64,000 nucleotides of DNA from Actinomycetes bacterium. GTDB taxonomy: Bacteria; Actinomycetota; Acidimicrobiia; Acidimicrobiales; Microtrichaceae. The notes under the pieces were generated by a model. The model ran no database searches. It saw only the letters and a list, made by a program, of their open reading frames with translations, and was not told where the DNA came from. The first letter of the stretch is position 1. Every line of letters begins with the position of its first letter. The position numbers and the translations under genes were made by a program. The stretch covers positions 62,001 through 126,000 of the forward strand of contig JAAEPF010000051.1 of NCBI GenBank assembly GCA_024222295.1, given 5' to 3'. This document shows positions 1 through 64,000 of this stretch, one piece after another.

Positions 1-40
1 GGAACCAGCCGAAGGGCACGGGCAGGGGCGCATCCGTCAT
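1..40 (-). CDS. Start of a Rieske-type oxygenase-like protein (partial, runs off the window)
   Basis: Reading leftward from an ATG at 38-40, the first 13 codons give MTDAPLPVPFGWF before the window ends. The pattern Pro-x-Pro-(F/Y)-Gly-Trp-Phe close to the N-terminus is common at the start of Rieske [2Fe-2S] non-haem iron oxygenases. No cluster-binding Cys/His motif is inside the window, so the family call rests on this short stretch only. No clear Shine-Dalgarno site precedes the ATG. It would be divergent from nothing and lies about 160 bp beyond the stop of the next minus-strand gene, so it could be read as part of the same minus-strand run. The stretch 41-198 between them shows nothing I recognise. 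Confidence 0.3.
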   Translation of the reverse strand, partial: MTDAPLPVPFGWF

Positions 41-198
41 GGGGACTGTCTACGCCGCGAGCGCCCGTGCCGCCAGCACCGTTGCGGCAAGGCGGTCCGG
101 TGGCTCCCGATTCAGCCCTTGGTCCAGGGCGACTGCCGTTTGGGGGCGAGATGAAGGCACGACACCCCAGGCCGTGGGCAACGTGGCCGGACCCGACT

Positions 199-918
199 TC
201 AGGCAGCGGGCTTCCGCGCGACGAGCGAATACCGGTGGTCGTCCGCCCGCGGATCACATGTTTCGACCACGAATCCGGCCCCGCGGGTCGCCTCGAGCAG
301 TCGTCGGGTGGAGAACGGGCTGAAATGCAGGGAGTGTGACCGCACTGTTGTGTCATTCGCGGCCTCGATCTCGAGCACGACGTCCATTTCGCACACCGAA
401 GCGCTGTCCGCAGAACCGCTTGCCCGCCAGTGGTAGGTGGCCCGGCAGGTGGCTCCGTTCCGTTGCACCGGGCGCGGATCCACCACCACGTGGTCGCCGG
501 TCGCCATCACGGCTTCCCAGTGCTGTGAGTCGGTGATCATCACACCTCCGGGTGTCAACAGGCGACAGAACGTGGCCAGCAGGTTGTCGAGCGAGGAGCC
601 GGCGTGGCCGAGTGAGCCACCACAGCACAGCACCGCGTCGAAGCCACCGGGATCGAGAAGCGATCCCAGCTCCGCCCATCTCGCGCGCTCGACCCGGGCG
701 ACGAGGCCGGCCGCCCCGAGCCGATCGCGTGTTGCTCGCACCATCGCTTCGTTGGCGTCGGTGGCGGTCACCTCCATCCCGCGGCCTGCCAGGGCCGCGG
801 CATCAAATCCGGCCCCGCATGCTGCGTCCAGCACGCGGCTTGCCGGGTGCAGGGCGCGCAAGGCCATGCGCACCCCGGGTGTGGTTGTGCCGAGCGATGA
901 GGTCGCGTCGTCCACCAA
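199..918 (-). CDS. Class I SAM-dependent methyltransferase
   Basis: A 239-residue Rossmann-fold methyltransferase. Motif I, VLDAACGAGF, is at residues 29-38, with the acidic end of strand beta2 (TATDANEAM) near 52-60. The CCGGSLGHA stretch near 98-106 resembles the loop of glycine/sarcosine-type N-methyltransferases, and motif VI-like GGVMITD is near 125. Substrate is not predictable. The start is uncertain. A TTG at 916-918 is the only ordinary start codon I find, but the frame stays open upstream and reads DPYSALAADYDWL, which looks like the usual N-terminal helix of this family. The true start may therefore lie upstream, abutting or overlapping the SHOCT gene that ends at 984, perhaps with a non-standard start codon. 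Confidence 0.8.
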   Translation of the reverse strand: MVDDATSSLGTTTPGVRMALRALHPASRVLDAACGAGFDAAALAGRGMEVTATDANEAMVRATRDRLGAAGLVARVERARWAELGSLLDPGGFDAVLCCGGSLGHAGSSLDNLLATFCRLLTPGGVMITDSQHWEAVMATGDHVVVDPRPVQRNGATCRATYHWRASGSADSASVCEMDVVLEIEAANDTTVRSHSLHFSPFSTRRLLEATRGAGFVVETCDPRADDHRYSLVARKPAA

Positions 919-983
919 CCAGTCGTAGTCGGCCGCCAGAGCGGAGTAGGGGTCGTTGTTGCCCGCTTCGGGCAGCGCGTCTC

Positions 984-1319
984 TCAGATTCCGAGAGCCT
1001 TCGCCTTGGCGGCCGCGAACTCCTCGTCGCTCAGGATGCCCTGGTCATGAAGGCTCGCCAGCTTCTTCAGCTGCTGGATCTGCTCGTCCTCGGCATCTGC
1101 CGCGGGGGCCGGCGCCGGTGCCTGCTGCTGCTGGGCGGCCATCGCGTCGGCAGCCCCCTGGTCATAGACCGCCTGTTGCTGCGCCTGGGCCTCCTGGTCC
1201 TTGTCGGCCCACTTCTGTGACTGGCGCCGGTGCACGCCTCCGGCCACTGCGCTGGCCGTGCCGGCCACCACGGCCGTGCGACCCACCGTGCGAACGAGTC
1301 CTCCGCGTCGTCTGATCAT
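984..1319 (-). CDS. SHOCT domain-containing small protein
   Basis: A 111-residue protein. A basic N-terminus (MIRRRGG) leads into a short alanine/glycine-rich hydrophobic segment at residues 12-28. A Gln/Ala-rich linker follows at about 38-75, including a QQQQAPAPAPAA run. A C-terminal SHOCT motif spans about 78-111: QIQQLKKLASLHDQGILSDE, then an FAAAKAKALG tail. SHOCT modules are short C-terminal helical hairpins of unknown biochemical role and are frequent in actinobacterial membrane-associated proteins. The gene lies downstream of a DUF6325 gene on the same strand. That pairing is common in actinobacteria and suggests a functional link, but no mechanism is known to me. Confidence 0.85.
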   Translation of the reverse strand: MIRRRGGLVRTVGRTAVVAGTASAVAGGVHRRQSQKWADKDQEAQAQQQAVYDQGAADAMAAQQQQAPAPAPAADAEDEQIQQLKKLASLHDQGILSDEEFAAAKAKALGI

Positions 1320-1375
1320 GTCCTGCTCCTCGTGTCGTTCGTGTGCTGATCTTCGAGTATCGCTGCGTCTCGGTC

Positions 1376-1816
1376 CTATGCGGACTCGGCCTCGAGCTCC
1401 TCAAGGGTGGCGAGGATCGACTGCACGGGAATGCGCCCGGAGTCGACCAACTGCCCGCCGCCTTCACGGATGGCCTTGGCGAACGGCGCCGCCCAGCTGT
1501 TTTCGTAGACGAGCATGATTGCCCGGGTGCCCGGTTCCAGCACCCCACCGGCCGCATCGAGGTCGTCCTCTCCGAGCAAGCCGGTACCGGCTCCCTCGAA
1601 CACCGACACGTGCACTGCTTCGTCGCCTGGCATGTTCTCGATCTCGATGGCCTCGACGCTGCCATCGTCGTGCTTGGCGATGAACATGATGTCGAGCACG
1701 CGGATCAGGCCCCGGTCGACCAGGTCAAGTAGCGGGGGAGCGGCCTTGCCCGTGAGGGGTCCGCTGAATTCGATCAGGACCCAGTCGATCGGTCCCATGT
1801 CCTCGATGTCAGTCAT
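1376..1816 (-). CDS. DUF6325 family protein
   Basis: A 146-residue acidic soluble protein starting MTDIEDMGPIDWVLIEF. The ATG at 1814-1816 is preceded by AAGGAAG about 7 nt upstream, which fixes the start against a long open frame running further up. Features of the family visible here are the WVLIEF strand, VDRGLIRVLDIMFIAK at about 33-48, a central acidic segment ending LLGEDDLDAA, and a C-terminal half with LVYENSWAAPFAKAIREGGG. Function is unknown. DUF6325 genes commonly neighbour SHOCT genes, as here (SHOCT at 984-1319), and the two are probably co-transcribed. Possibly stress-related, but nothing in the sequence shows it. Confidence 0.8.
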   Translation of the reverse strand: MTDIEDMGPIDWVLIEFSGPLTGKAAPPLLDLVDRGLIRVLDIMFIAKHDDGSVEAIEIENMPGDEAVHVSVFEGAGTGLLGEDDLDAAGGVLEPGTRAIMLVYENSWAAPFAKAIREGGGQLVDSGRIPVQSILATLEELEAESA

Positions 1817-1904
1817 CGTGGCTTCCTTGCTGTCGGCAACCCGCGTGACTGTACAGGGGACGCGGTCGGACGGGGTCTCGGCCGCTCGGATCCCGGGTCG
1901 CAGG

Positions 1905-2366
1905 TCATCCGAATGGATTTCGGCCATCGGCCCAGTACTGCTCGAACATCGGTGCCACGTCGCGGCTGACGAGTTCGATGCGCGGGCCGTTGGCGTGCCG
2001 GTGGTAGGCGAACAGCGCCTCGTCGTGCCCTCCGGGGCCGCACAGTTCGAACTCGTAGCCGGCAGCGACCAGCGCTGCCGAATCGAGCTGCACGTCGTCC
2101 GACCAGTAGCCCAGGTGGTGTATGCCCGAGTCGGCGGGCTCCCACACCGTGCCGGGGATCGTCCGCAGGACCTCGACCCGTGGCTCCCCGAGTGAGTAGC
2201 AGAACGCACTCTCGACCGTTGCGGGCTGGTTGTCGGCAAGCGTGAAGGTGCTCTCGATGCGGATCTCCTCGCCCCACCGGTAACCGAACAGCCCGGTCAG
2301 CCGCTCCAGGGTCCCCTCGAAGTCGTCCACCACGAAACCGGAATGGAAGAAGTCCTCGGCACGCAT
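1905..2366 (-). CDS. VOC superfamily (glyoxalase/bleomycin-resistance fold) protein
   Basis: A 153-residue protein covering a single vicinal-oxygen-chelate unit. HSGFVVDDFEGTLERLTGLF at the N-terminus is the typical first beta-alpha unit. HHLGYWSDDV near 83-92 marks the start of the second half, and PRIELV near 131-136 is the usual terminal strand with a metal-ligand glutamate. Potential ligands are His-8, Glu residues near 52 and 70, His-83/84 and the Glu of RIELV. The substrate cannot be told. VOC enzymes include isomerases, epimerases and ring-cleaving dioxygenases. Starts at an ATG with GGGAGAGACG upstream. It is separate from, but on the same strand as, the DUF6325/SHOCT pair. Confidence 0.8.
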   Translation of the reverse strand: MRAEDFFHSGFVVDDFEGTLERLTGLFGYRWGEEIRIESTFTLADNQPATVESAFCYSLGEPRVEVLRTIPGTVWEPADSGIHHLGYWSDDVQLDSAALVAAGYEFELCGPGGHDEALFAYHRHANGPRIELVSRDVAPMFEQYWADGRNPFG

Positions 2367-2502
2367 CGTCTCTCCCTGTGGTCGTCGACGTTGGCCGGCC
2401 GAGCAGGCCGCCCGGCGTCATAGGTTACGCTCCGCCCCGCCGGGCGTCCGGTGTGCCGGGGTCGGCATGCCGGCCGACACCGCTGGTGAAGGAACAGGGG
2501 GC

Positions 2503-3762
2503 GTGACCGTGAAAGAGGTTCGTATCGATGACCTCCGCGAGCCGCGTCGCAGTCCCGCGCAGCAGTCCGTGTACGACTGGGGGCTCACACTCGACGTGTC
2601 CTTGGACCTGGACGATGTGGTGGCCGATGCGCAGGCGCGCACCGGCCTCGATCGCATCGACGACGTCACCGTGTATGACCGGCTGGGCGCGCAGCTCGAC
2701 GCGGTAGAGGCCGATGACGGCCTGATGGGCATGGGGCGGCTGTTGGTGCGGCGTCGGCTGGTCGGCTGTCTGGCAGCACGCCTGCGCTTCGACGATTTCG
2801 TGCGTCGCTATCCCGAGGCGCTCGAGGTGGAACTGGAACCGCCCGTGATCGTGGTGGGGCTGCCGCGATCAGGCACGACCCACCTGGTCAATCTCCTGGC
2901 CGCGGATGACAGGTTTCGCTCGATGCCCTGGTGGGAAGTGCAGGAGCCGATTCCCGTCATGGGTGACGGCCCCGGGCGTGACGGGGTCGACCCGCGGTAT
3001 CTGCGCGCCAAGGTGACCCATGAGCTCACCGACGCGGCTGACCCGCTCGTGAAGCTCATGCACGACCGACCACCCGAGAGCATCGAGGAGGACTGCGAAC
3101 TGCTCGACCTCGACTTCTGCGCATACACGCTGGAGTGGCATGCCCGGGTCCCGCAATGGAGGGACCACTATCTGGCCCTCGACCAGCGGCGGCACTACCA
3201 GTTCCTCGAACAGGAGCTGCGCGTGCTGAGCTTCCTGCGCGGGCCGAGGCGCTGGGTGCTCAAGACCCCTCAGCACCTGGAGCAGCTCGGCCCGCTCATG
3301 GACACGTTTCCTGATGCAACCGTGGCATTCACCTTGCGGGACCCGGTGGCGGTGCTCCAGTCCGCACTGACGATGCTCGCCTACGGCGATCGCAACCGCC
3401 GCGAGGAGATCGATGCCGACGGGTTGGCCGAGTACTGGGTGGATCGGATCAAGCGCCTGCTCCGTGCCTCGGTCCGCGACGCCCACCTCATCCCCGGGGC
3501 CCAGCGCGTGGACGTGGAGTTCGGTGAGTTCATGCGTGACGACCTGGCGATGGCCAGCCATGTGATCGAGACCGCCGGAGTCGACGTGACGCCCGAGGCA
3601 CGCCAGAACCTGGCCAGCTACGTGGCGGGCAATCCGCGTGGCAAGGACGGTCGTGTCGTCTATGACCTACAGGGTGACTTCGGGCTGGACCCGGCCGAGC
3701 TCTACGACCGCTACGGCTTCTACTTCGATGCCTTCGCGCAGGTGCGACGCGAGGTCACCTGA
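2503..3762 (+). CDS. Sulfotransferase family protein
   Basis: About 419 residues from GTG 2503, which follows AAGGAA and AGGGGG (2489-2500). An ATG at 2467 would add 12 residues but has weaker spacing. The 5'-phosphosulfate-binding loop of PAPS enzymes, VVGLPRSGTTHLVNLL, lies around residues 117-132. A 3'-phosphate-type segment, FTLRDPVAVLQSAL, lies near 275-290, and RWVLKTPQHL near 250. This layout matches the bacterial family that transfers sulfate from PAPS to alcohols or lipids. The length of about 420 residues is normal for the actinobacterial subgroup, which carries an N-terminal helical extension. The acceptor is unknown. It stands alone between divergent VOC and downstream hydrolase genes, with only a 48-bp gap to the latter, so read-through is likely. 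Confidence 0.85.
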   Translation: MTVKEVRIDDLREPRRSPAQQSVYDWGLTLDVSLDLDDVVADAQARTGLDRIDDVTVYDRLGAQLDAVEADDGLMGMGRLLVRRRLVGCLAARLRFDDFVRRYPEALEVELEPPVIVVGLPRSGTTHLVNLLAADDRFRSMPWWEVQEPIPVMGDGPGRDGVDPRYLRAKVTHELTDAADPLVKLMHDRPPESIEEDCELLDLDFCAYTLEWHARVPQWRDHYLALDQRRHYQFLEQELRVLSFLRGPRRWVLKTPQHLEQLGPLMDTFPDATVAFTLRDPVAVLQSALTMLAYGDRNRREEIDADGLAEYWVDRIKRLLRASVRDAHLIPGAQRVDVEFGEFMRDDLAMASHVIETAGVDVTPEARQNLASYVAGNPRGKDGRVVYDLQGDFGLDPAELYDRYGFYFDAFAQVRREVT

Positions 3763-3810
3763 GCGGCGTGGCGGTGGCGCCACTGCCTGCGTAGACGCAA
3801 GGATGCCCCG

Positions 3811-5445
3811 ATGGAAACCATCACGGAACGCTTGGCGGCCAGTTCGGAGCCCGGGGGGAGCAGGGGCCGGTGGTGGTTGCTGGCCGCGGTGCTCGCGTTC
3901 GTCGCAGCGTCGTCGATCGGTTGCACGTCGGACTCCTCCGGCAATGGCGGTGAGGGGGAGTCATCCGCGACGGAGCAGACCGGCGAAGCAGCAGACACGG
4001 TTGCCTACGAAGGCCGGTCCGCGGAGACGGTCACCGGCCCGATCGAGGGCGACACAATCGTGTTCCCACAGCCTGCGGCGCCCGCGCCCGACGGGTACAC
4101 CACCGAGGAGTTCTTCATCGGCGGCACTGCCAGCAGCTTCGACGCGGCCGAGACCCCGGCCGACGGCATGTGGGAAGCGGAGCCGGATGATGAAGCGGAG
4201 TATCTGACCCGGGCGATCGTGCACCGGCCCCCCGCTGAGGAGTTCAGTGGCACCGTGCTGGTGGAGTGGCTCAATGTGAGCGCGCTCGAGGCATCACCCG
4301 ACTGGGCCTATCTGTCAGAAGAAGTCGGCCGGGAGGGTCATGCGTACGTCCTCGTCAGCACACAGGCGCAGGGGATAGAGGGTGGCGAGACCCTTCTGGA
4401 TGCCGCAATCGATGAGGAAGCCGCAGCCGCGGCGGGTGCGGAGGACAGCGGCGGCGCCACTGACAACAGCGGGCTCAAGAACACCGACCCGGATCGCTAC
4501 GGAACGCTCAGCCACCCCGGCGACGCCTACGCCTATGACATCTTCAGCCAGGTGGGGCGTGCGATCACCGAGGACCCGGCGCTGCTGGGCGGCCTCGAAG
4601 CAGAGCAGGTGATTGGAGTCGGTGAATCCCAGTCCGCCTTCTTCCTCACGACCTATGCCAACGCGATCCACCCCATCGACCCTGTCTATGACGGTCTCAT
4701 CATCCATTCGCGTGGCGCCGGCGCATCGCCCCTGTCGGGACTGCGCGAGGTCGAGACCGACGAGAATGGCGACCGCATCATCGAAGAAGGCGTGCTGATC
4801 CGCACGGACCTGGACATCCCGGTGTTCATGTTGCTGGCGGAGACCGATCTCACGATGCTCGGCTACGCGAACGCCCGCCAGCCCGACACCGACATGATCC
4901 GCACCTGGGAGGTTGCAGGAACCGCGCATGCCGATGCCCACCAGATCCGCGCGCTGGTCGGCGGTCCGCGTGACCCGATGGTCGGCTCGGTCCTCGGCTG
5001 CACTGAGCCTTTCAACATCGGACCGCACCACGAGGTGTACCAGGCGGGCCTCAACCACTTCGTGAGTTGGGTGGGCGGTGGCGAGGCGCCTCCGGAGTCG
5101 CCGAGGCTGGAGATGGCCGACGGTGACGAACTCGAGATCGTTCGCGACGAGAACATGATCGCGCTCGGTGGCATCCGCACGCCGCTGGTGGACGTTCCCG
5201 TGAACGCGCCGATCGGCGATCCGCCCGCCGCGCTCGCCGACGAGGGAATCGCGCTCTGCACCCTGTTCGGCACGACCATCCCGTTCGACCAGCCGAAGAT
5301 CGTCGAGCTGCACGGAACGGCCGACGACTACATCGCCGCCTTCGCTGCGTCGGCGGCCGAGGCTGTGGAGGCAGGGTTCCTGCTGCAGTCCGACGCCGAT
5401 GCGCTCATCGCCGAGGCGGAGGAGAACCGGGCACTGTTCGGCTGA
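3811..5445 (+). CDS. Secreted alpha/beta hydrolase domain lipoprotein
   Basis: A 544-residue protein. The N-terminal 21 residues are polar. A hydrophobic signal segment follows (WWLLAAVLAFVAASSIG, about 22-38) and ends at a Cys with a loose lipobox (SSIG-C), then a Ser/Gly/Glu-rich linker. It is probably an exported, lipid-anchored protein. The catalytic region resembles the 'alpha/beta hydrolase domain' family of 450-550 residues. The nucleophile elbow is GVGESQSAF near residues 269-277 (Ser in G-E-S-Q-S). VEWLNVSA near 150 is typical of the same family, and GTAHADAHQ near 371 is a plausible catalytic His. The substrate is unknown, possibly an ester or lipid. AAGGA precedes the ATG by 8 nt. 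It may be co-transcribed with the sulfotransferase gene 48 bp upstream. Confidence 0.8.
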   Translation: METITERLAASSEPGGSRGRWWLLAAVLAFVAASSIGCTSDSSGNGGEGESSATEQTGEAADTVAYEGRSAETVTGPIEGDTIVFPQPAAPAPDGYTTEEFFIGGTASSFDAAETPADGMWEAEPDDEAEYLTRAIVHRPPAEEFSGTVLVEWLNVSALEASPDWAYLSEEVGREGHAYVLVSTQAQGIEGGETLLDAAIDEEAAAAAGAEDSGGATDNSGLKNTDPDRYGTLSHPGDAYAYDIFSQVGRAITEDPALLGGLEAEQVIGVGESQSAFFLTTYANAIHPIDPVYDGLIIHSRGAGASPLSGLREVETDENGDRIIEEGVLIRTDLDIPVFMLLAETDLTMLGYANARQPDTDMIRTWEVAGTAHADAHQIRALVGGPRDPMVGSVLGCTEPFNIGPHHEVYQAGLNHFVSWVGGGEAPPESPRLEMADGDELEIVRDENMIALGGIRTPLVDVPVNAPIGDPPAALADEGIALCTLFGTTIPFDQPKIVELHGTADDYIAAFAASAAEAVEAGFLLQSDADALIAEAEENRALFG

Positions 5446-5475
5446 TGCGGCGCCGGCGTGCAACCGCCGGACTGC

Positions 5476-6312
5476 TCAGCCGGCCTGGAAGAACGGCGCG
5501 TCCCCGTCGATCTCGAGGCGCCGGACGACTCGCACGTGTGGGAAGTGGTCTCCCACCGCACGGTGCAGGGTCGACCGCTCGTCCCAGACGGCCAGGTCGC
5601 CCTCGGCCCAGTGCCAGCGGCAGTGCAGGCGTGGCTCGTTGACGTGGTGGCCGAGGAACTCGATCAGAGCATCGCTTTCGGACTCGGTGAGCTCGTTGAT
5701 CCGCACCAGGAAGCTCTGTGCGTACAACAACGCCCGTTTGCCCGTCTCGGGATGCGTGCGAACGAGCGGGTGCACCACCGGCGGGTAGTCGCGCCGGATC
5801 TCCTCCACGATTTCGCGGGCCGCGTCGCCTGCCTTCTTCTCGACGCTCGCGATGAACCCCTCGTTGTCGTGCGTGGCCGTCAGCCCGCACACGAACTCCT
5901 GCATCGAGGGGCTCAGGGCTTCGTAGGCAGCGGTTGTCGAGCACCAGAGCGTGTCGCCGCCGCGCTCAGGTGCGGTCTCCATCTGCAGCAACGCCGCCTT
6001 GGGCGGCTCGGCGGTCCAGGTGACGTCGGTGTGCCAGGCGTCGGCCGCGTTGGGGCTGTCGGGGCCGTCTTCGATGACGGTCATCGTCGGTTCGGTGGCG
6101 CCCATGATCCGTGCGACCGGGAAGATGCTCGGTGTGCCGAATCGGGCGCCGAACTCGAGGTGCTCCCTTTCGTCGAGCGAGGCGCCGTGGAAGAAGATGA
6201 CCTCGTGCTCGAGCAGAGCGTTGTAGACCGCCGGGAAGTCGTCGCCGGGGTCGCGCGGGTCGACTCCCTCGATCACAGCTCCGAGCGCGCCCGCAACCGG
6301 TGTGACATCCAT
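5476..6312 (-). CDS. TauD/TfdA family Fe(II)/2-oxoglutarate dioxygenase
   Basis: A 278-residue cytosolic oxygenase. The iron-binding H-x-D is His-94/Asp-96 in the motif WHTDVTW. The distal His is His-250 in STLHRAVGDH, and the 2-oxoglutarate-binding Arg is probably Arg-261 in HVRVVRR. GDTLWCST near 125 is also typical of TauD. Family members hydroxylate taurine, other sulfonates, alkyl sulfates or 2,4-D, so a role in organosulfur use is possible. The alkylsulfatase-like gene at 42.9 kb is distant and no local operon supports this. It converges on the upstream hydrolase gene with a 30-bp gap. Substrate is not predictable from the sequence. Confidence 0.88.
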   Translation of the reverse strand: MDVTPVAGALGAVIEGVDPRDPGDDFPAVYNALLEHEVIFFHGASLDEREHLEFGARFGTPSIFPVARIMGATEPTMTVIEDGPDSPNAADAWHTDVTWTAEPPKAALLQMETAPERGGDTLWCSTTAAYEALSPSMQEFVCGLTATHDNEGFIASVEKKAGDAAREIVEEIRRDYPPVVHPLVRTHPETGKRALLYAQSFLVRINELTESESDALIEFLGHHVNEPRLHCRWHWAEGDLAVWDERSTLHRAVGDHFPHVRVVRRLEIDGDAPFFQAG

Positions 6313-6467
6313 GGACCGGACCGTACCAGCGGGCGGTTGGCCGGAAACTTCCCGGCCGGGCGGTCAGGTGGCACCACCAGATGCTCCAATCGCTTCGACA
6401 CAGCCGTGGAGAGGCGGGGCGCTGGCATGCAGAGTGAAGGCCACACTTCATTCCCTCGGGAGGCTTC

Positions 6468-6887
6468 ATGGACTCGATCCCGGCACCGGCACAGGCACTG
6501 CTCGGCACCGACGCGGTAGCCCACGTGTGGACCACCAATCCCGACGGCTCAGGCCAGGTCTCCACGGTGTGGGTGGTCGTGAAGGACGACGAGATCCTGT
6601 TCGGCACCGACTCCGCCAGCGTCAAGGCCCGCAACCTCGCACGTGATCCGAAGGTGATCCTCTCGGTCGAGGACACCGAGCGTAGCGAGAGGGGGTTCCA
6701 GCGCCACCTCGTCATCCACGGCACCGCCACGATCGAACCCGGTCCGAGCCCCGAGCTGATGGACGAACTGGCGCGGAAGTACGCGGGCCTGGAGAAGCAC
6801 CCGCTGGCGATGCGAGACTCGCCGAGCGCGGTGGTGGTGAGGGTGGCGTGCGACCGAATCGGTGGCGTCGGCCCCTGGATGGACTAG
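6468..6887 (+). CDS. PPOX-class (probably F420-dependent) split-barrel oxidoreductase
   Basis: A 139-residue single-domain split beta-barrel protein of the pyridoxamine-phosphate-oxidase superfamily. Visible hallmarks are HVWTTNPDGSGQVSTVWVV (residues 19-37), ILFGTDSASVKARNLARDP (45-63), then VILSVEDTE and a C-terminal VVRVACDRIGG. The run SVKARNLARDPKV is typical of the actinobacterial F420-binding subgroup (FDORs), which use deazaflavin F420 rather than FMN. I infer this from family resemblance, since no F420-specific residue is certain. GGGAGG sits 6-8 nt before the ATG at 6468. The gene ends 8 bp from the stop of another putative F420-type protein on the opposite strand. Confidence 0.82.
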   Translation: MDSIPAPAQALLGTDAVAHVWTTNPDGSGQVSTVWVVVKDDEILFGTDSASVKARNLARDPKVILSVEDTERSERGFQRHLVIHGTATIEPGPSPELMDELARKYAGLEKHPLAMRDSPSAVVVRVACDRIGGVGPWMD

Positions 6888-6894
6888 CTCGGGT

Positions 6895-7380
6895 TCATCC
6901 GACCAGTCGGGCCTTGTGGAGGCGCAGTGCCTCGGTCACGTTGAACAGCGAGTGAGTGCGCCTGTCGGCGTCGGTGAACACCTCGTCGGCTGACTGCACG
7001 GACACGACCCGGGGGTCCACGAGTTCCCAGGCTTCACCTTCATGGACGATCTCCGCTGACCCGCTGGCGGTGACGTTGCGGAACCAGTCCGCCTGCGTTC
7101 CGTACGGCAGGACGATCACGAAGTCCTCGCCGCCGTCGATTGCCACGATCGGCGTTTCGTAGGTGGTGCCGGAACGCCGTCCGGTGTGGCGGATCACGGA
7201 AGCGGAGGCCCCGGGACTACCCGCCGTCTCCATCTGCTTCGGATTGAATACGCGCCGGTTCATCGATCTGACCGCGTTCAGTACCGGTGGCGACTTGGTG
7301 CGCATCCCGATCACGAACGTGGCGGCAATCGCTGCAGCGGTGATGAGCACCAACGCTGTGAGTCGTTTGATCATCTTCAT
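6895..7380 (-). CDS. F420H2-dependent nitroreductase (Ddn/DUF385) family protein
   Basis: A 161-residue protein with an N-terminal hydrophobic helix (residues 7-25, LTALVLITAAAIAATFVIG) that probably anchors it to the membrane. A Ddn-like split barrel follows. VIRHTGRRSGTTYETPIV (about 62-79) matches the TxGRxSGxxRxTP signature of deazaflavin-dependent nitroreductases and quinone reductases, and FVIVLPYGTQADWFRNV (90-106) matches the following 'GG..P.WxxNL' region. In mycobacteria such enzymes use F420H2 to reduce quinones or nitroimidazoles. The quinone role is favoured by the membrane helix, but this is inference. It faces the PPOX-type gene tail to tail, and the pairing of two F420-type folds suggests the cofactor is made by this organism. 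Confidence 0.83.
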   Translation of the reverse strand: MKMIKRLTALVLITAAAIAATFVIGMRTKSPPVLNAVRSMNRRVFNPKQMETAGSPGASASVIRHTGRRSGTTYETPIVAIDGGEDFVIVLPYGTQADWFRNVTASGSAEIVHEGEAWELVDPRVVSVQSADEVFTDADRRTHSLFNVTEALRLHKARLVG

Positions 7381-7530
7381 GGACTGCTCCGATCTGTGGG
7401 GTGCCGGCGCGGAACGCGTGCACCGGAGTCTTCCACTTGCCGGGTTGGCGCGAGCCCGAATGGCGATGTCGCGGCATGCGGGTCATGTGGGGTGGCAACA
7501 TGGCTGCTGATCCGACGGAGGTGGGGGACG

Positions 7531-8931
7531 ATGAAGCAACTGAGTGGGCAGGACGCAGCCTTCCTCTACGGCGAGACGCCCAACTGGCACATGCACGTGT
7601 CGGGCCTGATCATCGTCGATGCCGAATCAGCGCCCGACGGGTGGACGTTCGAGCGCTTCCGCGAGCTGCTGATCACGCGCATCCCCGAGATCCCGCAGCT
7701 GCGGTGGAGGCTCGTCGACGTGCCGTTCGGCCTCGACCGCCCGAGCTGGATCGAGGAGCCGAACCTCGACCCCGATTACCACATCCGCCGCATCGCGCTG
7801 CCCAAGCCCGGTGGGCCCAAGGAACTCGGCGATGTGATCGGCCGCCTTGCCTCCTACAAGCTCGACCGCTCCCGTCCGCTCTGGGAGGCCTGGTGCATCG
7901 AAGGTCTCGAGGGCGGCAAGGTGGCGATCTTCCAGAAGATGCACCATGCGATCGTCGACGGAGCGTCAGGCGCGGGCCTGGCCGAGGTGCTGCTCGACCT
8001 GGAGCCGGAACCCCGCGTGTCCTCCACCGAGGTGCACCAGGAGATCCTGGACTCCCGGGAGCCCAGCCAGGCGGAGATGCTTGCCCGCGCGGCGCTACGG
8101 ACGGCGGTGCGCACGCCGTTCCGGGTAGCGAGGTTCACCCGGCAGTCGGTGCAGCAGATCGCGTCCGCGGTGCCGATCCTGCGCAGTGACCAACAGGTGA
8201 GCCTGCCGCTCACAGCCCCCCGCACGCTGCTCAACAGCGATCCCACCCCCCGTCGCTACTTCTCCTCTGCGAGGCTCGACCTCGAGCGGGTCAAGGCCCT
8301 CAAGGACGCCTACGGAGTGAAGCTCAACGATGTGGTGCTGGCTCTCGTGTCCGGGGCGCTGCGCAGCTACCTGATGAAGATCGACGACTTCCCCGAGGCC
8401 ACGCTGATCGCGCAGTGCCCCGTGTCGTTGCGGGTGCAGGGCGAGGAGGGAGAGGTCGGCAACAAGGTCGGCTCGATCTTCACCAGCCTGGCAACCGACA
8501 TCGACGACCCCGCCGAGCGCCTGCTCGCCATCCACGAGTCGACGCAATCCGCCAAGGAGATGCGCGAGGCGATGGCCGCCCACCAGATCATGGGATTGAC
8601 CGAGACCACACCGCCCGGCCTCATCGCGCTCGCCGCACGCATGTACACGGGCGCCGGGCTCGCCTCACGCACTCCGCCGGCGGTGAACGTGGTTGTGTCC
8701 AACGTGCCCGGGCCGGACTTCCCGCTATACGTAGCCGGGGGTCGCGTCGAGGCCCTGTTCCCGATGGGTCCTCTGCTGATGGGCATGAGCCTCAACGTCA
8801 CCGTGTTCTCGATGTCAGGGAGGCTGGACGTGGGCGTGATGTTCTGTCCCGACACGCTCCCCGAGGCACACCTGATAGCTGAGTACTTCGAGGCCGAGTT
8901 GGCCGAGCTCGAGCGCTCAGCCCCTGGCTGA
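7531..8931 (+). CDS. Wax ester synthase/diacylglycerol acyltransferase (WS/DGAT)
   Basis: A 466-residue bifunctional-type acyltransferase that would esterify acyl-CoA with fatty alcohol or diacylglycerol to make storage wax esters or triacylglycerol. It starts MKQLSGQDAAFLYGETPNWH, typical of the family. The catalytic HHxxxDG motif is HHAIVDG at residues 138-144. PLWEAWCIEGL (about 115-125) and LNDVVLALVSGALR (about 266-279) match the ND motif region, and NVVVSNVPGP lies near 389. Full length for the family (about 460). A strong SD (GGAGGTGGGGGA) precedes the ATG at 7531; the frame is open upstream but that part does not resemble the family. Such genes are abundant in lipid-storing actinobacteria. 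Confidence 0.93.
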   Translation: MKQLSGQDAAFLYGETPNWHMHVSGLIIVDAESAPDGWTFERFRELLITRIPEIPQLRWRLVDVPFGLDRPSWIEEPNLDPDYHIRRIALPKPGGPKELGDVIGRLASYKLDRSRPLWEAWCIEGLEGGKVAIFQKMHHAIVDGASGAGLAEVLLDLEPEPRVSSTEVHQEILDSREPSQAEMLARAALRTAVRTPFRVARFTRQSVQQIASAVPILRSDQQVSLPLTAPRTLLNSDPTPRRYFSSARLDLERVKALKDAYGVKLNDVVLALVSGALRSYLMKIDDFPEATLIAQCPVSLRVQGEEGEVGNKVGSIFTSLATDIDDPAERLLAIHESTQSAKEMREAMAAHQIMGLTETTPPGLIALAARMYTGAGLASRTPPAVNVVVSNVPGPDFPLYVAGGRVEALFPMGPLLMGMSLNVTVFSMSGRLDVGVMFCPDTLPEAHLIAEYFEAELAELERSAPG

Positions 8932-9014
8932 GCGCTGACGGTCGCCACGGCCAACCGCGCGCCCAAGGGGCCGCGATGGGCCGCAACGGTACGTGGACGC
9001 GGCATGATGTCGTA

Positions 9015-10358
9015 GTGCATGTAATCGTCCTGGGTGCCGGCGAGGTCGGCTCGTACGTGGCAGAGCGGCTCAGCCGCCAGGGTGTCGACGTCGCGGTCAT
9101 CGAGAACGATCCGCTCAGGCTGCGGGCGGTCGAGGAGAAACTCGACGTGATGACGGTGCGCGGCAGCGGCACCCACCCGAGTGTGCTCGCCCAGGCAGGG
9201 GTCGACCGCGCCGAGTTGTTGGTGGCAGTCACCAACAACGACGAGGTGAACCTGATGGCTGCGCTCGTGGCCAAGCAGGCCGGGGTGCCCAGCTCACTTG
9301 TGCGCCTCGAGTCGGCCGAGCTCCGCAGCGACGACGCCGCCGACCTCCGCGAGGAGGTGGGCGCCGCGCGCGTGATCGATCCTGACGAAGAGGCTGCACG
9401 CGACATCCTGCAGCTGTTGGAGCTCCCTGGGGCCAGTGAGGTCGAATACCTGGCCGAGGGCGAAGTGCTCATCGTCGGTGCCCGGCTGGCGGCAACCTCG
9501 TCACTGGTCGGCAAGACACTCCACCAGGTCGCCGCAGAACACGAGCCGAACTGGGAGTTCCTCTTCGGCACGATCTCCCGGGAAGGCGAGACCGTCATCC
9601 CGCGCGGCAACCACGAGTTGCGCGCGGACGACATGGTGCGGGTGCTGTGCAAGCGCAAGGGCCGCCGCGACCTGATGGAACTGCTCGACCTGCCGCTGAG
9701 GGCGCCGCGCCGCGTGCTGCTGCTCGGCGGTGGGCGCACCGCCGAACTCGTTGCCACCCCGCTGGTGCGCCGCGGCTCGGAGGTGATGATCATCGAGCGC
9801 GATGTGCAGCGTGCCCGCGAGCTCGCCGAGCGCCTGCACCGCGTCACTGTCCTCAAGGGCGACATCACCGACGTAGAAGTGTTGCTCGATGCTGAGGTCG
9901 GCAAGTTCGATGCGGTGGCGGCCCTCACGGGCGAAGACGACGCCAACATCATCTCGTGCCTGTTCGCCAACTCCCAGGGAGCGGGGGAGACGATAGCGAT
10001 CGCCCACCGCCTCGAGTTGTTGCCGTTGCTCAACGAGATCGGGATCGACGCCGCGACCTCACCCCGCACGGCCACGGCTGACCGTGTGATCAGCATCGTG
10101 CGCGGAGAGATCGCCGGGGTCGCCACGTTCCTCGAAGGGGCGATAGAGATCCTGGAGTACGAGGTGGCCGAGGGCTCCGAGGTCGACGGCGCAGTGGTAT
10201 CCGACATGCACCTGCCTGCCGACGTCTTGCTGGGCGCGGTGGTGCGAGACGGAGTTGCCGAGATAGCCCGCGGTCGCTCGGAGTTGGCTGCCGGTGACCA
10301 TGTGGTCGTGTTCGCCATGCCGGACCGCGCGGAACTGGTCGGCAAGCTCTTCGCGTGA
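9015..10358 (+). CDS. trkA: Trk potassium uptake system NAD-binding regulatory protein TrkA
   Basis: A 447-residue cytosolic ring-forming gating subunit of a Trk/Ktr K+ channel. From GTG 9015 it reads MHVIVLGAGEVGS, the canonical TrkA start; an in-frame ATG at 8976 would add 13 unlike residues. It has two RCK repeats: the first Rossmann domain with GAGEVG at residues 7-12 and a TrkA-C domain to about 225, and the second from VLLLGGGRTAELVA (about 233) with IIERDVQRARELA. The acidic end of beta2 (IENDP near 31) favours NAD(H). The gene overlaps the next by 4 bp (GTGA), so it is translationally coupled to two TrkH genes and forms one K+ uptake operon with them. Confidence 0.93.
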   Translation: MHVIVLGAGEVGSYVAERLSRQGVDVAVIENDPLRLRAVEEKLDVMTVRGSGTHPSVLAQAGVDRAELLVAVTNNDEVNLMAALVAKQAGVPSSLVRLESAELRSDDAADLREEVGAARVIDPDEEAARDILQLLELPGASEVEYLAEGEVLIVGARLAATSSLVGKTLHQVAAEHEPNWEFLFGTISREGETVIPRGNHELRADDMVRVLCKRKGRRDLMELLDLPLRAPRRVLLLGGGRTAELVATPLVRRGSEVMIIERDVQRARELAERLHRVTVLKGDITDVEVLLDAEVGKFDAVAALTGEDDANIISCLFANSQGAGETIAIAHRLELLPLLNEIGIDAATSPRTATADRVISIVRGEIAGVATFLEGAIEILEYEVAEGSEVDGAVVSDMHLPADVLLGAVVRDGVAEIARGRSELAAGDHVVVFAMPDRAELVGKLFA

Positions 10359-11902
10359 AGACCTTCAGGCGCCCCAGCGGTGCCGACGCGGCTCCCGAGG
10401 AGATATCCGGACTCAAGATCCGCCAGGCGTCGGCCGAGATCGCCGTCGCCGGCGTGTCGGTCCTGGTGTGCGGAATCGGGTTGATCGCCGCAGCGCTCGT
10501 CGACCTGACCGACGGCGGCACCGACTCGGTCGGCCTCGCCGTTGTGGGGATCCTGGCGGTCGGAATCGGCGTGTTCAGCGCCAAGCGGGTGCCGGTGCCA
10601 TCACGGCTGACACCACGAAGGTCGTTGCGTACCGTGGGCATCGGCCTGCTGTCGATGATCGCGCTGTCGATCCTGGCCTACCGAGTCACCGGCACGATCA
10701 CGCGCCCGGGCGAAGCCCTGATGGAGTCGACCGCCGGATTCACCACCACAGCCCTGACCGTGATCGAGGACCCGGAGGCACAGACCCGGGGGATCCTGTT
10801 CTGGCGGGCGACCACCCAGTGGCTGGGCGGATTCGGGGCCCTGGCGGCGGTGATTGCGGTGCTGCCGTTCCTCGGTGTGTCCGGCCCCTCGGATCCGCGA
10901 GCCCGCCTGCCCACCGAATCACCGCACCTCAACTCGGGTCATGTCCGCCGCGTGTTGTCCCGTTACTTCCTGCTCTACTGCGGACTCACCGGGGTGGGCG
11001 CCACGTTGTTCCTGATCGGCGGTATGGGGCCCTTTGACGCAGTTACCTATGCGTTCACCACGATCAGTACCGGCGGCTTCGCCAACCACGCCGGTTCTTT
11101 CTCGTTCTTCGACTCGGCGCTGATCGAGTGGATGGGTGTGGCGGGCATGTTCCTCGGGGGGCTGTCGCTCGCGGTCGTGTGGTCGGTGCTCCGCGGACGT
11201 TCCCGGGCCCTCATCGGCTCGCGGGAGCTCTGGGCCTACTGCGGGCTGATCGCAGCTGCAACGGCGGTGATCGCGGCGGTGCAGAGCCCGGGCCATGACT
11301 TCCTGTCCAGCGTGCGCATCTCAGCCTTCACTGCCGCCTCGGCCGTGTCCTCGACCGGTCACTGGGTGGCCGATTGGGCGGAATGGGCGCCGGGGCCGCA
11401 GTGGATCCTCGTGCTTCTCATCGGGCTCGGTGCCATGTCGGGTTCCATGGGCGGGGGGTTCCGAATCGTGCGCGGGATGGCGCTGTTCAGCTATCTGTGG
11501 CGCGAGCTCGACACACAGTTGCGCCCCGGCGTCGTGAGGGTGGTCCGTGTCGGGCGCGAAGCAGTCGACGAACCGCGCATGAGTCGCATCCTCGGCTACC
11601 AGGTGCTCTACATAGGTGCCGCCGCTGCCGGGTTCGTGGCACTGACGATGGCCGGTACCGATCTGGTGACAGCGATGAGTGGTTCGCTCAGCGCGTTGGC
11701 TACCTACGGCCCGGCGCTCGGTGAACTCGGCGTGGGTGAGCCGCTGGCCGCGCTGGGTCGTCCCGCGCTCGTGATCCTGCTGGTGTTGATGTTCGCCGGT
11801 CGAGTGGAGCTGTACCCGTTGCTCGACGGGTCGGTTGCCGTGCTCATCTGGCCGCTGCGGCGGCTGCGCTCGCTGAAGAACCGTCGGACGGGTCGGCGGT
11901 GA
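10355..11902 (+). CDS. TrkH-family potassium uptake channel subunit (first copy)
   Basis: A 515-residue integral membrane K+ translocation subunit made of four M1-P-M2 repeats. The selectivity-filter loops are readable: ESTAGFTTTALTV (residues about 125-137), FTTISTGGFANHAG (about 231-244), AASAVSSTGHWVADW (about 328-342) and LSALATYGPALGELG (about 447-461). FWRATTQWLGGFG near 150 is the conserved segment after pore loop 1. The GTG start at 10355 overlaps the trkA stop (GTGA) and the TGA overlaps the GTG of the second trkH, so the three genes are coupled. The second and third filters are close to consensus; the third (SSTGHW) and fourth (ATYGPA) are less standard than in the next gene. Confidence 0.92.
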   Translation: MKTFRRPSGADAAPEEISGLKIRQASAEIAVAGVSVLVCGIGLIAAALVDLTDGGTDSVGLAVVGILAVGIGVFSAKRVPVPSRLTPRRSLRTVGIGLLSMIALSILAYRVTGTITRPGEALMESTAGFTTTALTVIEDPEAQTRGILFWRATTQWLGGFGALAAVIAVLPFLGVSGPSDPRARLPTESPHLNSGHVRRVLSRYFLLYCGLTGVGATLFLIGGMGPFDAVTYAFTTISTGGFANHAGSFSFFDSALIEWMGVAGMFLGGLSLAVVWSVLRGRSRALIGSRELWAYCGLIAAATAVIAAVQSPGHDFLSSVRISAFTAASAVSSTGHWVADWAEWAPGPQWILVLLIGLGAMSGSMGGGFRIVRGMALFSYLWRELDTQLRPGVVRVVRVGREAVDEPRMSRILGYQVLYIGAAAAGFVALTMAGTDLVTAMSGSLSALATYGPALGELGVGEPLAALGRPALVILLVLMFAGRVELYPLLDGSVAVLIWPLRRLRSLKNRRTGRR

Positions 11903-13527
11903 GACGCCAAGACGAGCGCCCGAGGGGTGAAGGCCTGGTGAGCGACCCGCGCCCGCGGCGCGCGTCTCGTACCGGTGGCAGGCGGCGCACCGACAGCAAA
12001 GAGGTCATCCAGCGCAGCCGAAAGCTCGCGTACCTCACACCACACATGGTCGGTCTGTCCCTGCTGTTCGCAGGCGGAGGCATGCTGGTGAGCGCCGTGG
12101 TGGACGTGATCGAGCGCGGCCACGCCACATTCGACCTGGTTGCGTCGGGGTTGGTCACCATGGCGGCGGGCGAGGCCCTTCGGCGCACCACGCGCGTGCC
12201 CACCGACCTGCCTCCGCGGGCGGTGTTCGTGGCGGTGAGCGTGTCGTGGATCGTGACCTCGTTCGCAGGTGCCATTCCGTACCTGTTCGCCGGACAGCTC
12301 GCGACATTCGACGCGGCGTTGTTCGAGTCGATCTCGGGGTTCACCTGCTCGGGCTCCAGCGTGTTCACCGGCGCCGACTTCGCGGAGGCGTCATCGGGGA
12401 TCCTGTTCTGGCGCCAGCTGACCCAGTGGTTCGGCGGAATGGGCATCATCGTGCTGGCCGTCGCCGTGCTGCCGTTCCTCGGCGTGGGCGGTCTGGAGCT
12501 GATCAAGGCGGAGGCCCCTGGCCCCACCTCGGACAGACTGGCGCCGAGGGTGAGTGAGACGGCCAAACGGCTGTGGCTCGTGTACTTGGTCTTCACGGTC
12601 GCCTCGTCGATCGCGCTGCTGGCCACCGGCATCGGTTGGTTCGATTCGGTGGGGCTGTCGCTGGCCGTGGCGTCCACCGGCGGGTTCGCTCCCGACGCGG
12701 CCTCGATTGGCGCCTACGACTCGGTTGCGGTGGAGTTCGTCGTGATCATCGGGATGATCATCGGGGGCTCCTCGTTCACCCTCATCTACAACGCCGTCAA
12801 GGGGCGTCCGGGGTTGTATGCGAGGAACTCCGAGTTCCGGCTCTACATCGGTGGCATGGCGCTCGGCATCGTGGTGGTCACGGCGATCCTGGCGATCGAC
12901 GGCGACGGCTTCGGCGAAGCGTTCCGCATGGCGGCCTTCAACGTGGTCACCCTCGGCACCTCCACCGGATTCGGCAACGCCAACGGCGCCGGATCGGCGG
13001 GGGACTTCGCCGCATGGGCCCCCGCCGCGCAGGCGGTGCTGTTCCTGTTCATGTGGGTCGGCGGGATGACCGGCTCGACGTCGGGCGGGATGAAGGTCCT
13101 GCGCGCCCAGGTGATGGCGCGGGTGGCCTGGCGCGAGCTGCGCCGCTCGGAGCGGCCGAGGCTTGCCATGCCGATCAAGCAGGGCCGCGACGTGCTCGAT
13201 GAGCAGGTTGTGGGGCGCATAGCCGGGTTCGTGCTGCTGTACATCGTGGTGGTCGTGGCCGCCTCGGTGCTGGTGACCTTCGAGGGGACCGACGTGCTCA
13301 CCGGGTTCTCGGGTGCGGTGAGCGCAATGGGCAACATGGGCCCGGCGCTGGGTGAGGCCGGTCCCGCGTCGAGCTTCGCCGTCTATTCGGTCAGTGAACG
13401 GATGACGCTCGCGCTACTGATGATCATCGGGCGGCTCGAGGTGTTCCCGATGGTGTTGACGATGGTGGTTGCTGTGCGGTGGGCAGGCCGGGGCGCGCGC
13501 AGGATGACGCCACATCGGAGCAACTGA
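11899..13527 (+). CDS. TrkH-family potassium uptake channel subunit (second copy)
   Basis: A 542-residue paralogue of the preceding gene. The GTG at 11899 overlaps the upstream TGA; GTG 11939 is out of this frame. Filter loops are ESISGFTCSGSSVF (about 137-150), LAVASTGGFAPDAA, VTLGTSTGFGNANG and SAMGNMGPALGEAG, all with the conserved Gly. FWRQLTQWFGGMG corresponds to FWRATTQWLGGFG of copy one. The N-terminus has a longer basic cytosolic stretch (RRQDERPRGEGLVSDPRPRR) than copy one. One trkA with two adjacent trkH genes could give two channel types gated by a common ring, or a mixed dimer; TrkH is known as a homodimer. It ends 93 bp before the universal-stress gene, with a short tandem repeat in between. 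Confidence 0.92.
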   Translation: MRRQDERPRGEGLVSDPRPRRASRTGGRRRTDSKEVIQRSRKLAYLTPHMVGLSLLFAGGGMLVSAVVDVIERGHATFDLVASGLVTMAAGEALRRTTRVPTDLPPRAVFVAVSVSWIVTSFAGAIPYLFAGQLATFDAALFESISGFTCSGSSVFTGADFAEASSGILFWRQLTQWFGGMGIIVLAVAVLPFLGVGGLELIKAEAPGPTSDRLAPRVSETAKRLWLVYLVFTVASSIALLATGIGWFDSVGLSLAVASTGGFAPDAASIGAYDSVAVEFVVIIGMIIGGSSFTLIYNAVKGRPGLYARNSEFRLYIGGMALGIVVVTAILAIDGDGFGEAFRMAAFNVVTLGTSTGFGNANGAGSAGDFAAWAPAAQAVLFLFMWVGGMTGSTSGGMKVLRAQVMARVAWRELRRSERPRLAMPIKQGRDVLDEQVVGRIAGFVLLYIVVVVAASVLVTFEGTDVLTGFSGAVSAMGNMGPALGEAGPASSFAVYSVSERMTLALLMIIGRLEVFPMVLTMVVAVRWAGRGARRMTPHRSN

Positions 13528-13541
13528 AGCGACAGTCCGCG

Positions 13542-13588
13542 GCGCCGGTGAGGGTCTGGCTGCGCCGGTGAGGGTCTGGCTGCGCCGG
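13542..13588. repeat. Two and a third copies of a 20-bp tandem repeat
   Basis: The 20-bp unit GCGCCGGTGAGGGTCTGGCT occurs at 13542-13561 and again exactly at 13562-13581, followed by GCGCCGG. It lies between the second trkH gene and the universal-stress gene. The exact identity suggests recent slippage. No hairpin or promoter function is evident. Confidence 0.9.
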
Positions 13589-13620
13589 GGCTTCGCGTGG
13601 CCACCGGTAGGATGCCATCC

Positions 13621-14082
13621 ATGGCAAACCCGGTGTTGTTGTGCAGTGACGGTTCAGAGGAGTCGGTCTCAGCGATCGAGCAGGGCCATGCCCTTCTGGC
13701 AGGTTCAGCCGAATTCGAGGTCGTGATGGTCGTGGACGGACCCGACCCGGCGGACCTGCACGGTGCCTCTGGCCATGCGGGGCCCGTGATGACCGAAGAG
13801 GAATTCACCGCTGAGCACGAAGCTGCGGTGGCCGAGACCGAACGTGCCCTCGCTGCAAAGGCGCAACGGCTCGGCCTCGACAACGCACCGCGCCGGATGC
13901 TCCAGGGAGACCCTGGGCCGGCCATCTGCGCCTACGCGCAGCAGGTCGATGCCACGGCGATCGTGATGGGGTCGCGGGGCCGCAGCGGGCTCAAGCGTGC
14001 CGTGCTGGGCTCGGTGTCGGATTTCGTGGTGCGCAATGCCTCCTGCCCGGTCGTCGTGACCCCACAGTCGGGCGTCGACTGA
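13621..14082 (+). CDS. Universal stress protein (UspA family)
   Basis: A 153-residue single-domain Usp protein starting MANPVLLCSDGSEES. The nucleotide-binding signature G-x2-G-x9-G-S is seen as MGSRGRSGLKRAVLGSVSDF near residues 120-139, so this is an ATP-binding type. VVDGPDP near 41 and the C-terminal NASCPVVVTP strand are standard. GTG 13597 in frame would add eight residues, but the ATG at 13621 matches the family start. It lies just after the K+ uptake operon. Usp proteins modulate stress and ion-transport processes in several actinobacteria, so a link with Trk is conceivable but not shown. Confidence 0.9.
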   Translation: MANPVLLCSDGSEESVSAIEQGHALLAGSAEFEVVMVVDGPDPADLHGASGHAGPVMTEEEFTAEHEAAVAETERALAAKAQRLGLDNAPRRMLQGDPGPAICAYAQQVDATAIVMGSRGRSGLKRAVLGSVSDFVVRNASCPVVVTPQSGVD

Positions 14083-14116
14083 CTCCGCTGGGGTGCCTGC
14101 GGGCCTTCGGCGGTGA

Positions 14117-14920
14117 TCAGCGCAGGTCGTGGCGGCGGAACGCCACAAGCGTCGCGGTGGTCGCAAGGACCAGCGCTGCCAGCAGTGCGAGGTATTCCAC
14201 GGGCGGCCCGTTGTTGAGTGGTGTGTTGGCGGTTGCGTAGTGCAGCGGTGAGAGCCAGCGCAGCCAGCTGAGCGAACTGTCGATCCCCGACAACACGTTG
14301 AGCAGGTACCCGCCCAGAGCGACACCCCAGCCCACGCCCAGCGCCACGCCCCGGCGGCCGAGTACCGCTCCGCCCAGCATCGCAATCTGGCCGTGCAGGA
14401 GTGCGAACAGAGCCGTGCCCAGGGTGGCGGACAGGAGACCCGCGATGCCGACATCCAGGTCGACGAGCGATCCCACCGCGAAGATCAGCAGCACCACCAG
14501 TGCGGCTATGGCGACGACCGCGGTGGTCATTGCCAGTGCCTTCTGGCCGACGGCCGACGTGCGGGTCACCGGGTAGGACAGCAGCAATTCGAGCTTGCCG
14601 TCCTCCTCGTCGCCTCCGAGAAGCGCCGCCCCCATGGCGACAGCGAGGCCCACGAGTATGAACGGCAGGATCATCGAGTACAGGTAGGTGTCGAGGAACC
14701 CGGCCGGAGTGGTGAAGGCGTCGAATGCGTCGGGGCCGCCCATCATCGCCTTGAGTGCTTCCGGGTAGCTCTTGGCGAGTTCCTCGAACTCCTTGTTGTC
14801 CTCGATGACCGGCCAGACGGCCATGATCATCGCGGTGTAGAGGAAGATGCCCACGGCCCACCAGATGAGTGAGCCGCGGCGGTCGCGGAGCGATCGGCCC
14901 GTTATTGCGAGCCCGGTCAC
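14117..14920 (-). CDS. ABC-2 type exporter permease
   Basis: A 267-residue membrane protein with six predicted helices. One is at the N-terminus (about 20-40, LIWWAVGIFLYTAMIMAVW), with others near 82-100, 122-150, 155-182, 190-215 and 237-255. A soluble loop with KSYPEALKAMMGGPDAFDAF sits between the first two, as is usual in ABC-2 exporters that have the 'ABC transporter permease subunit' (ABC2_membrane_5-like) layout. DEEDGKLELLLSYPVTR near 103-119 is the conserved cytosolic coupling segment. It starts at GTG 14920 and overlaps the stop of the upstream ATPase gene by 4 bp, so the two form one exporter. Substrate unknown; related pairs give antibiotic or polyketide resistance. Confidence 0.88.
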   Translation of the reverse strand: MTGLAITGRSLRDRRGSLIWWAVGIFLYTAMIMAVWPVIEDNKEFEELAKSYPEALKAMMGGPDAFDAFTTPAGFLDTYLYSMILPFILVGLAVAMGAALLGGDEEDGKLELLLSYPVTRTSAVGQKALAMTTAVVAIAALVVLLIFAVGSLVDLDVGIAGLLSATLGTALFALLHGQIAMLGGAVLGRRGVALGVGWGVALGGYLLNVLSGIDSSLSWLRWLSPLHYATANTPLNNGPPVEYLALLAALVLATTATLVAFRRHDLR

Positions 14921-15834
14921 CGCCCACCGCCGCCTGTGTCGGTCGGATCCTCTTGTGCGTAGTAGGCGAGGAAGATCTCCTCCAGGTCCGCCCGTTCGCT
15001 GACGAGGTCGACTACGTGGTGCCGCGCAGCCATCTTGACCAGCGCGTCGGCATCACCGGTCGTGGTGACCGTGAGCTCGTTGCCGTCCACTCGCGCGTCT
15101 GTCACATCCGCGAGCGCCTCGAACGCCGCCGGGTCAACCGGCGATTCGAACAGGACGCGCACGGTGCGCAGCGACCGGGAGCGAAGCGATTCGATGGACT
15201 CATTGGTGACCAGGCGGCCCTCGCGAATGATCGCAACACGGTCACAGGTGCGGTCCACCTCGTCGATCACGTGAGACGACAGGAACACCGTGCGGCCCTC
15301 ATCAGCGACCTCGGCAACCATGGCCTGGAACTCGTGTTGGACCAGTGGGTCGAGTCCTGAGGTGGGCTCGTCGAGCACCAGCAGGTCGGGCCTGCCCATG
15401 AACGCCTGCACCAGGCCGACCTTCTGCCTGTTGCCCTTGGAGAGGTCGCCGACCTTTCGCGACAGGTCCAGATCGAATCGCTCGGCCAGCGAGCGGATGA
15501 CGCTGCGGTCCACGCCGCCGCGCAGCTCACCCAACCACTCGAGATGCTCCATGACCCCGAGCGAGTCATACAGGGCCACGTCGCCGCAGAGGTATCCAAC
15601 GTGCCGGCGCACTTCGAGGCTGTCTCCATGGGAGTCGAGCCCGAACACCCGCGCGGCGCCGGAGGTTGGTCGGTGCAGGTCCAGCAGCACGCGCATTGCG
15701 GTGGACTTGCCCGCCCCGTTGGGACCGAGGAATCCGAACACCTGCCCGCTGGCAACCTCGAGCGTCAGGTCCACGACACCGCGGGTGCGGCCGTACGACT
15801 TGGTGAGGTGGTCCAGTTCGATGGCGGGTGTCAT
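14917..15834 (-). CDS. ABC exporter ATP-binding subunit
   Basis: A 305-residue ATPase starting MTPAIELDHLTKSYGRTRGV at ATG 15832-15834. Walker A GPNGAGKST is at residues 37-45, the signature DLSKGNRQKVGLVQAF near 133-148, and Walker B with D-loop LLVLDEPTSGLDPL near 154-167. The switch His sits in FLSSHVIDEV near 187-196. The last 90 residues form a domain typical of drug-exporter ATPases of the CcmA/DrrA class. It overlaps its permease partner (14117-14920) by 4 bp. The open frame continues upstream, but family alignment and the divergent cspA promoter region favour this start. Confidence 0.9.
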   Translation of the reverse strand: MTPAIELDHLTKSYGRTRGVVDLTLEVASGQVFGFLGPNGAGKSTAMRVLLDLHRPTSGAARVFGLDSHGDSLEVRRHVGYLCGDVALYDSLGVMEHLEWLGELRGGVDRSVIRSLAERFDLDLSRKVGDLSKGNRQKVGLVQAFMGRPDLLVLDEPTSGLDPLVQHEFQAMVAEVADEGRTVFLSSHVIDEVDRTCDRVAIIREGRLVTNESIESLRSRSLRTVRVLFESPVDPAAFEALADVTDARVDGNELTVTTTGDADALVKMAARHHVVDLVSERADLEEIFLAYYAQEDPTDTGGGGR

Positions 15835-16044
15835 CGGCGGCAAGTATCGCACCCAGCGCGGATGACGCCTTTTCTGCAGGCCTCGGATCCTGCCGCGCAA
15901 GCCGCTCTGCGGGCGCTCGGTTAGATGGTGCGCTTGTGCGGGCACGTCAGGTGGTTAACCTTGTGCACATGAATGCGTCGGGCGAAGTACTCCCGGCGAA
16001 CTACCCGGGGCCATCGGTCCCGGGGATGACAGAAAGCAAGTGCA

Positions 16045-16251
16045 ATGAGTGTCGTAAACGGAACCGTGAAGTTCTTCAACAACGAGAAGGGCTACGGCTT
16101 CATCTCGCGCGAGGGAGAGGACGACGTGTTCGTCCATTTCTCGAACATCGCCGGTGACGGCTACCGCTCCCTCGAAGAGGGTCAGGCAGTCGAGTTCGAG
16201 GTCGGACCGGGCCGCAAGGGCCCGGAGGCGCTCAACGTCCGAGCGGTCTGA
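16045..16251 (+). CDS. cspA: Cold-shock protein (CspA family)
   Basis: A 68-residue OB-fold RNA/DNA chaperone. RNP1 is KGYGFIS (residues 15-21) and RNP2 is DVFVHFS (27-33). It starts [20 protein letters not shown] and ends in the usual [14 protein letters not shown]. It would melt mRNA secondary structure after cold shock or during growth. A short hairpin with arms CCCGGG (16004-16009 and 16019-16024) lies just before the ribosome-binding region in the leader. A large hairpin follows the stop (16258-16315) and probably ends transcription. A second cold-shock domain, much longer in context, occurs fused to the DEAD-box helicase at 58.3 kb. Confidence 0.95.
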
Positions 16252-16257
16252 CGCAGC

Positions 16258-16315
16258 GGCACCGCACAGCTCACCGCCGGGTCCGGGATCCCGCGGTGCA
16301 GCTGTGCCCGGTGCC
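16258..16315 (+). terminator. Long hairpin after cspA, likely terminator
   Basis: Seven bases after the cspA stop an almost continuous inverted repeat begins. GGCACCGCACAGCT pairs with AGCTGTGCCCGGTGCC (two-base bulge), and the inner CACCGC/GCGGTG arms close on a second small stem. There is no U-tract, which is common for actinobacterial terminators. It separates cspA from the DUF2252 gene at 16327. Confidence 0.65.
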
Positions 16316-16326
16316 GATGGGAATCT

Positions 16327-17721
16327 GTGATGTCGCTGAGCTCACAGCACCCCACGGTGGATGAACGCGCCCGTAGCGGTCGCGCCGCCCGCCAGGTGGC
16401 GCAGCGCAGCGCCAACGCCGAGCTCGGTGACCTGAGGAGCCCTGACGATGCCGTGCGCATCGTCGAGGCCCAGAACGAAACGCGTCTGGGGTTCCTCGTG
16501 CCGGTGCGGCGGGGCCGCATGTCGGTGAGTTCGTTCACCTTCTACCGGGGGTCGGCCGCCGTCATGGCCGCCGACCTGGCGGATAATCCCGTGAGCGGGC
16601 TGCAGGTGCAGTTGGGCGGCGATGCTCACCTGTCCAACTTCGGTGCTTACGGCTCGCCGGAGCGCCGCCTTGTATTTGACGCGAACGACTTCGACGAGAC
16701 CCTGAGGGGGCCCTTCGAGTGGGACGTGAAGCGGCTTGCCGCGTCGTTCGTGATCGCGGCCCGCCACAACGGACTCGGCCGCAAGGCCCAGCGTGGCATC
16801 GCCAACCGGTCGGTGGCCGCATATCGGATGGCCATGGCTGTGTACGCGGAGATGGGTGTGCTCGAGCTTCACTACGACCGCGCCGACGTCGCCGACCTCC
16901 AGCGCCGGATCCAGGAGACCGGCGGCTCGAAGGCCGGTCAGCGGGTGGCGAAGTTCGCCAACAGGGCCATGACGAAGGACTCCACCCAGGCGTTGCGCAA
17001 GCTGACCGTCGAATCGGGGGGCCGTTACCGCATCCGATCCACTCCGCCGGTGCTGTTCCCGCTCTCGAAGCTCGAGCAGACCATGGAGGCCTCACAACTC
17101 GAACGGGCCGCCGAGATGGCCTTCGAGGGTTACCGCGCGAGCATCGCGGACCATCGACGGGCGTTGCTCGACCGTTTCACCCCCGTTGAGGCCGGCATCA
17201 AGGTGGTCGGCGTCGGCAGTGTCGGAACCCGCTGCCTGATCCTGTTGATGGAGGGCAAGGATCGCAGTGACCCGTTCTTCCTCCAGTTCAAGGAAGCAGG
17301 GCGTTCGGTGTTGGAGGACTACCTCCCGGCCAGCCCGTATGGCAATGGCGGAAGGCGTGTCGTCGAAGGTCAGAGGCTGGTGCAGGCAGTCAGCGATCCG
17401 TTCCTCGGGTGGACCACGATCGACGGCGGCCCCGACTTCTATGTCCGGCAGCTGAAGGACTGGAAGGGCTCCGTCGAAGTCGAGGGCTCCAGCAAGAAGC
17501 GACTCCGTGACTACGCAGTCGTGTGCGGCGTGACCCTTGCGCGCGGCCATGCGCGCACGGGCGATCCGGTCGCGTTGTCGGCCTACCTGGGCAAGGGCGA
17601 CAGCTTCGACCGGTCGGTCACCGAGTACGCGAGTCGCTATGCGGACCGCAACGAGGAGTACTTCCGGGCGTTCACCGAGCAGATCGCGTCGGGCCGACTC
17701 GAGGCGACGCCGGACCTTTGA
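16327..17721 (+). CDS. DUF2252 family protein (kinase-like fold)
   Basis: A 464-residue protein with the DUF2252 hallmarks. VQLGGDAHLSNFGAYGSPER lies near residues 93-112, followed at once by LVFDANDFDETLRGPFEWDVKRLA. SFTFYRGSAAVMAADL lies at about 65-80. LVQAVSDPFLGWTTI and DFYVRQLKDWKGSVE are near 358-385, and CGVTLARGHARTGD near 400-413. The family has a protein-kinase-like or aminoglycoside-phosphotransferase-like fold with unknown substrate. The start is GTG 16327 or ATG 16330. Its stop overlaps the TTG start of a small AcpS-like gene by 4 bp, so the two are translationally coupled, which is unexpected and may hint at a shared pathway. Confidence 0.87.
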   Translation: MMSLSSQHPTVDERARSGRAARQVAQRSANAELGDLRSPDDAVRIVEAQNETRLGFLVPVRRGRMSVSSFTFYRGSAAVMAADLADNPVSGLQVQLGGDAHLSNFGAYGSPERRLVFDANDFDETLRGPFEWDVKRLAASFVIAARHNGLGRKAQRGIANRSVAAYRMAMAVYAEMGVLELHYDRADVADLQRRIQETGGSKAGQRVAKFANRAMTKDSTQALRKLTVESGGRYRIRSTPPVLFPLSKLEQTMEASQLERAAEMAFEGYRASIADHRRALLDRFTPVEAGIKVVGVGSVGTRCLILLMEGKDRSDPFFLQFKEAGRSVLEDYLPASPYGNGGRRVVEGQRLVQAVSDPFLGWTTIDGGPDFYVRQLKDWKGSVEVEGSSKKRLRDYAVVCGVTLARGHARTGDPVALSAYLGKGDSFDRSVTEYASRYADRNEEYFRAFTEQIASGRLEATPDL

Positions 17722-18092
17722 GTGCTGCCTCCGAACGTCGCGCATTTCGCGCCGAGCCCGTCGATGCAGTGATCGACCGCTTCGGGGGTCGACAGGTTGC
17801 GCTCGGATCCTTCGCCCCCAGCGAGCGGGCCCTGCTGGTGGCGCGGCGTGATCCGCACCCCGGGATGGCCGCCCGGCTGCTGGCCAGAGAACTCGTCATC
17901 GAAGTGCTCTCCGCTGTGCCCGGCGCGCTCCCGCAGGGCGTGGTGCTGTCAGACGTGGAGATAGTGGCCGACCCCGACGGCCGGCCGGTCCTCGGAGTCA
18001 CGGCCGGGGTCACCGAGGCGCTCGCCCGGTCTGTTCACCTGTCGATCACCCACGACGCCGCCATGGCGGCTGCGTGGGTCGTCATGGACTGA
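17718..18092 (+). CDS. AcpS-like phosphopantetheinyl transferase homologue (degenerate)
   Basis: A 124-residue protein from TTG 17718, which overlaps the DUF2252 stop (TTGA); no other start fits. The layout resembles holo-ACP synthase. FAPSERALLV near 34-43 corresponds to the 'FTxxExxY' element, AARLLARELVIEVL near 54-67 to the 'AxRFAxKEAxxKAL' helix with the Glu kept but Lys changed, and VLSDVEIVADPDGRPVL to the 'I.V..d..G.P.l' strand. HLSITHDAAMAAAWVVMD at the end matches 'hlSlSHt..yAxAxVv'. The N-terminal GIDIxxxxR metal-site motif is not recognisable. It may be a divergent or inactive transferase. It overlaps the convergent malonyl-CoA decarboxylase-like gene by 11 bp at the 3' end. Confidence 0.6.
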   Translation: MSAASERRAFRAEPVDAVIDRFGGRQVALGSFAPSERALLVARRDPHPGMAARLLARELVIEVLSAVPGALPQGVVLSDVEIVADPDGRPVLGVTAGVTEALARSVHLSITHDAAMAAAWVVMD

Positions 18093-19023
18093 GGCCCAGC
18101 AGCCTGAGCGGCTGCTCGCCCAGTACCGGCTTGCGTGCCGTGAGCGCGGCCCGGTTAGCCGCCCGGTTCTCGGGTTCGTAGCGGTAGTTGGCCATCACCC
18201 CCCAGGAGCGCGAGATCCCGAGCTCCGAGGGATCAGCATCTTCACAGACCCGGTGCAGGCTTGCCCCGTTGCCGAGGTGGAAGCGCCCCACGGGGTCGAG
18301 CATCCGGCCGTCGGCATTCATCGAGGACAGGTAACGCGCGGCCAGGGAATCAAGTTGGCTCGGGGCCCGCTCGGATTCGAAGCCGGCCGACTCGAGCCAC
18401 CGGCGCAGCCCCGGCACCGGCGACAACGTCACATAGGTGTGCAGCGAGGGCAGCTCGTCGGCCAGGCGCGCCACAACGCCCTCGATCAGCTCGCGGCCAC
18501 CACCCATGCCGGCCAGGCCGGGCTGGACGTTCCAGATCGAATAGAACACGGCCGTGTCGGCATCAGCCGGCTCGACCGTCGGAGCTTCCGGGTCGAGCAC
18601 CTCGCCCAGCCGGTTCGGAATGCCCTTGCGCAGTGCCACCCACACCACGTTGGCGGGCAGATTCCCGAGGGCGCGGTGGCGCAGCACGAACACCCGCCGA
18701 TCCTCAGCGAAGCGGTCCAGCAGGTCGGTCTCGTCGGCCACCGGGTTAACCGGTTCCATCGCCGCCAGGTGCCTCGCCAGCGGCTCGTCGGCATCGGGGC
18801 CCTCCAGCTGCACCCGATCCACCGTGGCCGGCTCTGCCAACAGGCGCTCGAGTGCCGAGGTCAGTTCGGCCAGTTCGGCCAGTTCGGCGTCGGTGCGCGG
18901 CCGGGTGGTGATGAGTTCAGCTCGGCGCTCGAGGACCTCGAGTGCGGCGTCCTGTGCGCCAGGGATGGGGGACACGTGTTCCATTGTCGCCACGCGCGTC
19001 GCCGATCCCAAAGCCACCGACAT
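18082..19023 (-). CDS. Malonyl-CoA decarboxylase family protein
   Basis: A 313-residue protein. The catalytic GNAT-like domain of malonyl-CoA decarboxylase is clear: VFVLRHRALGNLPANVVWVA (about 110-129), FYSIWNVQPGLAGMGGGREL (about 159-178) and LHTYVTLSPVPGLRRWL (about 194-210). FHLGNGASLHRVCEDADPSE (about 248-267) contains the conserved HLGNGA, and GVMANYRY lies near 275. It would convert malonyl-CoA to acetyl-CoA and CO2. The protein is shorter than classical MCDs (400-plus residues) because most of the N-terminal helical domain is missing. That region here holds an AELAELAEL repeat encoded by three 9-bp DNA repeats. Start ATG 19021-19023; a second ATG lies 13 codons in. Confidence 0.82.
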   Translation of the reverse strand: MSVALGSATRVATMEHVSPIPGAQDAALEVLERRAELITTRPRTDAELAELAELTSALERLLAEPATVDRVQLEGPDADEPLARHLAAMEPVNPVADETDLLDRFAEDRRVFVLRHRALGNLPANVVWVALRKGIPNRLGEVLDPEAPTVEPADADTAVFYSIWNVQPGLAGMGGGRELIEGVVARLADELPSLHTYVTLSPVPGLRRWLESAGFESERAPSQLDSLAARYLSSMNADGRMLDPVGRFHLGNGASLHRVCEDADPSELGISRSWGVMANYRYEPENRAANRAALTARKPVLGEQPLRLLGLSP

Positions 19024-19086
19024 GTACGCGGGAGCCTCTCAGGTGCGAAACGTGGGCCGTCGGGCCTCTGGTTACCCTTGTCGGCG

Positions 19087-20205
19087 ATGCGATCGCACCT
19101 CACCCTCGGCCGTCTTTTCGGCGTGCCCATCGGAGTCAATGGGTGGGTGTTCGTGATCGCCATCGTGCTCGCCTGGTCACTCGCCAGTGTGTCGCTGCCG
19201 TCGATCGCGCCCGCACATCCCGACTCCGCGTACTGGTTTGCCGGCATCGTCGGCGTCGTGGCCTTCCTCGGGTCGCTGGTGTTGCACGAGCTCGGCCACA
19301 GCTGGGTGGCACAACGAAACGATGTAGAGGTCGCCGAGATAACCCTCTGGCTGTTCGGTGGCGTGGCGAAGCTGGAAGGCGACGCCGACAACCCCGGTGC
19401 CGAGTTCCGCATCGCTCTCGCAGGCCCGGCCATGAGTGCCCTCACGGCGCTGGTGGCCGGCGTGCTCGCGTGGGGAGTCCGCCAGGTCGATGGTTCCGAA
19501 GTGATGTTCGGCCTGCTGGTCTGGCTGTCGGGAATCAACGCCGTGCTCGCGGTGTCGAACCTGCTGCCGGCTTTCCCGCTCGACGGTGGGCGGATTCTGC
19601 GGGCGGTCCTGTGGAGGCGAATGCAGCGAAAGATCCGCGCCACGCGCGTCGCTGCCCTGTGGGGACAGATCCTCGCCGGGGCAATGGGTGCAGTCGGGTT
19701 GTGGCTCACGATCCGCGTGTCGGTGTGGTCGGGGCTGTGGATCCTCGCGCTGTCGTTGTTCCTGTTCGTGGCTGCCCGCTCGGAGTGGGCCGCATCGGCG
19801 CCGGCGCCGACGCTGCTCGAGATGCCCGTTTCGCGCGTCCGTAGGCCGTTGCCGGTGCCGCTCGGGCCGACCGCGACCGTTGCGGATGCCGAGGCCGCGC
19901 TGGCACGCGACTCCCAGGCTCCGCTCGTGCCGCTGACGGACCGCCGGGCCACGGTCAGTGCGATGGTCACCCGTGACGCCATCGGGCGGATCCCGCCGGC
20001 ACAGCGCTCAGCGGTGCCTGCCACGTCGGTGGCCGAGTCGCTCGTCACACTTCCCAGGGTCTCGCCGGGGGAGTCGGTGTCGACGGTCCTCGGTCGCCTC
20101 GGCGACGGCCGCCAGTGGTGGGCATTGGTGGTCGACGGCGACGGGTCCATGGGTGCGCTGCTGTCGAGCGACGTCGACGTGCTTCTCGAGGCAGCAAGGG
20201 GTTGA
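19087..20205 (+). CDS. Site-2 protease family (M50) membrane metalloprotease
   Basis: A 372-residue polytopic protein that cuts substrates within the membrane. The zinc motif HExxH is VLHELGHSW with His-67, Glu-68 and His-71. The third ligand is Asp near 165 in NLLPAFPLDGGRIL. Helices flank both motifs (19-40, 50-68, 98-122, 127-150, 196-232). The C-terminal 120 residues (about 250-372) resemble a degenerate CBS pair, as in the Rip3-type S2P subgroup; VPLTDRRATVSAMVTRDAIG and ALVVDGDGSMGALLSSDVDV fit CBS halves. Such proteases often release anti-sigma factors, but no such gene is adjacent. ATG 19087 is preceded by no strong SD. It is divergent from the MCD-like gene 63 bp away. Confidence 0.9.
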   Translation: MRSHLTLGRLFGVPIGVNGWVFVIAIVLAWSLASVSLPSIAPAHPDSAYWFAGIVGVVAFLGSLVLHELGHSWVAQRNDVEVAEITLWLFGGVAKLEGDADNPGAEFRIALAGPAMSALTALVAGVLAWGVRQVDGSEVMFGLLVWLSGINAVLAVSNLLPAFPLDGGRILRAVLWRRMQRKIRATRVAALWGQILAGAMGAVGLWLTIRVSVWSGLWILALSLFLFVAARSEWAASAPAPTLLEMPVSRVRRPLPVPLGPTATVADAEAALARDSQAPLVPLTDRRATVSAMVTRDAIGRIPPAQRSAVPATSVAESLVTLPRVSPGESVSTVLGRLGDGRQWWALVVDGDGSMGALLSSDVDVLLEAARG

Positions 20206-20285
20206 CCTGGCCGCCGCTGGGCAATCGTGCCCAGCATCGGTCGCGATCACGTCGTTTCGGGGGGTCGGCGGTACTCTCTGTGCTC

Positions 20286-23200
20286 ATGGTCACATCTGCA
20301 CCGGCTGGCGCGAGCCGGACAGGGCGCCGGCGATTCGGTGGTCCCGTGCTGCGGGCGCTGCTGCGCCAGCGGCGGCGGCTTCTGCTCGCCGGTGTGGCCA
20401 TTGCCCTGGGCGTGGGATACCTCGCAGGCGCTCTGGGGCTGCTCGACCGAATCGGCGCCGGTCTCGACGAGTTGGCCACCGTGTCGGCCGACGACGCCGA
20501 CCTGGTGATCGAAGGCGAGGTCGCCTACGAGTCGAGCCTCGAGCAGGTGCGGCGGCTGGTGCCGAGCTCGCTGGTCGACATCACGGCGGGCATACCCGGG
20601 GTCAACTCGGTGTCGCACCGCCTGGAGGACGTTGCGATCCTGCTCGACTCCGAGGGCACCCCGCTCGTGACCCCAGGTCTGTCCGAGCAACCACTGGGAG
20701 TCAACTGGCCTGAGGACCCGAGTGTGTCCGGGCTCAGCTTCGTGGAGGGCGTGCCCCCACTCGCGGACACCGAAGTTGCAATCGATGCCCGGTCAGCCGA
20801 GCAGGCAGGTATCGGCACCGGGGATACCGTCGTCGTCGCGGGCAAGGGCAAGTATGGCGAGTACACGGTGACCGGCGTCGTCGACGCCGCCGCAGCCGGA
20901 CCGTCGGAAGGCGCCAGCCTCGTGGTGTTGACCACACCGGAGGCGCGTCTGGTGTTCGACCGTCCGGTGGACGACAACCGGATTGCCGTCACCCTCACCG
21001 AAGGGGCCGACCCCGACGGCGTCGCCGCCCGCATCGCCGCCGCTGCACCACCGGGTGTGGAAGTGGTCGATGCCGACACCGCCGCACTGCACGCACAGGA
21101 GAGCCTGACCCGCAGCTTCGCCCTGGTGCGGGCGCTCGTCACCGGCTTCGGCGTGTTGGCGCTGGCGGTGGGCATGATGACCGTTGCCAACAGCCTCAGC
21201 CTGCTGCACTCCCAACGGCGACACCTGTTCGCGAGCTTCCGGCTCGTCGGGGCATCGGTCGGCCAACTGCGCCGCGCCGCGTTCGCGGAGGCCGGACTGC
21301 TCGCGCTGGTTGCCTCCGTGGTGGGCATTCCGCTCGGACTGCTGCTCGCCGGCCTGATCGAGAGGGCGCTCGGCTCGTTGGGCACGTCGGTGCCCACTGC
21401 CGGCCCGTACCTCACCCCGCGCGCAGTACTCATTGCCGTGGGTGTCGGCGTAGTGGCCACACTCGTCGCGGCCTGGCGACCGGTTACATCGGCATGCAAG
21501 GTGTCGCCGGTCGAAGCCGTCACCGAGGCCGGTTCTCCCACGGCTGCGCGGTGGGCGGGCTTCGGAGCCTCCGTTGGTCGCGCTGTCGTGTTCGCAGCGC
21601 TCGCCACCGGGGTTGCGCTGCTGGCGGGTGCGGAACCTGTGGGCGTCGTCGTGGCCGCATCCGTCACAGCCGTGGTGGTGCTGCTTCTCGGCACCCTGCC
21701 CTGGCTCCTCGCACAGACCGTGTCGCTGGTGATGTCGGTCGTGCCGTTCAGGCCCCGGCCGCTTCGCCGCGTCGCTGCACGCGACGCTGCACGCAACCCG
21801 CGTCGCACGGCCTCGACCACCGCCGCCGTGCTGCTCGCCGCAGCCGTGGTCTCCGGCCTCGCCGTGTTCCTCAATTCGTTCACCGATTCCGTCGACGGAG
21901 CGGTCGACGAGCTGGTCACCGCAGACCTGGTTGTCGACTCCGAGACCTTCACGCGTGGTGGCCTCCCGAGCGATCTCGTCGAGCAACTGTCGTTCGTCGA
22001 CGGTGTCGACGGGGTCAGCGGCTGGCAACTCGGCCGGGGCACCGTCGGTCAGTTCGGTGTGCGTCTCACCGGCCTCGATGGCGACACAGCGCTCGATGTG
22101 GTCGCTCCGCAGTGGCAAGGATCCGCGCCGGGGCCGCTCACCGACACGACGATCTGGATCTCCGCGTCGCTCGCCGAACGTACGGGTTACAGCGTGGGTG
22201 ACACCCTGCCCGTAGTGTTCACCAGCGGCGGGTTCGAGGATCCGACCATTACGGGTGTGTACGACACGGGCCAGGCGCTGCTGGGCGACGCGGTCACCGA
22301 CCGTGCGGTTCTCACCCGCCAGGTGCCGGCGACGATCGACCTCGCCGCGCTGCTCCGCACCGACGGCACCCCGGAGGCGGCGGCGGGCGTGGAGGAACTC
22401 GCAGGCTCCTATGGTGTCACCGCCGTGCTCACTCCCGAGCAGTTCGTGGACCAGCGCGCAGACCTGCTGCGGGGCTTCCAGCGAGTCATCCAGTGGATGT
22501 TGTTGTTCACGTTGCTTCAGGCTCTGGTGGGCGTGATCAACACGCTCGTGCTGTCGGTCGGTGAACGCCGTCGTGAGTTCGGCCTGCTGCGGGTATCGGG
22601 CGCTTCGCGGCGCCAGGTGCTTCGTATGGTCCTGTTCGAGGGCACGGCCCTGGCCTCCGTGGGCACGGTGCTCGGTCTGGTGATCGGAGTGGGTGCAGCC
22701 GCTGCAGCCGTTCAGCTGCTGGCGTCGCTCGGGCTCGACACCTTCAGCATCCCGGTGATGACCGTCGTGGCCATCGCTGCGGTCGCGCTCTTCGTCGGCA
22801 TCACAGCGGCATGGGTGCCCGCGCGTGTGGCGGCGAAGGTGCCGCCGCTGGAAGCCATCGGCGATTCCGGAGGCGATGTGGGCGCACGTCCGTTGCCGAC
22901 CGTCACGACCGCCGAGCCGGTTTCGGTGCCGGCGCCGGTCGCAGTCCCCGCGGCTGTCCAGCCGCCAGTCGCAGTCCCGACGGCTGCCCCGGCCGCATTC
23001 TCACCGCCGCCTTTCGACCCCGCTCGCCTGGTCGCCGTGTCCGCGGCAACAACGCAGCACGATGCAGTCTCGGCAGCGGCCGCGTCGGTGGCCGGAGCCG
23101 GAGTGCTGGGTGTTGCCGTCTGGGACGGGGAGACCGTCTACGCCCTCGATCCCGAGTCCCCGGAAGCAGCGGCCCTCATGGCGCTCTATGAGTCGGCCGC

Positions 23201-24182
23201 CGGCTCGGGAGTGGCCGCACCGGCGATTGCCGAGCAGGTCCGGCCGCAACCCCAGCCACCTGTGGCGCCCGTGCAGCCGCAGGCGGCGCCGGCGCCGGAT
23301 GTCCCATTCCCACCCGCGATGGCCCAGCCCGCCGCCTACGAGCCACCCCCCGACGTCGCGGAGGCCGAGATCGTGCCGGAGCCGACCCCCACCGAGGTGG
23401 TGGACCTCCCCGCAGTCGAGGAGGCCGAGATCGTCTCGCCGGCTCCGCCGATGCAGCCACCCGCCGAGCCGCCGATCGTGCCTGGTCCTGCAATGGCATC
23501 AGGCGACTCCGGCGCAGTGCCCCCGGACCACGTCCGGCCCGGCGAAGCGCCGCAGGTCCCCGGCGGCACCGGCGAACCCCAGGTGCCCGGAGACGACCGC
23601 GCGAAGGGCCGTCGTGCCCGGATCGCTGCTGCCAAGTCGAGGTTCCCACGCCGGCGGGCACGGGGTGGGCGCACCGCCAACGCCGCCGAAGGCTGGGTGG
23701 CGCCCGGTACCGAGGAGACGCAGCCACAACCCGCTGCAACCGGGGGTCCCGTCGACCCGGCTGCGGTTCCGACCCCGCCCGTTGACGACGCCCAGCGCCG
23801 CAGTGCCGAGCTCTCAGCTCTCGTGGCGATGCTCAACACCGAGTCGGTGATGCGCAGCACTGAAGCGCTCACGGGCCTGGGCCAGGCGCTGGCACCGGGC
23901 GAGAGCCTCGGTGGCGTGGCTTGCGGGCGCGTCAAGGCCTGGCCCGCAGCGGTTGGGCGCACGGATCGACGCCTGTTGGTCGTGGTCGACCGTCCCGGCC
24001 GCCCGGCCATCGAGTCACTCCACCCCGTGGCGACGAACGTGCTGGTGCGCCCGGGCGTCGGAGGCACCGTGATCCTGGTGCTCGTCGACCAGGGCCGGAT
24101 GCTGGAAGTGACCGACGTGGTCGACTCCGCGGCAGCCGAGGCGCTCGTGTTGCGCGAGGCGCTCGCTGCACCGCAGGCCTGA
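20286..24182 (+). CDS. FtsX/MacB-type ABC permease with long disordered and globular C-terminal extension
   Basis: 1298 residues from ATG 20286. Residues 1-865 form a duplicated FtsX-type permease: TM1 at about 34-52, an extracytoplasmic domain to about 275, three TM around 278-395, further TM at about 435-480, a second periplasmic-type domain, and three more TM around 730-850 (WMLLFTLLQALVGVINTLVL; GERRREFGLLRVSGASRRQV is the typical FtsX loop). From about 866 to 1165 it is Pro/Ala/Val/Glu-rich and probably disordered, except for a small ordered patch near 920-975. The last 120 residues form a compact domain (GLGQALAPGESLGG, VGRTDRRLLVVVDRPGR, TVILVLVDQGRMLEVTDVVD) that looks PH-like. No ATPase gene is adjacent. 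It ends 10 bp from the convergent ileS stop. Confidence 0.85.
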   Translation: MVTSAPAGASRTGRRRFGGPVLRALLRQRRRLLLAGVAIALGVGYLAGALGLLDRIGAGLDELATVSADDADLVIEGEVAYESSLEQVRRLVPSSLVDITAGIPGVNSVSHRLEDVAILLDSEGTPLVTPGLSEQPLGVNWPEDPSVSGLSFVEGVPPLADTEVAIDARSAEQAGIGTGDTVVVAGKGKYGEYTVTGVVDAAAAGPSEGASLVVLTTPEARLVFDRPVDDNRIAVTLTEGADPDGVAARIAAAAPPGVEVVDADTAALHAQESLTRSFALVRALVTGFGVLALAVGMMTVANSLSLLHSQRRHLFASFRLVGASVGQLRRAAFAEAGLLALVASVVGIPLGLLLAGLIERALGSLGTSVPTAGPYLTPRAVLIAVGVGVVATLVAAWRPVTSACKVSPVEAVTEAGSPTAARWAGFGASVGRAVVFAALATGVALLAGAEPVGVVVAASVTAVVVLLLGTLPWLLAQTVSLVMSVVPFRPRPLRRVAARDAARNPRRTASTTAAVLLAAAVVSGLAVFLNSFTDSVDGAVDELVTADLVVDSETFTRGGLPSDLVEQLSFVDGVDGVSGWQLGRGTVGQFGVRLTGLDGDTALDVVAPQWQGSAPGPLTDTTIWISASLAERTGYSVGDTLPVVFTSGGFEDPTITGVYDTGQALLGDAVTDRAVLTRQVPATIDLAALLRTDGTPEAAAGVEELAGSYGVTAVLTPEQFVDQRADLLRGFQRVIQWMLLFTLLQALVGVINTLVLSVGERRREFGLLRVSGASRRQVLRMVLFEGTALASVGTVLGLVIGVGAAAAAVQLLASLGLDTFSIPVMTVVAIAAVALFVGITAAWVPARVAAKVPPLEAIGDSGGDVGARPLPTVTTAEPVSVPAPVAVPAAVQPPVAVPTAAPAAFSPPPFDPARLVAVSAATTQHDAVSAAAASVAGAGVLGVAVWDGETVYALDPESPEAAALMALYESAAGSGVAAPAIAEQVRPQPQPPVAPVQPQAAPAPDVPFPPAMAQPAAYEPPPDVAEAEIVPEPTPTEVVDLPAVEEAEIVSPAPPMQPPAEPPIVPGPAMASGDSGAVPPDHVRPGEAPQVPGGTGEPQVPGDDRAKGRRARIAAAKSRFPRRRARGGRTANAAEGWVAPGTEETQPQPAATGGPVDPAAVPTPPVDDAQRRSAELSALVAMLNTESVMRSTEALTGLGQALAPGESLGGVACGRVKAWPAAVGRTDRRLLVVVDRPGRPAIESLHPVATNVLVRPGVGGTVILVLVDQGRMLEVTDVVDSAAAEALVLREALAAPQA

Positions 24183-24192
24183 GCCGGCTGGC

Positions 24193-27100
24193 TCAGGCGC
24201 GCTGGACGGAGATGTTGACCGGATGACCCTCGACGCGTGCGAGGGCGTCATCGTCGACGCCCTCGGCGAGGGTGAGGTTGGTGGCAAGAACGGTGTCTGA
24301 CACCCAGGCGCGGTGTGCCTCGACGGCCTCGATGACATCGGACGTGGAGTCGATGTGGCAACGAATCCGGTCGGTCACCTTGAAGCCCTCGTCCTTGCGC
24401 GCCTGCTGCACCAGGCGCACCACGTCGCGGGCCATGCCCTCGGCCGCGAGTTGCGGCGTGACCTCCACATCGAGTTCGACGACGGCGTCGTTGCCGGGCA
24501 GGGCCGCAGCCGCGGCGCCCTCGCGGGGCTGCAAGGTCATCTCGAACTCGCCCTCGGCGAGTGAGTGTCCGCCCGCGGTGGCAGTGCCATCGTCGTTGGC
24601 TTCCCAGTCGCCTGACTTGGCTGCCTTGATCACCTCCTGGACCGTCTTGCCGAGGCGGGGACCGAGCACCTTCGCGTTGGGCTTCAACGTGAAGGTGCCG
24701 ACTGAGTCGAGGTCGTCTGTCAGTTCCACCTGCTTGACGTTGACCTCATCGCGCACGAGGTGGGTCATCGGCTCGAGGTCGTGGACCCCGACGCCGGCGA
24801 CGGTGAGGCGCTGCAGGGGCAGGCGGGCCCGCAAGCGGCGCTCCTCGCGCAGCCCCAGTGCGGTCGAGCACACATCGCGGATGCGGTCCATCGAAGCAAC
24901 GAGCGCGTGGTTGTGTGGCCAGTCGGACACGTCTGGCCAATCCTGGAGATGCACCGAGTCGGTGTTGGAGGCGTCGCCGGAGCCTGCCGAGCCGCCGGTC
25001 AGCCCGAGCCAGATCTCGTCGGCCACGAGCGGGAGCAGGGGAGCCGCCACCTTCATCAGGGTCAGCAGCACCGTGTAGAGCGTGTCGTAGGCGTCTTCCT
25101 TGTCCTGGGCCGACACGTTGTCGTCCCCGCCGCCGGGTGCCCAGAACCGCTCACGCGAGCGTCGGATGTACCAGTTGTTGAGCGCGTCGAGGAAGGACAG
25201 GATCTCCGCGCACGACGGCGCGATCTCGAAGTCGTCCATCGTGGCGGTGACGGACTCCACCAGTTCCGCGGTCTTGGCGAGGATGTATCGGTCGAGCTGG
25301 CCCTGCGCGTCGGTGCGTACCCTCGCGGTGTAGCCGTCGGCGTTCGCGTACAGGGTGAAGAAGGAGTAGGCGTTCCAGATCGGGTTGAGCACCAGGCGAA
25401 CGACGTCGGAGAAGTCGGACGCGTCGGTGGAGATGCGTAGGTCGCCGCCGCGCAGGATCGGCGAGGCCATCAGGTGCCAACGCAGCGCGTCGGAACCGTG
25501 CGAGGCCATCACGTCTTCGGGGTCGGGGTAGTTGCGCAGCTTCTTGGAGAGCTTTCGGCCCTCGTGGTCGAGCACCACGCCGTGGCAGATCACGTTGGAG
25601 AAGGCCGGCTTGTCGAACAGAGCCACCGACAGGACGTGCATCGTGTAGAACCAGCCGCGGGTCTGCGCGATGTACTCCACGATGAAGTCCGCAGGCAGAT
25701 GCGACTCGAACCAGTCGTGGTTCTCGAAGGGGTAGTGCGCCTGGGCGTATGGCATGGAGCCCGACTCGAACCAGCAGTCGAACACCTCGGGCACGCGGCG
25801 CATCATCGACTTGCCGGTTGGGTCATCGGGGTTGGGGCGCACGAGGTCGTCGATGTAGGGCCGGTGCAGGTCGGTGGGCCGCACGCCGAAGTCGGCCTCG
25901 ATCTCGTCGAGGGAGCCGTAGACGTCGGTGCGCGGGCACTCGGGGTCGTCGGAGCGCCACACCGGCAGCGGTGAGCCCCAGAACCGGTTGCGGCTGATCG
26001 ACCAGTCGCGCGCGCCCTCGATCCAGCGCCCGAAGCTGCCATCGCGCACGTGCTCGGGGATCCAATGGATCTCCTGATTGAGTTCCACCAAACGGTCGCG
26101 GAAGGCGGTTACCTCCACATACCAGGAGTTGACCGCCTTGTAGATGATCGGCGTGTCGGTGCGCCAGCAGTGCGGGTAGTTGTGATCGTAGGTGTCGTGG
26201 CGCACGAGCTTGCCCTGCTCGCGCAACGCCCGGGCGATCTCGGGGTTGGCGTCGAATACGTTCTCGCCCTCCCAGTCCGACACCTCGGCGGTGAAGCGGC
26301 CGGAGTCGTCCACTGGCACGACCAACTGGATGCCGGCGGCCTCGCACGTCGCCTGGTCGTCCTCGCCGAAGCCGGGAGCGAGGTGGACGACCCCGGTGCC
26401 GTCCTCGTCGCTCACCCAGTCGGCCACAAGCACCCGGAACGAGTTCGGGTGGCCTGCGAAATAGGGCAGCAGCGGCTGGTAGCCGACCTCGGCCAGCTCT
26501 GCTCCGTTGATCGTGGCGATCACGGTGTAGCCCTCGCCGAGTTGGTCCTCGTACTTGTCGACTGCGTTGGCGCCCAGAAGCACTCGTCGGCCCGCTCGGT
26601 CGCCATCGCCGGTGGCGACGAGTACGTAGTCGACGCCGCTGCCGGCCGCGAGGGCGAGGTTTGACGGAAGTGTCCATGGTGTGGTCGTCCAGGCCCAGAT
26701 CTCGATCGGGCCGTCGCCGGGCTGGTCCGCCAGCACCCCGGCGCGCTGCGGGTCGACCTCGAATGCGACTGTCAGCGCTGGGTCCTGTCGGGGCCGGGTG
26801 GCATCGTCGAGTCGGATCTCGAAGTTGGCCAGCGGGGTTTCGGCGCCCCACGAGTAGGGCATGACCCGATAGGCCTCATACACGAGGCCCTTGTCGAACA
26901 ACTGCTTGAACGCCCAGATCACCGACTCCATGTAGTCGATGTCCATCGTCTTGTAGTCGTGGCTGAAATCGACCCAGCGGGCCTGGCGGGTGACGTAGCG
27001 CTCCCATTCGTTGGTGTAGCGCATGACCGAGCTGCGGCAGTGGTCGTTGAAGCGGTCGATGCCGTACTCGGTGATCGCCAACCGGCCCGACACGCCGAGC

Positions 27101-27423
27101 TCCTTTTCGGAGTGCATCTCGGCGGGCAGGCCGTGGCAGTCCCAACCGAACCGACGGTTGACCCGGTGCCCGCGCATCGTCTGGTAGCGCGGCACCACGT
27201 CCTTCACGTAGCCGGTGAGCAGGTGGCCGTAGTGGGGGAGGCCGTTGGCGAACGGCGGCCCGTCATTGAATACGAACTCGTCGGCGGCCGACCGCAGCTC
27301 GACAGAGCGCTCGAACGTGTTCTGCTGCTCCCAGCGATCCAGCATCTCGCGCTCGATCGCGGGGTAGTCAGCCCTAGTGGGAACGCTCGGATACGGCTGG
27401 TCTGCTGGGTCGTTGTCGGTCAT
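24193..27423 (-). CDS. ileS: Isoleucyl-tRNA synthetase, type II (long) form
   Basis: A 1076-residue class Ia synthetase charging tRNA-Ile. HIGH is HYGH inside PPFANGLPHYGHLLTGY (about 50-66), and KMSKS is KLSKK in GRKLSKKLRNYPDPEDVMA near 620-638. NRRFGWDCHGLP (about 84-95), the editing domain in the middle, PVWRSDDPECP near 485 and the C-terminal anticodon-binding region are all present. KLSKKLRNYPDP and the length put it with the eukaryote/archaea-like type II IleRS, the class associated with natural mupirocin insensitivity; that property is known of the class, not shown here. The start ATG (27421-27423) has no SD. The frame stays open upstream only because the 19-bp repeats are stop-free. 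The leader holds those repeats and a cloverleaf element. Confidence 0.95.
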   Translation of the reverse strand: MTDNDPADQPYPSVPTRADYPAIEREMLDRWEQQNTFERSVELRSAADEFVFNDGPPFANGLPHYGHLLTGYVKDVVPRYQTMRGHRVNRRFGWDCHGLPAEMHSEKELGVSGRLAITEYGIDRFNDHCRSSVMRYTNEWERYVTRQARWVDFSHDYKTMDIDYMESVIWAFKQLFDKGLVYEAYRVMPYSWGAETPLANFEIRLDDATRPRQDPALTVAFEVDPQRAGVLADQPGDGPIEIWAWTTTPWTLPSNLALAAGSGVDYVLVATGDGDRAGRRVLLGANAVDKYEDQLGEGYTVIATINGAELAEVGYQPLLPYFAGHPNSFRVLVADWVSDEDGTGVVHLAPGFGEDDQATCEAAGIQLVVPVDDSGRFTAEVSDWEGENVFDANPEIARALREQGKLVRHDTYDHNYPHCWRTDTPIIYKAVNSWYVEVTAFRDRLVELNQEIHWIPEHVRDGSFGRWIEGARDWSISRNRFWGSPLPVWRSDDPECPRTDVYGSLDEIEADFGVRPTDLHRPYIDDLVRPNPDDPTGKSMMRRVPEVFDCWFESGSMPYAQAHYPFENHDWFESHLPADFIVEYIAQTRGWFYTMHVLSVALFDKPAFSNVICHGVVLDHEGRKLSKKLRNYPDPEDVMASHGSDALRWHLMASPILRGGDLRISTDASDFSDVVRLVLNPIWNAYSFFTLYANADGYTARVRTDAQGQLDRYILAKTAELVESVTATMDDFEIAPSCAEILSFLDALNNWYIRRSRERFWAPGGGDDNVSAQDKEDAYDTLYTVLLTLMKVAAPLLPLVADEIWLGLTGGSAGSGDASNTDSVHLQDWPDVSDWPHNHALVASMDRIRDVCSTALGLREERRLRARLPLQRLTVAGVGVHDLEPMTHLVRDEVNVKQVELTDDLDSVGTFTLKPNAKVLGPRLGKTVQEVIKAAKSGDWEANDDGTATAGGHSLAEGEFEMTLQPREGAAAAALPGNDAVVELDVEVTPQLAAEGMARDVVRLVQQARKDEGFKVTDRIRCHIDSTSDVIEAVEAHRAWVSDTVLATNLTLAEGVDDDALARVEGHPVNISVQRA

Positions 27424-27442
27424 CGTGGGTGCTCGCGGGTGA

Positions 27443-27652
27443 GGGCTGTTCGCGGTGGTGTGGGCTGTTCGCAGGGGTGTGGGCTGTTCGCGGTGGGGTG
27501 GGGTGTTCGCAGGGGTGTGGGCTGTTCGCGGTGGTGTGGGCTGTTCGCGGTGGTGTGGGGTGTTCGCAGGGGTGTGGGCTGTTCGCGGTGGTGTGGGGTG
27601 TTCGCAGGGGTGTGGGCTGTTCGCGGTGGTGTGAGGTGTTCGCAGGGGTGTG
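27443..27652. repeat. Minisatellite: 11 copies of a 19-bp unit in the ileS leader
   Basis: Eleven near-identical units follow each other. Two variants, CTGTTCGCGGTGGTGTGGG and GTGTTCGCAGGGGTGTGGG, largely alternate so that a 38-bp higher-order period is visible; one unit has a 1-2-bp insertion. The array starts 20 bp upstream of the ileS ATG and would be transcribed as its leader. It is stop-free on the minus strand, which falsely lengthens the ileS frame. There is no dyad symmetry and there are no unique spacers, so this is not a CRISPR array. Confidence 0.92.
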
Positions 27653-27767
27653 CGCTGGCGCTGGGGCGACGGCGTCACGGCGGCTGCGGCAAGCGGCCTC
27701 CGGCCGACCCAGCGTAGCGGTGGGCCCCCACGACCCCGGAACCAGATAACGGCGCCCGCATGTTCCC

Positions 27768-27856
27768 GTGCTGCGCCACTCGTCCTCCTTGCTCGAGTAG
27801 CCACGCGTCGATCTGACGCGAGGGGCCTCGGGAAATCGGGATGAGTGGCTGAGCAC
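27768..27856. repeat. Cloverleaf-forming interspersed repeat, copy A
   Basis: An 89-nt element bounded by an inverted repeat, GTGCTGCGCCACTCGTCC against GGATGAGTGGCTGAGCAC (mostly paired, with one G-U). Inside are three arms: GCTCGAGTAGC, the strong hairpin CGCGTC-GATCT-GACGCG, and a weak arm CCTCGGGAAATCGG. A second copy at 41687-41775 has the same length and no gaps in alignment, with 64 of 89 positions identical by eye. Copy A lies about 345 bp upstream of ileS on its leader side. It could be a structured RNA or a palindromic non-autonomous repeat. Confidence 0.7.
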
Positions 27857-27942
27857 AGCCGCTCGCCTGTACCGACACCCGCGGTCGTTCCGTCCGGTCA
27901 CTCGCGGACGTCAATCGGGGATCCCGCGCGGATGTCCGGCGG

Positions 27943-28143
27943 TCACTCGAGGACGATGTCCCAGCGGTCGTTGCAGTCGGCGCAGCGATAGGCGACCACG
28001 TCGCTGACACGGAACGGAACCGGATTGTCGTAGTCGTCGGTGTCCGGTCGGGTCAGCAGTCCGCAGGTGCCGCCGCAGTCCACACAGGTGATCGACTCGG
28101 GAACCTGGACCGGGTCATCGGGCGTGCCGTCGTATTCGGTCAT
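27943..28143 (-). CDS. Small zinc-ribbon protein
   Basis: A 66-residue acidic protein with two CxxC knuckles: Cys-20/Cys-23 in ITCVDCGGTC and Cys-54/Cys-57 in YRCADCNDRWD, with an extra Cys-27. The spacing fits a single four-Cys zinc ribbon of about 40 residues. There is no other domain. Function is unknown; such ribbons bind nucleic acid or a protein partner. It starts at ATG 28141-28143, 22 bp after the NUDIX gene stop, and is very probably co-transcribed with it. Confidence 0.8.
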   Translation of the reverse strand: MTEYDGTPDDPVQVPESITCVDCGGTCGLLTRPDTDDYDNPVPFRVSDVVAYRCADCNDRWDIVLE

Positions 28144-28165
28144 GCCGGCCCACCCGGCTGTGTGC

Positions 28166-28939
28166 TCATGACGACTCCCCCGTGAAGTCGGACCGTTCGT
28201 AGCTCCACGGCAGCGAGTCCATGTGCAGGCGGTGACGCGGACCCTCGGCGTCCATTGCGCCGGCCTCGTAGGCCACGTCGCCGTGGTAGAGAGCCGCCCA
28301 TCCGCCCTCGGTGGAGCCCACCCGCGTCGCGAAGTGCTCGATGTCGCCGACCGCGGACGGGGCCGCCATGAGCACCTCGGCCGGGTTGCGATGCGTGGCG
28401 AGGTGGCAGAGCGTGATGAAGGTTGGCGGCGCCATCGTGACCTCGCCGGCTCCGTGCTTTTCGAGCATGCCGCCGGGCGACACCCACTGGTGCTCGCGGA
28501 TCTCGCCGTCGTCCACGGTCACGTCGTCGGTGTCGCCGATCGCAACGCCGACCAGGAACGCCGTGGTGAATCGATGCCTGGGTGCCTCGCCGGTCTCCAT
28601 GCGCGGGGGAGTCCACTGGGACCAACGCCGGATCGTGGCCGGCTCGATGGTGATGCCTGCCTCCTCGTCGGCCTCGCGCAGCGCGGCCACGCGGGCGGCG
28701 GCCTCCAGGTCGTCAGGGGTGGGATTGTCGGGCGCCGCACCACCGGCGAAGTCTTCCGGGTCGAGCCGACCTCCCGGCCATACCCACATGCCCGCGGCGA
28801 AACGCAGCTCCGAGTCGCGCCGCAGCATCAGGGTTTCGAGGCCATGGGGTCCGTCTCGAAGCGGGATGATCGTGGCCGCGGGGATGGCCTCGGGGTCCCA
28901 AAGGGGGCCACCTGGTGATCCCGGCGCTGGTTCGGACAT
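28166..28939 (-). CDS. NUDIX hydrolase
   Basis: A 257-residue NUDIX protein. The box residues are split by an insertion. GGRLDPEDF lies at about 55-63, then about 22 residues rich in Pro/Asp, then ALREADEEAGI at about 84-94, which matches the REUxEExGU core with metal-binding glutamates. This extended-box type with ARVAALREADEEAG is frequent in actinobacterial CoA- or ADP-ribose-like pyrophosphatases, sometimes annotated as nucleoside diphosphate-X hydrolases. ATIIPLRDGPHGLETLMLRR near 20-39 is the first strand. The substrate is unknown. Starts MSEPAPGSPGGPLWDPEAIP. The following zinc-ribbon gene probably shares its transcript. Confidence 0.87.
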   Translation of the reverse strand: MSEPAPGSPGGPLWDPEAIPAATIIPLRDGPHGLETLMLRRDSELRFAAGMWVWPGGRLDPEDFAGGAAPDNPTPDDLEAAARVAALREADEEAGITIEPATIRRWSQWTPPRMETGEAPRHRFTTAFLVGVAIGDTDDVTVDDGEIREHQWVSPGGMLEKHGAGEVTMAPPTFITLCHLATHRNPAEVLMAAPSAVGDIEHFATRVGSTEGGWAALYHGDVAYEAGAMDAEGPRHRLHMDSLPWSYERSDFTGESS

Positions 28940-29018
28940 CGCCGGACCCTACCGCCGAATGCAGCTGCCGATCGGCGCCGCTCCGCCTGCGGGGCATCAC
29001 GGTTACGCTGCGGTCCGC

Positions 29019-29363
29019 ATGACCGAGGACCGACCAGACCAGCCACTGCCCGACGGCGCCGAACACGTGGAACTCACGGTCGACCCGGAGCTTGCATCGG
29101 GCGCCTACTCCAACTTCGCGACCGTGTGGCACACAGCGCACGAGTTCACCCTGGATTTCTTCGCCCCCGCCCAACCGGGAGCGGCGGCGTTCACCCACAC
29201 CGCCAGGGTGCGGGTGCCTCCATCGGTGATCTTCAGCGTGGCGAGGGCGATCGCTGACAACGTCAACCAGTACGAGGCGCAATACGGTCCCATCGATGCA
29301 TCGGACACCGACGATGAGGTGTATCCGCCTCCGTGGGACGAAGACGGGCCGGAAGGCCGCTGA
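29019..29363 (+). CDS. DUF3467 domain protein
   Basis: A 114-residue protein starting MTEDRPDQPLPDGAEHVELT. The core SGAYSNFATVWHTAHEFTLD (about 28-47), FFAPA, then TARVRVPPSVIFSVARAIAD (about 62-81) and a final NVNQYEAQYGPI matches DUF3467, a small alpha/beta domain of unknown function found across bacteria. The acidic, proline-rich C-terminal tail (DTDDEVYPPPWDEDGPEGR) is not part of the core. Start ATG 29019. It is divergent from the NUDIX gene with an 80-bp shared upstream region. Confidence 0.85.
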   Translation: MTEDRPDQPLPDGAEHVELTVDPELASGAYSNFATVWHTAHEFTLDFFAPAQPGAAAFTHTARVRVPPSVIFSVARAIADNVNQYEAQYGPIDASDTDDEVYPPPWDEDGPEGR

Positions 29364-29410
29364 GCTGATCAGGCCGCGCCGCAGCCCCCACTGTTCGCGG
29401 GGGTCGCAGG

Positions 29411-30418
29411 TCAGGCGGCGTCGAAGAAGTCGAGCACGACCTCGGTGGCCGAGAACGTGTCGAGCGTGGTGCCCGTCACCAGGTCGTTGGCGAGTGAATC
29501 CGCGCCGGCCCAGGTGTGGCCGGCGCCCAGCATCTGCCAGTGGGTCACCCGGTGTGAGTCGTCGCAACCACCCCACGTGGATGCCAGCACCGAGTCCACC
29601 GGCGTCGATTCGACCGCGGTCGGATCACAGCCGGCGCGCGCTGCGTTGGTGGAGGCGACAGTCTGAATGGGCAATCCCAGCGGCGGTGAGAACACGACGT
29701 AGGAGCCGCCCGGGGGTGCGATCGGGTCCGCGGTTCCGTGCAGCGTCATCACATCGGTGGGAGGCGAGCCGGGGCATGTCTCGGTGAGGTTCATGCCGCC
29801 CGATCCCGCAACGGCTGTGAAGCGCCACGGCATCGTGCATGACAGGGCCTGTGCCATGGCCGCTCCCGCGGAGTAGCCGGCTGCGAACTCGGCGTTGCGG
29901 TCAACGCACACCCGGTCCTCGATGCGGTCGAGCAGATCCGCGATGAACCCGACGTCGTCGGCTCCGAGTTCGAGGCCGCCGGGCACGGCCCAACGGGGCC
30001 CGGGTTGGCTGCCGAGCGGCGACGCCACCACATAACCGCGCGCCAGCGCCGCATCAGCGAGTCCGGAGTAGAGCTCCCACTGGTCGGGGCTCTGGGTGAA
30101 GGCGTGCAGGCTGACCAGGACGGGGTGTGGACCGTCGCCCTGGGGAACCCGCAGGATCGCGCTGCGTGTGACTCCACCGGATTCGATGCTCAGGTTGCTC
30201 AGCCCGGGCGGTGGGGCATCGGCCGCGTCGATCGAGACGAGGCAGGCCTCGCTCGGCGCCACCTCGACGCCTTCGACAATGCCGCGGCCCTCGGGCTGGT
30301 CGGCCACCACTGGAGCGGGAGAGGTGGGCAGGGCGCAGGCGGAGACGAGAAGTGCGAATGCGGCCATGGCACCCAGCGGCCAGGTCCTGAAGCGTCGTCG
30401 GTCGTTCCTTTTGCGCAT
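29411..30418 (-). CDS. Lipoprotein esterase of the PHB-depolymerase/LpqC-like family
   Basis: A 335-residue exported protein. A basic N-terminus (MRKRNDRRRFRTW), hydrophobic stretch 16-27 and lipobox VSAC with Cys-28 indicate a lipid-anchored product. The hydrolase part has PVLVSLHAFTQSPDQWELYSG near 102-122 (oxyanion-side HG-like strand), RYVVASPLGS, a nucleophile elbow AAGYSAGAAMAQ near 180-191 (G-Y-S-A-G), and TLHGTADPIAPPGG near 228-241 with the catalytic Asp. The terminal His is in GAGHTWAGAD near 305. This is the architecture of poly(3-hydroxybutyrate) depolymerase-like and feruloyl-esterase-like enzymes. The actual ester is not predictable. It faces away from the nrd operon. Confidence 0.85.
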   Translation of the reverse strand: MRKRNDRRRFRTWPLGAMAAFALLVSACALPTSPAPVVADQPEGRGIVEGVEVAPSEACLVSIDAADAPPPGLSNLSIESGGVTRSAILRVPQGDGPHPVLVSLHAFTQSPDQWELYSGLADAALARGYVVASPLGSQPGPRWAVPGGLELGADDVGFIADLLDRIEDRVCVDRNAEFAAGYSAGAAMAQALSCTMPWRFTAVAGSGGMNLTETCPGSPPTDVMTLHGTADPIAPPGGSYVVFSPPLGLPIQTVASTNAARAGCDPTAVESTPVDSVLASTWGGCDDSHRVTHWQMLGAGHTWAGADSLANDLVTGTTLDTFSATEVVLDFFDAA

Positions 30419-30653
30419 CGTTGCCCCGCCGTCGCGGCTGTCCCTCGTGGCAGCCGTCGTGGCGAAGTCTTGTCGACGCGGACGTGGTTGTCACGTCCTT
30501 GGCGTGAGCGTCTCAGGCGTGCCTCGCGGCACGGAATCACCACCCATTTCAGCCTGTGTGGATGCGTCTCCATGTGGCTTGATCCACTTTGCGCGGGCCG
30601 GTGAACACTGCGCGTGGCGGTTTTGGTTACGCGGAGCGAGGTTTTGGAAATGC

Positions 30654-30683
30654 TTGACGGCCCCATGCTCACATGGCTGTAAT
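30654..30683 (+). promoter_or_regulatory. Promoter of the nrdAB operon
   Basis: A -35-like TTGACG at 30654-30659 and a -10-like TGTAAT at 30678-30683 are separated by 18 bp, close to the housekeeping sigma consensus and unusually AT-rich for this genome. A start near 30690 would give a leader of about 185 nt before nrdA. The stretch 30419-30653 upstream shows nothing I recognise. Confidence 0.55.
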
Positions 30684-30695
30684 TACACCCCTGTC

Positions 30696-30743
30696 CCCCA
30701 AGATCTTGGGGTAGGCGGGGCTCGGATCCACAACATGTGGTGT
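30696..30743 (+). promoter_or_regulatory. Two candidate NrdR boxes, centres 32 bp apart
   Basis: The perfect palindrome CCCCAAGATCTTGGGG at 30696-30711 and the 16-mer CCACAACATGTGGTGT at 30728-30743 both resemble the NrdR-box consensus (ACAC-nATATATn-GTGT type). The second keeps the C-A-C and G-T-G-T arms. NrdR sites normally come in pairs about three helical turns apart. The centre-to-centre distance here is 32 bp. They lie just downstream of the predicted start site, consistent with repression by the ATP/dATP-sensing NrdR. No nrdR gene is in this window. Confidence 0.6.
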
Positions 30744-30796
30744 CTGAATCTCCGAACCATGACAGAGGGTGGTCATGTGACCACGCTGAAATCCAG

Positions 30797-30836
30797 GAAG
30801 CCCAGTTGCCACCGGGGGGAAGCGCAACCGGGCTTC
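30797..30836 (+). promoter_or_regulatory. Leader hairpin before nrdA
   Basis: GAAGCCCAGTTGC pairs with GCAACCGGGCTTC around a 14-nt loop that contains a run of six G. It lies 37 nt upstream of the GTG of nrdA, after another dyad GTGGTCA-TG-TGACCAC at 30769-30784. It could shape mRNA stability or be an attenuator, but there is no U-tract. No cobalamin-riboswitch box is present. Confidence 0.5.
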
Positions 30837-30873
30837 AGACACCCGACAGCATTCACCAAGAGGGGACCCGACA

Positions 30874-33438
30874 GTGTCGTTGATCGAGCGAATTGGCGAG
30901 AACACAACCGACGAAGCCAACGAGGCCAATCAGCGACCTACCGACTCCACCGACCCGGTAGTGGTCGGTGCCGAGTCAGGGGAGTCCTCCCCGGGTGTCG
31001 CCGACACGCCGACCGGCTCGAGCATGCGGGTTCGCAAGCGCGACGGCAGCCAGGAACCAGTCGACGTCAACAAGATCGTCAAGGCGGTCGCACGATGCGC
31101 CGCAGGGCTCGACAACGTCGACCCGATGCGGGTGGCCACCCGCACCATCTCCGGCCTCGTCGATGGTGCCACCACCGAGGAACTCGACGAGCTCTCCATC
31201 CGCACCGCAGCAGGGCTGATCTCAGAGGAGCCCAACTACTCCCGCCTCGCGGCCCGACTGCTCGCCACGGTGATCGACAAGGAGGTCCAGAACCAGGACG
31301 TCTACTCGTTCAGCCAGTCGATCCAGATGGGCCACCGCGAAGGACTCATCGGAGACGAGGCCGCCGAGTTCGTGGCCAAGCACTCCCGCAAGCTCAACGA
31401 CGCGATCCTGCCCGAGCGCAACTGGCTCTACGGGTTCTTCGGTCTGCGCACTGTGTATGACCGGTACCTGCTCAAGCACCCTGTCACCCGTGAGGTCACC
31501 GAGACCCCGCAGTACTTCCTCATGCGTGTGGCCTGCGGCCTGTCCACCACAGCAGAGGACGCGATCACCTTCTACCAGCTGATCTCCAGCCTCGACTACC
31601 TGCCCAGCTCGCCGACGCTGTTCAACTCCGGCACGACACACCCGCAGATGTCGAGCTGCTACCTGCTCGACTCGCCCGAGGACAACCTCGACGCCATCTA
31701 TGACCGCTACCGCGATATCGCCCGGCTCTCCAAGCACGCCGGCGGGATCGGCCTGTCCTACAGCCGGATCCGTGCCCGCGGCTCGTTGATCAAGGGCACC
31801 AACGGCCTCTCCAACGGCATCGTTCCCTGGCTCAAGACGCTCGACTCATCGGTCGCTGCGGTCAACCAGGGTGGCCGCCGCAAGGGCGCAGCATGTGTCT
31901 ACCTCGAAAGCTGGCACGCAGACATCGAGGAGTTCCTCGAGCTCAAGGAAAACACCGGCGACGCCGCCCGCCGTGCGCACAACCTCAACATCGCCAACTG
32001 GGTGCCCGACCTGTTCATGAAACGCGTCGAGCAGGACTGGCAGTGGAGCCTGTTCGACCCCAAGAAGGTGCCGCACCTCATCGACCTCTACGGCGACGAG
32101 TTCGAAGCGGCGTACCTGCAGGCCGAGTCCGAGGGCCTCTACGAGCGCCAGGTGTCCGCGCGCCAGCTCTACAGCCGCATGATGCGCACCCTTGCCGAGA
32201 CCGGCAACGGCTGGATGACCTACAAGGACGCATCCAACACCAAGTGCAACCAGACCGGCGGCGCCCCAGGCGACCCCGGCAGGGTCGTGCACCTGTCCAA
32301 CCTGTGCACCGAGATCCTCGAGGTCACCAACCAGGCCGAGACAGCGGTGTGCAACCTCGGCTCGGTCAACCTCGGCGCCATGGTGCGCCCCGACGAGGCC
32401 GGCAACCTGGCATTCGACTTCGACCGGCTGGCCGAGGTGGTGCGCACCGCAGTGCCGTACCTCGACCGGGTGATCGACATCAACTTCTACCCGACCGACG
32501 AGGCCGGCAGCTCGAACACCAAGTGGCGTCCGGTCGGACTCGGGATGATGGGCCTGCAGGACGTCTTCTTCAGGCTTCGGATGCCTTTCGACAGCGACGA
32601 GGCCCGCGACCTGTCCACCCGCATCTCCGAGGAGATCTACTTCAACGCCCTGTGGGCATCGAGCGAGCTGGCCGAGGCCGACGGGGCGCACCCCGGCTAC
32701 GAGCAGACCCGTGCCGCCGCCGGCGACCTCCAGTTCGACCTCTGGGGAATCACGCCGAGCGACGCCGAGCGTTGGGCGCCGCTGCGCGAGCGGATCGCCA
32801 CCCATGGCCTGCGCAACTCGCTGATGATCGCAATTGCGCCCACCGCCACGATCGCCTCGATCGCCGGCTGTTACGAGTGCATCGAGCCTCAGGTGTCCAA
32901 CCTGTTCAAGCGCGAGACGCTCTCCGGTGAGTTCCTGCAGATCAACACCTACCTGGTGCGCGAGCTGCAGGCCCGCAACCTCTGGACCGAGGAGGTAATC
33001 GGGGCGATCAAGCGCCACGAAGGATCGATCCAGGACATCGAGGCGATACCCGCGGATGTGCGCCAGATCTTCCGCACCGCATGGGAGCTGCCGATGCGGT
33101 CACTCATCGACATGGCGGCTGCCCGCGGCGCCTTCATCGACCAGTCGCAGTCGCTCAACCTGTTCATGGAGTCGCCCACGATCGGGAAGCTCTCCTCGAT
33201 GTACCTGCACGCGTGGAAGGCGGGTCTCAAGACCACCTACTACCTGCGTTCCCGCCCGGCGACCCGGATCAACAAGACCGGTGGTGCCGAAGGTGGGGGA
33301 GGCACTCCGCCCCAGGGGCCGTCGGGCCCCACCGGCGGCCAGCCCCAGCAGCCGCCCGCCGAGCCGGCCGAGTACTCCGACGCGGAAGCAGTCGCCTGCT
33401 CTCTCGAGAACCCGGAGTCCTGCGAGGCCTGTCAGTAG
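30874..33438 (+). CDS. nrdA: Class Ia ribonucleoside-diphosphate reductase, alpha subunit
   Basis: An 854-residue catalytic subunit reducing NDPs to dNDPs. After a 45-residue acidic leader, an ATP-cone (MRVRKRDGSQEPVDVNKIV onward, residues about 51-140) gives allosteric activity control. Active-site cysteines are the Cys in MSSCYLLDS (about 261), the radical Cys in NLCTEI (about 477) and the partner Cys in TAVCNLGSVNLG (about 492). PSSPTLFNSGT and KHAGGIGLSYSRIRARGS are standard. The C-terminal tail carries the redox Cys pair in ESCEACQ after a Gly/Pro/Gln-rich flexible linker. GTG start with AGAGGGGA 8-9 nt upstream. Promoter, two NrdR-like boxes and hairpins precede it. Confidence 0.95.
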   Translation: MSLIERIGENTTDEANEANQRPTDSTDPVVVGAESGESSPGVADTPTGSSMRVRKRDGSQEPVDVNKIVKAVARCAAGLDNVDPMRVATRTISGLVDGATTEELDELSIRTAAGLISEEPNYSRLAARLLATVIDKEVQNQDVYSFSQSIQMGHREGLIGDEAAEFVAKHSRKLNDAILPERNWLYGFFGLRTVYDRYLLKHPVTREVTETPQYFLMRVACGLSTTAEDAITFYQLISSLDYLPSSPTLFNSGTTHPQMSSCYLLDSPEDNLDAIYDRYRDIARLSKHAGGIGLSYSRIRARGSLIKGTNGLSNGIVPWLKTLDSSVAAVNQGGRRKGAACVYLESWHADIEEFLELKENTGDAARRAHNLNIANWVPDLFMKRVEQDWQWSLFDPKKVPHLIDLYGDEFEAAYLQAESEGLYERQVSARQLYSRMMRTLAETGNGWMTYKDASNTKCNQTGGAPGDPGRVVHLSNLCTEILEVTNQAETAVCNLGSVNLGAMVRPDEAGNLAFDFDRLAEVVRTAVPYLDRVIDINFYPTDEAGSSNTKWRPVGLGMMGLQDVFFRLRMPFDSDEARDLSTRISEEIYFNALWASSELAEADGAHPGYEQTRAAAGDLQFDLWGITPSDAERWAPLRERIATHGLRNSLMIAIAPTATIASIAGCYECIEPQVSNLFKRETLSGEFLQINTYLVRELQARNLWTEEVIGAIKRHEGSIQDIEAIPADVRQIFRTAWELPMRSLIDMAAARGAFIDQSQSLNLFMESPTIGKLSSMYLHAWKAGLKTTYYLRSRPATRINKTGGAEGGGGTPPQGPSGPTGGQPQQPPAEPAEYSDAEAVACSLENPESCEACQ

Positions 33439-33445
33439 TGCAGTT

Positions 33446-33460
33446 CCGGCCTTCGGCCGG
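33446..33460 (+). terminator. Short UUCG-type hairpin between nrdA and nrdB
   Basis: CCGGCC-TTC-GGCCGG forms a compact stem starting 7 nt after the nrdA stop, inside the 126-bp gap before nrdB. It may partially terminate transcription or protect the nrdA mRNA 3' end, letting alpha and beta be made in different amounts. No U-tract follows. Confidence 0.45.
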
Positions 33461-33564
33461 TAGTAGTCCCCGCGCCCCACCGGGCGCCCCTGTCTCACCC
33501 GTCAGTCGACAACCCACCCCCGACCCCACCCGAGCCCCGCCGAAACCGGAGACGAACCAGACCA

Positions 33565-34674
33565 ATGTCCCTCGCAGAGTCCAACGCCCTCGCCCAGCCG
33601 CTGCCGGCCTCCTCACCGACCCCTGCGGGTCAGCCCGAACCCGAAGCTGTCCCCGGTGGGCTCACCGATGGTGCAAGCCTGCTCGACCCCGGGTTCCGCC
33701 TCACCCTGCGTCCGATGAAGTACCCGCAGTTCTACGACATGTACCGGGACGCAATCCGCAACACCTGGACTGTCGAGGAGATCGACTTCTCCGATGACAT
33801 CGTCGACCTCCAGCGCAAGCTGCTTCCTGCCGAGCGTCACCTGATCAGCCGCCTCGTGGCCTTCTTCGCGACCGGTGATTCGATCGTGTCCAACAACCTG
33901 GTTCTGAATCTCTACAAGCACATCAACGCCCCCGAGGCGCGGATGTACCTGAGCCGCCAGCTCTATGAAGAGGCTCTGCACGTCCAGTTCTACCTGACGC
34001 TTCTCGACAACTACATCCCCGACCACGACGCCCGCAAGGAGGCCTTTGCTGCCATCGAGAACATCCCCTCGATCCGCCAGAAGGGCGACTTCTGCTTCCG
34101 CTGGATCGAGTCGATCAACTCCCTCGAAGCACTCGAGACCCGAGAGCACCGCAAGCAGTTCCTGCTGAACCTGATCTGCTTCGCTGCCTGCATCGAGGGA
34201 CTGTTCTTCTTCGCGGCCTTCGCGTACGTCTACTTCCTGCGCTCCAAGGGCCTGCTCAACGGCCTCGCGGCCGGCACCAACTGGGTGTTCCGCGACGAGT
34301 CGGCTCACATGAACTTCGCGTTCGAGGTGATCGAACAGGTGCGCCGTGAGGAACCCGACCTGTTCGACGACGACCTGCACCAGCGGGTACACGACATGAT
34401 CGGCGAGGCGATCGAGGTCGAGTACGCCTTCGCAGAGGACCTGCTCTCACAGGGAATCGCCGGCATGTCGCTCGCCGACACCCGCGAGTACCTGCAGTTC
34501 GTCGCCGACCAGCGCCTGGTTACGCTGGGACTGCCCAAGCAGTACGGGTCGAAGAACCCGTTCCACTTCATGGAGCTGCAGGACGTGCAGGAACTGACCA
34601 ACTTCTTCGAGCGGACCGTGTCGGCATACCAGGTGGGCGTCGACGGCGACGTCGCCTTCGACGAGGAATTCTGA
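33565..34674 (+). CDS. nrdB: Ribonucleoside-diphosphate reductase, beta (radical) subunit
   Basis: A 369-residue di-iron protein that makes the stable radical for NrdA. Ligands are visible: Asp in FATGDSIVSNN (about 111), then Glu-136 and His-139 in EEALHVQFY with Tyr-143 seven residues after the Glu, the position of the tyrosyl radical (E115-H118-Y122 in E. coli). The second set is in CIEGLFFF and in RDESAHMNFAF. So this is a tyrosyl-radical class Ia enzyme rather than a radical-free variant. After an N-terminal Ala/Pro-rich leader, RLTLRPMKYPQFYDMYRDA starts the core. The C-terminus (VDGDVAFDEEF) is the usual acidic tail that docks on NrdA. Its stop overlaps the proposed CTG start of the next gene. 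Confidence 0.95.
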   Translation: MSLAESNALAQPLPASSPTPAGQPEPEAVPGGLTDGASLLDPGFRLTLRPMKYPQFYDMYRDAIRNTWTVEEIDFSDDIVDLQRKLLPAERHLISRLVAFFATGDSIVSNNLVLNLYKHINAPEARMYLSRQLYEEALHVQFYLTLLDNYIPDHDARKEAFAAIENIPSIRQKGDFCFRWIESINSLEALETREHRKQFLLNLICFAACIEGLFFFAAFAYVYFLRSKGLLNGLAAGTNWVFRDESAHMNFAFEVIEQVRREEPDLFDDDLHQRVHDMIGEAIEVEYAFAEDLLSQGIAGMSLADTREYLQFVADQRLVTLGLPKQYGSKNPFHFMELQDVQELTNFFERTVSAYQVGVDGDVAFDEEF

Positions 34675-36305
34675 GCGCACGGCCCGAATCCGAGGCGAGT
34701 CGGCGCCGTCGGGACCGCTACGGACGCATCGCTGCCGCGGAGGTCGCGCGCATCTCCGAAGGGCGTGCCCAACCGATCATCGAGTTCACAGTCGCCGATG
34801 ATCCGCCGTCTGTCTTCGTCAACTATGTCGTGCCCGACGACAAGGTCGCCGACTTCGCCGCCTTCGCGGACCTGCCCCCGGCATTCACCCTGGCCAAGCT
34901 GCGCTTCCTTGAGTCGGATCCCGAACCGCAGTACTGGCTGAGTCTCAACATCTACGAGGTCAGCGGTATCACCACAGGGATCCGCGCCGAGTGGTCCACC
35001 TATGTCGACGATGGCAGCGGGGTGCCACGGTTCATGATCCTCGCTGCGCGCGCAGCGGACGGCTCGATGGATCCGATAGGCCCCGAGGCACCGGCCGAGC
35101 CGTTCGAGCACGCACGCGGAGCTGGCGGAGTCGTACGCACCCACATGATGCGTACCCGACCTGCCGATCCCGACGCCCAGGCGGGTCCGGGTGCTCCACG
35201 GGTACTCACCGACGAGCTGTTGTTCGACTGCGAGTTCGCCGTACCTGACGAGGACCAGCGGAGCTTCGTGCAGGCCACCCATGAGTGGACCGCCTGCAAC
35301 GACTTCATCTACTGGAGCAACGGGGTGTGCGACCGGGTGTTCTACAACGCCAACGTGCACAGCGCGTCGATGATCTCGATCCCGGTCGGGGGAGTCAGCC
35401 TCGATGACCGCAGCGACTACATGGCGTTCGTCGACCCCGAGCCCGCCCACGTGTTGATGTACCTCAACCACCTCGAGTTCGCCATCGGGCCGTGGTGGAA
35501 CGTGACCGAAACCGACGGTCGGGTGCAGAAGGCCACCGTCGACTCGCTCGCGGAGCTGAAACAGTCTCTCTACGGCTCGCTCGCCGCGATGGTGGCCGAG
35601 TCGGTGGCCTCCGGGGAGACCCGGCCCGTGATCCGCTCCACAGTCGAGGGCTCACCGCCCGCGCTCAGCCTCCACTGGAGCGTGGCCCGCGATGACGTCG
35701 GCGGGATCATCGCCGCGCTCGGTCTTTCCGGATCGCTGCGGCCGGCAGCAGTGCGGCTGGCTGAATCCGACGATGCAGGTCAGTACTGGCTGAGCCTCGA
35801 GGTCCATCGGGTCCAGGACCACTCGGCGGCAGGAGAGTCCGGTTTGCGTGCCGAATGGACCACGCACGTCCACGATGGCCAGCGCGCCGCGACACTGGTG
35901 CTGGAGGCACTTGCCGACCACCCGGTGTTGATGGCCGAGGGTCTCGACGCCGACCCCGTCGCCCTCGAGCACGAGGTGGTGGGGGGCCAACTGCGCACCC
36001 GGATCCCGGGTCCGGGTGGAGCCGAGCCGTTGGTCATCGACACAGGTCTGCCAGCCCCCGACTCTGCGGTCGTGATGGCTTCCCGGGAGTGGGTGGCATC
36101 GGCCGAGCAGCGTCATGACCGCACGGGCGCGGCGCGCTGGTTGTCCCACGACAACGCCGTATTCGCGCACATCGAACTGGATCCCGGCTCGGTCGAGCTG
36201 GACGGAGCAGTGCCCGTGGCCGGCATCAGTCAACGGCCGCCCGACCGTGCATGGATCGCAGCGTCGGTGAGGGACCGGGTCACCAACCCGTTTGCAGCGG
36301 ACTGA
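34671..36305 (+). CDS. Unrecognised protein with internal duplication, coupled to nrdB (probable CTG start)
   Basis: I do not recognise the family. Two halves of about 260 residues are homologous. QYWLSLNIYEV and GIRAEWSTYVDDG in half one correspond to QYWLSLEVHRV and GLRAEWTTHVHDG in half two, with further matches to the end. The first usable GTG (34830) would delete the first beta-alpha unit of half one, whose counterpart is present in half two. The upstream frame reads RDRYGRIAAEVARISEGRAQ and has no ATG, GTG or TTG back to CTG 34671. That codon overlaps the nrdB TGA (CTGA) and has AGGA 5 nt before it, so I place the start there (544 residues). No signal peptide or membrane segment. Being last in the nrd operon hints at a nucleotide-related role, but that is inference. 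Confidence 0.65.
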   Translation: MSARPESEASRRRRDRYGRIAAAEVARISEGRAQPIIEFTVADDPPSVFVNYVVPDDKVADFAAFADLPPAFTLAKLRFLESDPEPQYWLSLNIYEVSGITTGIRAEWSTYVDDGSGVPRFMILAARAADGSMDPIGPEAPAEPFEHARGAGGVVRTHMMRTRPADPDAQAGPGAPRVLTDELLFDCEFAVPDEDQRSFVQATHEWTACNDFIYWSNGVCDRVFYNANVHSASMISIPVGGVSLDDRSDYMAFVDPEPAHVLMYLNHLEFAIGPWWNVTETDGRVQKATVDSLAELKQSLYGSLAAMVAESVASGETRPVIRSTVEGSPPALSLHWSVARDDVGGIIAALGLSGSLRPAAVRLAESDDAGQYWLSLEVHRVQDHSAAGESGLRAEWTTHVHDGQRAATLVLEALADHPVLMAEGLDADPVALEHEVVGGQLRTRIPGPGGAEPLVIDTGLPAPDSAVVMASREWVASAEQRHDRTGAARWLSHDNAVFAHIELDPGSVELDGAVPVAGISQRPPDRAWIAASVRDRVTNPFAAD

Positions 36306-36486
36306 GCAGCTGCCGCGGGCTGCGGTTCAGTGGCTGGCCGTCCCGTGCGCCAACAGCGCGGCTCATGGGGTGCAACCACAGAGCACTCTCAGGCGACCGG
36401 GCCACATCAAGTCTCGGACCTCTGCTGAGTACCCGGAAAATGGCTGACCGGGTAACTTGATACTCGTACGACTCCGCCGATGAGGG

Positions 36487-38700
36487 ATGATGCGCCGCTC
36501 AATACAGCTTCTCCTGCGCTTCGTCGCGATCACGGCTCTGGGCGTCGTCTCAATCGGGCTCATCGCGTCGCAGGTCGTGCCCGAGATCTCGAAGCTCCCC
36601 GAAGCGGTGGTATTCACGCCGCGCACCGACTTCCGCCTTCCGGAGCTGCCCGAGGGTTCCACGGTGCTCGACGCCAACGGCGAGCCCGTCGGCACGCTGC
36701 GGGGCACGGAAAACCGCATCGTGGTACCGCTCAGCGACATGTCAGAGGAACTGCGCAACACGGTGCTTGCAGTTGAGGACGCCGACTTCTACGAACACGA
36801 CGGCGTCTCGGCCCGCTCGGTGTTGCGCGCGATAAAGGCCAATTCCGAGGCCGGCCAGGTCTCCCAGGGCGGCTCGACCATCACCCAGCAGCTCGTGAAG
36901 CTCAACCTGGTCGGTGATGACCAGACCATAGAGCGCAAGATCAAGGAAGCGTCTCTGTCGATCCAGCTGGAGGACCAGCTCTGTGGTCCCGACGCCACCA
37001 AGAAGCAGTGCAAGGACATCATCCTTCAGCAGTACCTCAACCAGGTGTACTTCGGACAGGGCGCCTACGGAGTCGAAGCAGCGGCGCGCGCCTACTTCGA
37101 CAAGTCCGCCGCCGAAGTCAACCTCGCCGAGGCAGCGCTGCTGGCCGCCCTCATCCGCAATCCCGCCAACTACGACCCGATAGCGAATCCCGAGACCGCC
37201 AAGGCGCGGCGCCGGGTGGCGCTCACACGAATGCAGGACGAGGGCCTGATCGACCAGGCCGAGTTCGACTTCATCGACAGCTTCCCGCTGCCCACCCAGA
37301 TCTACGGCCGCACGGCAGCGCGTGACAGTCAGTCGCTCACATACCTCGAACGCAAGATACGCGACGAATTGCTCCAGGCGGAGTGGCTGGCGCCCACGAT
37401 CGAGCAGCGCCGCTACCTGGTCTTCAATGGCGGCCTGCGGATCACCACCACCATCGACGCCCGCGCACAGGCCCTGGCCGAGGCAGCCGCCGCAGACAAT
37501 CCGATCGCGTCGCGGGATCCGCAGACGGTTGTCGGCCTGGCGGCGGTGGAGCCCTCCACCGGAGCGGTCAAGGCGATCGTCGGTGAGGTCATCATCAATG
37601 GAACACCGATCGAGATCGGCGACCCGGTGCGTGGGCCGCGCTCGGGCGATGGCGGCTACAGCTCCGGCTCCGCTTTCAAGCCGATCACCCTCATGGCAGC
37701 GCTCGAGCAGGGCTACACCATCAATGACCGCATTTCCGGTGACCCCGTTTCGTCGAAGGTGAAGAAGCAGCTCGGGGTCAAGAGCGGCGGGAGCTATCCG
37801 AAGAACTGTCCGTCCAAGGGTGTGCAGTCGCTCGCTGCGCACGTGAAGGCTTCCAACAACTGCGCATGGATGCGGGTGCAGAACTCGATCGGGTTCGAGG
37901 CGACCAAGGAGATGGGTATCCGGCTCGGCCTCAATCCCGAGCCGCTGGACCCCAACAACGTTCGCCCAGCGTGTTTCACGATCGGCTGTGACGCCCTTGT
38001 AACGCCGCTTGGCATGGCCAATGCGTTCGCCACGATCGTCCATGACGGCAAGAAGAACCCCGCCCACTTCGTCAGCAAGGTCACCGACCGCGACGGCAAC
38101 GTGTTGTTCGAGTGGGCGCCGCCCAACGAGCAGGTGGTGAGCCGGAACAATGCCCGCCAGGCCGTCCAGGCCATGGAAGCAGTGGTCACCGGTGGCACCT
38201 GCACTCGATGCCGCCTTCCCAACGGCCAGCCGGCGGCCGGCAAGACCGGCACCGTGGAGATCGACGCCGGCAAGAACGTGGGCGCCTGGTTCTCCGGCTT
38301 CACGCCTCACCTCGCAACTGCGGTCTGGATCGGCGATCCGCTGGACCAGCGGACCGGCCTGCGCAGCAACCCCCAGGGTGGCCGGACCGCGGGCATTGTG
38401 TGGCAGCGCTTCATGGCCGGCTACCTCCAAGGCGCGCCGGTTCTGGACTTCGTCGGCCCGGGCCGCGTCGGCGGTGGCCGCACGATGCCCGACCCGTGGG
38501 GCCCGTCCGACCGGGCGCGCGATGACGCTGACGAGCCCTCACCCGCCGCACCTGCATTGCCTGCGCTCCCGGCCGAGCCGGCTCCCGCCGCTCCTGCTCC
38601 TGCTCCGGCTCCCGCTCCTGCGCCGGAACCGGCCCCCGAGCCGGCCCCGGATCCGGCGCCCGCTCCCGACCCCGCACCCGCACCAGACCCCGGCGGCTGA
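36487..38700 (+). CDS. Class A penicillin-binding protein (transglycosylase/transpeptidase)
   Basis: 737 residues. N-terminal membrane anchor at about 8-30, then the GT51 glycosyltransferase domain: AVEDADFYEHDGVS near 96-109 with the catalytic Glu, QGGSTITQQLVKLNL near 127-141, and ILQQYLNQVYFGQGAYGVEAAA near 178-199. The transpeptidase domain has SxxK in SGSAFKPITL near 394, SNN in KASNNCAWM near 457, and KTGT in AAGKTGTVEI near 583. It polymerises and cross-links peptidoglycan outside the membrane. The last 60 residues are a low-complexity Pro/Ala tail (PAPAPAPAPAPEPAPEPAP-like) that may span the wall. ATG 36487 is preceded by GAGGG. A small hairpin (36430-36454) lies in the leader. Confidence 0.94.
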   Translation: MMRRSIQLLLRFVAITALGVVSIGLIASQVVPEISKLPEAVVFTPRTDFRLPELPEGSTVLDANGEPVGTLRGTENRIVVPLSDMSEELRNTVLAVEDADFYEHDGVSARSVLRAIKANSEAGQVSQGGSTITQQLVKLNLVGDDQTIERKIKEASLSIQLEDQLCGPDATKKQCKDIILQQYLNQVYFGQGAYGVEAAARAYFDKSAAEVNLAEAALLAALIRNPANYDPIANPETAKARRRVALTRMQDEGLIDQAEFDFIDSFPLPTQIYGRTAARDSQSLTYLERKIRDELLQAEWLAPTIEQRRYLVFNGGLRITTTIDARAQALAEAAAADNPIASRDPQTVVGLAAVEPSTGAVKAIVGEVIINGTPIEIGDPVRGPRSGDGGYSSGSAFKPITLMAALEQGYTINDRISGDPVSSKVKKQLGVKSGGSYPKNCPSKGVQSLAAHVKASNNCAWMRVQNSIGFEATKEMGIRLGLNPEPLDPNNVRPACFTIGCDALVTPLGMANAFATIVHDGKKNPAHFVSKVTDRDGNVLFEWAPPNEQVVSRNNARQAVQAMEAVVTGGTCTRCRLPNGQPAAGKTGTVEIDAGKNVGAWFSGFTPHLATAVWIGDPLDQRTGLRSNPQGGRTAGIVWQRFMAGYLQGAPVLDFVGPGRVGGGRTMPDPWGPSDRARDDADEPSPAAPALPALPAEPAPAAPAPAPAPAPAPEPAPEPAPDPAPAPDPAPAPDPGG

Positions 38701-38748
38701 GCGGATCGACGGCCATGGCGTCCGCCGTGCTCGGGTAGCCTGCCCGCC

Positions 38749-39462
38749 GTGGGATCACTCGACAGCCTCCTGACCGTCCAGGAGATCGACACCAGGCTCG
38801 ACCAACTGCGCCACCGTCGCGAGACGCTGCCCGAGCGCGACAAGCTCCAGTCGGCCAGGTCAGCCAAGGTAGAGGCCGACGCATCGGTCGAGGCCACGTT
38901 TGCTCAGCTGTCCGAGGTGCGCGCCGCACAGAAAGCCGCCGAAGACGAGGCGGCCACGGTCGAGGAGAAGGCGAAGGAGGTCGACAAGATGCTCTACGGC
39001 GGAACCATCACCGCGGCCAAGGAACTCGAGGCCTACCAGGCCGACCTCGCCATGCTGAAGGAGCGTCAGGAGACCCTCGAGGAGCAGGCGCTCGAGCAGA
39101 TGGAAGTGGCCGAACCGCTCGATGCCCAACTGTCGGACCAACGCACCGCTGCGGTGACCGCCGACACGTCGATCGGTGATGCGGAGTCCGCCCTGGTAGC
39201 GGCCGAGGCCGAGATCGATGCCGAGATCGCGGAGGTCGAGTCGGGCCGGTCAGCCGCCGCCGAGCCGCTCAGCGCCGAAGTGATGGAGCAGTACGAGCTG
39301 CTGCGCAAGGGCCTCGGCGGCATTGGCGCAGCAAGACTCTCGGGATCACGGTGCGAGGGTTGCCACCTGGAGATCCCCTCCGCCGAGCTCGAGGCAGTCC
39401 GCCGTGCTCCTGATGACTCACTGGTCAACTGCCCCGACTGCGGGCGAATCCTCGTCCGCTGA
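38749..39462 (+). CDS. Coiled-coil C4 zinc-ribbon protein (CT398-like)
   Basis: 237 residues from GTG 38749. A long antiparallel coiled coil fills about 1-190 (LDQLRHRRETLPERDKLQ, then Ala/Glu-rich heptads, with LYGGTITAAKELEAYQADLA near 84-103 conserved in the family). A C-terminal zinc ribbon follows: CEGCHLEIP near 201 and NCPDCGRILVR at the end, four cysteines in two CxxC pairs. Homologues are widespread in actinobacteria and usually sit beside a Nif3/YqfO or RNase H gene. Here the neighbours are a PBP and a membrane protein. Its exact role is unknown; nucleic-acid or secretion-associated functions have been suggested for relatives. Confidence 0.88.
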   Translation: MGSLDSLLTVQEIDTRLDQLRHRRETLPERDKLQSARSAKVEADASVEATFAQLSEVRAAQKAAEDEAATVEEKAKEVDKMLYGGTITAAKELEAYQADLAMLKERQETLEEQALEQMEVAEPLDAQLSDQRTAAVTADTSIGDAESALVAAEAEIDAEIAEVESGRSAAAEPLSAEVMEQYELLRKGLGGIGAARLSGSRCEGCHLEIPSAELEAVRRAPDDSLVNCPDCGRILVR

Positions 39463-39495
39463 GGTTCATGGTCCCGTGCTCCGAAGGTCGGTGAC

Positions 39496-39993
39496 GTGCT
39501 GATCTGGTTCGCTGCCGGAGCGGTGGTGATCACCTTCATCGTGTTCCGCAGCCCCGCCATCGACTACCGGCTGGTCGCACTCGGCGCAGTGATCCCGGTC
39601 CTGGAGGCCCCTTTCGGAGCCGGCCCGCTCCACGCCCTTGTTGCACCCACGGTGGTGTTGGGTGTTGTCATGTTGGCAACCCGCAACCGCAGGCTGGTGC
39701 GCCGCCAGTGGTTGGGCCTGCCCATCGGCATGTACCTGCACCTCGTGCTGGACGCGGCGTTCACGCTGCCCGAGACGTTCTGGTGGCCATTCCTCGGCCT
39801 CTCGTTCGGTGGGGGAGATGCCCCCGAACTGGCGCGCGGCTGGTGGGCGCTGGTGCTCGAGCTCATCGGAGTGGCCATGGCCATCTGGGCCTGGGGGCGC
39901 TTCGGCCTGTCAGACCCCGGGCGCCGGTCGGTGTTCTGGCGCACGGGCCAGTTGGATCGATCGGTAGTGGGTCCGGAGGGCACAGGGTCATGA
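39496..39993 (+). CDS. Small integral membrane protein, metal-dependent-hydrolase-like
   Basis: 165 residues with about five hydrophobic segments: 2-18, 27-40, 46-62, 72-88 and 110-128. IDYRLVALGAVIPVLE and GPLHALVAPTVVLGVVM near 41-57, then IGMYLHLVLDAAF near 78-90, give two conserved His-containing helices. These resemble the membrane-bound metal-dependent hydrolase (YdjM-like) family, though the match is loose. There is a charged C-terminal tail (GRFGLSDPGRRSVFWRTGQ). The stop overlaps the ATG of the histidine-phosphatase gene by 4 bp (ATGA), so the two are coupled. Function unknown. Confidence 0.7.
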   Translation: MLIWFAAGAVVITFIVFRSPAIDYRLVALGAVIPVLEAPFGAGPLHALVAPTVVLGVVMLATRNRRLVRRQWLGLPIGMYLHLVLDAAFTLPETFWWPFLGLSFGGGDAPELARGWWALVLELIGVAMAIWAWGRFGLSDPGRRSVFWRTGQLDRSVVGPEGTGS

Positions 39994-40646
39994 CTGCGTG
40001 GCGCAACGACGAAACGAGCTGTGAAGTCTTGCTGGTGCGCCATGGCCGCACCGCGGTCAACGCGCAGGCGCGCCTGTCAGGACACCACAACCCCGACCTC
40101 GACGAGGTCGGCCGGCGCCAGGCGGAGTCGCTCGGGGCAGAGGTCGCGAAGCGCGCCGGACGCGACATCACGGTCGTGTCCTCCCCGTTGGCCCGCTGCA
40201 TGCAGACGGCTGCTGCAATCATCGAGGCCTGCGGTGAGCACGACACGGCCGCTTTCGTGGACGAGCGTTTCATCGAGATGGACTACGGCGAGTGGGACGG
40301 CAAGCCCCTCGACGAGGTACCGGTGGAGGTCTGGCAGCAGTGGCGAACCGACCCGGCCTTCAGCCCGCCCGGCGGTGAGACCCTCGCTTCGGTCACGGAG
40401 AGGGTCGCGGCCGGCCTTGAACAATGGGCGCCTCGCGCTGGAGGCGGGACGCTGGTGGTGGTGAGCCATGTCTCACCCATCAAGGCCGGCGTGATCTGGG
40501 CGCTCGGCGTCGGCGAGGGAGCCACCTGGCGGATGCGGCTCGACAATGCCTCGATCTGCCGGTTGAGCGTGAGCGGCGGCCGTGATGGCCGTGCCCGTGG
40601 GGGTCTCGGCTCGTTCAACGAGACGGCACACCTGCCGCCACCATGA
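39990..40646 (+). CDS. Histidine phosphatase family protein (phosphoglycerate-mutase-like)
   Basis: 218 residues. The catalytic RHG motif is LLVRHGRTAVN at about 14-24, with the phosphohistidine His in it. The second conserved Arg is in SSPLARCMQTA near 65-75, Glu in FIEMDYGEWDGK near 95-106, and the second His in VVVSHVSPIKAGV near 160. It belongs to branch 1, with members acting on phosphoglycerate, cobalamin precursors (CobC-like), trehalose phosphate or other phosphoesters. The substrate cannot be told, but GGETLASVTERVAAGLEQW is typical of the broad-specificity actinobacterial group. Translation is probably coupled to the upstream membrane protein. Confidence 0.88.
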   Translation: MTAWRNDETSCEVLLVRHGRTAVNAQARLSGHHNPDLDEVGRRQAESLGAEVAKRAGRDITVVSSPLARCMQTAAAIIEACGEHDTAAFVDERFIEMDYGEWDGKPLDEVPVEVWQQWRTDPAFSPPGGETLASVTERVAAGLEQWAPRAGGGTLVVVSHVSPIKAGVIWALGVGEGATWRMRLDNASICRLSVSGGRDGRARGGLGSFNETAHLPPP

Positions 40647-40680
40647 GCGTCCCCTCGTGGTGCGGGCGTTGACCGGTCGG

Positions 40681-41622
40681 TCAGGAACCGATGGTTAGCA
40701 CCGACGGGGTCCAACCGCCGCCGGCGGGTGTGAACACGGCCGCCTGCCCGCCGAAGAAGCCCGACAGGATGACCCGGCCGTCGTCGAGCACGAGGATGTT
40801 GTCGGCGATCGGGAGCGGGGAGCGGCCCACAAGGGTCGCCTCGCCGGTTGACGGGTCCACCGCGTAGGCCGACGGGTTGGCGCACTGTGCGACGTACGCC
40901 GTGCCATCGGCGCCGACGTCGACTCCGCAGGCGAAGTCGAGGCCTGTCTTGCCCGCTTCCGAGAAGATGAGCGGGATGTCCGTGAAGGCGCCCGTGGCGG
41001 GGTCGATCGTGGCGAGTCCACCCGTGCCGAGCAGGCCGCCGGCGCCGCCAGTGGGCACGTAGAGCAGTCCATCGGGACCGAACCCGAATCCGTTGAGCGT
41101 GGGCAGGTCATCGGCGACCACCTCGGTGGTGCCGTCGAGGTGGATTCGGATCAGCTCGTCGTGGTCTTCGGTGCCGAACCCGACCAGCACCGATGTGCCG
41201 CCCGGCTCCGCCACGATCGGGTTGACGCCCTTGCCGGGCCTTGCGAGCACTTCGGGGGTGCCACCGCGGGGAACCCGGACCACCAGACCTGTGCTCGGGC
41301 AGGTTGCGACCAGAGAGTCGTCGGCCATGACCGCAACATCGTCGACCGCGCAGATGCTGCCGGTCGGGTATCGCTCGGCGATCGTGCCGGTTTCGGCGTC
41401 GAAGCGGATCAGCTGGGCGCCGAAGATGTCGGCCACCCATACCTCGCCGCCCTCGGCGCCCGGCTCCTGCACGGCGCCGTTGACTCCGAACGGCGGGTTC
41501 TGGGGGACCCCGCCTTCGGGACCAGTCGGCCCCGGCACGCAGGCACTCGCCAGAGCCACAGCCCCGACCACCACCGCGCCGATGCGCGCACGAAACGAAC
41601 TTGCCCCCAGCATTCCAGCCAT
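40681..41622 (-). CDS. Exported beta-propeller (SMP-30/NHL-like) lipoprotein
   Basis: 313 residues from ATG 41620-41622. The signal sequence RARIGAVVVGAVALASAC ends in lipobox ASAC with Cys-28, so it is a lipid-anchored extracytoplasmic protein. The rest is a repeated-strand propeller: VWVADIFGAQLIRFDAETG, DDVAVMADDSLVATC, LNGFGFGPDGLLYVPTGGAG, CGVDVGADGTAYVAQCAN and ILVLDDGRVILSGFFGGQAA. That layout is seen in SMP-30/gluconolactonase and strictosidine-synthase-like proteins. No calcium or catalytic residues can be assigned, so it may be a binding protein rather than an enzyme. The long open frame upstream is non-coding and contains cloverleaf copy B (41687-41775). Confidence 0.78.
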   Translation of the reverse strand: MAGMLGASSFRARIGAVVVGAVALASACVPGPTGPEGGVPQNPPFGVNGAVQEPGAEGGEVWVADIFGAQLIRFDAETGTIAERYPTGSICAVDDVAVMADDSLVATCPSTGLVVRVPRGGTPEVLARPGKGVNPIVAEPGGTSVLVGFGTEDHDELIRIHLDGTTEVVADDLPTLNGFGFGPDGLLYVPTGGAGGLLGTGGLATIDPATGAFTDIPLIFSEAGKTGLDFACGVDVGADGTAYVAQCANPSAYAVDPSTGEATLVGRSPLPIADNILVLDDGRVILSGFFGGQAAVFTPAGGGWTPSVLTIGS

Positions 41623-41686
41623 CCACCGAGTCTGGCACCGGTCCTGCCTGCGATCCAGACAGCCCCTCCTGGTGCCTTCCAAGTCC

Positions 41687-41775
41687 GTGCTGTGACACTC
41701 ATCCCGGTTCTCGGAGGAACCACGCGTCGATGCGACGCGTGACTCCTCGCGAAAGGAGGATGAGTGGTGCAGCAC
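41687..41775. repeat. Cloverleaf-forming interspersed repeat, copy B
   Basis: 89 nt, the same length as copy A at 27768-27856. The outer arms are GTGCTGTGACACTCATCC and GGATGAGTGGTGCAGCAC. The three internal arms are GGTTC/GAACC, CGCGTC-GATGC-GACGCG and TCCT/AGGA. The central arm and its GAT loop are conserved with copy A (CCACGCGTCGAT is identical), while the first arm differs in sequence but still pairs. It lies upstream of the beta-propeller lipoprotein gene and 45 bp beyond the 3' end of the Gfo/Idh/MocA gene. Confidence 0.7.
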
Positions 41776-41820
41776 AGTGGGGTACTGCACAGGCCGCGGG
41801 CGGCGGGGGTGCCGCGCCGG

Positions 41821-42930
41821 TCAGGGCCAGACGGGCTCCCACCGGCCGCTCTCGGCCGAGCGGTACATGGCTAGCGCGCAACGCAGCTCGCCCAGCGCTG
41901 CGTCTGCACCTGCGGCCGGTGAGCGGCCGCCGAGCACGGCTGCGGCGAAGTCGCTGAACTGGCCCGCGTAGGAGCCGAGGTAGCCATCGAACTCAGCGAC
42001 GACCTGGCCCCGCCGCTCGCCGGACCGGTAGCGGGTGACCGTGCCGGAAGCATCGATGGTCAACTCGCCGTCGGTGCCGGTGACCTTGAACAGCGGTTCG
42101 GGTGCCACCGGCGCCGCGGTCAGCAGCGCGTCGAACGATGCCACCACGCCGGAGTCGAAGCGGATGAGCGAGCGCACCAGCGACTCACTCTCCATGCCCG
42201 GGAACGGATGGCCGAGCGCCGCCACCGTTTCTGTGGACCGGCCCAGCCACATGTGCAGAGGCCGCAGCCAGTGCGAACCGGTGTCCATGGCTATGCCGCC
42301 GCCTGCCACCTCCTGGTCGAACCGCCATGGACGCTCGGCGGGCTCCGCTCCTGCCGGCCCCTGCGATCCTGCCGAACCCGCCGACCCCGCCGACCCCGTC
42401 TCGTTGCCAGCGCCGGGTTCGCCGTAGAAGTCGGGCAGGGGAGGGAAGAACGTGGCGGCCCGGGCCGTGACGACCTCGCCGATCGTGCCGTCCTCCAGCT
42501 CGGCTGCCACGGCGAGCACCTCGGGCCAGTACTGGGCATTCTCCGCCACCATGAACACCGTGCCCGCTGCCGCGGCGGCGGCCAGAATCCGTTCGCATGC
42601 CTCCAACGTGGGTGCGAGGGGCTTTTCCAGCAGCACGTTCAGGCCCGCTTCGAAGCACTGCACCGCCACTTCCTCATGCAGGTGGTGCGGGAGCATCAGG
42701 TCGACGGCGTCGAGCTCCACGCCTGCACGGGCTTCGTCGAGCGAGCCGAACGCGGCGGCACCGGTGGCCTCAGCAGTTGCGCGGGCGCGTTCCGGGTCGG
42801 GGTCGACCGCGGCGACGATGTCGATCGGCGCTCCTGACTGCTCGAGTCCGTAGAGGTGCATCGGTGAGATCGCGCCACAGCCCACGAGCGCCATGCGCAC
42901 CCTCTCGTCGGGACCTGATGTCTCAGTCAC
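41821..42930 (-). CDS. Gfo/Idh/MocA family NAD(P)-dependent oxidoreductase
   Basis: 369 residues from GTG 42928-42930, which overlaps the upstream MBL gene by 8 bp. The N-terminal Rossmann domain has MALVGCGAISPMHLYGLEQS near 13-32 and AAVDPDPERARA. The signature LLEKPLAPTLEACERIL near 105-121 contains the catalytic Lys of the EKP motif. The C-terminal domain has AGGGIAMDTGSHWLRPLHMWLG with the conserved His/Asp. A low-complexity insert, SAGSAGSAGSQGPAGAEPAE, interrupts the region after DFYGEPGAG. Family members oxidise or reduce sugars and other polyols, and this substrate is not predictable. It is translationally coupled to the alkylsulfatase-like protein, which suggests a shared pathway. 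Confidence 0.87.
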   Translation of the reverse strand: MTETSGPDERVRMALVGCGAISPMHLYGLEQSGAPIDIVAAVDPDPERARATAEATGAAAFGSLDEARAGVELDAVDLMLPHHLHEEVAVQCFEAGLNVLLEKPLAPTLEACERILAAAAAAGTVFMVAENAQYWPEVLAVAAELEDGTIGEVVTARAATFFPPLPDFYGEPGAGNETGSAGSAGSAGSQGPAGAEPAERPWRFDQEVAGGGIAMDTGSHWLRPLHMWLGRSTETVAALGHPFPGMESESLVRSLIRFDSGVVASFDALLTAAPVAPEPLFKVTGTDGELTIDASGTVTRYRSGERRGQVVAEFDGYLGSYAGQFSDFAAAVLGGRSPAAGADAALGELRCALAMYRSAESGRWEPVWP

Positions 42931-44263
42931 CGGTGTCACCTCCGGCCTGCTCGGCGAGCTTTGCCCGGGACGTGTCGATCCTGTGCTGCAGCCAGCCGGT
43001 CTCCCAGAAGTTCTCGCGGCCGCTGCGCTCCAGCAGTGCCTCGTGCACCTCGATGTCGGCCAAGAGTGCGCCCGGATCCTCGGGCTCCGCGCCCAGGGCG
43101 ACCTCCACGAGGTGCAATGCCGCCTCAGGCTCGCCGGCCGACAGCCTTGCCCGCCCCGCTGAAACCACGGGCTCAACTCCTCCCGCCAACTCCACCAGGT
43201 CGAGCGCCACCTCGGTGTGGGGCACGCCGTAGAGCTCGGTCGTGGACTCGTGGCGGAACCATCCGGCGTACAGCTCCCAGATGGCCCGCACGGCCCAGCG
43301 CACGCACCCATAGCCCTCACCGAGGTCGTACTCCGAGGGGATCTCGATGGTGCGCATCAGCGTCCACAGGTCGGTGCCGCGCTCCATGCCGTCCACCACG
43401 GCGTCGTGCAGCCAGAGAACGCCACGCTCTATGCGCTCCAGCTCGGCGTCAACTACCTCGACCCCGCGGATGGGTTCGAAGTGGCCCGTGCAGAGCAGTT
43501 CCGGGCGCAGTTCCCGTACCCGCCGCAGCGAGTCGAGGAAGGCCAGTGCGTCCCGCGGCCTGTCACCGCGGACGGTGACGAGGTTGGGCACGTGGCCGAA
43601 GAGCGCTGAGAACAGATTGCCGACGATCGCCGTGCGGTGTTGCGGCAACCACACGACGAGCGAGTCGACCGTCTCGCCGCCGGGGACCGAGAGCAACTCC
43701 ACGCGTGTGCCGCCGAAGTCGAGGTCGAGTCGGTCCTCGAATGTTCGGGTCGCGGTGGGGGTCGACTGGCCGCCCGGTACGGCCTCGACCTCTGCTGGGT
43801 CGCCCGCCTCGCGCTGCTCGCGCATGTAGGCGTCGGCTCGCGCGACGGCCTCTGCCCAGAAGATCGCCGAGCGCCGCACACGGAAGCGGTGGATTCGGGC
43901 GTCGTCGGCCTGGCAGGCCGCGTTGGACCGCTGCGCGATGACCTCCGTGCCGTCCTCGATGAAGGCATCTGCGCCGCCGACATGGTCCACATGCCCCTGG
44001 GTGAACACCACCGCGACAACGGGGTCGTCGCTTACGGCGTCGAAGTTGCGGCGGTGCACCGGGGCCTCGAAGCCCATTCCGGTGTTGATCACCACCCTGC
44101 CTGCCGGTGTGGTCAGCAACCACGCGTTGGACAGGCCCTCGGACAGGTGCAGGGCGGTGCCCGGCACCTGTCCGGGCAGGTCGACTGGCACGGCCTGCGG
44201 TGCATGTGCCGGCAGGATTTCGAATCCGCCCCTGCGCTGCACGACGAGTTCACTTCCGCCCAT
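42923..44263 (-). CDS. Metallo-beta-lactamase-fold protein, alkylsulfatase-like
   Basis: 446 residues from ATG 44261-44263 with a near-perfect SD (GGAGGAAC). The MBL core has SNAWLLTTPAGRVVINTGMG near 46-65 and the metal motif FTQGHVDHVGGADAF near 89-103 (HxHxDH changed to GHVDH with Gln in front). Further elements are VELLSVPGGETVDSLVVWLP near 188 and LLCTGHFEPIRG near 256. The C-terminal half has AVRAIWELYAGWFRHESTTELYG and ALDLVELAGGVEPVV. It ends in a TPR-like helical region, as in the dimerisation domain of SdsA-type alkylsulfatases. The altered first metal His may change activity. The next gene is an overlapping oxidoreductase. Confidence 0.8.
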   Translation of the reverse strand: MGGSELVVQRRGGFEILPAHAPQAVPVDLPGQVPGTALHLSEGLSNAWLLTTPAGRVVINTGMGFEAPVHRRNFDAVSDDPVVAVVFTQGHVDHVGGADAFIEDGTEVIAQRSNAACQADDARIHRFRVRRSAIFWAEAVARADAYMREQREAGDPAEVEAVPGGQSTPTATRTFEDRLDLDFGGTRVELLSVPGGETVDSLVVWLPQHRTAIVGNLFSALFGHVPNLVTVRGDRPRDALAFLDSLRRVRELRPELLCTGHFEPIRGVEVVDAELERIERGVLWLHDAVVDGMERGTDLWTLMRTIEIPSEYDLGEGYGCVRWAVRAIWELYAGWFRHESTTELYGVPHTEVALDLVELAGGVEPVVSAGRARLSAGEPEAALHLVEVALGAEPEDPGALLADIEVHEALLERSGRENFWETGWLQHRIDTSRAKLAEQAGGDTGD

Positions 44264-44390
44264 GGGTTCCTCCGGTCGGTCAATTCTGCGATGATCACCG
44301 ACGCCGTGATCCTGCCAGATGGGCAGGTGCCCGGAAGCCGCCTGCAGGTGCGCTCCCACGCGCAGGTGCACCGGACCCCAGGAGGATACG

Positions 44391-45215
44391 TTGTCAGCGA
44401 CACCCAGAATGCCGACCGCCGAGGAAGTCGAGGCCTACCGTCGGGACGGTGTGGTTGTGCTCCGCGGGGCGGTGCCACCTGAGTGGCTCGAGCGGGTCGA
44501 GCCCGCCGTGCAGCGGGCGTGGGAGGGTGATGGCACGGCTGACCTCAGCGAGATGGCTGACGGCGGCGCCGGCGGCAGTGGTCGGTTCCGCGCGGGAACC
44601 GACCACTGGCGCACGGACCCGGACGCAAAGGCATTCGCCTTGGAGTCGCCCCTTGCGGGCATTGCCGCAGCGCTGATGGGCAGCCGGTCGGTGTGGCTGT
44701 GGGAGGACAGCTTCCTGATCAAGGCACCGGGTACCGCCGAGGACACCCGCTTCCACCAGGATCTGCCGTACTTCCACCTCACAGGCACCCAGCTCGCCAC
44801 CTTCTGGGCGCCACTGGACGTTGTGACCGCGCAGACCGGCGCGCTGCGCTTCGTGAAGGGATCCCACCTGTGGGGGCGGGAGTTCACGCCGACCATGTTC
44901 GTCAGCGATGACCCGATCACGGGTGCTCCGGGCGAGGCGGTTCCGCAGATCGACCTGGATGGGCCCGACGTGATGTGCGTGGACATGGAACCGGGCGACC
45001 TAAGCATCCACGACGCACGGACGCTGCACGGAGCGGGCCCCAACACGTCCTCGACGCAATGGCGCCGAGCGGTGTCGGTTCGCTACTGCGGCGACGATGT
45101 ACGAGTCGCCTTCCGGCCGGGCCTGCCCGTGTCACCTTTCCAGGTTGTGCTTACCGAGGGCGAGGCCCTCTCCGACAACGCCTCGACTCCCCAGGTGTGG
45201 CCACGCGGGGCCTAG
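44391..45215 (+). CDS. Phytanoyl-CoA dioxygenase (PhyH) family protein
   Basis: 274 residues. The TTG at 44391 follows GGAGG by 5 nt, better supported than ATG 44409 six codons in. It is an Fe(II)/2-oxoglutarate oxygenase. RRDGVVVLRGAVPPEWLERV at about 17-36 is the classic PhyH opening, H-x-D is His-122/Asp-124 in RFHQDLPYFHL, and TGALRFVKGSHLWG near 146-160 is typical. The distal His is in HDARTLHGAGPNTS with a following Arg in RRAVSVRYCGDD. The substrate may be a branched acyl-CoA or another lipid or small molecule. It is divergent from the MBL gene across a 127-bp promoter region and followed by a clear terminator (45228-45254). Confidence 0.88.
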   Translation: MSATPRMPTAEEVEAYRRDGVVVLRGAVPPEWLERVEPAVQRAWEGDGTADLSEMADGGAGGSGRFRAGTDHWRTDPDAKAFALESPLAGIAAALMGSRSVWLWEDSFLIKAPGTAEDTRFHQDLPYFHLTGTQLATFWAPLDVVTAQTGALRFVKGSHLWGREFTPTMFVSDDPITGAPGEAVPQIDLDGPDVMCVDMEPGDLSIHDARTLHGAGPNTSSTQWRRAVSVRYCGDDVRVAFRPGLPVSPFQVVLTEGEALSDNASTPQVWPRGA

Positions 45216-45227
45216 TGCTGCGCGACC

Positions 45228-45254
45228 GCAGCCCGGCGGGTTGTGCCGGGCTGC
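45228..45254 (+). terminator. Perfect hairpin after the PhyH-like gene
   Basis: GCAGCCCGGC-GGGTTGT-GCCGGGCTGC, a perfect 10-bp GC stem, starts 13 nt after the stop codon at 45215 and is followed by TCTCTTGG. Probable rho-independent-like terminator. Confidence 0.75.
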
Positions 45255-45333
45255 AGTCTCTTGGGGGTGGGGTGTTGCAGTTGCTCTGGTGTTACCTGCC
45301 TTGTGATGAGGGTGGCTGGTGTGTGGGGAACTG

Positions 45334-45376
45334 CCCGGCCGGCGGGTTGGCCGCGCTCCGAACGCCGCCGACCGGG
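45334..45376 (-). terminator. 3' hairpin of small gene, copy 1, conserved loop
   Basis: On the minus strand, about 8 nt after the stop of the small gene (45385-45534), a GC stem (CCCGG and GGCGG arms against CCGCC and CCGGG) closes a loop read on the plus strand as GTTGGCCGCGCTCCGAACG. Fifteen bases of this loop plus the adjoining base recur in the hairpin at 55796-55840, whose stem is different. Position suggests a terminator; the conserved loop suggests an extra role. Confidence 0.6.
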
Positions 45377-45384
45377 GAATGTGC

Positions 45385-45534
45385 TCAGACGATGGAGAGC
45401 CGGTAGTCGCCGGTGTGCTCGTCGTAGCCGACCTGGACTCGACGCCGGCGCACAACGGCTGCGGGGCGGGCTGAAGGGCCGGTGAAGGCGCTTCGACGGG
45501 TCCGGCGGTTGTTTACGGAGGTCATGTCGTTCAT
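45385..45534 (-). CDS. Small basic protein, paralogue of the one at 55847-55990
   Basis: 49 residues from ATG 45532-45534: MNDMTSVNNRRTRRSAFTG, then PSARPAAVVRRRRVQVGYDE and HTGDYRLSIV. Not a family I recognise. A paralogue at 55847-55990 has VSARTAAVLRERRLQIALDS and then GHHRITMA at the same place, so SAR-x-AAV-x-R-x-RR-x-Q is the shared core. The Arg-rich helix followed by a short acidic turn suggests nucleic-acid or RNA binding, but that is inference. There is no SD. An in-frame GTG at 45591 would add 19 residues (VLWSLPPPEP...) lying in a DNA block also conserved at the other locus. A 3' hairpin with a conserved loop follows the stop. Confidence 0.55.
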   Translation of the reverse strand: MNDMTSVNNRRTRRSAFTGPSARPAAVVRRRRVQVGYDEHTGDYRLSIV

Positions 45535-45561
45535 GTACAGATGATCGGGACATCTGCGCGG

Positions 45562-45620
45562 TTCTGGAGGCGGAAGGGACCACAGGACCACTCCGATGAG
45601 CCGTGGGGCCCATCGCCGGG
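45562..45620. repeat. Conserved 59-bp upstream block of small gene, copy 1
   Basis: Reading on the plus strand from TTCTGGAGGCGGAAGGGACC, this block aligns without gaps to 56018-56076, with about 44 of 59 positions identical by eye. It lies 28 bp upstream of the small gene ATG. It may be a promoter or operator, or part of the coding region if the upstream GTG is used. Confidence 0.6.
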
Positions 45621-45807
45621 TTCATCGGGGTGCTCATGACCGGCAGGGCGAACCCCAAGCGCTCAAAGGCCGTTCGTTGCCGTGCAGCCGACGACAAAGT
45701 GCTGGTGGCGGTCGCGCGGCGGCTCTCGGGGATGGTTGGCTAGGGTGCCTTCTCGACCGGCCTGCGACAGCGGGTCGTTGCTGTGGCCACGACCCAGGGG
45801 GGATCCA

Positions 45808-46683
45808 ATGCCGATTGGTGCCAAAGGGCTGGAGAAGCGCGTCATCGAGGTGGATGGCAAGCAGATGGCCTACCACGACTCGGGTCAGGGAGACCCAGTG
45901 GTGTTCCTGCACGGCAATCCGACGTCGTCCTATCTGTGGCGCAACGTGGTTCCGCACCTGGCCGGCAAGGCACGTTGTCTGGTGCCTGACCTGATCGGCA
46001 TGGGCGACTCCGACAAGCTCGATGACGTCGGTCCGGGCTCATACCGGTTCGTAGATCACAGGAGCTACCTCGATGGCCTGCTCGAGCAGCTCGACCTGGG
46101 CGACCACGTCACGTTCGTGGTCCACGACTGGGGCTCAGCGCTGGGCTTCGACTGGGCCAACCGCAACCGGGACCGGGTGGCGGGCATTGCTTACATGGAG
46201 GCGATCGTGCAGCCGGTGGAGTGGGAGATGTGGCCCGACGCGGCAACCGACATCTTCAGGGCCTTCCGCTCCGATGACGGCGAGGCGATGGTCATCGAGC
46301 AGAACCTGTTCGTCGAGGCGGTGCTGCCGGCATCGATCATGCGTGACCTGACCCCCGAGGAGCACGACGAATACCGCCGCCCGTTCCTCGAGCCCGCGAA
46401 CCGCCGCCCCACGCTCACGTGGCCCCGCGAGATCCCACTCGCAGGGGAGCCCGAGGATGTGGTGCAGATCGTGCAGTCCTACAGCGAGTGGCTACCGGAG
46501 TCGGGCATCGCCAAGTTGTTCATCAACGCCGAGCCGGGGGCGATCCTCACCGGCGCTCAGCGCGAGTTCTGCCGGACCTGGGACAACCAGACGGAGCTGA
46601 CCGTGGCGGGCATCCATTTCATCCAGGAGGACTCGCCCGACGAGATCGGCGCCGCGGTGGCCGACTGGTTGCCCACGCGATGA
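45808..46683 (+). CDS. dhaA: Haloalkane dehalogenase
   Basis: 291 residues, the family length. Oxyanion motif HGNP at residues 35-38 and nucleophile Asp-107 in FVVHDWGSALGF with the halide-binding Trp-108. The catalytic Glu is probably Glu-131 in YMEAIVQP, as in the DhaA/LinB (HLD-II) subgroup. The catalytic His is His-270 in GIHFIQEDSPDEIG, typical of this group. It would hydrolyse carbon-halogen bonds in short haloalkanes to alcohol, halide and a proton. ATG 45808 follows AGGGGGGATCC. It stands alone, so the natural substrate and pathway are not evident. The gene family is found in several marine and soil actinobacteria. Confidence 0.92.
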   Translation: MPIGAKGLEKRVIEVDGKQMAYHDSGQGDPVVFLHGNPTSSYLWRNVVPHLAGKARCLVPDLIGMGDSDKLDDVGPGSYRFVDHRSYLDGLLEQLDLGDHVTFVVHDWGSALGFDWANRNRDRVAGIAYMEAIVQPVEWEMWPDAATDIFRAFRSDDGEAMVIEQNLFVEAVLPASIMRDLTPEEHDEYRRPFLEPANRRPTLTWPREIPLAGEPEDVVQIVQSYSEWLPESGIAKLFINAEPGAILTGAQREFCRTWDNQTELTVAGIHFIQEDSPDEIGAAVADWLPTR

Positions 46684-46715
46684 GCTGCTGAGCCGGTCAG
46701 GGGCAGATAGGCGGC

Positions 46716-47561
46716 CTACTTGGCGTTTGTGCGCCCGCGGAGCGCGAAGAACGCGACGGTGTGGCTCGCAAGGCCCACGCCAACCACGGCCGCGAGGCCC
46801 TGGGCGATCGGCACGATGTCCCACCCCTCGGACACGAGCGAGCGCATGCCGCGCAGCAGGTAGGTCACCGGATTGAACTTCGCCACGGTGGCCAGCCAGC
46901 CTGTGAGTGCCTCCTCTGGAACCAGGGCGCTGGTGAGGAACGCGAACGGGAAGAAGACCAGGAACGACTGGTTGACCACCGTCGGGTTGCCGGTCTTGAG
47001 TGCGAGCGCGTATGGCACTCCTGCATAGGCAACGCTCCACAGCCCGGCGAACACGAGGTAGGCCGCGAATCCGGCCACGCCGGTCTCGAAGCGCACTCCA
47101 ACCGCCATTGCGACCAATGACACCGCCGCGGCCAGGCCCATGGCGAGCACGAAGTCAGCGATCATGTGGCCGAGCAGCAGCGCGGGTCTGCGCACGGGGG
47201 AGAGAGCCAGTTTGTCGAAGTAGCCGTTCTGGATGTCAAGGGTCAGCCCGTAGGCCCGCGTGATGCCGGTGACCGTGAGGACGATGGCGGTGGAGAGCTG
47301 GAAGGCCTTGAAGTCGAAACCCGGATCAGTGCTCTCCGCGAGCGACTGGAGTGACCCCACGTTGATGGCGAAGAAGAACGCGCCCACGAAGATCGGCGGG
47401 ATGACCGCCTCGGGGTCGCGCCAGGCCGCACGCAGGCCCCGGAGGCCGATCGAGCGGATGTCGGTGAGCAGCCCGGCCCGTCGAGCACGTACTGGCTCGT
47501 CGCCCGCGTCGGAACGCTGCTCGGGTTCTTCGAGAGCAGGGGTCGGTGCATCGCCGGTCAT
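46716..47561 (-). CDS. ABC-2 type drug exporter permease (DrrB-like)
   Basis: 281 residues with six hydrophobic segments (about 50-75, 88-105, 132-160, 163-190, 200-218, 250-272). An N-terminal cytosolic stretch (DIRSIGLRGLRAAWRDPEAVIPP) precedes the first helix, and the conserved LDIQNGYFDKLALSPVRRPAL near 107-127 is the DrrB/ABC-2 signature. SFLVFFPFAFLTSALVP near 199-215 is also typical. It overlaps the ATPase gene by 4 bp, forming a two-subunit exporter for lipophilic drugs or lipids. The substrate is unknown. Confidence 0.9.
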   Translation of the reverse strand: MTGDAPTPALEEPEQRSDAGDEPVRARRAGLLTDIRSIGLRGLRAAWRDPEAVIPPIFVGAFFFAINVGSLQSLAESTDPGFDFKAFQLSTAIVLTVTGITRAYGLTLDIQNGYFDKLALSPVRRPALLLGHMIADFVLAMGLAAAVSLVAMAVGVRFETGVAGFAAYLVFAGLWSVAYAGVPYALALKTGNPTVVNQSFLVFFPFAFLTSALVPEEALTGWLATVAKFNPVTYLLRGMRSLVSEGWDIVPIAQGLAAVVGVGLASHTVAFFALRGRTNAK

Positions 47562-48556
47562 GCTCCGACCTCCACCGGTACCTGCTCGCCGGTCTCGTCA
47601 TCGGGGTTGATCCTGTTGCCGGTGAGTTCGAGGAACACGTCGTCGAGGGTGGGGGTGCGCAGGCTCAGGTTGCGCAGCGGTACCTCGGCCTCGTGCAGCC
47701 GAACGGCGACGGGGCCGATGGTCGCCGGCCCGTCGGCTGCATGTGCGAGTACCTCGCCACCGCGTGACTCGACGTGTTCCACCCCGGGGGTGCCGTCGAG
47801 GGCCGCCACCGCGGTGCTGCAATCGCCATCGACATCGGCCACGATCACGTCGTGGCCGAGCGACCGTTTCAGGTCGACCGGGCGGCCCTTTGCCACGATG
47901 CGACCCTGGTCGATGATCCCGATCCGGCGGGCCAGGGCATCGGCTTCCTCCAGGTACTGCGTGGTGAGGAACACGGTCGTGCCCTGCTCGGTGTTGAGGC
48001 GCGTGATCTCGTCCCACACGCGGATGCGGCTGGCTGGATCGAGCCCGGTTGTCGGCTCGTCGAGGAAGACGACCTGTGGCTGGTGCACCAGGGCGCCGGC
48101 CAGGTCCACTCGCCGTGCCATGCCGCCGGAGTAGGTGCCGATCCGGCGGTCGAGGGCGTCGCCGATCTCGACCATCTCGGCCAGCTCATCGATGCGGCGG
48201 TGCCGTTGCGCGGACCGCAGTCCGTAGAGGCGGGCCTGCAGGTCGAGGTACTCGCGACCGGTCTGCTTGGGGTCCGTGGCGGTTGCCTGCAGGGCTACGC
48301 CTATCCGGAGTCGTACCGCGGCCGCGTCGGTCGACACGTCGAACCCGGCCACACGGGCCGAACCGCTGGTCGGGCGGAGCAGTGTGGCCAGCATGCGCAC
48401 ACACGTGGTCTTGCCCGCGCCGTTGGGACCGAGGAAGCCGAAGGTCTCGCCGTGGCTCACCTCCAGTTCGACGCCTGCGACGGCTTCGTGCTCTGCGAAT
48501 CGTCGTCCGAGGTCGCGCGCTTCTATGGCCAGGTCGCTCGCGGGCATGGGCAGCAA
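47558..48556 (-). CDS. ABC drug exporter ATPase (DrrA-like)
   Basis: 332 residues. Walker A GPNGAGKTT near 43-51, signature TYSGGMARRVDLAGAL near 139-154, Walker B VVFLDEPTTGLDP near 161-173 and His switch in FLTTQYLEEAD (Gln in place of the His) near 198-208. GVALQATATDPKQTGREYL near 84-102 and the LDDVFLELTG motif near the C-terminus are hallmarks of the DrrA daunorubicin-resistance class. ATG 48554-48556 or the second ATG three codons later may be used. It is coupled to the permease by a 4-bp overlap. Confidence 0.92.
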   Translation of the reverse strand: MLPMPASDLAIEARDLGRRFAEHEAVAGVELEVSHGETFGFLGPNGAGKTTCVRMLATLLRPTSGSARVAGFDVSTDAAAVRLRIGVALQATATDPKQTGREYLDLQARLYGLRSAQRHRRIDELAEMVEIGDALDRRIGTYSGGMARRVDLAGALVHQPQVVFLDEPTTGLDPASRIRVWDEITRLNTEQGTTVFLTTQYLEEADALARRIGIIDQGRIVAKGRPVDLKRSLGHDVIVADVDGDCSTAVAALDGTPGVEHVESRGGEVLAHAADGPATIGPVAVRLHEAEVPLRNLSLRTPTLDDVFLELTGNRINPDDETGEQVPVEVGA

Positions 48557-48656
48557 GGCTACCGGTGGGCCGACTGCAGACAGCTATCGGGATGGGCGAC
48601 AACGATGACGAGGCAGCTGAATCGGCTCTCTGGCGGGCTGGGCTAACGTCGTCGCC

Positions 48657-49289
48657 GTGCAGAGCGTTGACCTCGACTTCATCCTGCGTGCCACCGTCGG
48701 CATGCTGGTGATCACGTCACCGTTCGACCCCGTGAAGCTGCTGTTCTTCAACAAGACGGTCGAGGAGCAGAAACTCAGCCGTACCGCGGGCGCATCCCGG
48801 CTCGCCCTGTACGTCACGGTCATCCTGGGAGTCGCCGCGCTTGTCGGCAACGAGCTGCTGACCGCTCTCGGGGTCGACCTCAACGCGTTCAGCGCCGTGG
48901 GCGGCATCATCATCGCCGCAATGGGCTTCGAGATGCTCTATGGCGGCGGTGCGAGCAAGGCCCAGGGCGAGTCCGAACGCGAACAGGGTCCGGAGGAAGG
49001 TGACGGGCTCATGATCCCGCTGGCGCTCCCCCTCATCGCGGGTCCGGGGGCGATCACCACCGCGATCACGCTCTCCTCACAGAACACCTCGTGGGAAGGA
49101 CTGATGGCGATGGCCATCGCCATCGCTGCCGTGGCAGTCGTGACGTTCGCCTTCTACCGCTACTTCGGCGAAGTGCTCGCGCGCCTCAAGCCCGCGACGA
49201 TTTCGATCCTGGCCAGGCTGGGTGGACTGATCCTCGCTTCGCTCGGTTTCCAGATGTTCCTCAACGGAATCAAGAACTTCTTCGCCTGA
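48657..49289 (+). CDS. MarC family integral membrane protein
   Basis: 210 residues with six helices (about 8-28, 42-62, 70-90, 116-138, 146-166, 182-205). NPFDP-like ITSPFDPVKLLFFN near 19-32, then GIIIAAMGFEMLYGG near 83-97 and PLALPLIAGPGAITTAI near 121-137 are the MarC signatures. A charged loop, ASKAQGESEREQGPEEGD, separates helices 3 and 4. MarC proteins are of unconfirmed function; the former link to antibiotic resistance is not supported. Starts at GTG 48657. It is divergent from the DrrAB-like pair with a 100-bp gap. Confidence 0.9.
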   Translation: MQSVDLDFILRATVGMLVITSPFDPVKLLFFNKTVEEQKLSRTAGASRLALYVTVILGVAALVGNELLTALGVDLNAFSAVGGIIIAAMGFEMLYGGGASKAQGESEREQGPEEGDGLMIPLALPLIAGPGAITTAITLSSQNTSWEGLMAMAIAIAAVAVVTFAFYRYFGEVLARLKPATISILARLGGLILASLGFQMFLNGIKNFFA

Positions 49290-49311
49290 CTCCTGAAGCA
49301 GCCTGCGCCCT

Positions 49312-50142
49312 TCAGGTGCAGCGGTTGGTCATGGTTCCGATGCCGGCGAGTGTGGTCTCGATCACGTCACCCGGGCGCAGCAGGTTTCCGCTGGCAACGC
49401 CGACGCCCTCAGGTGTGCCCGTGAAGATCAGGTCGCCGGGCGAGAGTGTGAGAATGGCCGAGATGTAGGCGATCAGCGCAGGCACATCGTGGATCAGTTG
49501 CGCGGTGGTGGCGGACTGGCGGACCTCGCCGTTGACGCGGCACTCGAGAGCGATGTCGTCGTAGTCGGCGAAGCTGTCCGGCGAAACCAGCACCGGACCG
49601 ATCGGCCCGTAGCCGTCGCGGCTCTTGCCGAGGTCGAAGTGTGGGGGATTGGCCGCGAACTGCAGCGCCCGGTCAGAGATGTCCTGGCCGGCTGTGAGCC
49701 CGGCCACACAGTCCCAGGCCGCCTCAGCTGGGAGGTCGCGGCCGCCCTTGCCGATCACGACCACGAGTTCGGCTTCGTAGTCCACCGAGTCGCCGACGAG
49801 CTGCACCTCGGCGTGAGGCGGTGAGATGCAGCTCGGAAACTTGGTGAACACCACCGGCACATCGGAGCCGGCCACGCCGGTCTCCTCGATGTGGGACCGG
49901 TAGTTGAGTCCGATGCCGAAACAGTTGACCGGCCGCGGTGAGGGTGGGCCCAGCCGGGCGCCGGCCAGCGATCCAGTCGGCTCGTGGTTGGCCAGCGAGA
50001 TCGAGTGCAACTCGTCGGAGGCCGCTATCGCCGCCATGGGGTCGGGGCCGATCCGGCCGTCGGTGACCGTGGCGATGTCGTAGAGGTCATCCCCGTCGGC
50101 CAGTACGGCACGTCCGGCATCGTTTGCCATCGTGAAGCTCAT
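49312..50142 (-). CDS. Fumarylacetoacetate hydrolase (FAH) family protein
   Basis: 276 residues. The FAH core spans about 70-275: NCFGIGLNYRSHIEETG near 74-90, VVFTKFPSCISPP, VDYEAELVVVIGKGGRDLPA near 121-140 with metal ligands Glu and Glu, and GLTAGQDISDRALQF. DLGKSRDGYGPIGPVLVSPD contains the catalytic Lys region, ISAILTLSPGDLIFTGTPEGVG is the usual C-terminal motif, and RPGDVIETTLAGIGTM ends it. Members hydrolyse or decarboxylate beta-keto acids in aromatic degradation. The substrate is unknown. The N-terminal 65 residues are family-variable. Preceded by the end of the PadR-operon gene on the same strand. Confidence 0.9.
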   Translation of the reverse strand: MSFTMANDAGRAVLADGDDLYDIATVTDGRIGPDPMAAIAASDELHSISLANHEPTGSLAGARLGPPSPRPVNCFGIGLNYRSHIEETGVAGSDVPVVFTKFPSCISPPHAEVQLVGDSVDYEAELVVVIGKGGRDLPAEAAWDCVAGLTAGQDISDRALQFAANPPHFDLGKSRDGYGPIGPVLVSPDSFADYDDIALECRVNGEVRQSATTAQLIHDVPALIAYISAILTLSPGDLIFTGTPEGVGVASGNLLRPGDVIETTLAGIGTMTNRCT

Positions 50143-50190
50143 CTATGGCTACTTCTCCTTGTGGGCGGGCCCGAGGTGCCCGGGCCGGTG

Positions 50191-50799
50191 TCAGCCTGGA
50201 GTACGCACCAGCCAGCGGTCCATGTGGGCGCCGAGGCGTTCGGCCTCGTCGATCGGACGCGTCCAGCCGATGTGGCCGTCGGGGCGGACCAGCACGATGT
50301 GGATGTGCTCGGGGATCTGCCGCCGGGAAAGGTCATCGCGTGGCCAAGGCTCGATGCCAAGCTTCGATCTCGTCGCCCCGCTGCCTGTGGCGTCGGGGTC
50401 GATCTCGTGCACCACGGTGGCACCTCCGTGGCCCCTGAAGCCGTGCAGATAGACCACCACCGGTGCGTTGTGGACACCGCGCAGCTGGTCGGGAACGAAC
50501 CACCACACAGGCATGCCCTGGGCGGCTGAGCCGTCGGCATGTTCGGTGGCGTGGTCGCTGATGTTGCTATCGGCGGAGCCGGGGCCACTGTGAGGCCTGC
50601 CCGGTGGCACCGGTGTCGTGTCGGGGTCGCGACGAGACGGCGTGAGGGCCCGGGAGCCGATGAACGTGAGCCCTGATCCGATGCAGGTGAGTTCCCACAG
50701 GAGAGTGCCCTTGTCGTGCCCTTTGACGTGGTGGTCCACCAGGAAACGCGATCGCTCCCGTTCCGCCATGCCGCGAATGCTGCGGACCAGAGCCGTCAC
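50191..50799 (-). CDS. Unassigned protein co-transcribed with PadR regulator (possible enzyme remnant)
   Basis: 202 residues from GTG 50799, overlapping the PadR stop by 4 bp. No whole-length family is recognised. The N-terminal half (RERSRFLVDHHVKGHDKGTL) is polar with a SGLTFIGSRALTP patch. The middle has VPDQLRGVHNAPVVVYLHGF, like the first strand and HG turn of an alpha/beta hydrolase, but the rest of that fold is missing. The last 35 residues (HIVLVRPDGHIGWTRPIDEA) look like the C-terminal 'LVRPDGhiaWR' end of FAD-dependent aromatic hydroxylases. It may be a fused remnant of two enzymes, or a new small family. Coding is supported by tight coupling to PadR. Confidence 0.5.
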   Translation of the reverse strand: MTALVRSIRGMAERERSRFLVDHHVKGHDKGTLLWELTCIGSGLTFIGSRALTPSRRDPDTTPVPPGRPHSGPGSADSNISDHATEHADGSAAQGMPVWWFVPDQLRGVHNAPVVVYLHGFRGHGGATVVHEIDPDATGSGATRSKLGIEPWPRDDLSRRQIPEHIHIVLVRPDGHIGWTRPIDEAERLGAHMDRWLVRTPG

Positions 50800-51398
50800 G
50801 GCATCGCCTCCCCAGCAGCAGGTGCCGGGCCTGCGAGCTGGCTCCGCAACAACGGTGGCCCATTGTGCAGCAGGTCGCCGGAAGGGCCGGTCTCAAAGCC
50901 GTCGACCCAGTCGAGGGTGACTTCGAGCATCTTCAGGCGTAGCTCCACGAGCGCAGCCGCTCCGGTGGGCAGGCTGCCGGCGTGGTGTGTCGACACCGCT
51001 GCCAGTTCGTCGCGAATCGCAGCGAGTTGGAGGCGGAGGCCATCGAGCAGTGTGAGGGCTTCCGGAGCGGGGAGGTGATGAATGTGGGCAACCCAGGCGT
51101 CGAAGTCGAAGTGAAGGCCGACCTGGCCCTGGGCGGATTCGCGTAACAGCTCCACGAAGTGGTCGCGGCCCTCGGGTGTGATGCTGAACACCGTCTTGTG
51201 CGGCTTGAGGCCGTCGCGGGTGGTCGTGGCCTCGAGGTGGCCTTCCTCGTGCAGGCGCCGGAGGTTGCGGTAGACGGCGGCGGTGCTGATCCTCAGCCAA
51301 GTGCGGGTGCGCCGGGCCTCGATGATCTTGTTGATCTCGTAGGCGTTGTGGGGTTCCTCGGTGAGCATCCCCATCAGGATGATGTCGATCGACGACAC
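50796..51398 (-). CDS. PadR family transcriptional regulator
   Basis: 200 residues. The N-terminal winged helix has ILMGMLTEEPHNAYEINKII (about 7-26), then STAAVYRNLRRLHEEGHLEA near 39-58 as the recognition helix and wing, and VFSITPEGRDHFVELL near 70-85. The C-terminal Vir-type dimerisation domain has helices to about 175. It regulates drug-efflux or catabolic genes in response to small ligands in known cases. It is followed by a coupled gene of unclear function. A dyad ACTCTCA-N16-TGAGAGT at 51489-51518 overlaps AT-rich -10-like sequences upstream and may be its operator, giving auto-regulation. Confidence 0.88.
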   Translation of the reverse strand: MSSIDIILMGMLTEEPHNAYEINKIIEARRTRTWLRISTAAVYRNLRRLHEEGHLEATTTRDGLKPHKTVFSITPEGRDHFVELLRESAQGQVGLHFDFDAWVAHIHHLPAPEALTLLDGLRLQLAAIRDELAAVSTHHAGSLPTGAAALVELRLKMLEVTLDWVDGFETGPSGDLLHNGPPLLRSQLAGPAPAAGEAMP

Positions 51399-51488
51399 GT
51401 CCGCTCCGACCCTCTAGTGTTTGCGCTGCGAAATTAACTGACACTCCGGTGCGACTTGTGGCACCAGGAAAAGACTCTAGCAAAGAGT

Positions 51489-51518
51489 ACTCTCATTTCC
51501 TATAGTCTACGTGAGAGT
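51489..51518. promoter_or_regulatory. Candidate PadR operator/promoter dyad
   Basis: ACTCTCA at 51489-51495 and TGAGAGT at 51512-51518 are inverted around 16 bp that contain TCCTATAGTC, readable as a -10 element in either direction. It lies about 90 bp upstream of padR on one side and about 90 bp upstream of the tiny plus-strand ORF on the other. PadR proteins bind such dyads. No binding data. Confidence 0.45.
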
Positions 51519-51604
51519 GTTCCAGCTGGTTCGATGGTCGTTGGGCGGGTTCGGAGCCCGCCGGCGCAGTCGGCCCGGATGGACGGGGACCCAAGGGGAA
51601 ACAC

Positions 51605-51682
51605 ATGGCAGCGGCACCGGCGTCCGAGACCGCAGGGCTTGTGGACAGAATGCCGCTGTTCGCGGGCGCCATGACCCGCTGA
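51605..51682 (+). CDS. 25-codon ORF with strong ribosome-binding site
   Basis: ATG 51605 follows AAGGGGAA by 4 nt and reads MAAAPASETAGLVDRMPLFA, then GAMTR and a stop. It is divergent from padR and beyond the putative operator, so it may be a small PadR-controlled peptide or the 5' stub of a lost gene. No homologue is recognised. Kept because its ribosome-binding site is better than most in this window. Confidence 0.3.
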   Translation: MAAAPASETAGLVDRMPLFAGAMTR

Positions 51683-51704
51683 GACTGCCTTGCTGGCCGG
51701 GGGG

Positions 51705-52277
51705 TCAGGCGAGCGTCGCGGTGCCGAACGGCGTGCTGAAGCGCTCGCACCAGATGACGACGTTCGTCTGTGCCGATAGATCGAGGTCGTCGGGTAGCTC
51801 GTAGCTCTGGGTGCCTATGTTGCCCTTGAGCGGCCCGATCTTCACACCGCCGTCCACCGAGCCCGTGGACTCGGGCGACAGGTAGAGCTGGAGGTCCGGG
51901 CCGTTCTCGGAGTCGAGCTCCGGTAGCACGAGGAGGCGCCCACCGTCCTGTTCCACGATGAAGGCGGATCCGTTGACGGTGTGGCCGCCCTGAGAGACGA
52001 AGTCGCCCTGGCCGAGCACCTCCGGTTCGATCGGAGAAGTGGTGGTTGATTCGGCTGGGGCATCACCCACGTCGTCCCCGGACGCAGCAGTGGTGGTCGT
52101 GGTGTCTGCCGGCTCGTCGGCGCCCGACTCGGCGGCGATCAGTGCCGCGACGTCGTCGTCGAGTTCTTCGTCAACCTTGTTGTCCAGGAACAGCTTGTCG
52201 GGACGGAACACCGCCAACGCCACGATGGCGACCACGGCGATGGCGATTCCGGCGATGATCCAGCGCTTGCGGTTCAT
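51705..52277 (-). CDS. DM13 domain-containing membrane-anchored protein
   Basis: 190 residues. An N-terminal basic tip and one membrane helix (residues 7-24) are followed by a Thr/Asp/Glu-rich linker (about 45-85, with DTTTTTAASGD). A DM13 domain spans about 88-190: LGQGDFVSQGGHTVNGSAFI, then LLVLPELDSENGPDLQLYLS, GPLKGNIGTQSYELPDDLDL, and VVIWCERFSTPFGTATLA with the conserved Cys. DM13 modules are extracytoplasmic and proposed to take part in redox chemistry at that Cys. No partner redox domain is fused. It converges on the 25-codon ORF. Confidence 0.85.
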   Translation of the reverse strand: MNRKRWIIAGIAIAVVAIVALAVFRPDKLFLDNKVDEELDDDVAALIAAESGADEPADTTTTTAASGDDVGDAPAESTTTSPIEPEVLGQGDFVSQGGHTVNGSAFIVEQDGGRLLVLPELDSENGPDLQLYLSPESTGSVDGGVKIGPLKGNIGTQSYELPDDLDLSAQTNVVIWCERFSTPFGTATLA

Positions 52278-52400
52278 GGTTCAGATGGTGGCGCGTATCG
52301 AACCCGCGAAACAGGCGGTCCCGATTACCTTTCGCGAAACAGTTGCGTATCCAAGTATCGGCCGTATGCTCGATTCCGCGTGTCAGGCGGGGGAAGCTCC

Positions 52401-52691
52401 GTGCCTCTCGTCGGTGAGCTCGGCCAGTTCTACGAGTGCAACCTCAACGGACGCTGGCAGGCGGTCGGGGAGTTCGCCGACCCGTTCGGAGTGCGTCAGC
52501 CGGTCGGCTCGGTGCAGTTTATGCTCAACCAGGTCAGCTCCCCCTATGGCTATCTGGAAGCCAACGGCCAGTCGTTCGACCGCGCTGTCGATCCCGATCT
52601 TGCCGCGGTGATGACGCCTGCGGCGGCCGTGCCCAACCTCGCCGCCCAAGCCCCGGCGGGTCAGAAGATCTATATAAAGGCACTCGGCTGA
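52401..52691 (+). CDS. Phage tail-collar-like small protein
   Basis: 96 residues from GTG 52401, placed by GGGGGAAG 6 nt upstream; GTG 52380 in frame would add seven. VGSVQFMLNQVSSPYGYLEA, then NGQSFDRAVDPDLAAVM and VPNLAAQAPAGQKIYIKAL, follows the pattern of tail-collar domains ('G.i..f....P.Gwl.cdGq..sr..yp.L......vPdl.g.f.....'). A short N-terminal strand region, GQFYECNLNGRWQAVGEFAD, is not part of it. No other phage gene is nearby. Single tail-collar proteins also occur in contractile injection systems, or as surface proteins in bacteria lacking prophages. The annotation is family-level only. Confidence 0.5.
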   Translation: MPLVGELGQFYECNLNGRWQAVGEFADPFGVRQPVGSVQFMLNQVSSPYGYLEANGQSFDRAVDPDLAAVMTPAAAVPNLAAQAPAGQKIYIKALG

Positions 52692-52930
52692 GCGACAGGT
52701 TCACCTGGATCTCGGGTGCTGCGCCTGCCCGGCCCGCGATGCTGAAACGGTGGTTGCATGGATCCCACGGTGCTCAGTGACCGTGCCCGAGTCAGTTCGT
52801 CGGACAGCGGTGGTGTACGAGTTCCTCGAGCCCACATTCGACCACCGGCCGGGCAGGATCTGATCGAACCAACGGCGCTGCGTCGGCCGGACTCCCAACG
52901 GCCGGCAAATCGTCAGCCCTGCGAGTTGGA

Positions 52931-54112
52931 CTAGCGGCGCCGACCGATCAATCGGAGAGTGCGCGAATCCAGCGACAGGGGCTTCTCGACCAACAGGAAC
53001 AGGACAACCGACGCGGCAACGGTTGCCGCGAACACCGGCACCATCCCTGCGAAGTACAGCCAGGAAGCGTCGGCGGTGGGCTCCCAGACGAACTCGAGGG
53101 CGAAGAAGAGCGCCTGAAGCACCAGTGCATGCATGAGGTAGTAGGAGTAGCTGATGTTGCCGAGCAGTCGAAGCGGCGTCCAGCTGAACCAGCGCCGGCA
53201 AGCTCCGTCAACTGCGAAACAGCCTGCGCACAGCAAAGGCCAAGCCACCGCCAGGACCGCGATCCTGGGTAGCTGCAGCAGGAAGTCCGATGTGAGCACC
53301 AGTGGCGACAGCACGCCCACGACCAGCGCGGCTATCGACAGACGGTTCACTACCTGGCGGGCTTCGGGGTGATCTGACCGACTGGGCCAGCGATTGGTCA
53401 TCCATTCCCAGAGCAACATGCCCCCGAAGAACATCACCATCCGGGGGTGTGTGCCGGATATCAGACCGCCGAGCAACAGGACTGCCACTCCGAAACGCAT
53501 GAGGAAACGCCACCGCCACTCCGGTGAGCGCTCACGCATGTCGAATTTCGAGATCAGAAGGGGCACTGTCAGGTAGAAGAAGAACTCGTAGCTCAGCGAC
53601 CAGGCAACGGTGATGAACGCGGATACGGGGACGATGCCCGGCAGCAGAAGGAGATTGAACAGCAGGTATGCCGGGATCTCGACGAGGGATCCGGGTAGTT
53701 CGGATTCGGACGGCACGGCGAACGACAGCGCCACGTACATGGCGAACACCACGAGGAAGGTCGGGTACAGCCGCCTCACCCGACGTCGGATGAAGGGCCT
53801 GTAGGCCTGTGGGCGCTTCATGAGGTTGCCGTAGATCAAATAGCCGGAGAGCACGAAGAACAGATCAACGCCACTGTTGCCGGCATCGCCGACCCGCTCG
53901 GCGAACACCGAGATCCAGCCGCTGTCGGACATCCAGGGGGAGACCAGATCTGCGTAGTGGACGAAGAAGACGAGCAGCACCGCCAGACCGCGCAGTCCCT
54001 CCATGGACATGAGTCGCTCGTCGCCGCCCCGCCCTATCTCAAGGCGGTCGCGAAGGGAGGTCCGCCCACTGTGTGGTCCTCCTGCTCGCCCCGATCGGTT
54101 CAACTCGACCAT
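52931..54112 (-). CDS. Acyltransferase 3 family membrane protein (OafA/YrhL-like)
   Basis: 393 residues. It has about ten TM helices in the acyltransferase-3 pattern. MSMEGLRGLAVLLVFFVHYA near 36-55 contains the conserved RGxAxxxVxxxH with the catalytic His. GVDLFFVLSGYLIYG near 79-93 has the second signature, FIRRRVRRLYPTFL near 105 the Arg cluster, and SLSYEFFFYLTVPLL near 168-182 the E-(F/L) helix. ISYSYYLMHALVLQ near 320 is the penultimate motif. It would O-acetylate or O-acylate a surface polysaccharide or lipid. Start ATG 54110-54112; the frame stays open upstream through a tandem repeat. Substrate unknown. Confidence 0.88.
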   Translation of the reverse strand: MVELNRSGRAGGPHSGRTSLRDRLEIGRGGDERLMSMEGLRGLAVLLVFFVHYADLVSPWMSDSGWISVFAERVGDAGNSGVDLFFVLSGYLIYGNLMKRPQAYRPFIRRRVRRLYPTFLVVFAMYVALSFAVPSESELPGSLVEIPAYLLFNLLLLPGIVPVSAFITVAWSLSYEFFFYLTVPLLISKFDMRERSPEWRWRFLMRFGVAVLLLGGLISGTHPRMVMFFGGMLLWEWMTNRWPSRSDHPEARQVVNRLSIAALVVGVLSPLVLTSDFLLQLPRIAVLAVAWPLLCAGCFAVDGACRRWFSWTPLRLLGNISYSYYLMHALVLQALFFALEFVWEPTADASWLYFAGMVPVFAATVAASVVLFLLVEKPLSLDSRTLRLIGRRR

Positions 54113-54138
54113 TACTGCAGCCCCGCCGCCCGCTCCGG

Positions 54139-54193
54139 CCCAAGTGTCCGGCTCCTCCGACCCAAGTGTCCGGCTCCTCCGACCCAAGTGTGG
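54139..54193. repeat. 22-bp tandem repeat upstream of acyltransferase gene
   Basis: Two exact units (54139-54160 and 54161-54182), each beginning CCCAAGTGTCCGGCTCCTCC, and a third partial unit (CCCAAGTGTGG) lie 27 bp upstream of the acyltransferase start. There is no dyad. The remaining intergenic stretch to 54458 shows no gene, hairpin or promoter I can support, apart from the out-of-frame tail of the broken lipoprotein gene. Confidence 0.88.
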
Positions 54194-54458
54194 AGCATCC
54201 GGAGCCGGTCGGCCAGTCCACAAGGCAAATGCGGACCTGACGCGCCGATGTCACCTGTTCGCCCATGACCTCGACCTCGGATGGAGGGTTGTTGCCCCAG
54301 ACACCCCCGAAGTCACCGTTCACGGCATCGGGGCCAACCTCGGTCGACCGGTTGACGGGGTCGGCTTCGAGCCGCCCCACGACGACGGCGTCGGCCCGGC
54401 GGCGCTGCTGCGTTCGCAGCGCTGGCCGACGTCAAGCCGACCAGGCGCAGGCGAGCAC

Positions 54459-55023
54459 TCAGGTGACGGTGGTCGATGCGCAGCCGATGAAGCTGTGATC
54501 GGCGTATGTTCCAAGACCACGACCTTGTGCGGCGGCTTGCTCGGCGGTCATGGTCTGGTTGGGGTAGGCGGAGTTGACCGCTCCCACGCACACGGTTGCT
54601 GGGCCGGGTGGCGCGGTGAGTGAAGTCGAAGCCATAGGCGTTCCCGGGCTGGCGGTATCGGGCAAACACCGAGTTGCTGTCGAGGATGGCTCCGACGTCG
54701 GGGCGGACTCCAGCGGCGGTGAACGCGCTTGGCACCCAACTGCCGTTGAGCACTGCGACGACGGTTGCCGGCACCCGCGGCCCCGCCGGCGCGACGAGAC
54801 CGTTGCCTAGCCCGGACCAGTTGTCCGTTGCCCAGCCGGTGACTCTCACCGTCCCGTTGAGGCCAGACACACTCTCGAGCACACCGATCGGATGATTGGG
54901 AGCGCTCGGCCCGCCTGTGCCGACCGAGTGGCAGGCCGCTGCGACGAGGGCGAGTGCCATGAACGCCATCAGCAGCACACCGAGAATCAAGCGGGAGGTG
55001 CCCTGACTCGAATGGACTCTCAT
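54459..55023 (-). pseudogene. Frameshifted exported lipoprotein gene
   Basis: ATG 55021-55023 has a perfect SD (AAGGAGG). The product starts MRVHSSQGTSRLILGVLLMA, with a signal segment and lipobox AAAC (Cys-31), then VSGLNGTVRVTGWATDNWSG, VLNGSWVPSAFTAAGVRPDV and YRQPGNAYGFDFT. At about 54620 the reading jumps: the family-like continuation LTAPPGPATVCVGAVNSAYP, running to CASTTVT and a stop at 54459, is in another frame. Either a 1-nt insertion or a 2-nt deletion is needed. The intact form resembles extracytoplasmic proteins with repeats of the 'GW..D..... V.VY..G... RPDV... G.GFDFT....G...VCV.A.N' type. It could be a true pseudogene, a sequencing error or programmed frameshifting. Confidence 0.7.
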
Positions 55024-55278
55024 CGGAACCTCCTTCGTCGGCCCTACCGCGCGGGCTGACCAGAGGGAACCGGGACCCAGCGCGCAGGTGGCTAGGTCCT
55101 TGCATCCACAAGTGTACTTCCTGGAACCGAGCACCGCCGACTGACGATGACCGCACGAGAGCCGCGGTAGAGAACGCATCGACTTCTCCACGGCCTGCGC
55201 GAATCGTGCACAACTCGGTGGAGTCCAGGTGAACTGTCGAACGGAAGCCCTGTAACCCCAAGGGTCCTGGTTAGTTGT

Positions 55279-55663
<385 letters not shown>

Positions 55664-55712
55664 GCAACCAGTGTCTCACAGCGAGGCCCCAATGCCCGCG
55701 GGCAAAACGCGG

Positions 55713-55743
55713 CGACGGCCCGGTAGGGGAAGCCGGGCCGTCG
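55713..55743. terminator. Perfect 11-bp hairpin upstream of rnpB
   Basis: CGACGGCCCGG-TAGGGGAAG-CCGGGCCGTCG. It lies between the small gene (55847-55990, minus) and rnpB (minus), 50 nt before the rnpB 5' end. It probably terminates transcription coming from upstream on the minus strand and so insulates rnpB. Confidence 0.6.
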
Positions 55744-55795
55744 CTGCACTGGTGGAAGGGGGTATGGGTTGTGGGTCTCTCAGTTGGAGAAAGCT

Positions 55796-55840
55796 GCTGA
55801 TCGGTGCCGGTTGGCCGCGCTCCGCACGGCACCGATCAGC
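55796..55840 (-). terminator. 3' hairpin of small gene, copy 2, conserved loop
   Basis: A perfect 14-bp stem (GCTGATCGGTGCCG with CGGCACCGATCAGC) closes the 17-nt loop GTTGGCCGCGCTCCGCA. It starts 7 nt after the stop of the small gene at 55847. The loop shares GTTGGCCGCGCTCCG with the hairpin at 45334-45376, while the two stems differ. That combination points to selection on structure plus loop sequence. Confidence 0.65.
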
Positions 55841-55846
55841 GCGGCT

Positions 55847-55990
55847 TCAGGCCATCGTGATGCGGTGATGGCCGTTGGAGTCCAGGGCGATCTGCAACCG
55901 GCGCTCCCGAAGCACTGCTGCCGTGCGGGCGGAGACGGTGGCCCAATGGGTTCCCATGCTGCGGGTCTGGTAGGTGTGCTGATCGCTCAT
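55847..55990 (-). CDS. Small basic protein, paralogue of the one at 45385-45534
   Basis: 47 residues from ATG 55988-55990: MSDQHTYQTRSMGTHWATVS, then ARTAAVLRERRLQIALDSNG and HHRITMA. Homologous to the 45.4-kb small protein over the Arg-rich C-terminal half. There is no SD; an in-frame GTG at 56047 would give 66 residues starting MGRWSLTAPE, matching MVLWSLPPPE at the other locus. Both loci keep the same order: 59-bp conserved block, small gene, hairpin with conserved loop. Function unknown; nucleic-acid binding is a guess from composition. It sits between glpK and rnpB. Confidence 0.55.
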   Translation of the reverse strand: MSDQHTYQTRSMGTHWATVSARTAAVLRERRLQIALDSNGHHRITMA

Positions 55991-56017
55991 GGTCAAGGTT
56001 TCGGCGGACTGGATGCC

Positions 56018-56076
56018 TTCTGGAGCCGTGAGGGACCACCGGCCCACGACAATGAGCCGAACGGCCCCGTGCAGGG
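56018..56076. repeat. Conserved 59-bp upstream block of small gene, copy 2
   Basis: Starts TTCTGGAGCCGTGAGGGACC on the plus strand and aligns without gaps to 45562-45620 (about 44 of 59 identical by eye, including GGGACCAC and ATGAGCCG). It lies 28 bp before the ATG of the small gene, the same distance as in copy 1. Confidence 0.6.
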
Positions 56077-56150
56077 ATCATGAGGCCCAGCGCATCAGAG
56101 CACCGTTCGCGTTGATGTCTCAGCAGGGCGGCTGCGTCGCTGCCGTCGGC

Positions 56151-57593
56151 TCAGAAATCCAGAGCGGACAGGTCTTCGTGCCAGTGACCGGCACGTCGGA
56201 CCGCTTCGGCCCAGCGGCCACGATCCGGCTCCGAAGCAGGCTCCACGGTCGCCCGCGGCGACCCGGTTGCTGCGATGTCGGCCCAGCCGCCCCATGTACC
56301 CGTGGCGAGGCCGGCGAGGAAACCGGCGCCCAGGGTGGTGGCCTCCCGCACCGCAGACACCTCCACGGGCACGCCGGTGGCGTCCGCCAGTGCCTGTACG
56401 AACACGTCGTTGGTCGACATGCCGCCATCCACCCTCAGCTTCTCGATCGGCATGCCCGAATCCTTGCGAGCAGCTTCCAGCAGGTCGGCGCCGCGGTGGG
56501 CCACACCCTCCAGCACCGCCCGGGTCACGTGGGCGGCGGTCGTCCCGCGCGTCACGCCGAGGAGCGCGCCGCGTGCCCCGTAGTCCCAGTACGGGGTGCC
56601 GAACCCGAGCAGAGCCGGCACGTAGGTGACGCCATCGGTGGACTCGACACTCGCCGCCAGCGCCTCTGACTCCGCGGCCGAACCGATCAGGCCCAGATCC
56701 TCCACTAGCCACTCGACATTGGTGCCGGCGGACAGCATCACGGCCTCGATGCCCCACGTGGGGCCCGAGGCGTCGCGCCAGCCGACGATGGGGAAGCAGC
56801 CCGCGCTGCCACGCCGGTCGAACTCGGCGCGTTCAGGACCCATGCACACGTCGAGCATCCCGCCGGTGCCGAAGGTGGCCTTGGCGTCCCCGGGCCGCAC
56901 GCAGCCCTGTCCGATGAGTGATGCCTGCTGGTCACCTGCGATGCCGCATATCGGAGGCGCACCGGGCAGGGCGGTCGCGGAGTCGACGTTGCCGGTGCTG
57001 TCGACAACCCTCGGCAGGGTGGATGCCGGGATACGCAGCCGCTCCAGCTTGGCGGGGTCCATGTGTGATCCGTCAGGCGCCATCAGCCCCCAGATACCGG
57101 CGTTCGACAGGTCGGTCACATGGTGGGCGCCCTCGGTCAGCAGCCAAACCATCCACGAGTCGGGCGTGCCGAAACACAGGTCGCGCTGTCTGTCGGGATC
57201 AACTGCGTCGAGGATGTTGGCCAGCTTCGTGGCCGACTCGTTGGGCGCGAACCTGAAGCCTTCGGCGGCGAGCACGAGGCAGTCGCCCACCGTGCGGAGG
57301 TCCTGCCAACCCTGCGCCGGAGCGACGGGCTCACCGGTCGTGCGGTCCCACACGATCGTGGTGGCGCGTTGGTTGGCGATGCCGACGGCCTCGACGGGAC
57401 CGTGCTCGTCGATCACCTGCCGGGCACAGTCGAGCGCGGCGGCGCCGTACGCGGCGGCGTCGAACTCCACCAGACCCTCGGCCGGTGTGTCGGGAAGGGT
57501 CGCCCCGGACAGTTCGTGGCTCACCGTGGCATCGGGATGCACCACGGATGCCCTCACGCTGGACGTGCCGAGGTCGATTACGAGGATGCTCAA
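56151..57593 (-). CDS. glpK: Glycerol kinase (FGGY family)
   Basis: 480 residues from TTG 57591-57593, preceded by AGGAGAAG; the frame is open upstream, but MSILVIDLGTSSVRASVV is the family start. It phosphorylates glycerol to glycerol-3-phosphate. Seen are DLGTSS (6-11), GIANQRATTIVWDRTTGEPV near 67-86 (substrate Arg), WLLTEGAHHVTDLSNAG near 146, GDQQASLIGQGCVRPGDAKA near 232, FGTGGMLDVC near 253, and LRVDGGMSTNDVFVQALAD near 388, the FGGY signature. Polyol specificity is best matched to glycerol but not certain. The partner dehydrogenase glpD lies at the window edge, six kilobases away on the same strand, not in one operon. Confidence 0.85.
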   Translation of the reverse strand: MSILVIDLGTSSVRASVVHPDATVSHELSGATLPDTPAEGLVEFDAAAYGAAALDCARQVIDEHGPVEAVGIANQRATTIVWDRTTGEPVAPAQGWQDLRTVGDCLVLAAEGFRFAPNESATKLANILDAVDPDRQRDLCFGTPDSWMVWLLTEGAHHVTDLSNAGIWGLMAPDGSHMDPAKLERLRIPASTLPRVVDSTGNVDSATALPGAPPICGIAGDQQASLIGQGCVRPGDAKATFGTGGMLDVCMGPERAEFDRRGSAGCFPIVGWRDASGPTWGIEAVMLSAGTNVEWLVEDLGLIGSAAESEALAASVESTDGVTYVPALLGFGTPYWDYGARGALLGVTRGTTAAHVTRAVLEGVAHRGADLLEAARKDSGMPIEKLRVDGGMSTNDVFVQALADATGVPVEVSAVREATTLGAGFLAGLATGTWGGWADIAATGSPRATVEPASEPDRGRWAEAVRRAGHWHEDLSALDF

Positions 57594-57627
57594 TGCTGCT
57601 TCTCCTGTGGCATCGGTTGGGCTGACT

Positions 57628-58065
57628 CTAGGACGCGTCGTCAGGGGTTGTGCTGCCCGTGCGATTCCAGCGGCGTCCGAACATTCCACCCAGCATCGCG
57701 GCGGTGGCCATCAGCAGTGCGAGCAGGGGGAACGCCACCCACGAAAGTGACTCGCCCCGCCAGATGCGGCTGATGATGCCGATGCCCTGCACAACGGCGT
57801 ACGCGATCGCGCCGCTTCCCGCGGCGTGTGACAGCGCCGCTTCGGGGCAGAGTCGCAGGACTCCCCATCCGCCGGCGGCGGCGCCGAAGAGGATCAGCAG
57901 CCACAGGAACAGGGTGACGGGTGACCCCTCGCCGATGTCCCCCGAGTTCACCAGCAGCTGATTGAACACCGCCACGGGGAGTGCCACCACCAGTGCTGTC
58001 ACCGCCCCGCGCCACATCGCCTGGGTGGGGGAGAGACTCTGCACGGGTTGGTCGGCCACGGCCAT
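57628..58065 (-). CDS. Four-helix membrane protein of unknown function
   Basis: 145 residues from ATG 58063-58065. Hydrophobic segments lie at about 19-37 (VTALVVALPVAVFNQLLV), 49-66 (LFLWLLILFGAAAGGWGV), 80-98 and 106-126. A polar C-terminus ends RRWNRTGSTTPDDAS. The spacing resembles small actinobacterial membrane proteins of the TIGR04086 type, but I cannot assign it. It is 34 bp from the glpK start on the same strand, so co-transcription with glpK is likely and it may relate to glycerol uptake or membrane function. A long open frame upstream is non-coding and contains a palindromic repeat. Confidence 0.7.
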   Translation of the reverse strand: MAVADQPVQSLSPTQAMWRGAVTALVVALPVAVFNQLLVNSGDIGEGSPVTLFLWLLILFGAAAGGWGVLRLCPEAALSHAAGSGAIAYAVVQGIGIISRIWRGESLSWVAFPLLALLMATAAMLGGMFGRRWNRTGSTTPDDAS

Positions 58066-58091
58066 AGAGGATCGCGCGTCCGGGTCGCTTC

Positions 58092-58130
58092 GTTGGTGCT
58101 GGATCACGCCAGGCGTGATCCAGCACCAAC
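58092..58130. repeat. Palindromic repeat, copy 1
   Basis: GTTGGTGCTGGATCACGCC and its perfect complement flank a single A: 19-bp arms. It lies in the intergenic region between the divergent membrane-protein gene and the DEAD-box gene. It matches copy 2 (60035-60075) in nearly every base and copy 3 (61076-61122) in about three of four. Confidence 0.9.
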
Positions 58131-58342
58131 AGAGCTGCCTCTCAGCGGCGGTTCGCGTCCTGCACGACCGCTCCTGTACAGTAATGACACCGCACGGACG
58201 TTCCGTGAGGGTCTCGCGATGTGGGTGAGCGCCGCCAGAGGCGAAGCGCCGCCCGATCTTCGGTCTCAGAGCCCGCCGTTTCGGCACAGTAAGGCTCCGC
58301 TGCTCGAGGATGTTGTCGAGCAGTTGAAACAGAGAGAAGAAG

Positions 58343-59983
58343 ATGTCCACCGTCACCTCATTCGACGATCTCGGCGCGCCGCGCCAGATCGTCTCCGCAC
58401 TCGCAGAGCGCGGAATCACCGAACCGTTCCCGATCCAGGCCGCAGTGCTGGCCGACGCCCTCGACGGGCGTGACATCCTCGGCCGTGCGCCGACGGGCTC
58501 GGGCAAGACGCTCGCATTCGGAATCCCCGTCGTGGCCCGCATGGACAAGGGTTCCAGGCGCCGCCCGACGGCCCTCGTCCTTTCGCCCACCCGTGAGCTG
58601 GCCGACCAGATCGCCGATGAACTGCGACCGCTCGCGTCCGCCATGGGCCACAGCGTGGCCGCCGTGTACGGCGGTGTCGGGTACAACCCGCAGCGACGAG
58701 CTCTCGACCGGGGCGCCTCGCTCGTGGTCGCCTGCCCCGGCCGGCTCGAGGACCTGCTCGAGTCCGATGCGCTCACTCTCGATGACGTCGACCATGTCGT
58801 CGTCGACGAAGCCGACCGGATGTCCGACATGGGCTTCCTGCCCGCAGTGCGGCGAATCGTCGGCGCCACCCACCCTGACCGTCACCTCCAACTCTTCTCC
58901 GCGACGCTCGAGGGACCGGTGGCGAAGCTCACCCGTGACTTCCAGCGTGACCCCGCCCGCCACGAGGTCGGCTCGGCCGAGCCCGACATGACGCTGGCCC
59001 ACCACATGTTCTGGTCGGTGCAGCGCACCGAACGCGTCCCGCACGTTGCCCAGTTCATCGACGCGGCCGGGTCCACGATCGTGTTCACCCGCACCCGCCA
59101 TGGTGCTGATCGCCTTGCGCGCCAGCTTGGCAAGAACGGGATCGACGCGGCCCCCATCCACGGGGGGCGCAGCCAAGCCCAGCGCACCCGCGCCCTCAAG
59201 GCGTTCGCCGACGACAAGGTGCAGGCGCTTGTGGCAACCGACGTCGCAGCCCGCGGCATCCACGTCGACGACGTCGGCGCAGTCGTGCACTTCGATCCAC
59301 CGGAGGACGGCGCCACCTACGTGCACCGTTCCGGCCGCACCGCGCGCGCCGGCGCTTCCGGCATGGTGCTGTCGATGGTGGAGCCGTCGGCTGCCAAGTC
59401 AACCCGCAAGATGCAGAAGTCACTGGGCCTGCCCGTCGGGGTCACCGATCCCGACATAGCCGAGGTCCGCGAGATCCACTCGCAGCAGCCGGGCGGGCCC
59501 GCACGGCCCGCAGCCGAGCGCCAGCGCCCAGAAGCCCGCAGGCAGGAGCGCAAGAAGCCGCAGCAGGCACGGGCGCAACGCGAGGACCGTCACGAGCACC
59601 GCGGCGACTCCCACGACCAGCCGGCGCGCAAGCACTCCGAGCACAAGCGCACCGACGACCGCCACGATGGTTCCAGGCGGATGGGAGCAACGCCCTCCGA
59701 CGACCGAGCCCGGCCGGGCAAGTCGCGTGACAAGGGCAAGGGCCAGGCCCACCCGGACCCGGGTGACGGCGAACTCACCGGACGGGTTTCGCACTACTCG
59801 AGGCGCAAGGGATTCGGGTTCATCAAGGTGAAGGGCCGCAAGGACCTCTTCGTGCACATCTCGGGAGTCCAGGGTGAGCCGGCACAGGTGCTCACCAAGG
59901 GCAACCAGGTGGCGTTCGAGGTCGAAAAGGGCCGCAAGGGGCCGATCGCGGTCAACGTGCGCTCCCTCAGCAAGTCCCACTGA
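58343..59983 (+). CDS. DEAD-box RNA helicase fused to C-terminal cold-shock domain
   Basis: 546 residues. Helicase core 1-370: Q-motif FDDLGAP...FPIQAA, Walker A APTGSGKT (49-56), PTRELADQIA near 91, DEAD box VVDEADRM near 153, SAT near 183, and HRSGRTARAG near 328. Residues about 390-470 are a very polar Arg/His/Asp/Glu/Lys linker. From about 472 to 546 a cold-shock domain follows: LTGRVSHYSRRKGFGFIKVK, then DLFVHISGVQ, with RNP1 KGFGFI and RNP2 DLFVHI. It would unwind structured RNA, with the CSD as an extra RNA clamp. The 5' leader of about 200 nt includes an AT-rich promoter-like TGTACAGTAATGACAC and a hairpin GCTCGA/TCGAGC, consistent with cold regulation, which is inference. AGAAG precedes ATG 58343. 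Confidence 0.92.
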   Translation: MSTVTSFDDLGAPRQIVSALAERGITEPFPIQAAVLADALDGRDILGRAPTGSGKTLAFGIPVVARMDKGSRRRPTALVLSPTRELADQIADELRPLASAMGHSVAAVYGGVGYNPQRRALDRGASLVVACPGRLEDLLESDALTLDDVDHVVVDEADRMSDMGFLPAVRRIVGATHPDRHLQLFSATLEGPVAKLTRDFQRDPARHEVGSAEPDMTLAHHMFWSVQRTERVPHVAQFIDAAGSTIVFTRTRHGADRLARQLGKNGIDAAPIHGGRSQAQRTRALKAFADDKVQALVATDVAARGIHVDDVGAVVHFDPPEDGATYVHRSGRTARAGASGMVLSMVEPSAAKSTRKMQKSLGLPVGVTDPDIAEVREIHSQQPGGPARPAAERQRPEARRQERKKPQQARAQREDRHEHRGDSHDQPARKHSEHKRTDDRHDGSRRMGATPSDDRARPGKSRDKGKGQAHPDPGDGELTGRVSHYSRRKGFGFIKVKGRKDLFVHISGVQGEPAQVLTKGNQVAFEVEKGRKGPIAVNVRSLSKSH

Positions 59984-60034
59984 CCCCAGCCGGGACGCGC
60001 AGCTTCCTGCTGATCAAGTGCTGCAGCCTCGTTC

Positions 60035-60075
60035 CGTTGGTGCTGGATCACGCCATGCGTGATCCAGCACCAACG
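60035..60075. repeat. Palindromic repeat, copy 2
   Basis: CGTTGGTGCTGGATCACGC, three bases CAT, then its perfect complement: 19-bp arms, almost identical to copy 1. It begins 52 bp after the DEAD-box gene and may act as its terminator, but the flanking copies argue for an interspersed repeat family. Confidence 0.9.
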
Positions 60076-60186
60076 AAAGCCCCGGGGGGAGCCCGGGGGA
60101 GAGCCCAGGGGTAGAGCCCCGGGGAGGGCCCCCAGAGGGTGCAGGTCAGCCGTGGCGAGCGGTCGCAGCGGTTAGGGTCCCCGGCC

Positions 60187-61029
60187 ATGCAGGTGGAGCA
60201 GCTCTGGCGGTACCCCGTGAAGTCGATGTTGGGCGAGGTCGTCGACAGCGTCGACCTGGTGGCGGCCGGCGTCGCAGGCGACCGGGGCTGGGCGGTCCGC
60301 GACGAAGAGCGTGGCGGCATCCGCGGGGCCAAGAAGATCGGTGGCCTCATGAAGCTGGGTGCCTCCTACTACGCCGAGCCCGGCGGACCGGTCACCATCG
60401 CCCTGCCCGACGGCATGGCGACTGGATCGTCCGACTCGGATGTCAACGAGAAGCTGTCGGCCGCCCTCGGTCACGAGGTGTCGCTCTGGCCACTCATGCC
60501 AGCCGATGACCTCGACCACTACCGCCGGGGCGCTCCTGACAGCGAGGACATGCTCGAGGAGTTGCGCGGCATCTTCGGGCGCACCGAGGACGAGCCACTG
60601 CCCGACCTCTCGGTGTTCCCGCCGGAGATCATCGAGTTCGAGTCGCCGCCGGGGAGCTACGTGGATGCTTTCCCGCTGATGCTGATGACCACCTCCGCGC
60701 TGCGCTCGCTGTCGGAGGCGCTGCCTGACTCGGTCATCGACGTGCGCCGGTTCCGGCCGAGCATCCTCATCGATTCGGGTGACGAACAGGGCCATCCGGA
60801 ACTGGGTTGGGAGGGGCGCCGCCTGAGGATCGGCAACGCTGAACTGGAGCTCACGGCCGCGTGTCCCAGGTGTGTGATGGTCACCCGCGAGGTGACCGAC
60901 GACATACCGCAGGACCGTGCGGTCCTGCGCCACATCGTCGCCGAACTCGACCAGTGTGTCGGCATCTACGCCAACGTGACGGTCCCCAGCTCGGTCGCCA
61001 GAGGCGACGAAGTCGAGCTACTCGACTGA
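60187..61029 (+). CDS. MOSC domain-containing protein
   Basis: 280 residues. The N-terminal beta-barrel part starts MQVEQLWRYPVKSMLGEVVD, with the usual AAGVAGDRGWAVRDEE near 26-41. The MOSC core has YVDAFPLMLMTTSALRSLSE near 158, VIDVRRFRPSILIDSGDE near 181-198, the strand GRRLRIGNAELELTAACPRC near 210-229, then VMVTREVTDD. The Cys in AACPRCVMVT is the predicted sulfur- or molybdenum-cofactor-binding residue of this family, which includes mARC and YiiM-type enzymes. So it may reduce N-hydroxylated compounds or carry activated sulfur. ATG 60187 is the family-consistent start. Confidence 0.88.
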   Translation: MQVEQLWRYPVKSMLGEVVDSVDLVAAGVAGDRGWAVRDEERGGIRGAKKIGGLMKLGASYYAEPGGPVTIALPDGMATGSSDSDVNEKLSAALGHEVSLWPLMPADDLDHYRRGAPDSEDMLEELRGIFGRTEDEPLPDLSVFPPEIIEFESPPGSYVDAFPLMLMTTSALRSLSEALPDSVIDVRRFRPSILIDSGDEQGHPELGWEGRRLRIGNAELELTAACPRCVMVTREVTDDIPQDRAVLRHIVAELDQCVGIYANVTVPSSVARGDEVELLD

Positions 61030-61075
61030 CCACGACAGCATCCCTGGCCAGCCGAACCCGACCTGCCGCCACTTT

Positions 61076-61122
61076 GCTGGTGCTGAATCACGTTGTGGGT
61101 GCTTCAGCGCGAACAGAACTGC
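61076..61122. repeat. Palindromic repeat, degenerate copy 3
   Basis: GCTGGTGCTGAATCACG followed by a right arm with several mismatches and the flank AACAGAACTGC. It aligns without gaps to 58092-58138, about 35 of 47 positions by eye. It lies between the convergent MOSC and flavoprotein genes. Confidence 0.65.
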
Positions 61123-61144
61123 GAGCGGGGCCGGGCGAGCGGGG

Positions 61145-62698
61145 TCAGGGGAGGTCCGCAGTGCCGAAGGGGGAGGGGAGGCCCAGCTTCGCGGGGTTGA
61201 GGATGCCGTTGGGGTCGAGGGCGTCCTTGATCGACACCAGCACGTCGTGCGCCGGGCCGAGGGACTGGCGGAGCCACTCGCCCCGATGCAGGCCGATGCC
61301 GTGGTGGTGCGACACCGAACAGCCCCCGGCGAGCGTCGCCGATTGACCGGCCGCCCACATCTGGCGGTGCAGTTCGGCTTTCGACTCGAGTGTGTCCTCG
61401 GCCGGCTTGCCTGCGAACGTGAAGTAGAGGCATGCGCCGTCTGTGTAGCTGTGACTGGCGTGCGCGGAAGCGGCGAGGCAGCCGGGAACCTCGAGCATCG
61501 CCGCTGTTGCCGATTCATACGCTGTGGTGAGCACGGACCACGGCCCGGACACCTCCATGGTGTCGACCACCAGCCCACCCGCAATCAGCGGTTCCAGCTG
61601 GCTCACATCGTTGCGCTTGCCCATCCAGTGGTCGACGAGGCCGTCGTCCAGCACCTCGGCGGCGGTTCCATCAAGGGCCCGTGCCTCCTCGCAGGCAACC
61701 TGATGGACCGCGTCGATCAGAACCGGATCGCCTTCGTCGAGTACCAGCACCACGTTGCGGTCGGTGCCGACGGCGTAGTTGCGGTCGGACTCCACGCCGT
61801 CGTAGAGGCGTAGCACGGCGGGGGTGGCTCCCCGGCGCAGGATCCGGCGGCAGAAGTCGAGCCCGTCCGCGAAGCCGGGAAACGACCAGGCGCCACGGAC
61901 ACTGGCAGAAGGCGCTGGATGTGCCCGCAGCCGTGCAGAGGTGATCACGCCGAGCGTGCCCTCCGAGCCCACGAAGAGTTGGTTGAGGTCCGGGCCGGTG
62001 GCGGACCTCGGTGCGCCACCAGTGCTGATGGTCGTGCCGTCGGCAAGTGCCACGTCCAGGCCCACGACCATGTCTTCGATCTTGCCGTAGCGGGTGGAGA
62101 ACTGGCCTGCACCCCGGCAGGCCAGCCAGCCTCCGACCGTCGACAGGGTCATCGATTGCGGCCAGTGCCCGACGGTGAGTCCGTGCTGCCGGCGCAGATC
62201 GTCCTCGAAGCGGTCACCGAAGGTGCCGGCGGCCACGTCGACGACCAGTGACTCGTCGTCGACCGAGCGGATGCCTGCCAGTCCGCACAGGTCGAGCACC
62301 ACGCCGCCGAACACGGGCACCGAGCCGCCCAGCACCCCGGAGCGACCGGCGGCGGCGGTAACGGGCACGCCGGCTTCGTTGCAGGCGGCCAGGATCGCGG
62401 CGACCTGATCGTCGGCATCCGGGCGCACGAGAACTGCGCCCCTGGCCGGAACCTTGCCATCGACCGCCCATGTCATTGCGAGCGGCCACCAGTCACGACT
62501 GGCCTCGACCACAGCGGCGTCGTCGGAACTCACCGCGGCGCCGGTCCGTTCCAGGCGCGTCACGAGATTGTCGGGCACGTGCACGGCCGGGGTGGCGCTG
62601 AGCGCTGCGGCGCCGGCCGCGCCACCTTCGATCGCAATGGGCGCAGTGGGCGCGCCGGGGCCGAGTTCGTGGGCGGGAAGTCCGGAGTCGTTGGCCAT
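61145..62698 (-). CDS. FAD-binding oxidase, alkyldihydroxyacetonephosphate synthase-like
   Basis: 517 residues from ATG 62696-62698. The PCMH-type FAD domain has VPVTAAAGRSGVLGGSVPVF near 111-130, LDLCGLAGIRSVDDESLVVD, LTVGHWPQSMTLSTVGGWLA near 170-189 and QLFVGSEGTLGVITSARLRA near 237-256. The C-terminal FAD-oxidase domain ends CSVSHHHGIGLHRGEWLRQS near 460-479, where the HHHGIG matches the catalytic His cluster of alkyl-DHAP synthase (AGPS). AGPS swaps the acyl of acyl-DHAP for a fatty alcohol to start ether lipids. This is a family-level call; relatives also act on D-lactate or glycolate. It sits just after glpD on the same strand with a 19-bp gap, linking it to glycerol/DHAP metabolism. 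Confidence 0.85.
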   Translation of the reverse strand: MANDSGLPAHELGPGAPTAPIAIEGGAAGAAALSATPAVHVPDNLVTRLERTGAAVSSDDAAVVEASRDWWPLAMTWAVDGKVPARGAVLVRPDADDQVAAILAACNEAGVPVTAAAGRSGVLGGSVPVFGGVVLDLCGLAGIRSVDDESLVVDVAAGTFGDRFEDDLRRQHGLTVGHWPQSMTLSTVGGWLACRGAGQFSTRYGKIEDMVVGLDVALADGTTISTGGAPRSATGPDLNQLFVGSEGTLGVITSARLRAHPAPSASVRGAWSFPGFADGLDFCRRILRRGATPAVLRLYDGVESDRNYAVGTDRNVVLVLDEGDPVLIDAVHQVACEEARALDGTAAEVLDDGLVDHWMGKRNDVSQLEPLIAGGLVVDTMEVSGPWSVLTTAYESATAAMLEVPGCLAASAHASHSYTDGACLYFTFAGKPAEDTLESKAELHRQMWAAGQSATLAGGCSVSHHHGIGLHRGEWLRQSLGPAHDVLVSIKDALDPNGILNPAKLGLPSPFGTADLP

Positions 62699-62717
62699 CC
62701 GCGAGACGCTACCGGCC

Positions 62718-64000
62718 TCAGGTGCCGACGAGGTCTGCCAGGTGGGTCTCGGGAAGCCCGCCGGCTTCGCGCTCGTGGTCAATGGACGCCAGATAGCCGG
62801 CAACCTCGGCTTCCACACGGTCGGCGTCCCAACCGAGCTCGGCGCCCATCAGTTCGGCGGTGCGGCGGGCGGCCGCTGCGGAGTCGTCGCGCCCATAGAT
62901 GCGTGCCCGGGTCCGGCGCGACAGCACGTCGTCGATGCTCTGCGCCATTTCGTGGCGCGCCGCGTAGACCGCCTCGGCGCACAGGTAGGGGAGACCGTTC
63001 ACCAAGGGCTCGCCGAGGCTGGGGTCCTGTTCGATCATCGCCATGAGCGCCCGGGCCTCGCCGCCGTAGCGGCCGCCCAGGTGCTCCAGAGCGCCCTTGT
63101 CGACCGACGGGAAGGCGCTCGTTGCCGAGTTGAGGGTGTCGTGGCCGGCCTTGCCGATGAGGGGCAGCCGCGCGGTCACCGAGTTCCCGTAGCCCGCGAA
63201 TCCGACGTCGCCGCTGAGGACCTCTTCGATCACCTCGTCGACTGCGTCCGATGCCATCTCGCGGTAGGTCGTGAGCTTGCCGCCGGTGATGGTCACGAGT
63301 CCGGAGTCCGAGCGCAGCACGCGGTGCATCCGGGAGAGGTCCGCCGTGCGGCCGCTCGAGGCCGACTTGACCAGTGGCCGCAGGCCGGCCCACGTGCCTA
63401 CGACGTCTTCGGTCGTGAGCGTGCCCTCGATGGAGAAGTTGATGGCATCGAGCAGGTATCGGACGTCGTCGGGGGTGCACTGCGGGTCATCGACCGGGCC
63501 CTCGTAGTCGGTGTCGGTCGTGCCGATGTAGGTGAGGCCCCCGTGTGGCACCACGAACACCGAGCGTCGGTCGCCGGGCACGGGCACGACCACGGCCACC
63601 TGGTTGCGTACCCGGTCCCAGGGCACGGAGATGTGGATGCCCTTGGCGGGGCGGATCGAGTCGGGGTTGTCGCCCTCGTCCTGCTCACGGATGTCGTCGA
63701 CCCACACGCCGGCGGCGTTGACCACCGCTCGGGTGTCGATGGTGAACTCCTCGTCGGCTCCGGGCCCGCTCGGACGAACGGTGACGCCGTTGATGCGGCC
63801 CTCGTCGTCCTTGCGGATACCCACCGCGGGTGTGCGGTTGGCGATGACGGCGCCATGTCCGAGCGATGCCGTGCGAAGCACGGTCAGCACGAGGCGGGCG
63901 TCGTCGACGGTGGCGTCGTAGTAGAGGTAGCTGGACACGAGCCGCTCGGTCGGCAGAGTCGGCATGTAGGTGAGTGTCTCGTCGCGGTCGAGGCGCTCGT
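62718..64000 (-). CDS. glpD: FAD-dependent glycerol-3-phosphate dehydrogenase (N-terminus outside window)
   Basis: 427 residues are visible; the frame continues past 64000, so the N-terminal FAD-binding GxGxxG is missing here. YYDATVDDARLVLTVLRTAS, AVVNAAGVWVDDI, RPAKGIHISVPWDRV and PHGGLTYIGTTDTDYEGPVD are the GlpD signatures around the substrate and FAD sites. LLDAINFSIEGTLTTEDVVG, TWAGLRPLV and ITGGKLTTYREMASDAVDEV follow. The C-terminal alpha-helical domain (VYAARHEMAQSIDDVLSRRT) ends the protein. It oxidises glycerol-3-phosphate to DHAP at the membrane and passes electrons to quinone. The next gene, an AGPS-like flavoprotein, would use DHAP-derived substrate. Confidence 0.92.
   Translation of the reverse strand, partial: ERLDRDETLTYMPTLPTERLVSSYLYYDATVDDARLVLTVLRTASLGHGAVIANRTPAVGIRKDDEGRINGVTVRPSGPGADEEFTIDTRAVVNAAGVWVDDIREQDEGDNPDSIRPAKGIHISVPWDRVRNQVAVVVPVPGDRRSVFVVPHGGLTYIGTTDTDYEGPVDDPQCTPDDVRYLLDAINFSIEGTLTTEDVVGTWAGLRPLVKSASSGRTADLSRMHRVLRSDSGLVTITGGKLTTYREMASDAVDEVIEEVLSGDVGFAGYGNSVTARLPLIGKAGHDTLNSATSAFPSVDKGALEHLGGRYGGEARALMAMIEQDPSLGEPLVNGLPYLCAEAVYAARHEMAQSIDDVLSRRTRARIYGRDDSAAAARRTAELMGAELGWDADRVEAEVAGYLASIDHEREAGGLPETHLADLVGT

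Follow-up and report, generated by a model that had tools for sequence, protein, structure and literature searches.

Intrinsic, Rho-independent terminators of the U-tract or I-shaped type in high-GC actinobacteria, and the highly structured 3′ ends without uridines described in a high-GC actinobacterium (PMC8269248), are close counterparts of the element analysed here; as far as that account describes them, they have in common with it a GC-rich hairpin of 11–17 bp after a small ORF. For the Rhizobiales trans-encoded sRNA RFMSmelC291 (sra33) an extremely variable stem is likewise reported, the dominant loop motif being in its second stem loop (PMC3927594). The dual-function sRNA VcdRP of Vibrio cholerae, as described, resembles the unit in that a short transcript carries a tiny protein and might also act as an RNA (PMC8672173). 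At the protein level, CrsL is described as a 5.7 kDa CarD-binding actinobacterial protein with a conserved MLGIGP motif, helical on binding CarD (PMC12709188), and resembles our proteins in size and in the predicted disorder of part of the chain.

The unit differs from each of these. Unlike the intrinsic terminators, most copies have no T-run (present in three of nine), and a 7-nt loop and its closing pairs are constant on unrelated stems, which is not expected of a plain terminator. RFMSmelC291 has another loop motif, occurs in other bacteria and, in what is reported of it, has no associated small-protein gene, whereas here a single hairpin forms the 3′ end of such a gene. Compared with what is described for VcdRP, the conserved element is the terminal hairpin loop, and any pairing role is putative. 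The small proteins end in a predicted beta-hairpin instead of carrying the motif reported for CrsL, and membership of that family was rejected, MLGIGP being absent by eye from 11 aligned sequences. Among open-licence papers we found no published description of the unit, nor any literature on a leaderless small protein of the Acidimicrobiia.

The window, by which we mean the whole 64,000-nucleotide stretch of DNA analysed, contains two copies on the minus strand. The first-pass annotation had described the same order and spacing of parts at both loci, and this was confirmed; the two proteins are homologous. Each copy begins with the proposed ungapped 59-bp block (45562–45620 and 56018–56076, minus strand), in which 44 of 59 positions are indeed identical, while the runner-up 59-mer on either strand of the window is identical to the block at 33 of 59 and the best in five mononucleotide-shuffled windows (one strand each) reached 32–33. 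In each copy 27 nt separate the block from the ATG. Copy 2 is flanked by an FGGY kinase gene (56151–57689) on one side and RNase P RNA (55280–55658) on the other. The features are, by position:

45597..45612, minus strand: copy 1, site 1 (upstream dyad), TGGGCC-CCAC-GGCTCA, from alignments of 10 and 11 copies
45575..45590, minus strand: copy 1, site 2 (downstream dyad), TGGTCC-TGTG-GTCCCT, 22 bp from site 1, from the alignments
45564..45569, minus strand: copy 1, CTCCAG element from the 11-copy alignment, at the −35 position if the transcript is leaderless; putative −35 role
45540..45545, minus strand: copy 1, hexamer ATCATC at the putative −10 position (11-copy alignment), 18 nt downstream of CTCCAG and 5 nt upstream of the ATG
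45385..45534, minus strand: copy 1, small ORF of 49 aa, with a basic N-terminal part and a C-terminal beta-hairpin
45334..45376, minus strand: copy 1, 3′ hairpin of 17 pairs, from folding
45351..45357, minus strand: copy 1, heptaloop AGCGCGG with closing pairs GG/CC
56053..56068, minus strand: copy 2, site 1 (upstream dyad), GGGGCC-GTTC-GGCTCA, from alignments of 10 and 11 copies
56031..56046, minus strand: copy 2, site 2 (downstream dyad), TGGGCC-GGTG-GTCCCT, from alignments of 10 and 11 copies
56020..56025, minus strand: copy 2, CTCCAG element, from the 11-copy alignment
55996..56001, minus strand: copy 2, hexamer AAACCT at the putative −10 position, 18 nt after CTCCAG
55847..55990, minus strand: copy 2, small ORF of 47 aa
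55796..55840, minus strand: copy 2, 3′ hairpin with a 14-bp stem and apical GG/CC, then CTTTCTCC, from folding
55815..55821, minus strand: copy 2, heptaloop AGCGCGG

A constant 15-base loop had been proposed for the two hairpins. The apex is constant, but not all of it is loop; two G-C pairs (GG/CC) form within it, so the loop proper is the 7-mer AGCGCGG. In copy 1 there is extra GUU/AAC pairing around a bulged C, and in copy 2 the apex fold lies 1.1 kcal/mol above the minimum, over a 3×3 internal loop. The 11-mer GGAGCGCGGCC occurs exactly twice in the window, both times at a hairpin tip, against 0.37 expected; two occurrences were reached in six of 100 shuffles, hence the count alone is not decisive, and nor is that of the 15-mer with up to three mismatches (16 found, 10.7 expected). 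Taken alone, the copy 1 hairpin region has a stability that is unremarkable in DNA this rich in GC (z −1.67, 15 of 200 shuffles equally stable). The values are z −3.22 (one of 200 shuffles) for the copy 2 region and z −4.3 to −5.6 for four hairpins from outside the window.

Comparison with related genomes upheld the pattern of differing stems on a constant loop. Nine copies from seven genomes and five genera (G005, G020, G021, G024, two in G016, G019 and the two window copies) carry the GG-AGCGCGG-CC apex, identical at all 11 positions. The nine hairpins are GC-rich, lie near the 3′ end of the gene and have 11–17 pairs (−23.5 to −37.6 kcal/mol). When arms were swapped between copies, the nine matching hairpins had a mean of −30.7 kcal/mol against −14.8 for the 72 mismatched combinations, nine of which reached the weakest matching hairpin, six of these within the single genus of G019, G020 and G021. 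Judged by these computed energies, the stem arms covary across the nine copies. A T-run (at least four T, no more than about 10 nt from the stem) follows three of the hairpins (G005, G016a and G016b); the other six, copy 1 included, are without a run of four T, copy 2 being followed by CTTTCT. A terminator scan found no terminator at copy 1.

Further copies in related genomes, to which the first-pass annotation had looked as a check, exist. The first relatives, in the same family-level group, were found with a two-sequence protein profile. Before joining the profile, G021 matched at E 2e-9, G005 at 1.6e-4, G024 at 9.7e-4, G006 at 0.002 and G020 at 0.003; the two G016 copies (0.008 and 0.011) and G002 (0.05) were accepted because the promoter is present, plus the hairpin in G016, while some other rows of similar score were judged spurious. 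A 59-codon member in G001 (contig C4) was found via its promoter. With an 11-row profile, matches at E ≤ 1e-12 were obtained in nine of 33 genomes and seven of 16 genera of the group (G001, G002, G005, G006, G020, G021 and G024, with two in G016 and two in G000, the window's own genome, which holds copies 1 and 2), though these E-values are not independent because all eleven are alignment rows (G002 in part). Found copies number one or two per genome.

The heptaloop hairpin is present at six of the nine protein-bearing loci outside the window, a count that includes acceptances aided by promoter or hairpin. Of the five outside homologues whose acceptance rested purely on protein similarity, four have it (all but G006). 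Furthermore, a hairpin model from three other copies matches the hairpin of each G016 copy (E 1.3e-6 and 6e-4). The loop can be absent, however: G006, G002, the G001 C4 gene and a promoter-linked gene on G001 C63 have no AGCGCGG hairpin.

Beyond the family-level group, a protein search of 397 genomes of the order, with at most 16 best candidates scored per genome, gave nothing convincing (best match E 2.9e-4). Weak matches at 21 places (E 3e-4 to 0.01) were not accepted; L135 and L150 were read, and the hairpin model on 11 of the 21 matched only L134 (E 0.74). A later profile search gave 26 rows (E up to 0.1), of which ten were kept; L202 was read and found unconvincing, and among L200, L202, L204 and L216 the hairpin model matched only L216 (E 0.57). 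A match in G016 on contig C78 (E 0.004) was dropped, lying in a different place without block or hairpin. A capped hairpin-model search of the 397 genomes gave matches outside the family at five places in four genomes; these were by eye mostly coding-like sequence, and no family small ORF was seen in the 420 nt upstream of them.

The exact 15-mer CGGAGCGCGGCCAAC occurs at at least 118 loci across 84,980 genomes. Among the matches listed none has the heptaloop apex in its minimum-energy structure, and these loci were rejected as relatives; L079 and L015 have a heptaloop fold within 1.5 kcal/mol of the minimum, and the acidimicrobial loci L051 and L056 look like coding sequence. With at most one mismatch, the 15-mer has five sites in the window's own genome, compared with three for controls, and the three sites besides copies 1 and 2 gave no hairpin-model match. 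When 135 distinct GGAGCGCGGCC sites were folded, in DNA that took in the 118 loci listed from the 15-mer scan, the minimum-energy structure showed the heptaloop apex at nine of them, a count biased because L217–L246 (including L223 and L237) were fetched by the hairpin model itself. These nine are eight family hairpins and L237, a short-stemmed, coding-like site in G005, whereas in copy 2 this fold is suboptimal by 1.1 kcal/mol; apart from G019 and L237 there was no other heptaloop hairpin among the matches listed. The hairpin-model scan scored the best 150 of up to 5245 candidates per genome and missed the real G020 hairpin, and the scan outside the family scored the best 17 per genome and missed the known G019 and G020 hairpins, hence absence elsewhere is not exhaustive. 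One separate hairpin, GGGGGG-CGGCGCGG-CCCCCC in G027 (L221, C39:17974–18009, minus strand), has a heptaloop-like apex and lies upstream of a frame we take to be MraZ-like.

The two window proteins (49 and 47 residues) are 34% identical and also have a C-terminal stretch in common (RRVQVGYDEHTGDYRLSIV and RRLQIALDSNGHHRITMA). An Arg-rich segment is found in both and in several relatives, although its Arg residues are not strictly conserved. AlphaFold models of the pair contain a C-terminal beta-hairpin (residues 33–38 and 43–48, pLDDT about 88), with low confidence outside it and a pTM of 0.27; the N-terminal half is probably disordered and often basic. That no described family fits, as had been suggested, agrees with our searches of Pfam, NCBIfam, PHROGs, PADLOC and Rfam: eight proteins against Pfam and NCBIfam and three against PHROGs and PADLOC gave nothing over the cut-off (best E 0.065), and among Rfam covariance models run over the window RNase P RNA alone passes its gathering score, matches at the two loci being sub-threshold. 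PDB 7pvp (E 2e-4) was set aside, covering 12 residues with no stretch that passes on its own.

Purifying selection on the small frame, on which the first-pass annotation had made its proposal depend, appears in close pairs, with dN/dS of 0.11/0.58 between G016a and G016b (0.04/0.94 over the last 25 codons) and 0.29/0.75 between G005 and G006. Values for G020/G021 were 0.71/1.25, for copy 1/G021 0.41/1.39 and for copy 1/copy 2 0.63/0.83. The ratio is near 1 or higher for copy 2/G005 (0.76/0.72) and copy 2/G024 (1.03/0.49), distant pairs that we read as saturated or poorly aligned.

In G019 the hairpin occurs without most of the frame (L223, C11:25411–25575). The promoter dyads are kept, the start-codon position reads ACG by eye, and the best protein matches in this genome are weak (E 0.008 and 0.019) and in longer frames. 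The hairpin is identical to that of G021 at 43 of 45 positions, while identity falls to 56 of 100 over the 100 nt that follow and to 28 of 49 within the promoter block. So either the hairpin would be under stronger constraint than the flanking sequence although the frame has gone, or frame loss may be recent. As G006, G002 and G001 C4 have no loop and G019 lacks most of the frame, loop and protein are not strictly tied.

For the 59-bp block, a part in an RNA element is not supported. Eleven copies, including G002 and G019, share the array TGGNNC-N4-GNNYCA, six bases, TGGNNC-N4-GNNCCN upstream of the gene, its two dyads 22 bp, or two helical turns, apart, and the 10-copy upstream alignment is gap-free. 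Pairing of the dyad arms was seen in 80.8% of cells, the shuffles giving 78.7%; 116 of 500 shuffles reach the observed value, and four other pairing measures were reached by 39 to 75 of 500; because pairing is not clearly above shuffles (39 to 116 of 500), dyads as RNA hairpins were rejected. Since the dyads are ungapped, show no clear covariation and occur in the same array before genes without the hairpin, the block is most likely promoter DNA, and the dyads most likely bind a dimeric transcription factor as a putative operator. After the dyads, 10 of 11 copies have CTYCAG, 18–19 nt, a loosely −10-like hexamer and 4–5 nt to the ATG; G002 deviates, and the spacing runs to the ACG in G019 and to the second of two in-frame ATGs in G005. 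Hexamers at the −10 position follow no strict consensus across copies, and a sigma-70 scan gave no promoter at copy 1. With this spacing, the hexamer ending 4–5 nt before the ATG and no Shine-Dalgarno sequence seen, a leaderless start is probable.

A block profile, with 150 candidates scored per genome, recovers its ten training copies by construction (E ≤ 4.1e-7). Its best match outside training, among those listed, is the G001 C63 gene (E 1.9e-5), a 59-codon frame with 41 nt between motif and ATG, the distance also found in copy 1. Further matches listed are G001 C23 (9e-5), G003 C47 (2.8e-4), G002 C1 (0.001), G014 C149 (0.002), G005 270142 (0.002), G001 C4 (0.003) and G028 C87 (0.004); weak rows mean little, because a match at E ≤ 1 turns up in 32 of the 33 genomes. 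The dyad array with one mismatch gave 36 matches against 18 for backwards controls in the 33 genomes (four places counted on both strands, six at loci treated here), and a similar pattern had zero matches in 899,061 bases of other taxa; a wider dyad regulon is a possibility that these counts weakly support.

Several individual arrays were noted separately. Three dyads of the same type, in a 22-bp tandem, lie upstream of a secreted collagen-like Gly-X-Y protein in G003 (L256, C47:2787), and in the window's own genome a tandem-dyad array lies upstream of a Thr/Pro-rich secreted protein (L280, G000:C32:32237–32276, E 0.014). The block match in G001 (L277, C23:120383–120424, minus strand) is about 400 nt upstream of a presumably GroEL-like frame. 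An array with a longer gap precedes a 106-residue protein containing CAHCGERVKFQAKVRNRQVICNVYVKGVWDRVEHFHADC in G005 (L284, C1:1101995). Within the window, TGGGTCGGAGGAGCC occurs twice in direct repeat at 54150–54186 (minus strand) and fits the dyad pattern; this may be coincidence or reflect a repeat within a coding region.

The genomic setting is partly conserved. A kinase gene ends upstream of rnpB in 18 of 24 rnpB loci above the cut-off, a 19th case (L193) being left out as a partial rnpB match. The unit lies within the kinase–rnpB gap in G000, G006 and G024; the gap is 81–168 bp in G019–G022, G025 and G032, and 482–1123 bp without the loop motif in the other nine. In G005 the unit comes after the kinase, with rnpB at a distance of 10 kb, and in G019, G020 and G021 it lies 7–13 kb from rnpB, giving a unit within 13 kb of rnpB in six of seven hairpin-bearing genomes. 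The G016 copies are on contigs other than that of the G016 rnpB.

We consider it somewhat better than even (probability about 0.55) that the unit gives a small-protein mRNA, regulated and probably leaderless, with a 3′ hairpin that ends or protects it and a constant loop that a partner reads. A promoter with two 16-bp dyads, 22 bp apart, would be bound by a dimeric transcription factor, and the mRNA would start at or beside the ATG and encode a protein of about 50 residues, disordered in its N-terminal half and ending in a two-strand beta-hairpin. A hairpin of 11–17 bp with a GG/CC-closed AGCGCGG loop, present in most copies, would then terminate the transcript or protect its 3′ end. The sequence of terminator hairpins is normally free to change, and we propose that the loop is kept because a trans-acting partner, protein or RNA, recognises it on the mRNA. 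Of the earlier idea of an RNA element, or of a terminator that is also a binding site, the constant loop on differing stems is upheld, and the block as an RNA part is not supported. This reading draws on the anatomy, the predicted stem covariation, the loop identity in nine copies and the selection in close ORF pairs.

The constant loop on variable stems would also suit a dual-function RNA, in which the terminal hairpin of the mRNA, possibly processed free, is an sRNA that pairs with CCGCGCU-type targets. Retention of hairpin and promoter in G019 after the loss of most of the frame fits this, as do the variable stems and dominant loop motif reported for the Rhizobiales sRNA (PMC3927594), but the loop is short and very GC-rich and G019 is the sole free-standing copy among the matches listed, and we regard this reading as doubtful. 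Were the small protein itself the partner, it would bind the heptaloop of its own mRNA and control its ending or stability. The Arg-rich segment, the joint presence of loop and protein at six of nine outside loci and both window copies, and the lack of other heptaloop hairpins among the matches listed, besides G019 and the short-stemmed L237, would agree with such autoregulation. Three genes with the protein and no loop (G006, G002 and G001 C4), a loop with most of the frame gone (G019), Arg residues that are not strictly conserved and the lack of a known-family match speak against it, however, and we think it unlikely.

That the loops are alike simply through common descent, on ordinary terminators with no further function, is compatible with all copies being one gene family in one family-level group, with the three T-runs, and with the structured 3′ ends without uridines described in a high-GC actinobacterium (PMC8269248). 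Yet all 11 apex positions agree in nine copies despite the extensive divergence of stems, spacers and promoters, and within-genome gene conversion cannot explain identity across genera, which makes this explanation quite improbable. We give very little credence to the idea of a mobile element or recombination unit with a hairpin that a nuclease or integrase would recognise in DNA form. Gene contexts do vary, and the unit is missing from the kinase–rnpB gap of several relatives, but synteny is partly conserved (the gap in G000, G006 and G024, and rnpB within 13 kb in six of seven genomes), one or two copies were found per genome, tblastn of the G016a protein had no match in phages or plasmids, and viral contigs held no relative of the window protein pair.

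The preferred reading, a regulated small-protein mRNA with a partner-read loop, concerns single-gene transcription units that form a small family within one family-level group. A constant loop on changing stems, beside a small-protein family that matches no profile, would point to a specific partner. Should the partner be the small protein, it would rank as an RNA-recognition module of unusually small size; should the loop act as an RNA seed, we would have a dual-function RNA from a group that has received little study. We also put forward, as an unlikely idea, a miniature self-contained riboregulator, in which the protein of about 50 residues encoded by a leaderless mRNA binds the heptaloop at the 3′ end of that same mRNA and the hairpin may outlast the protein. 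If true, the protein would represent a novel type of small loop-recognising protein that has an operator of its own, seen so far in one bacterial family.
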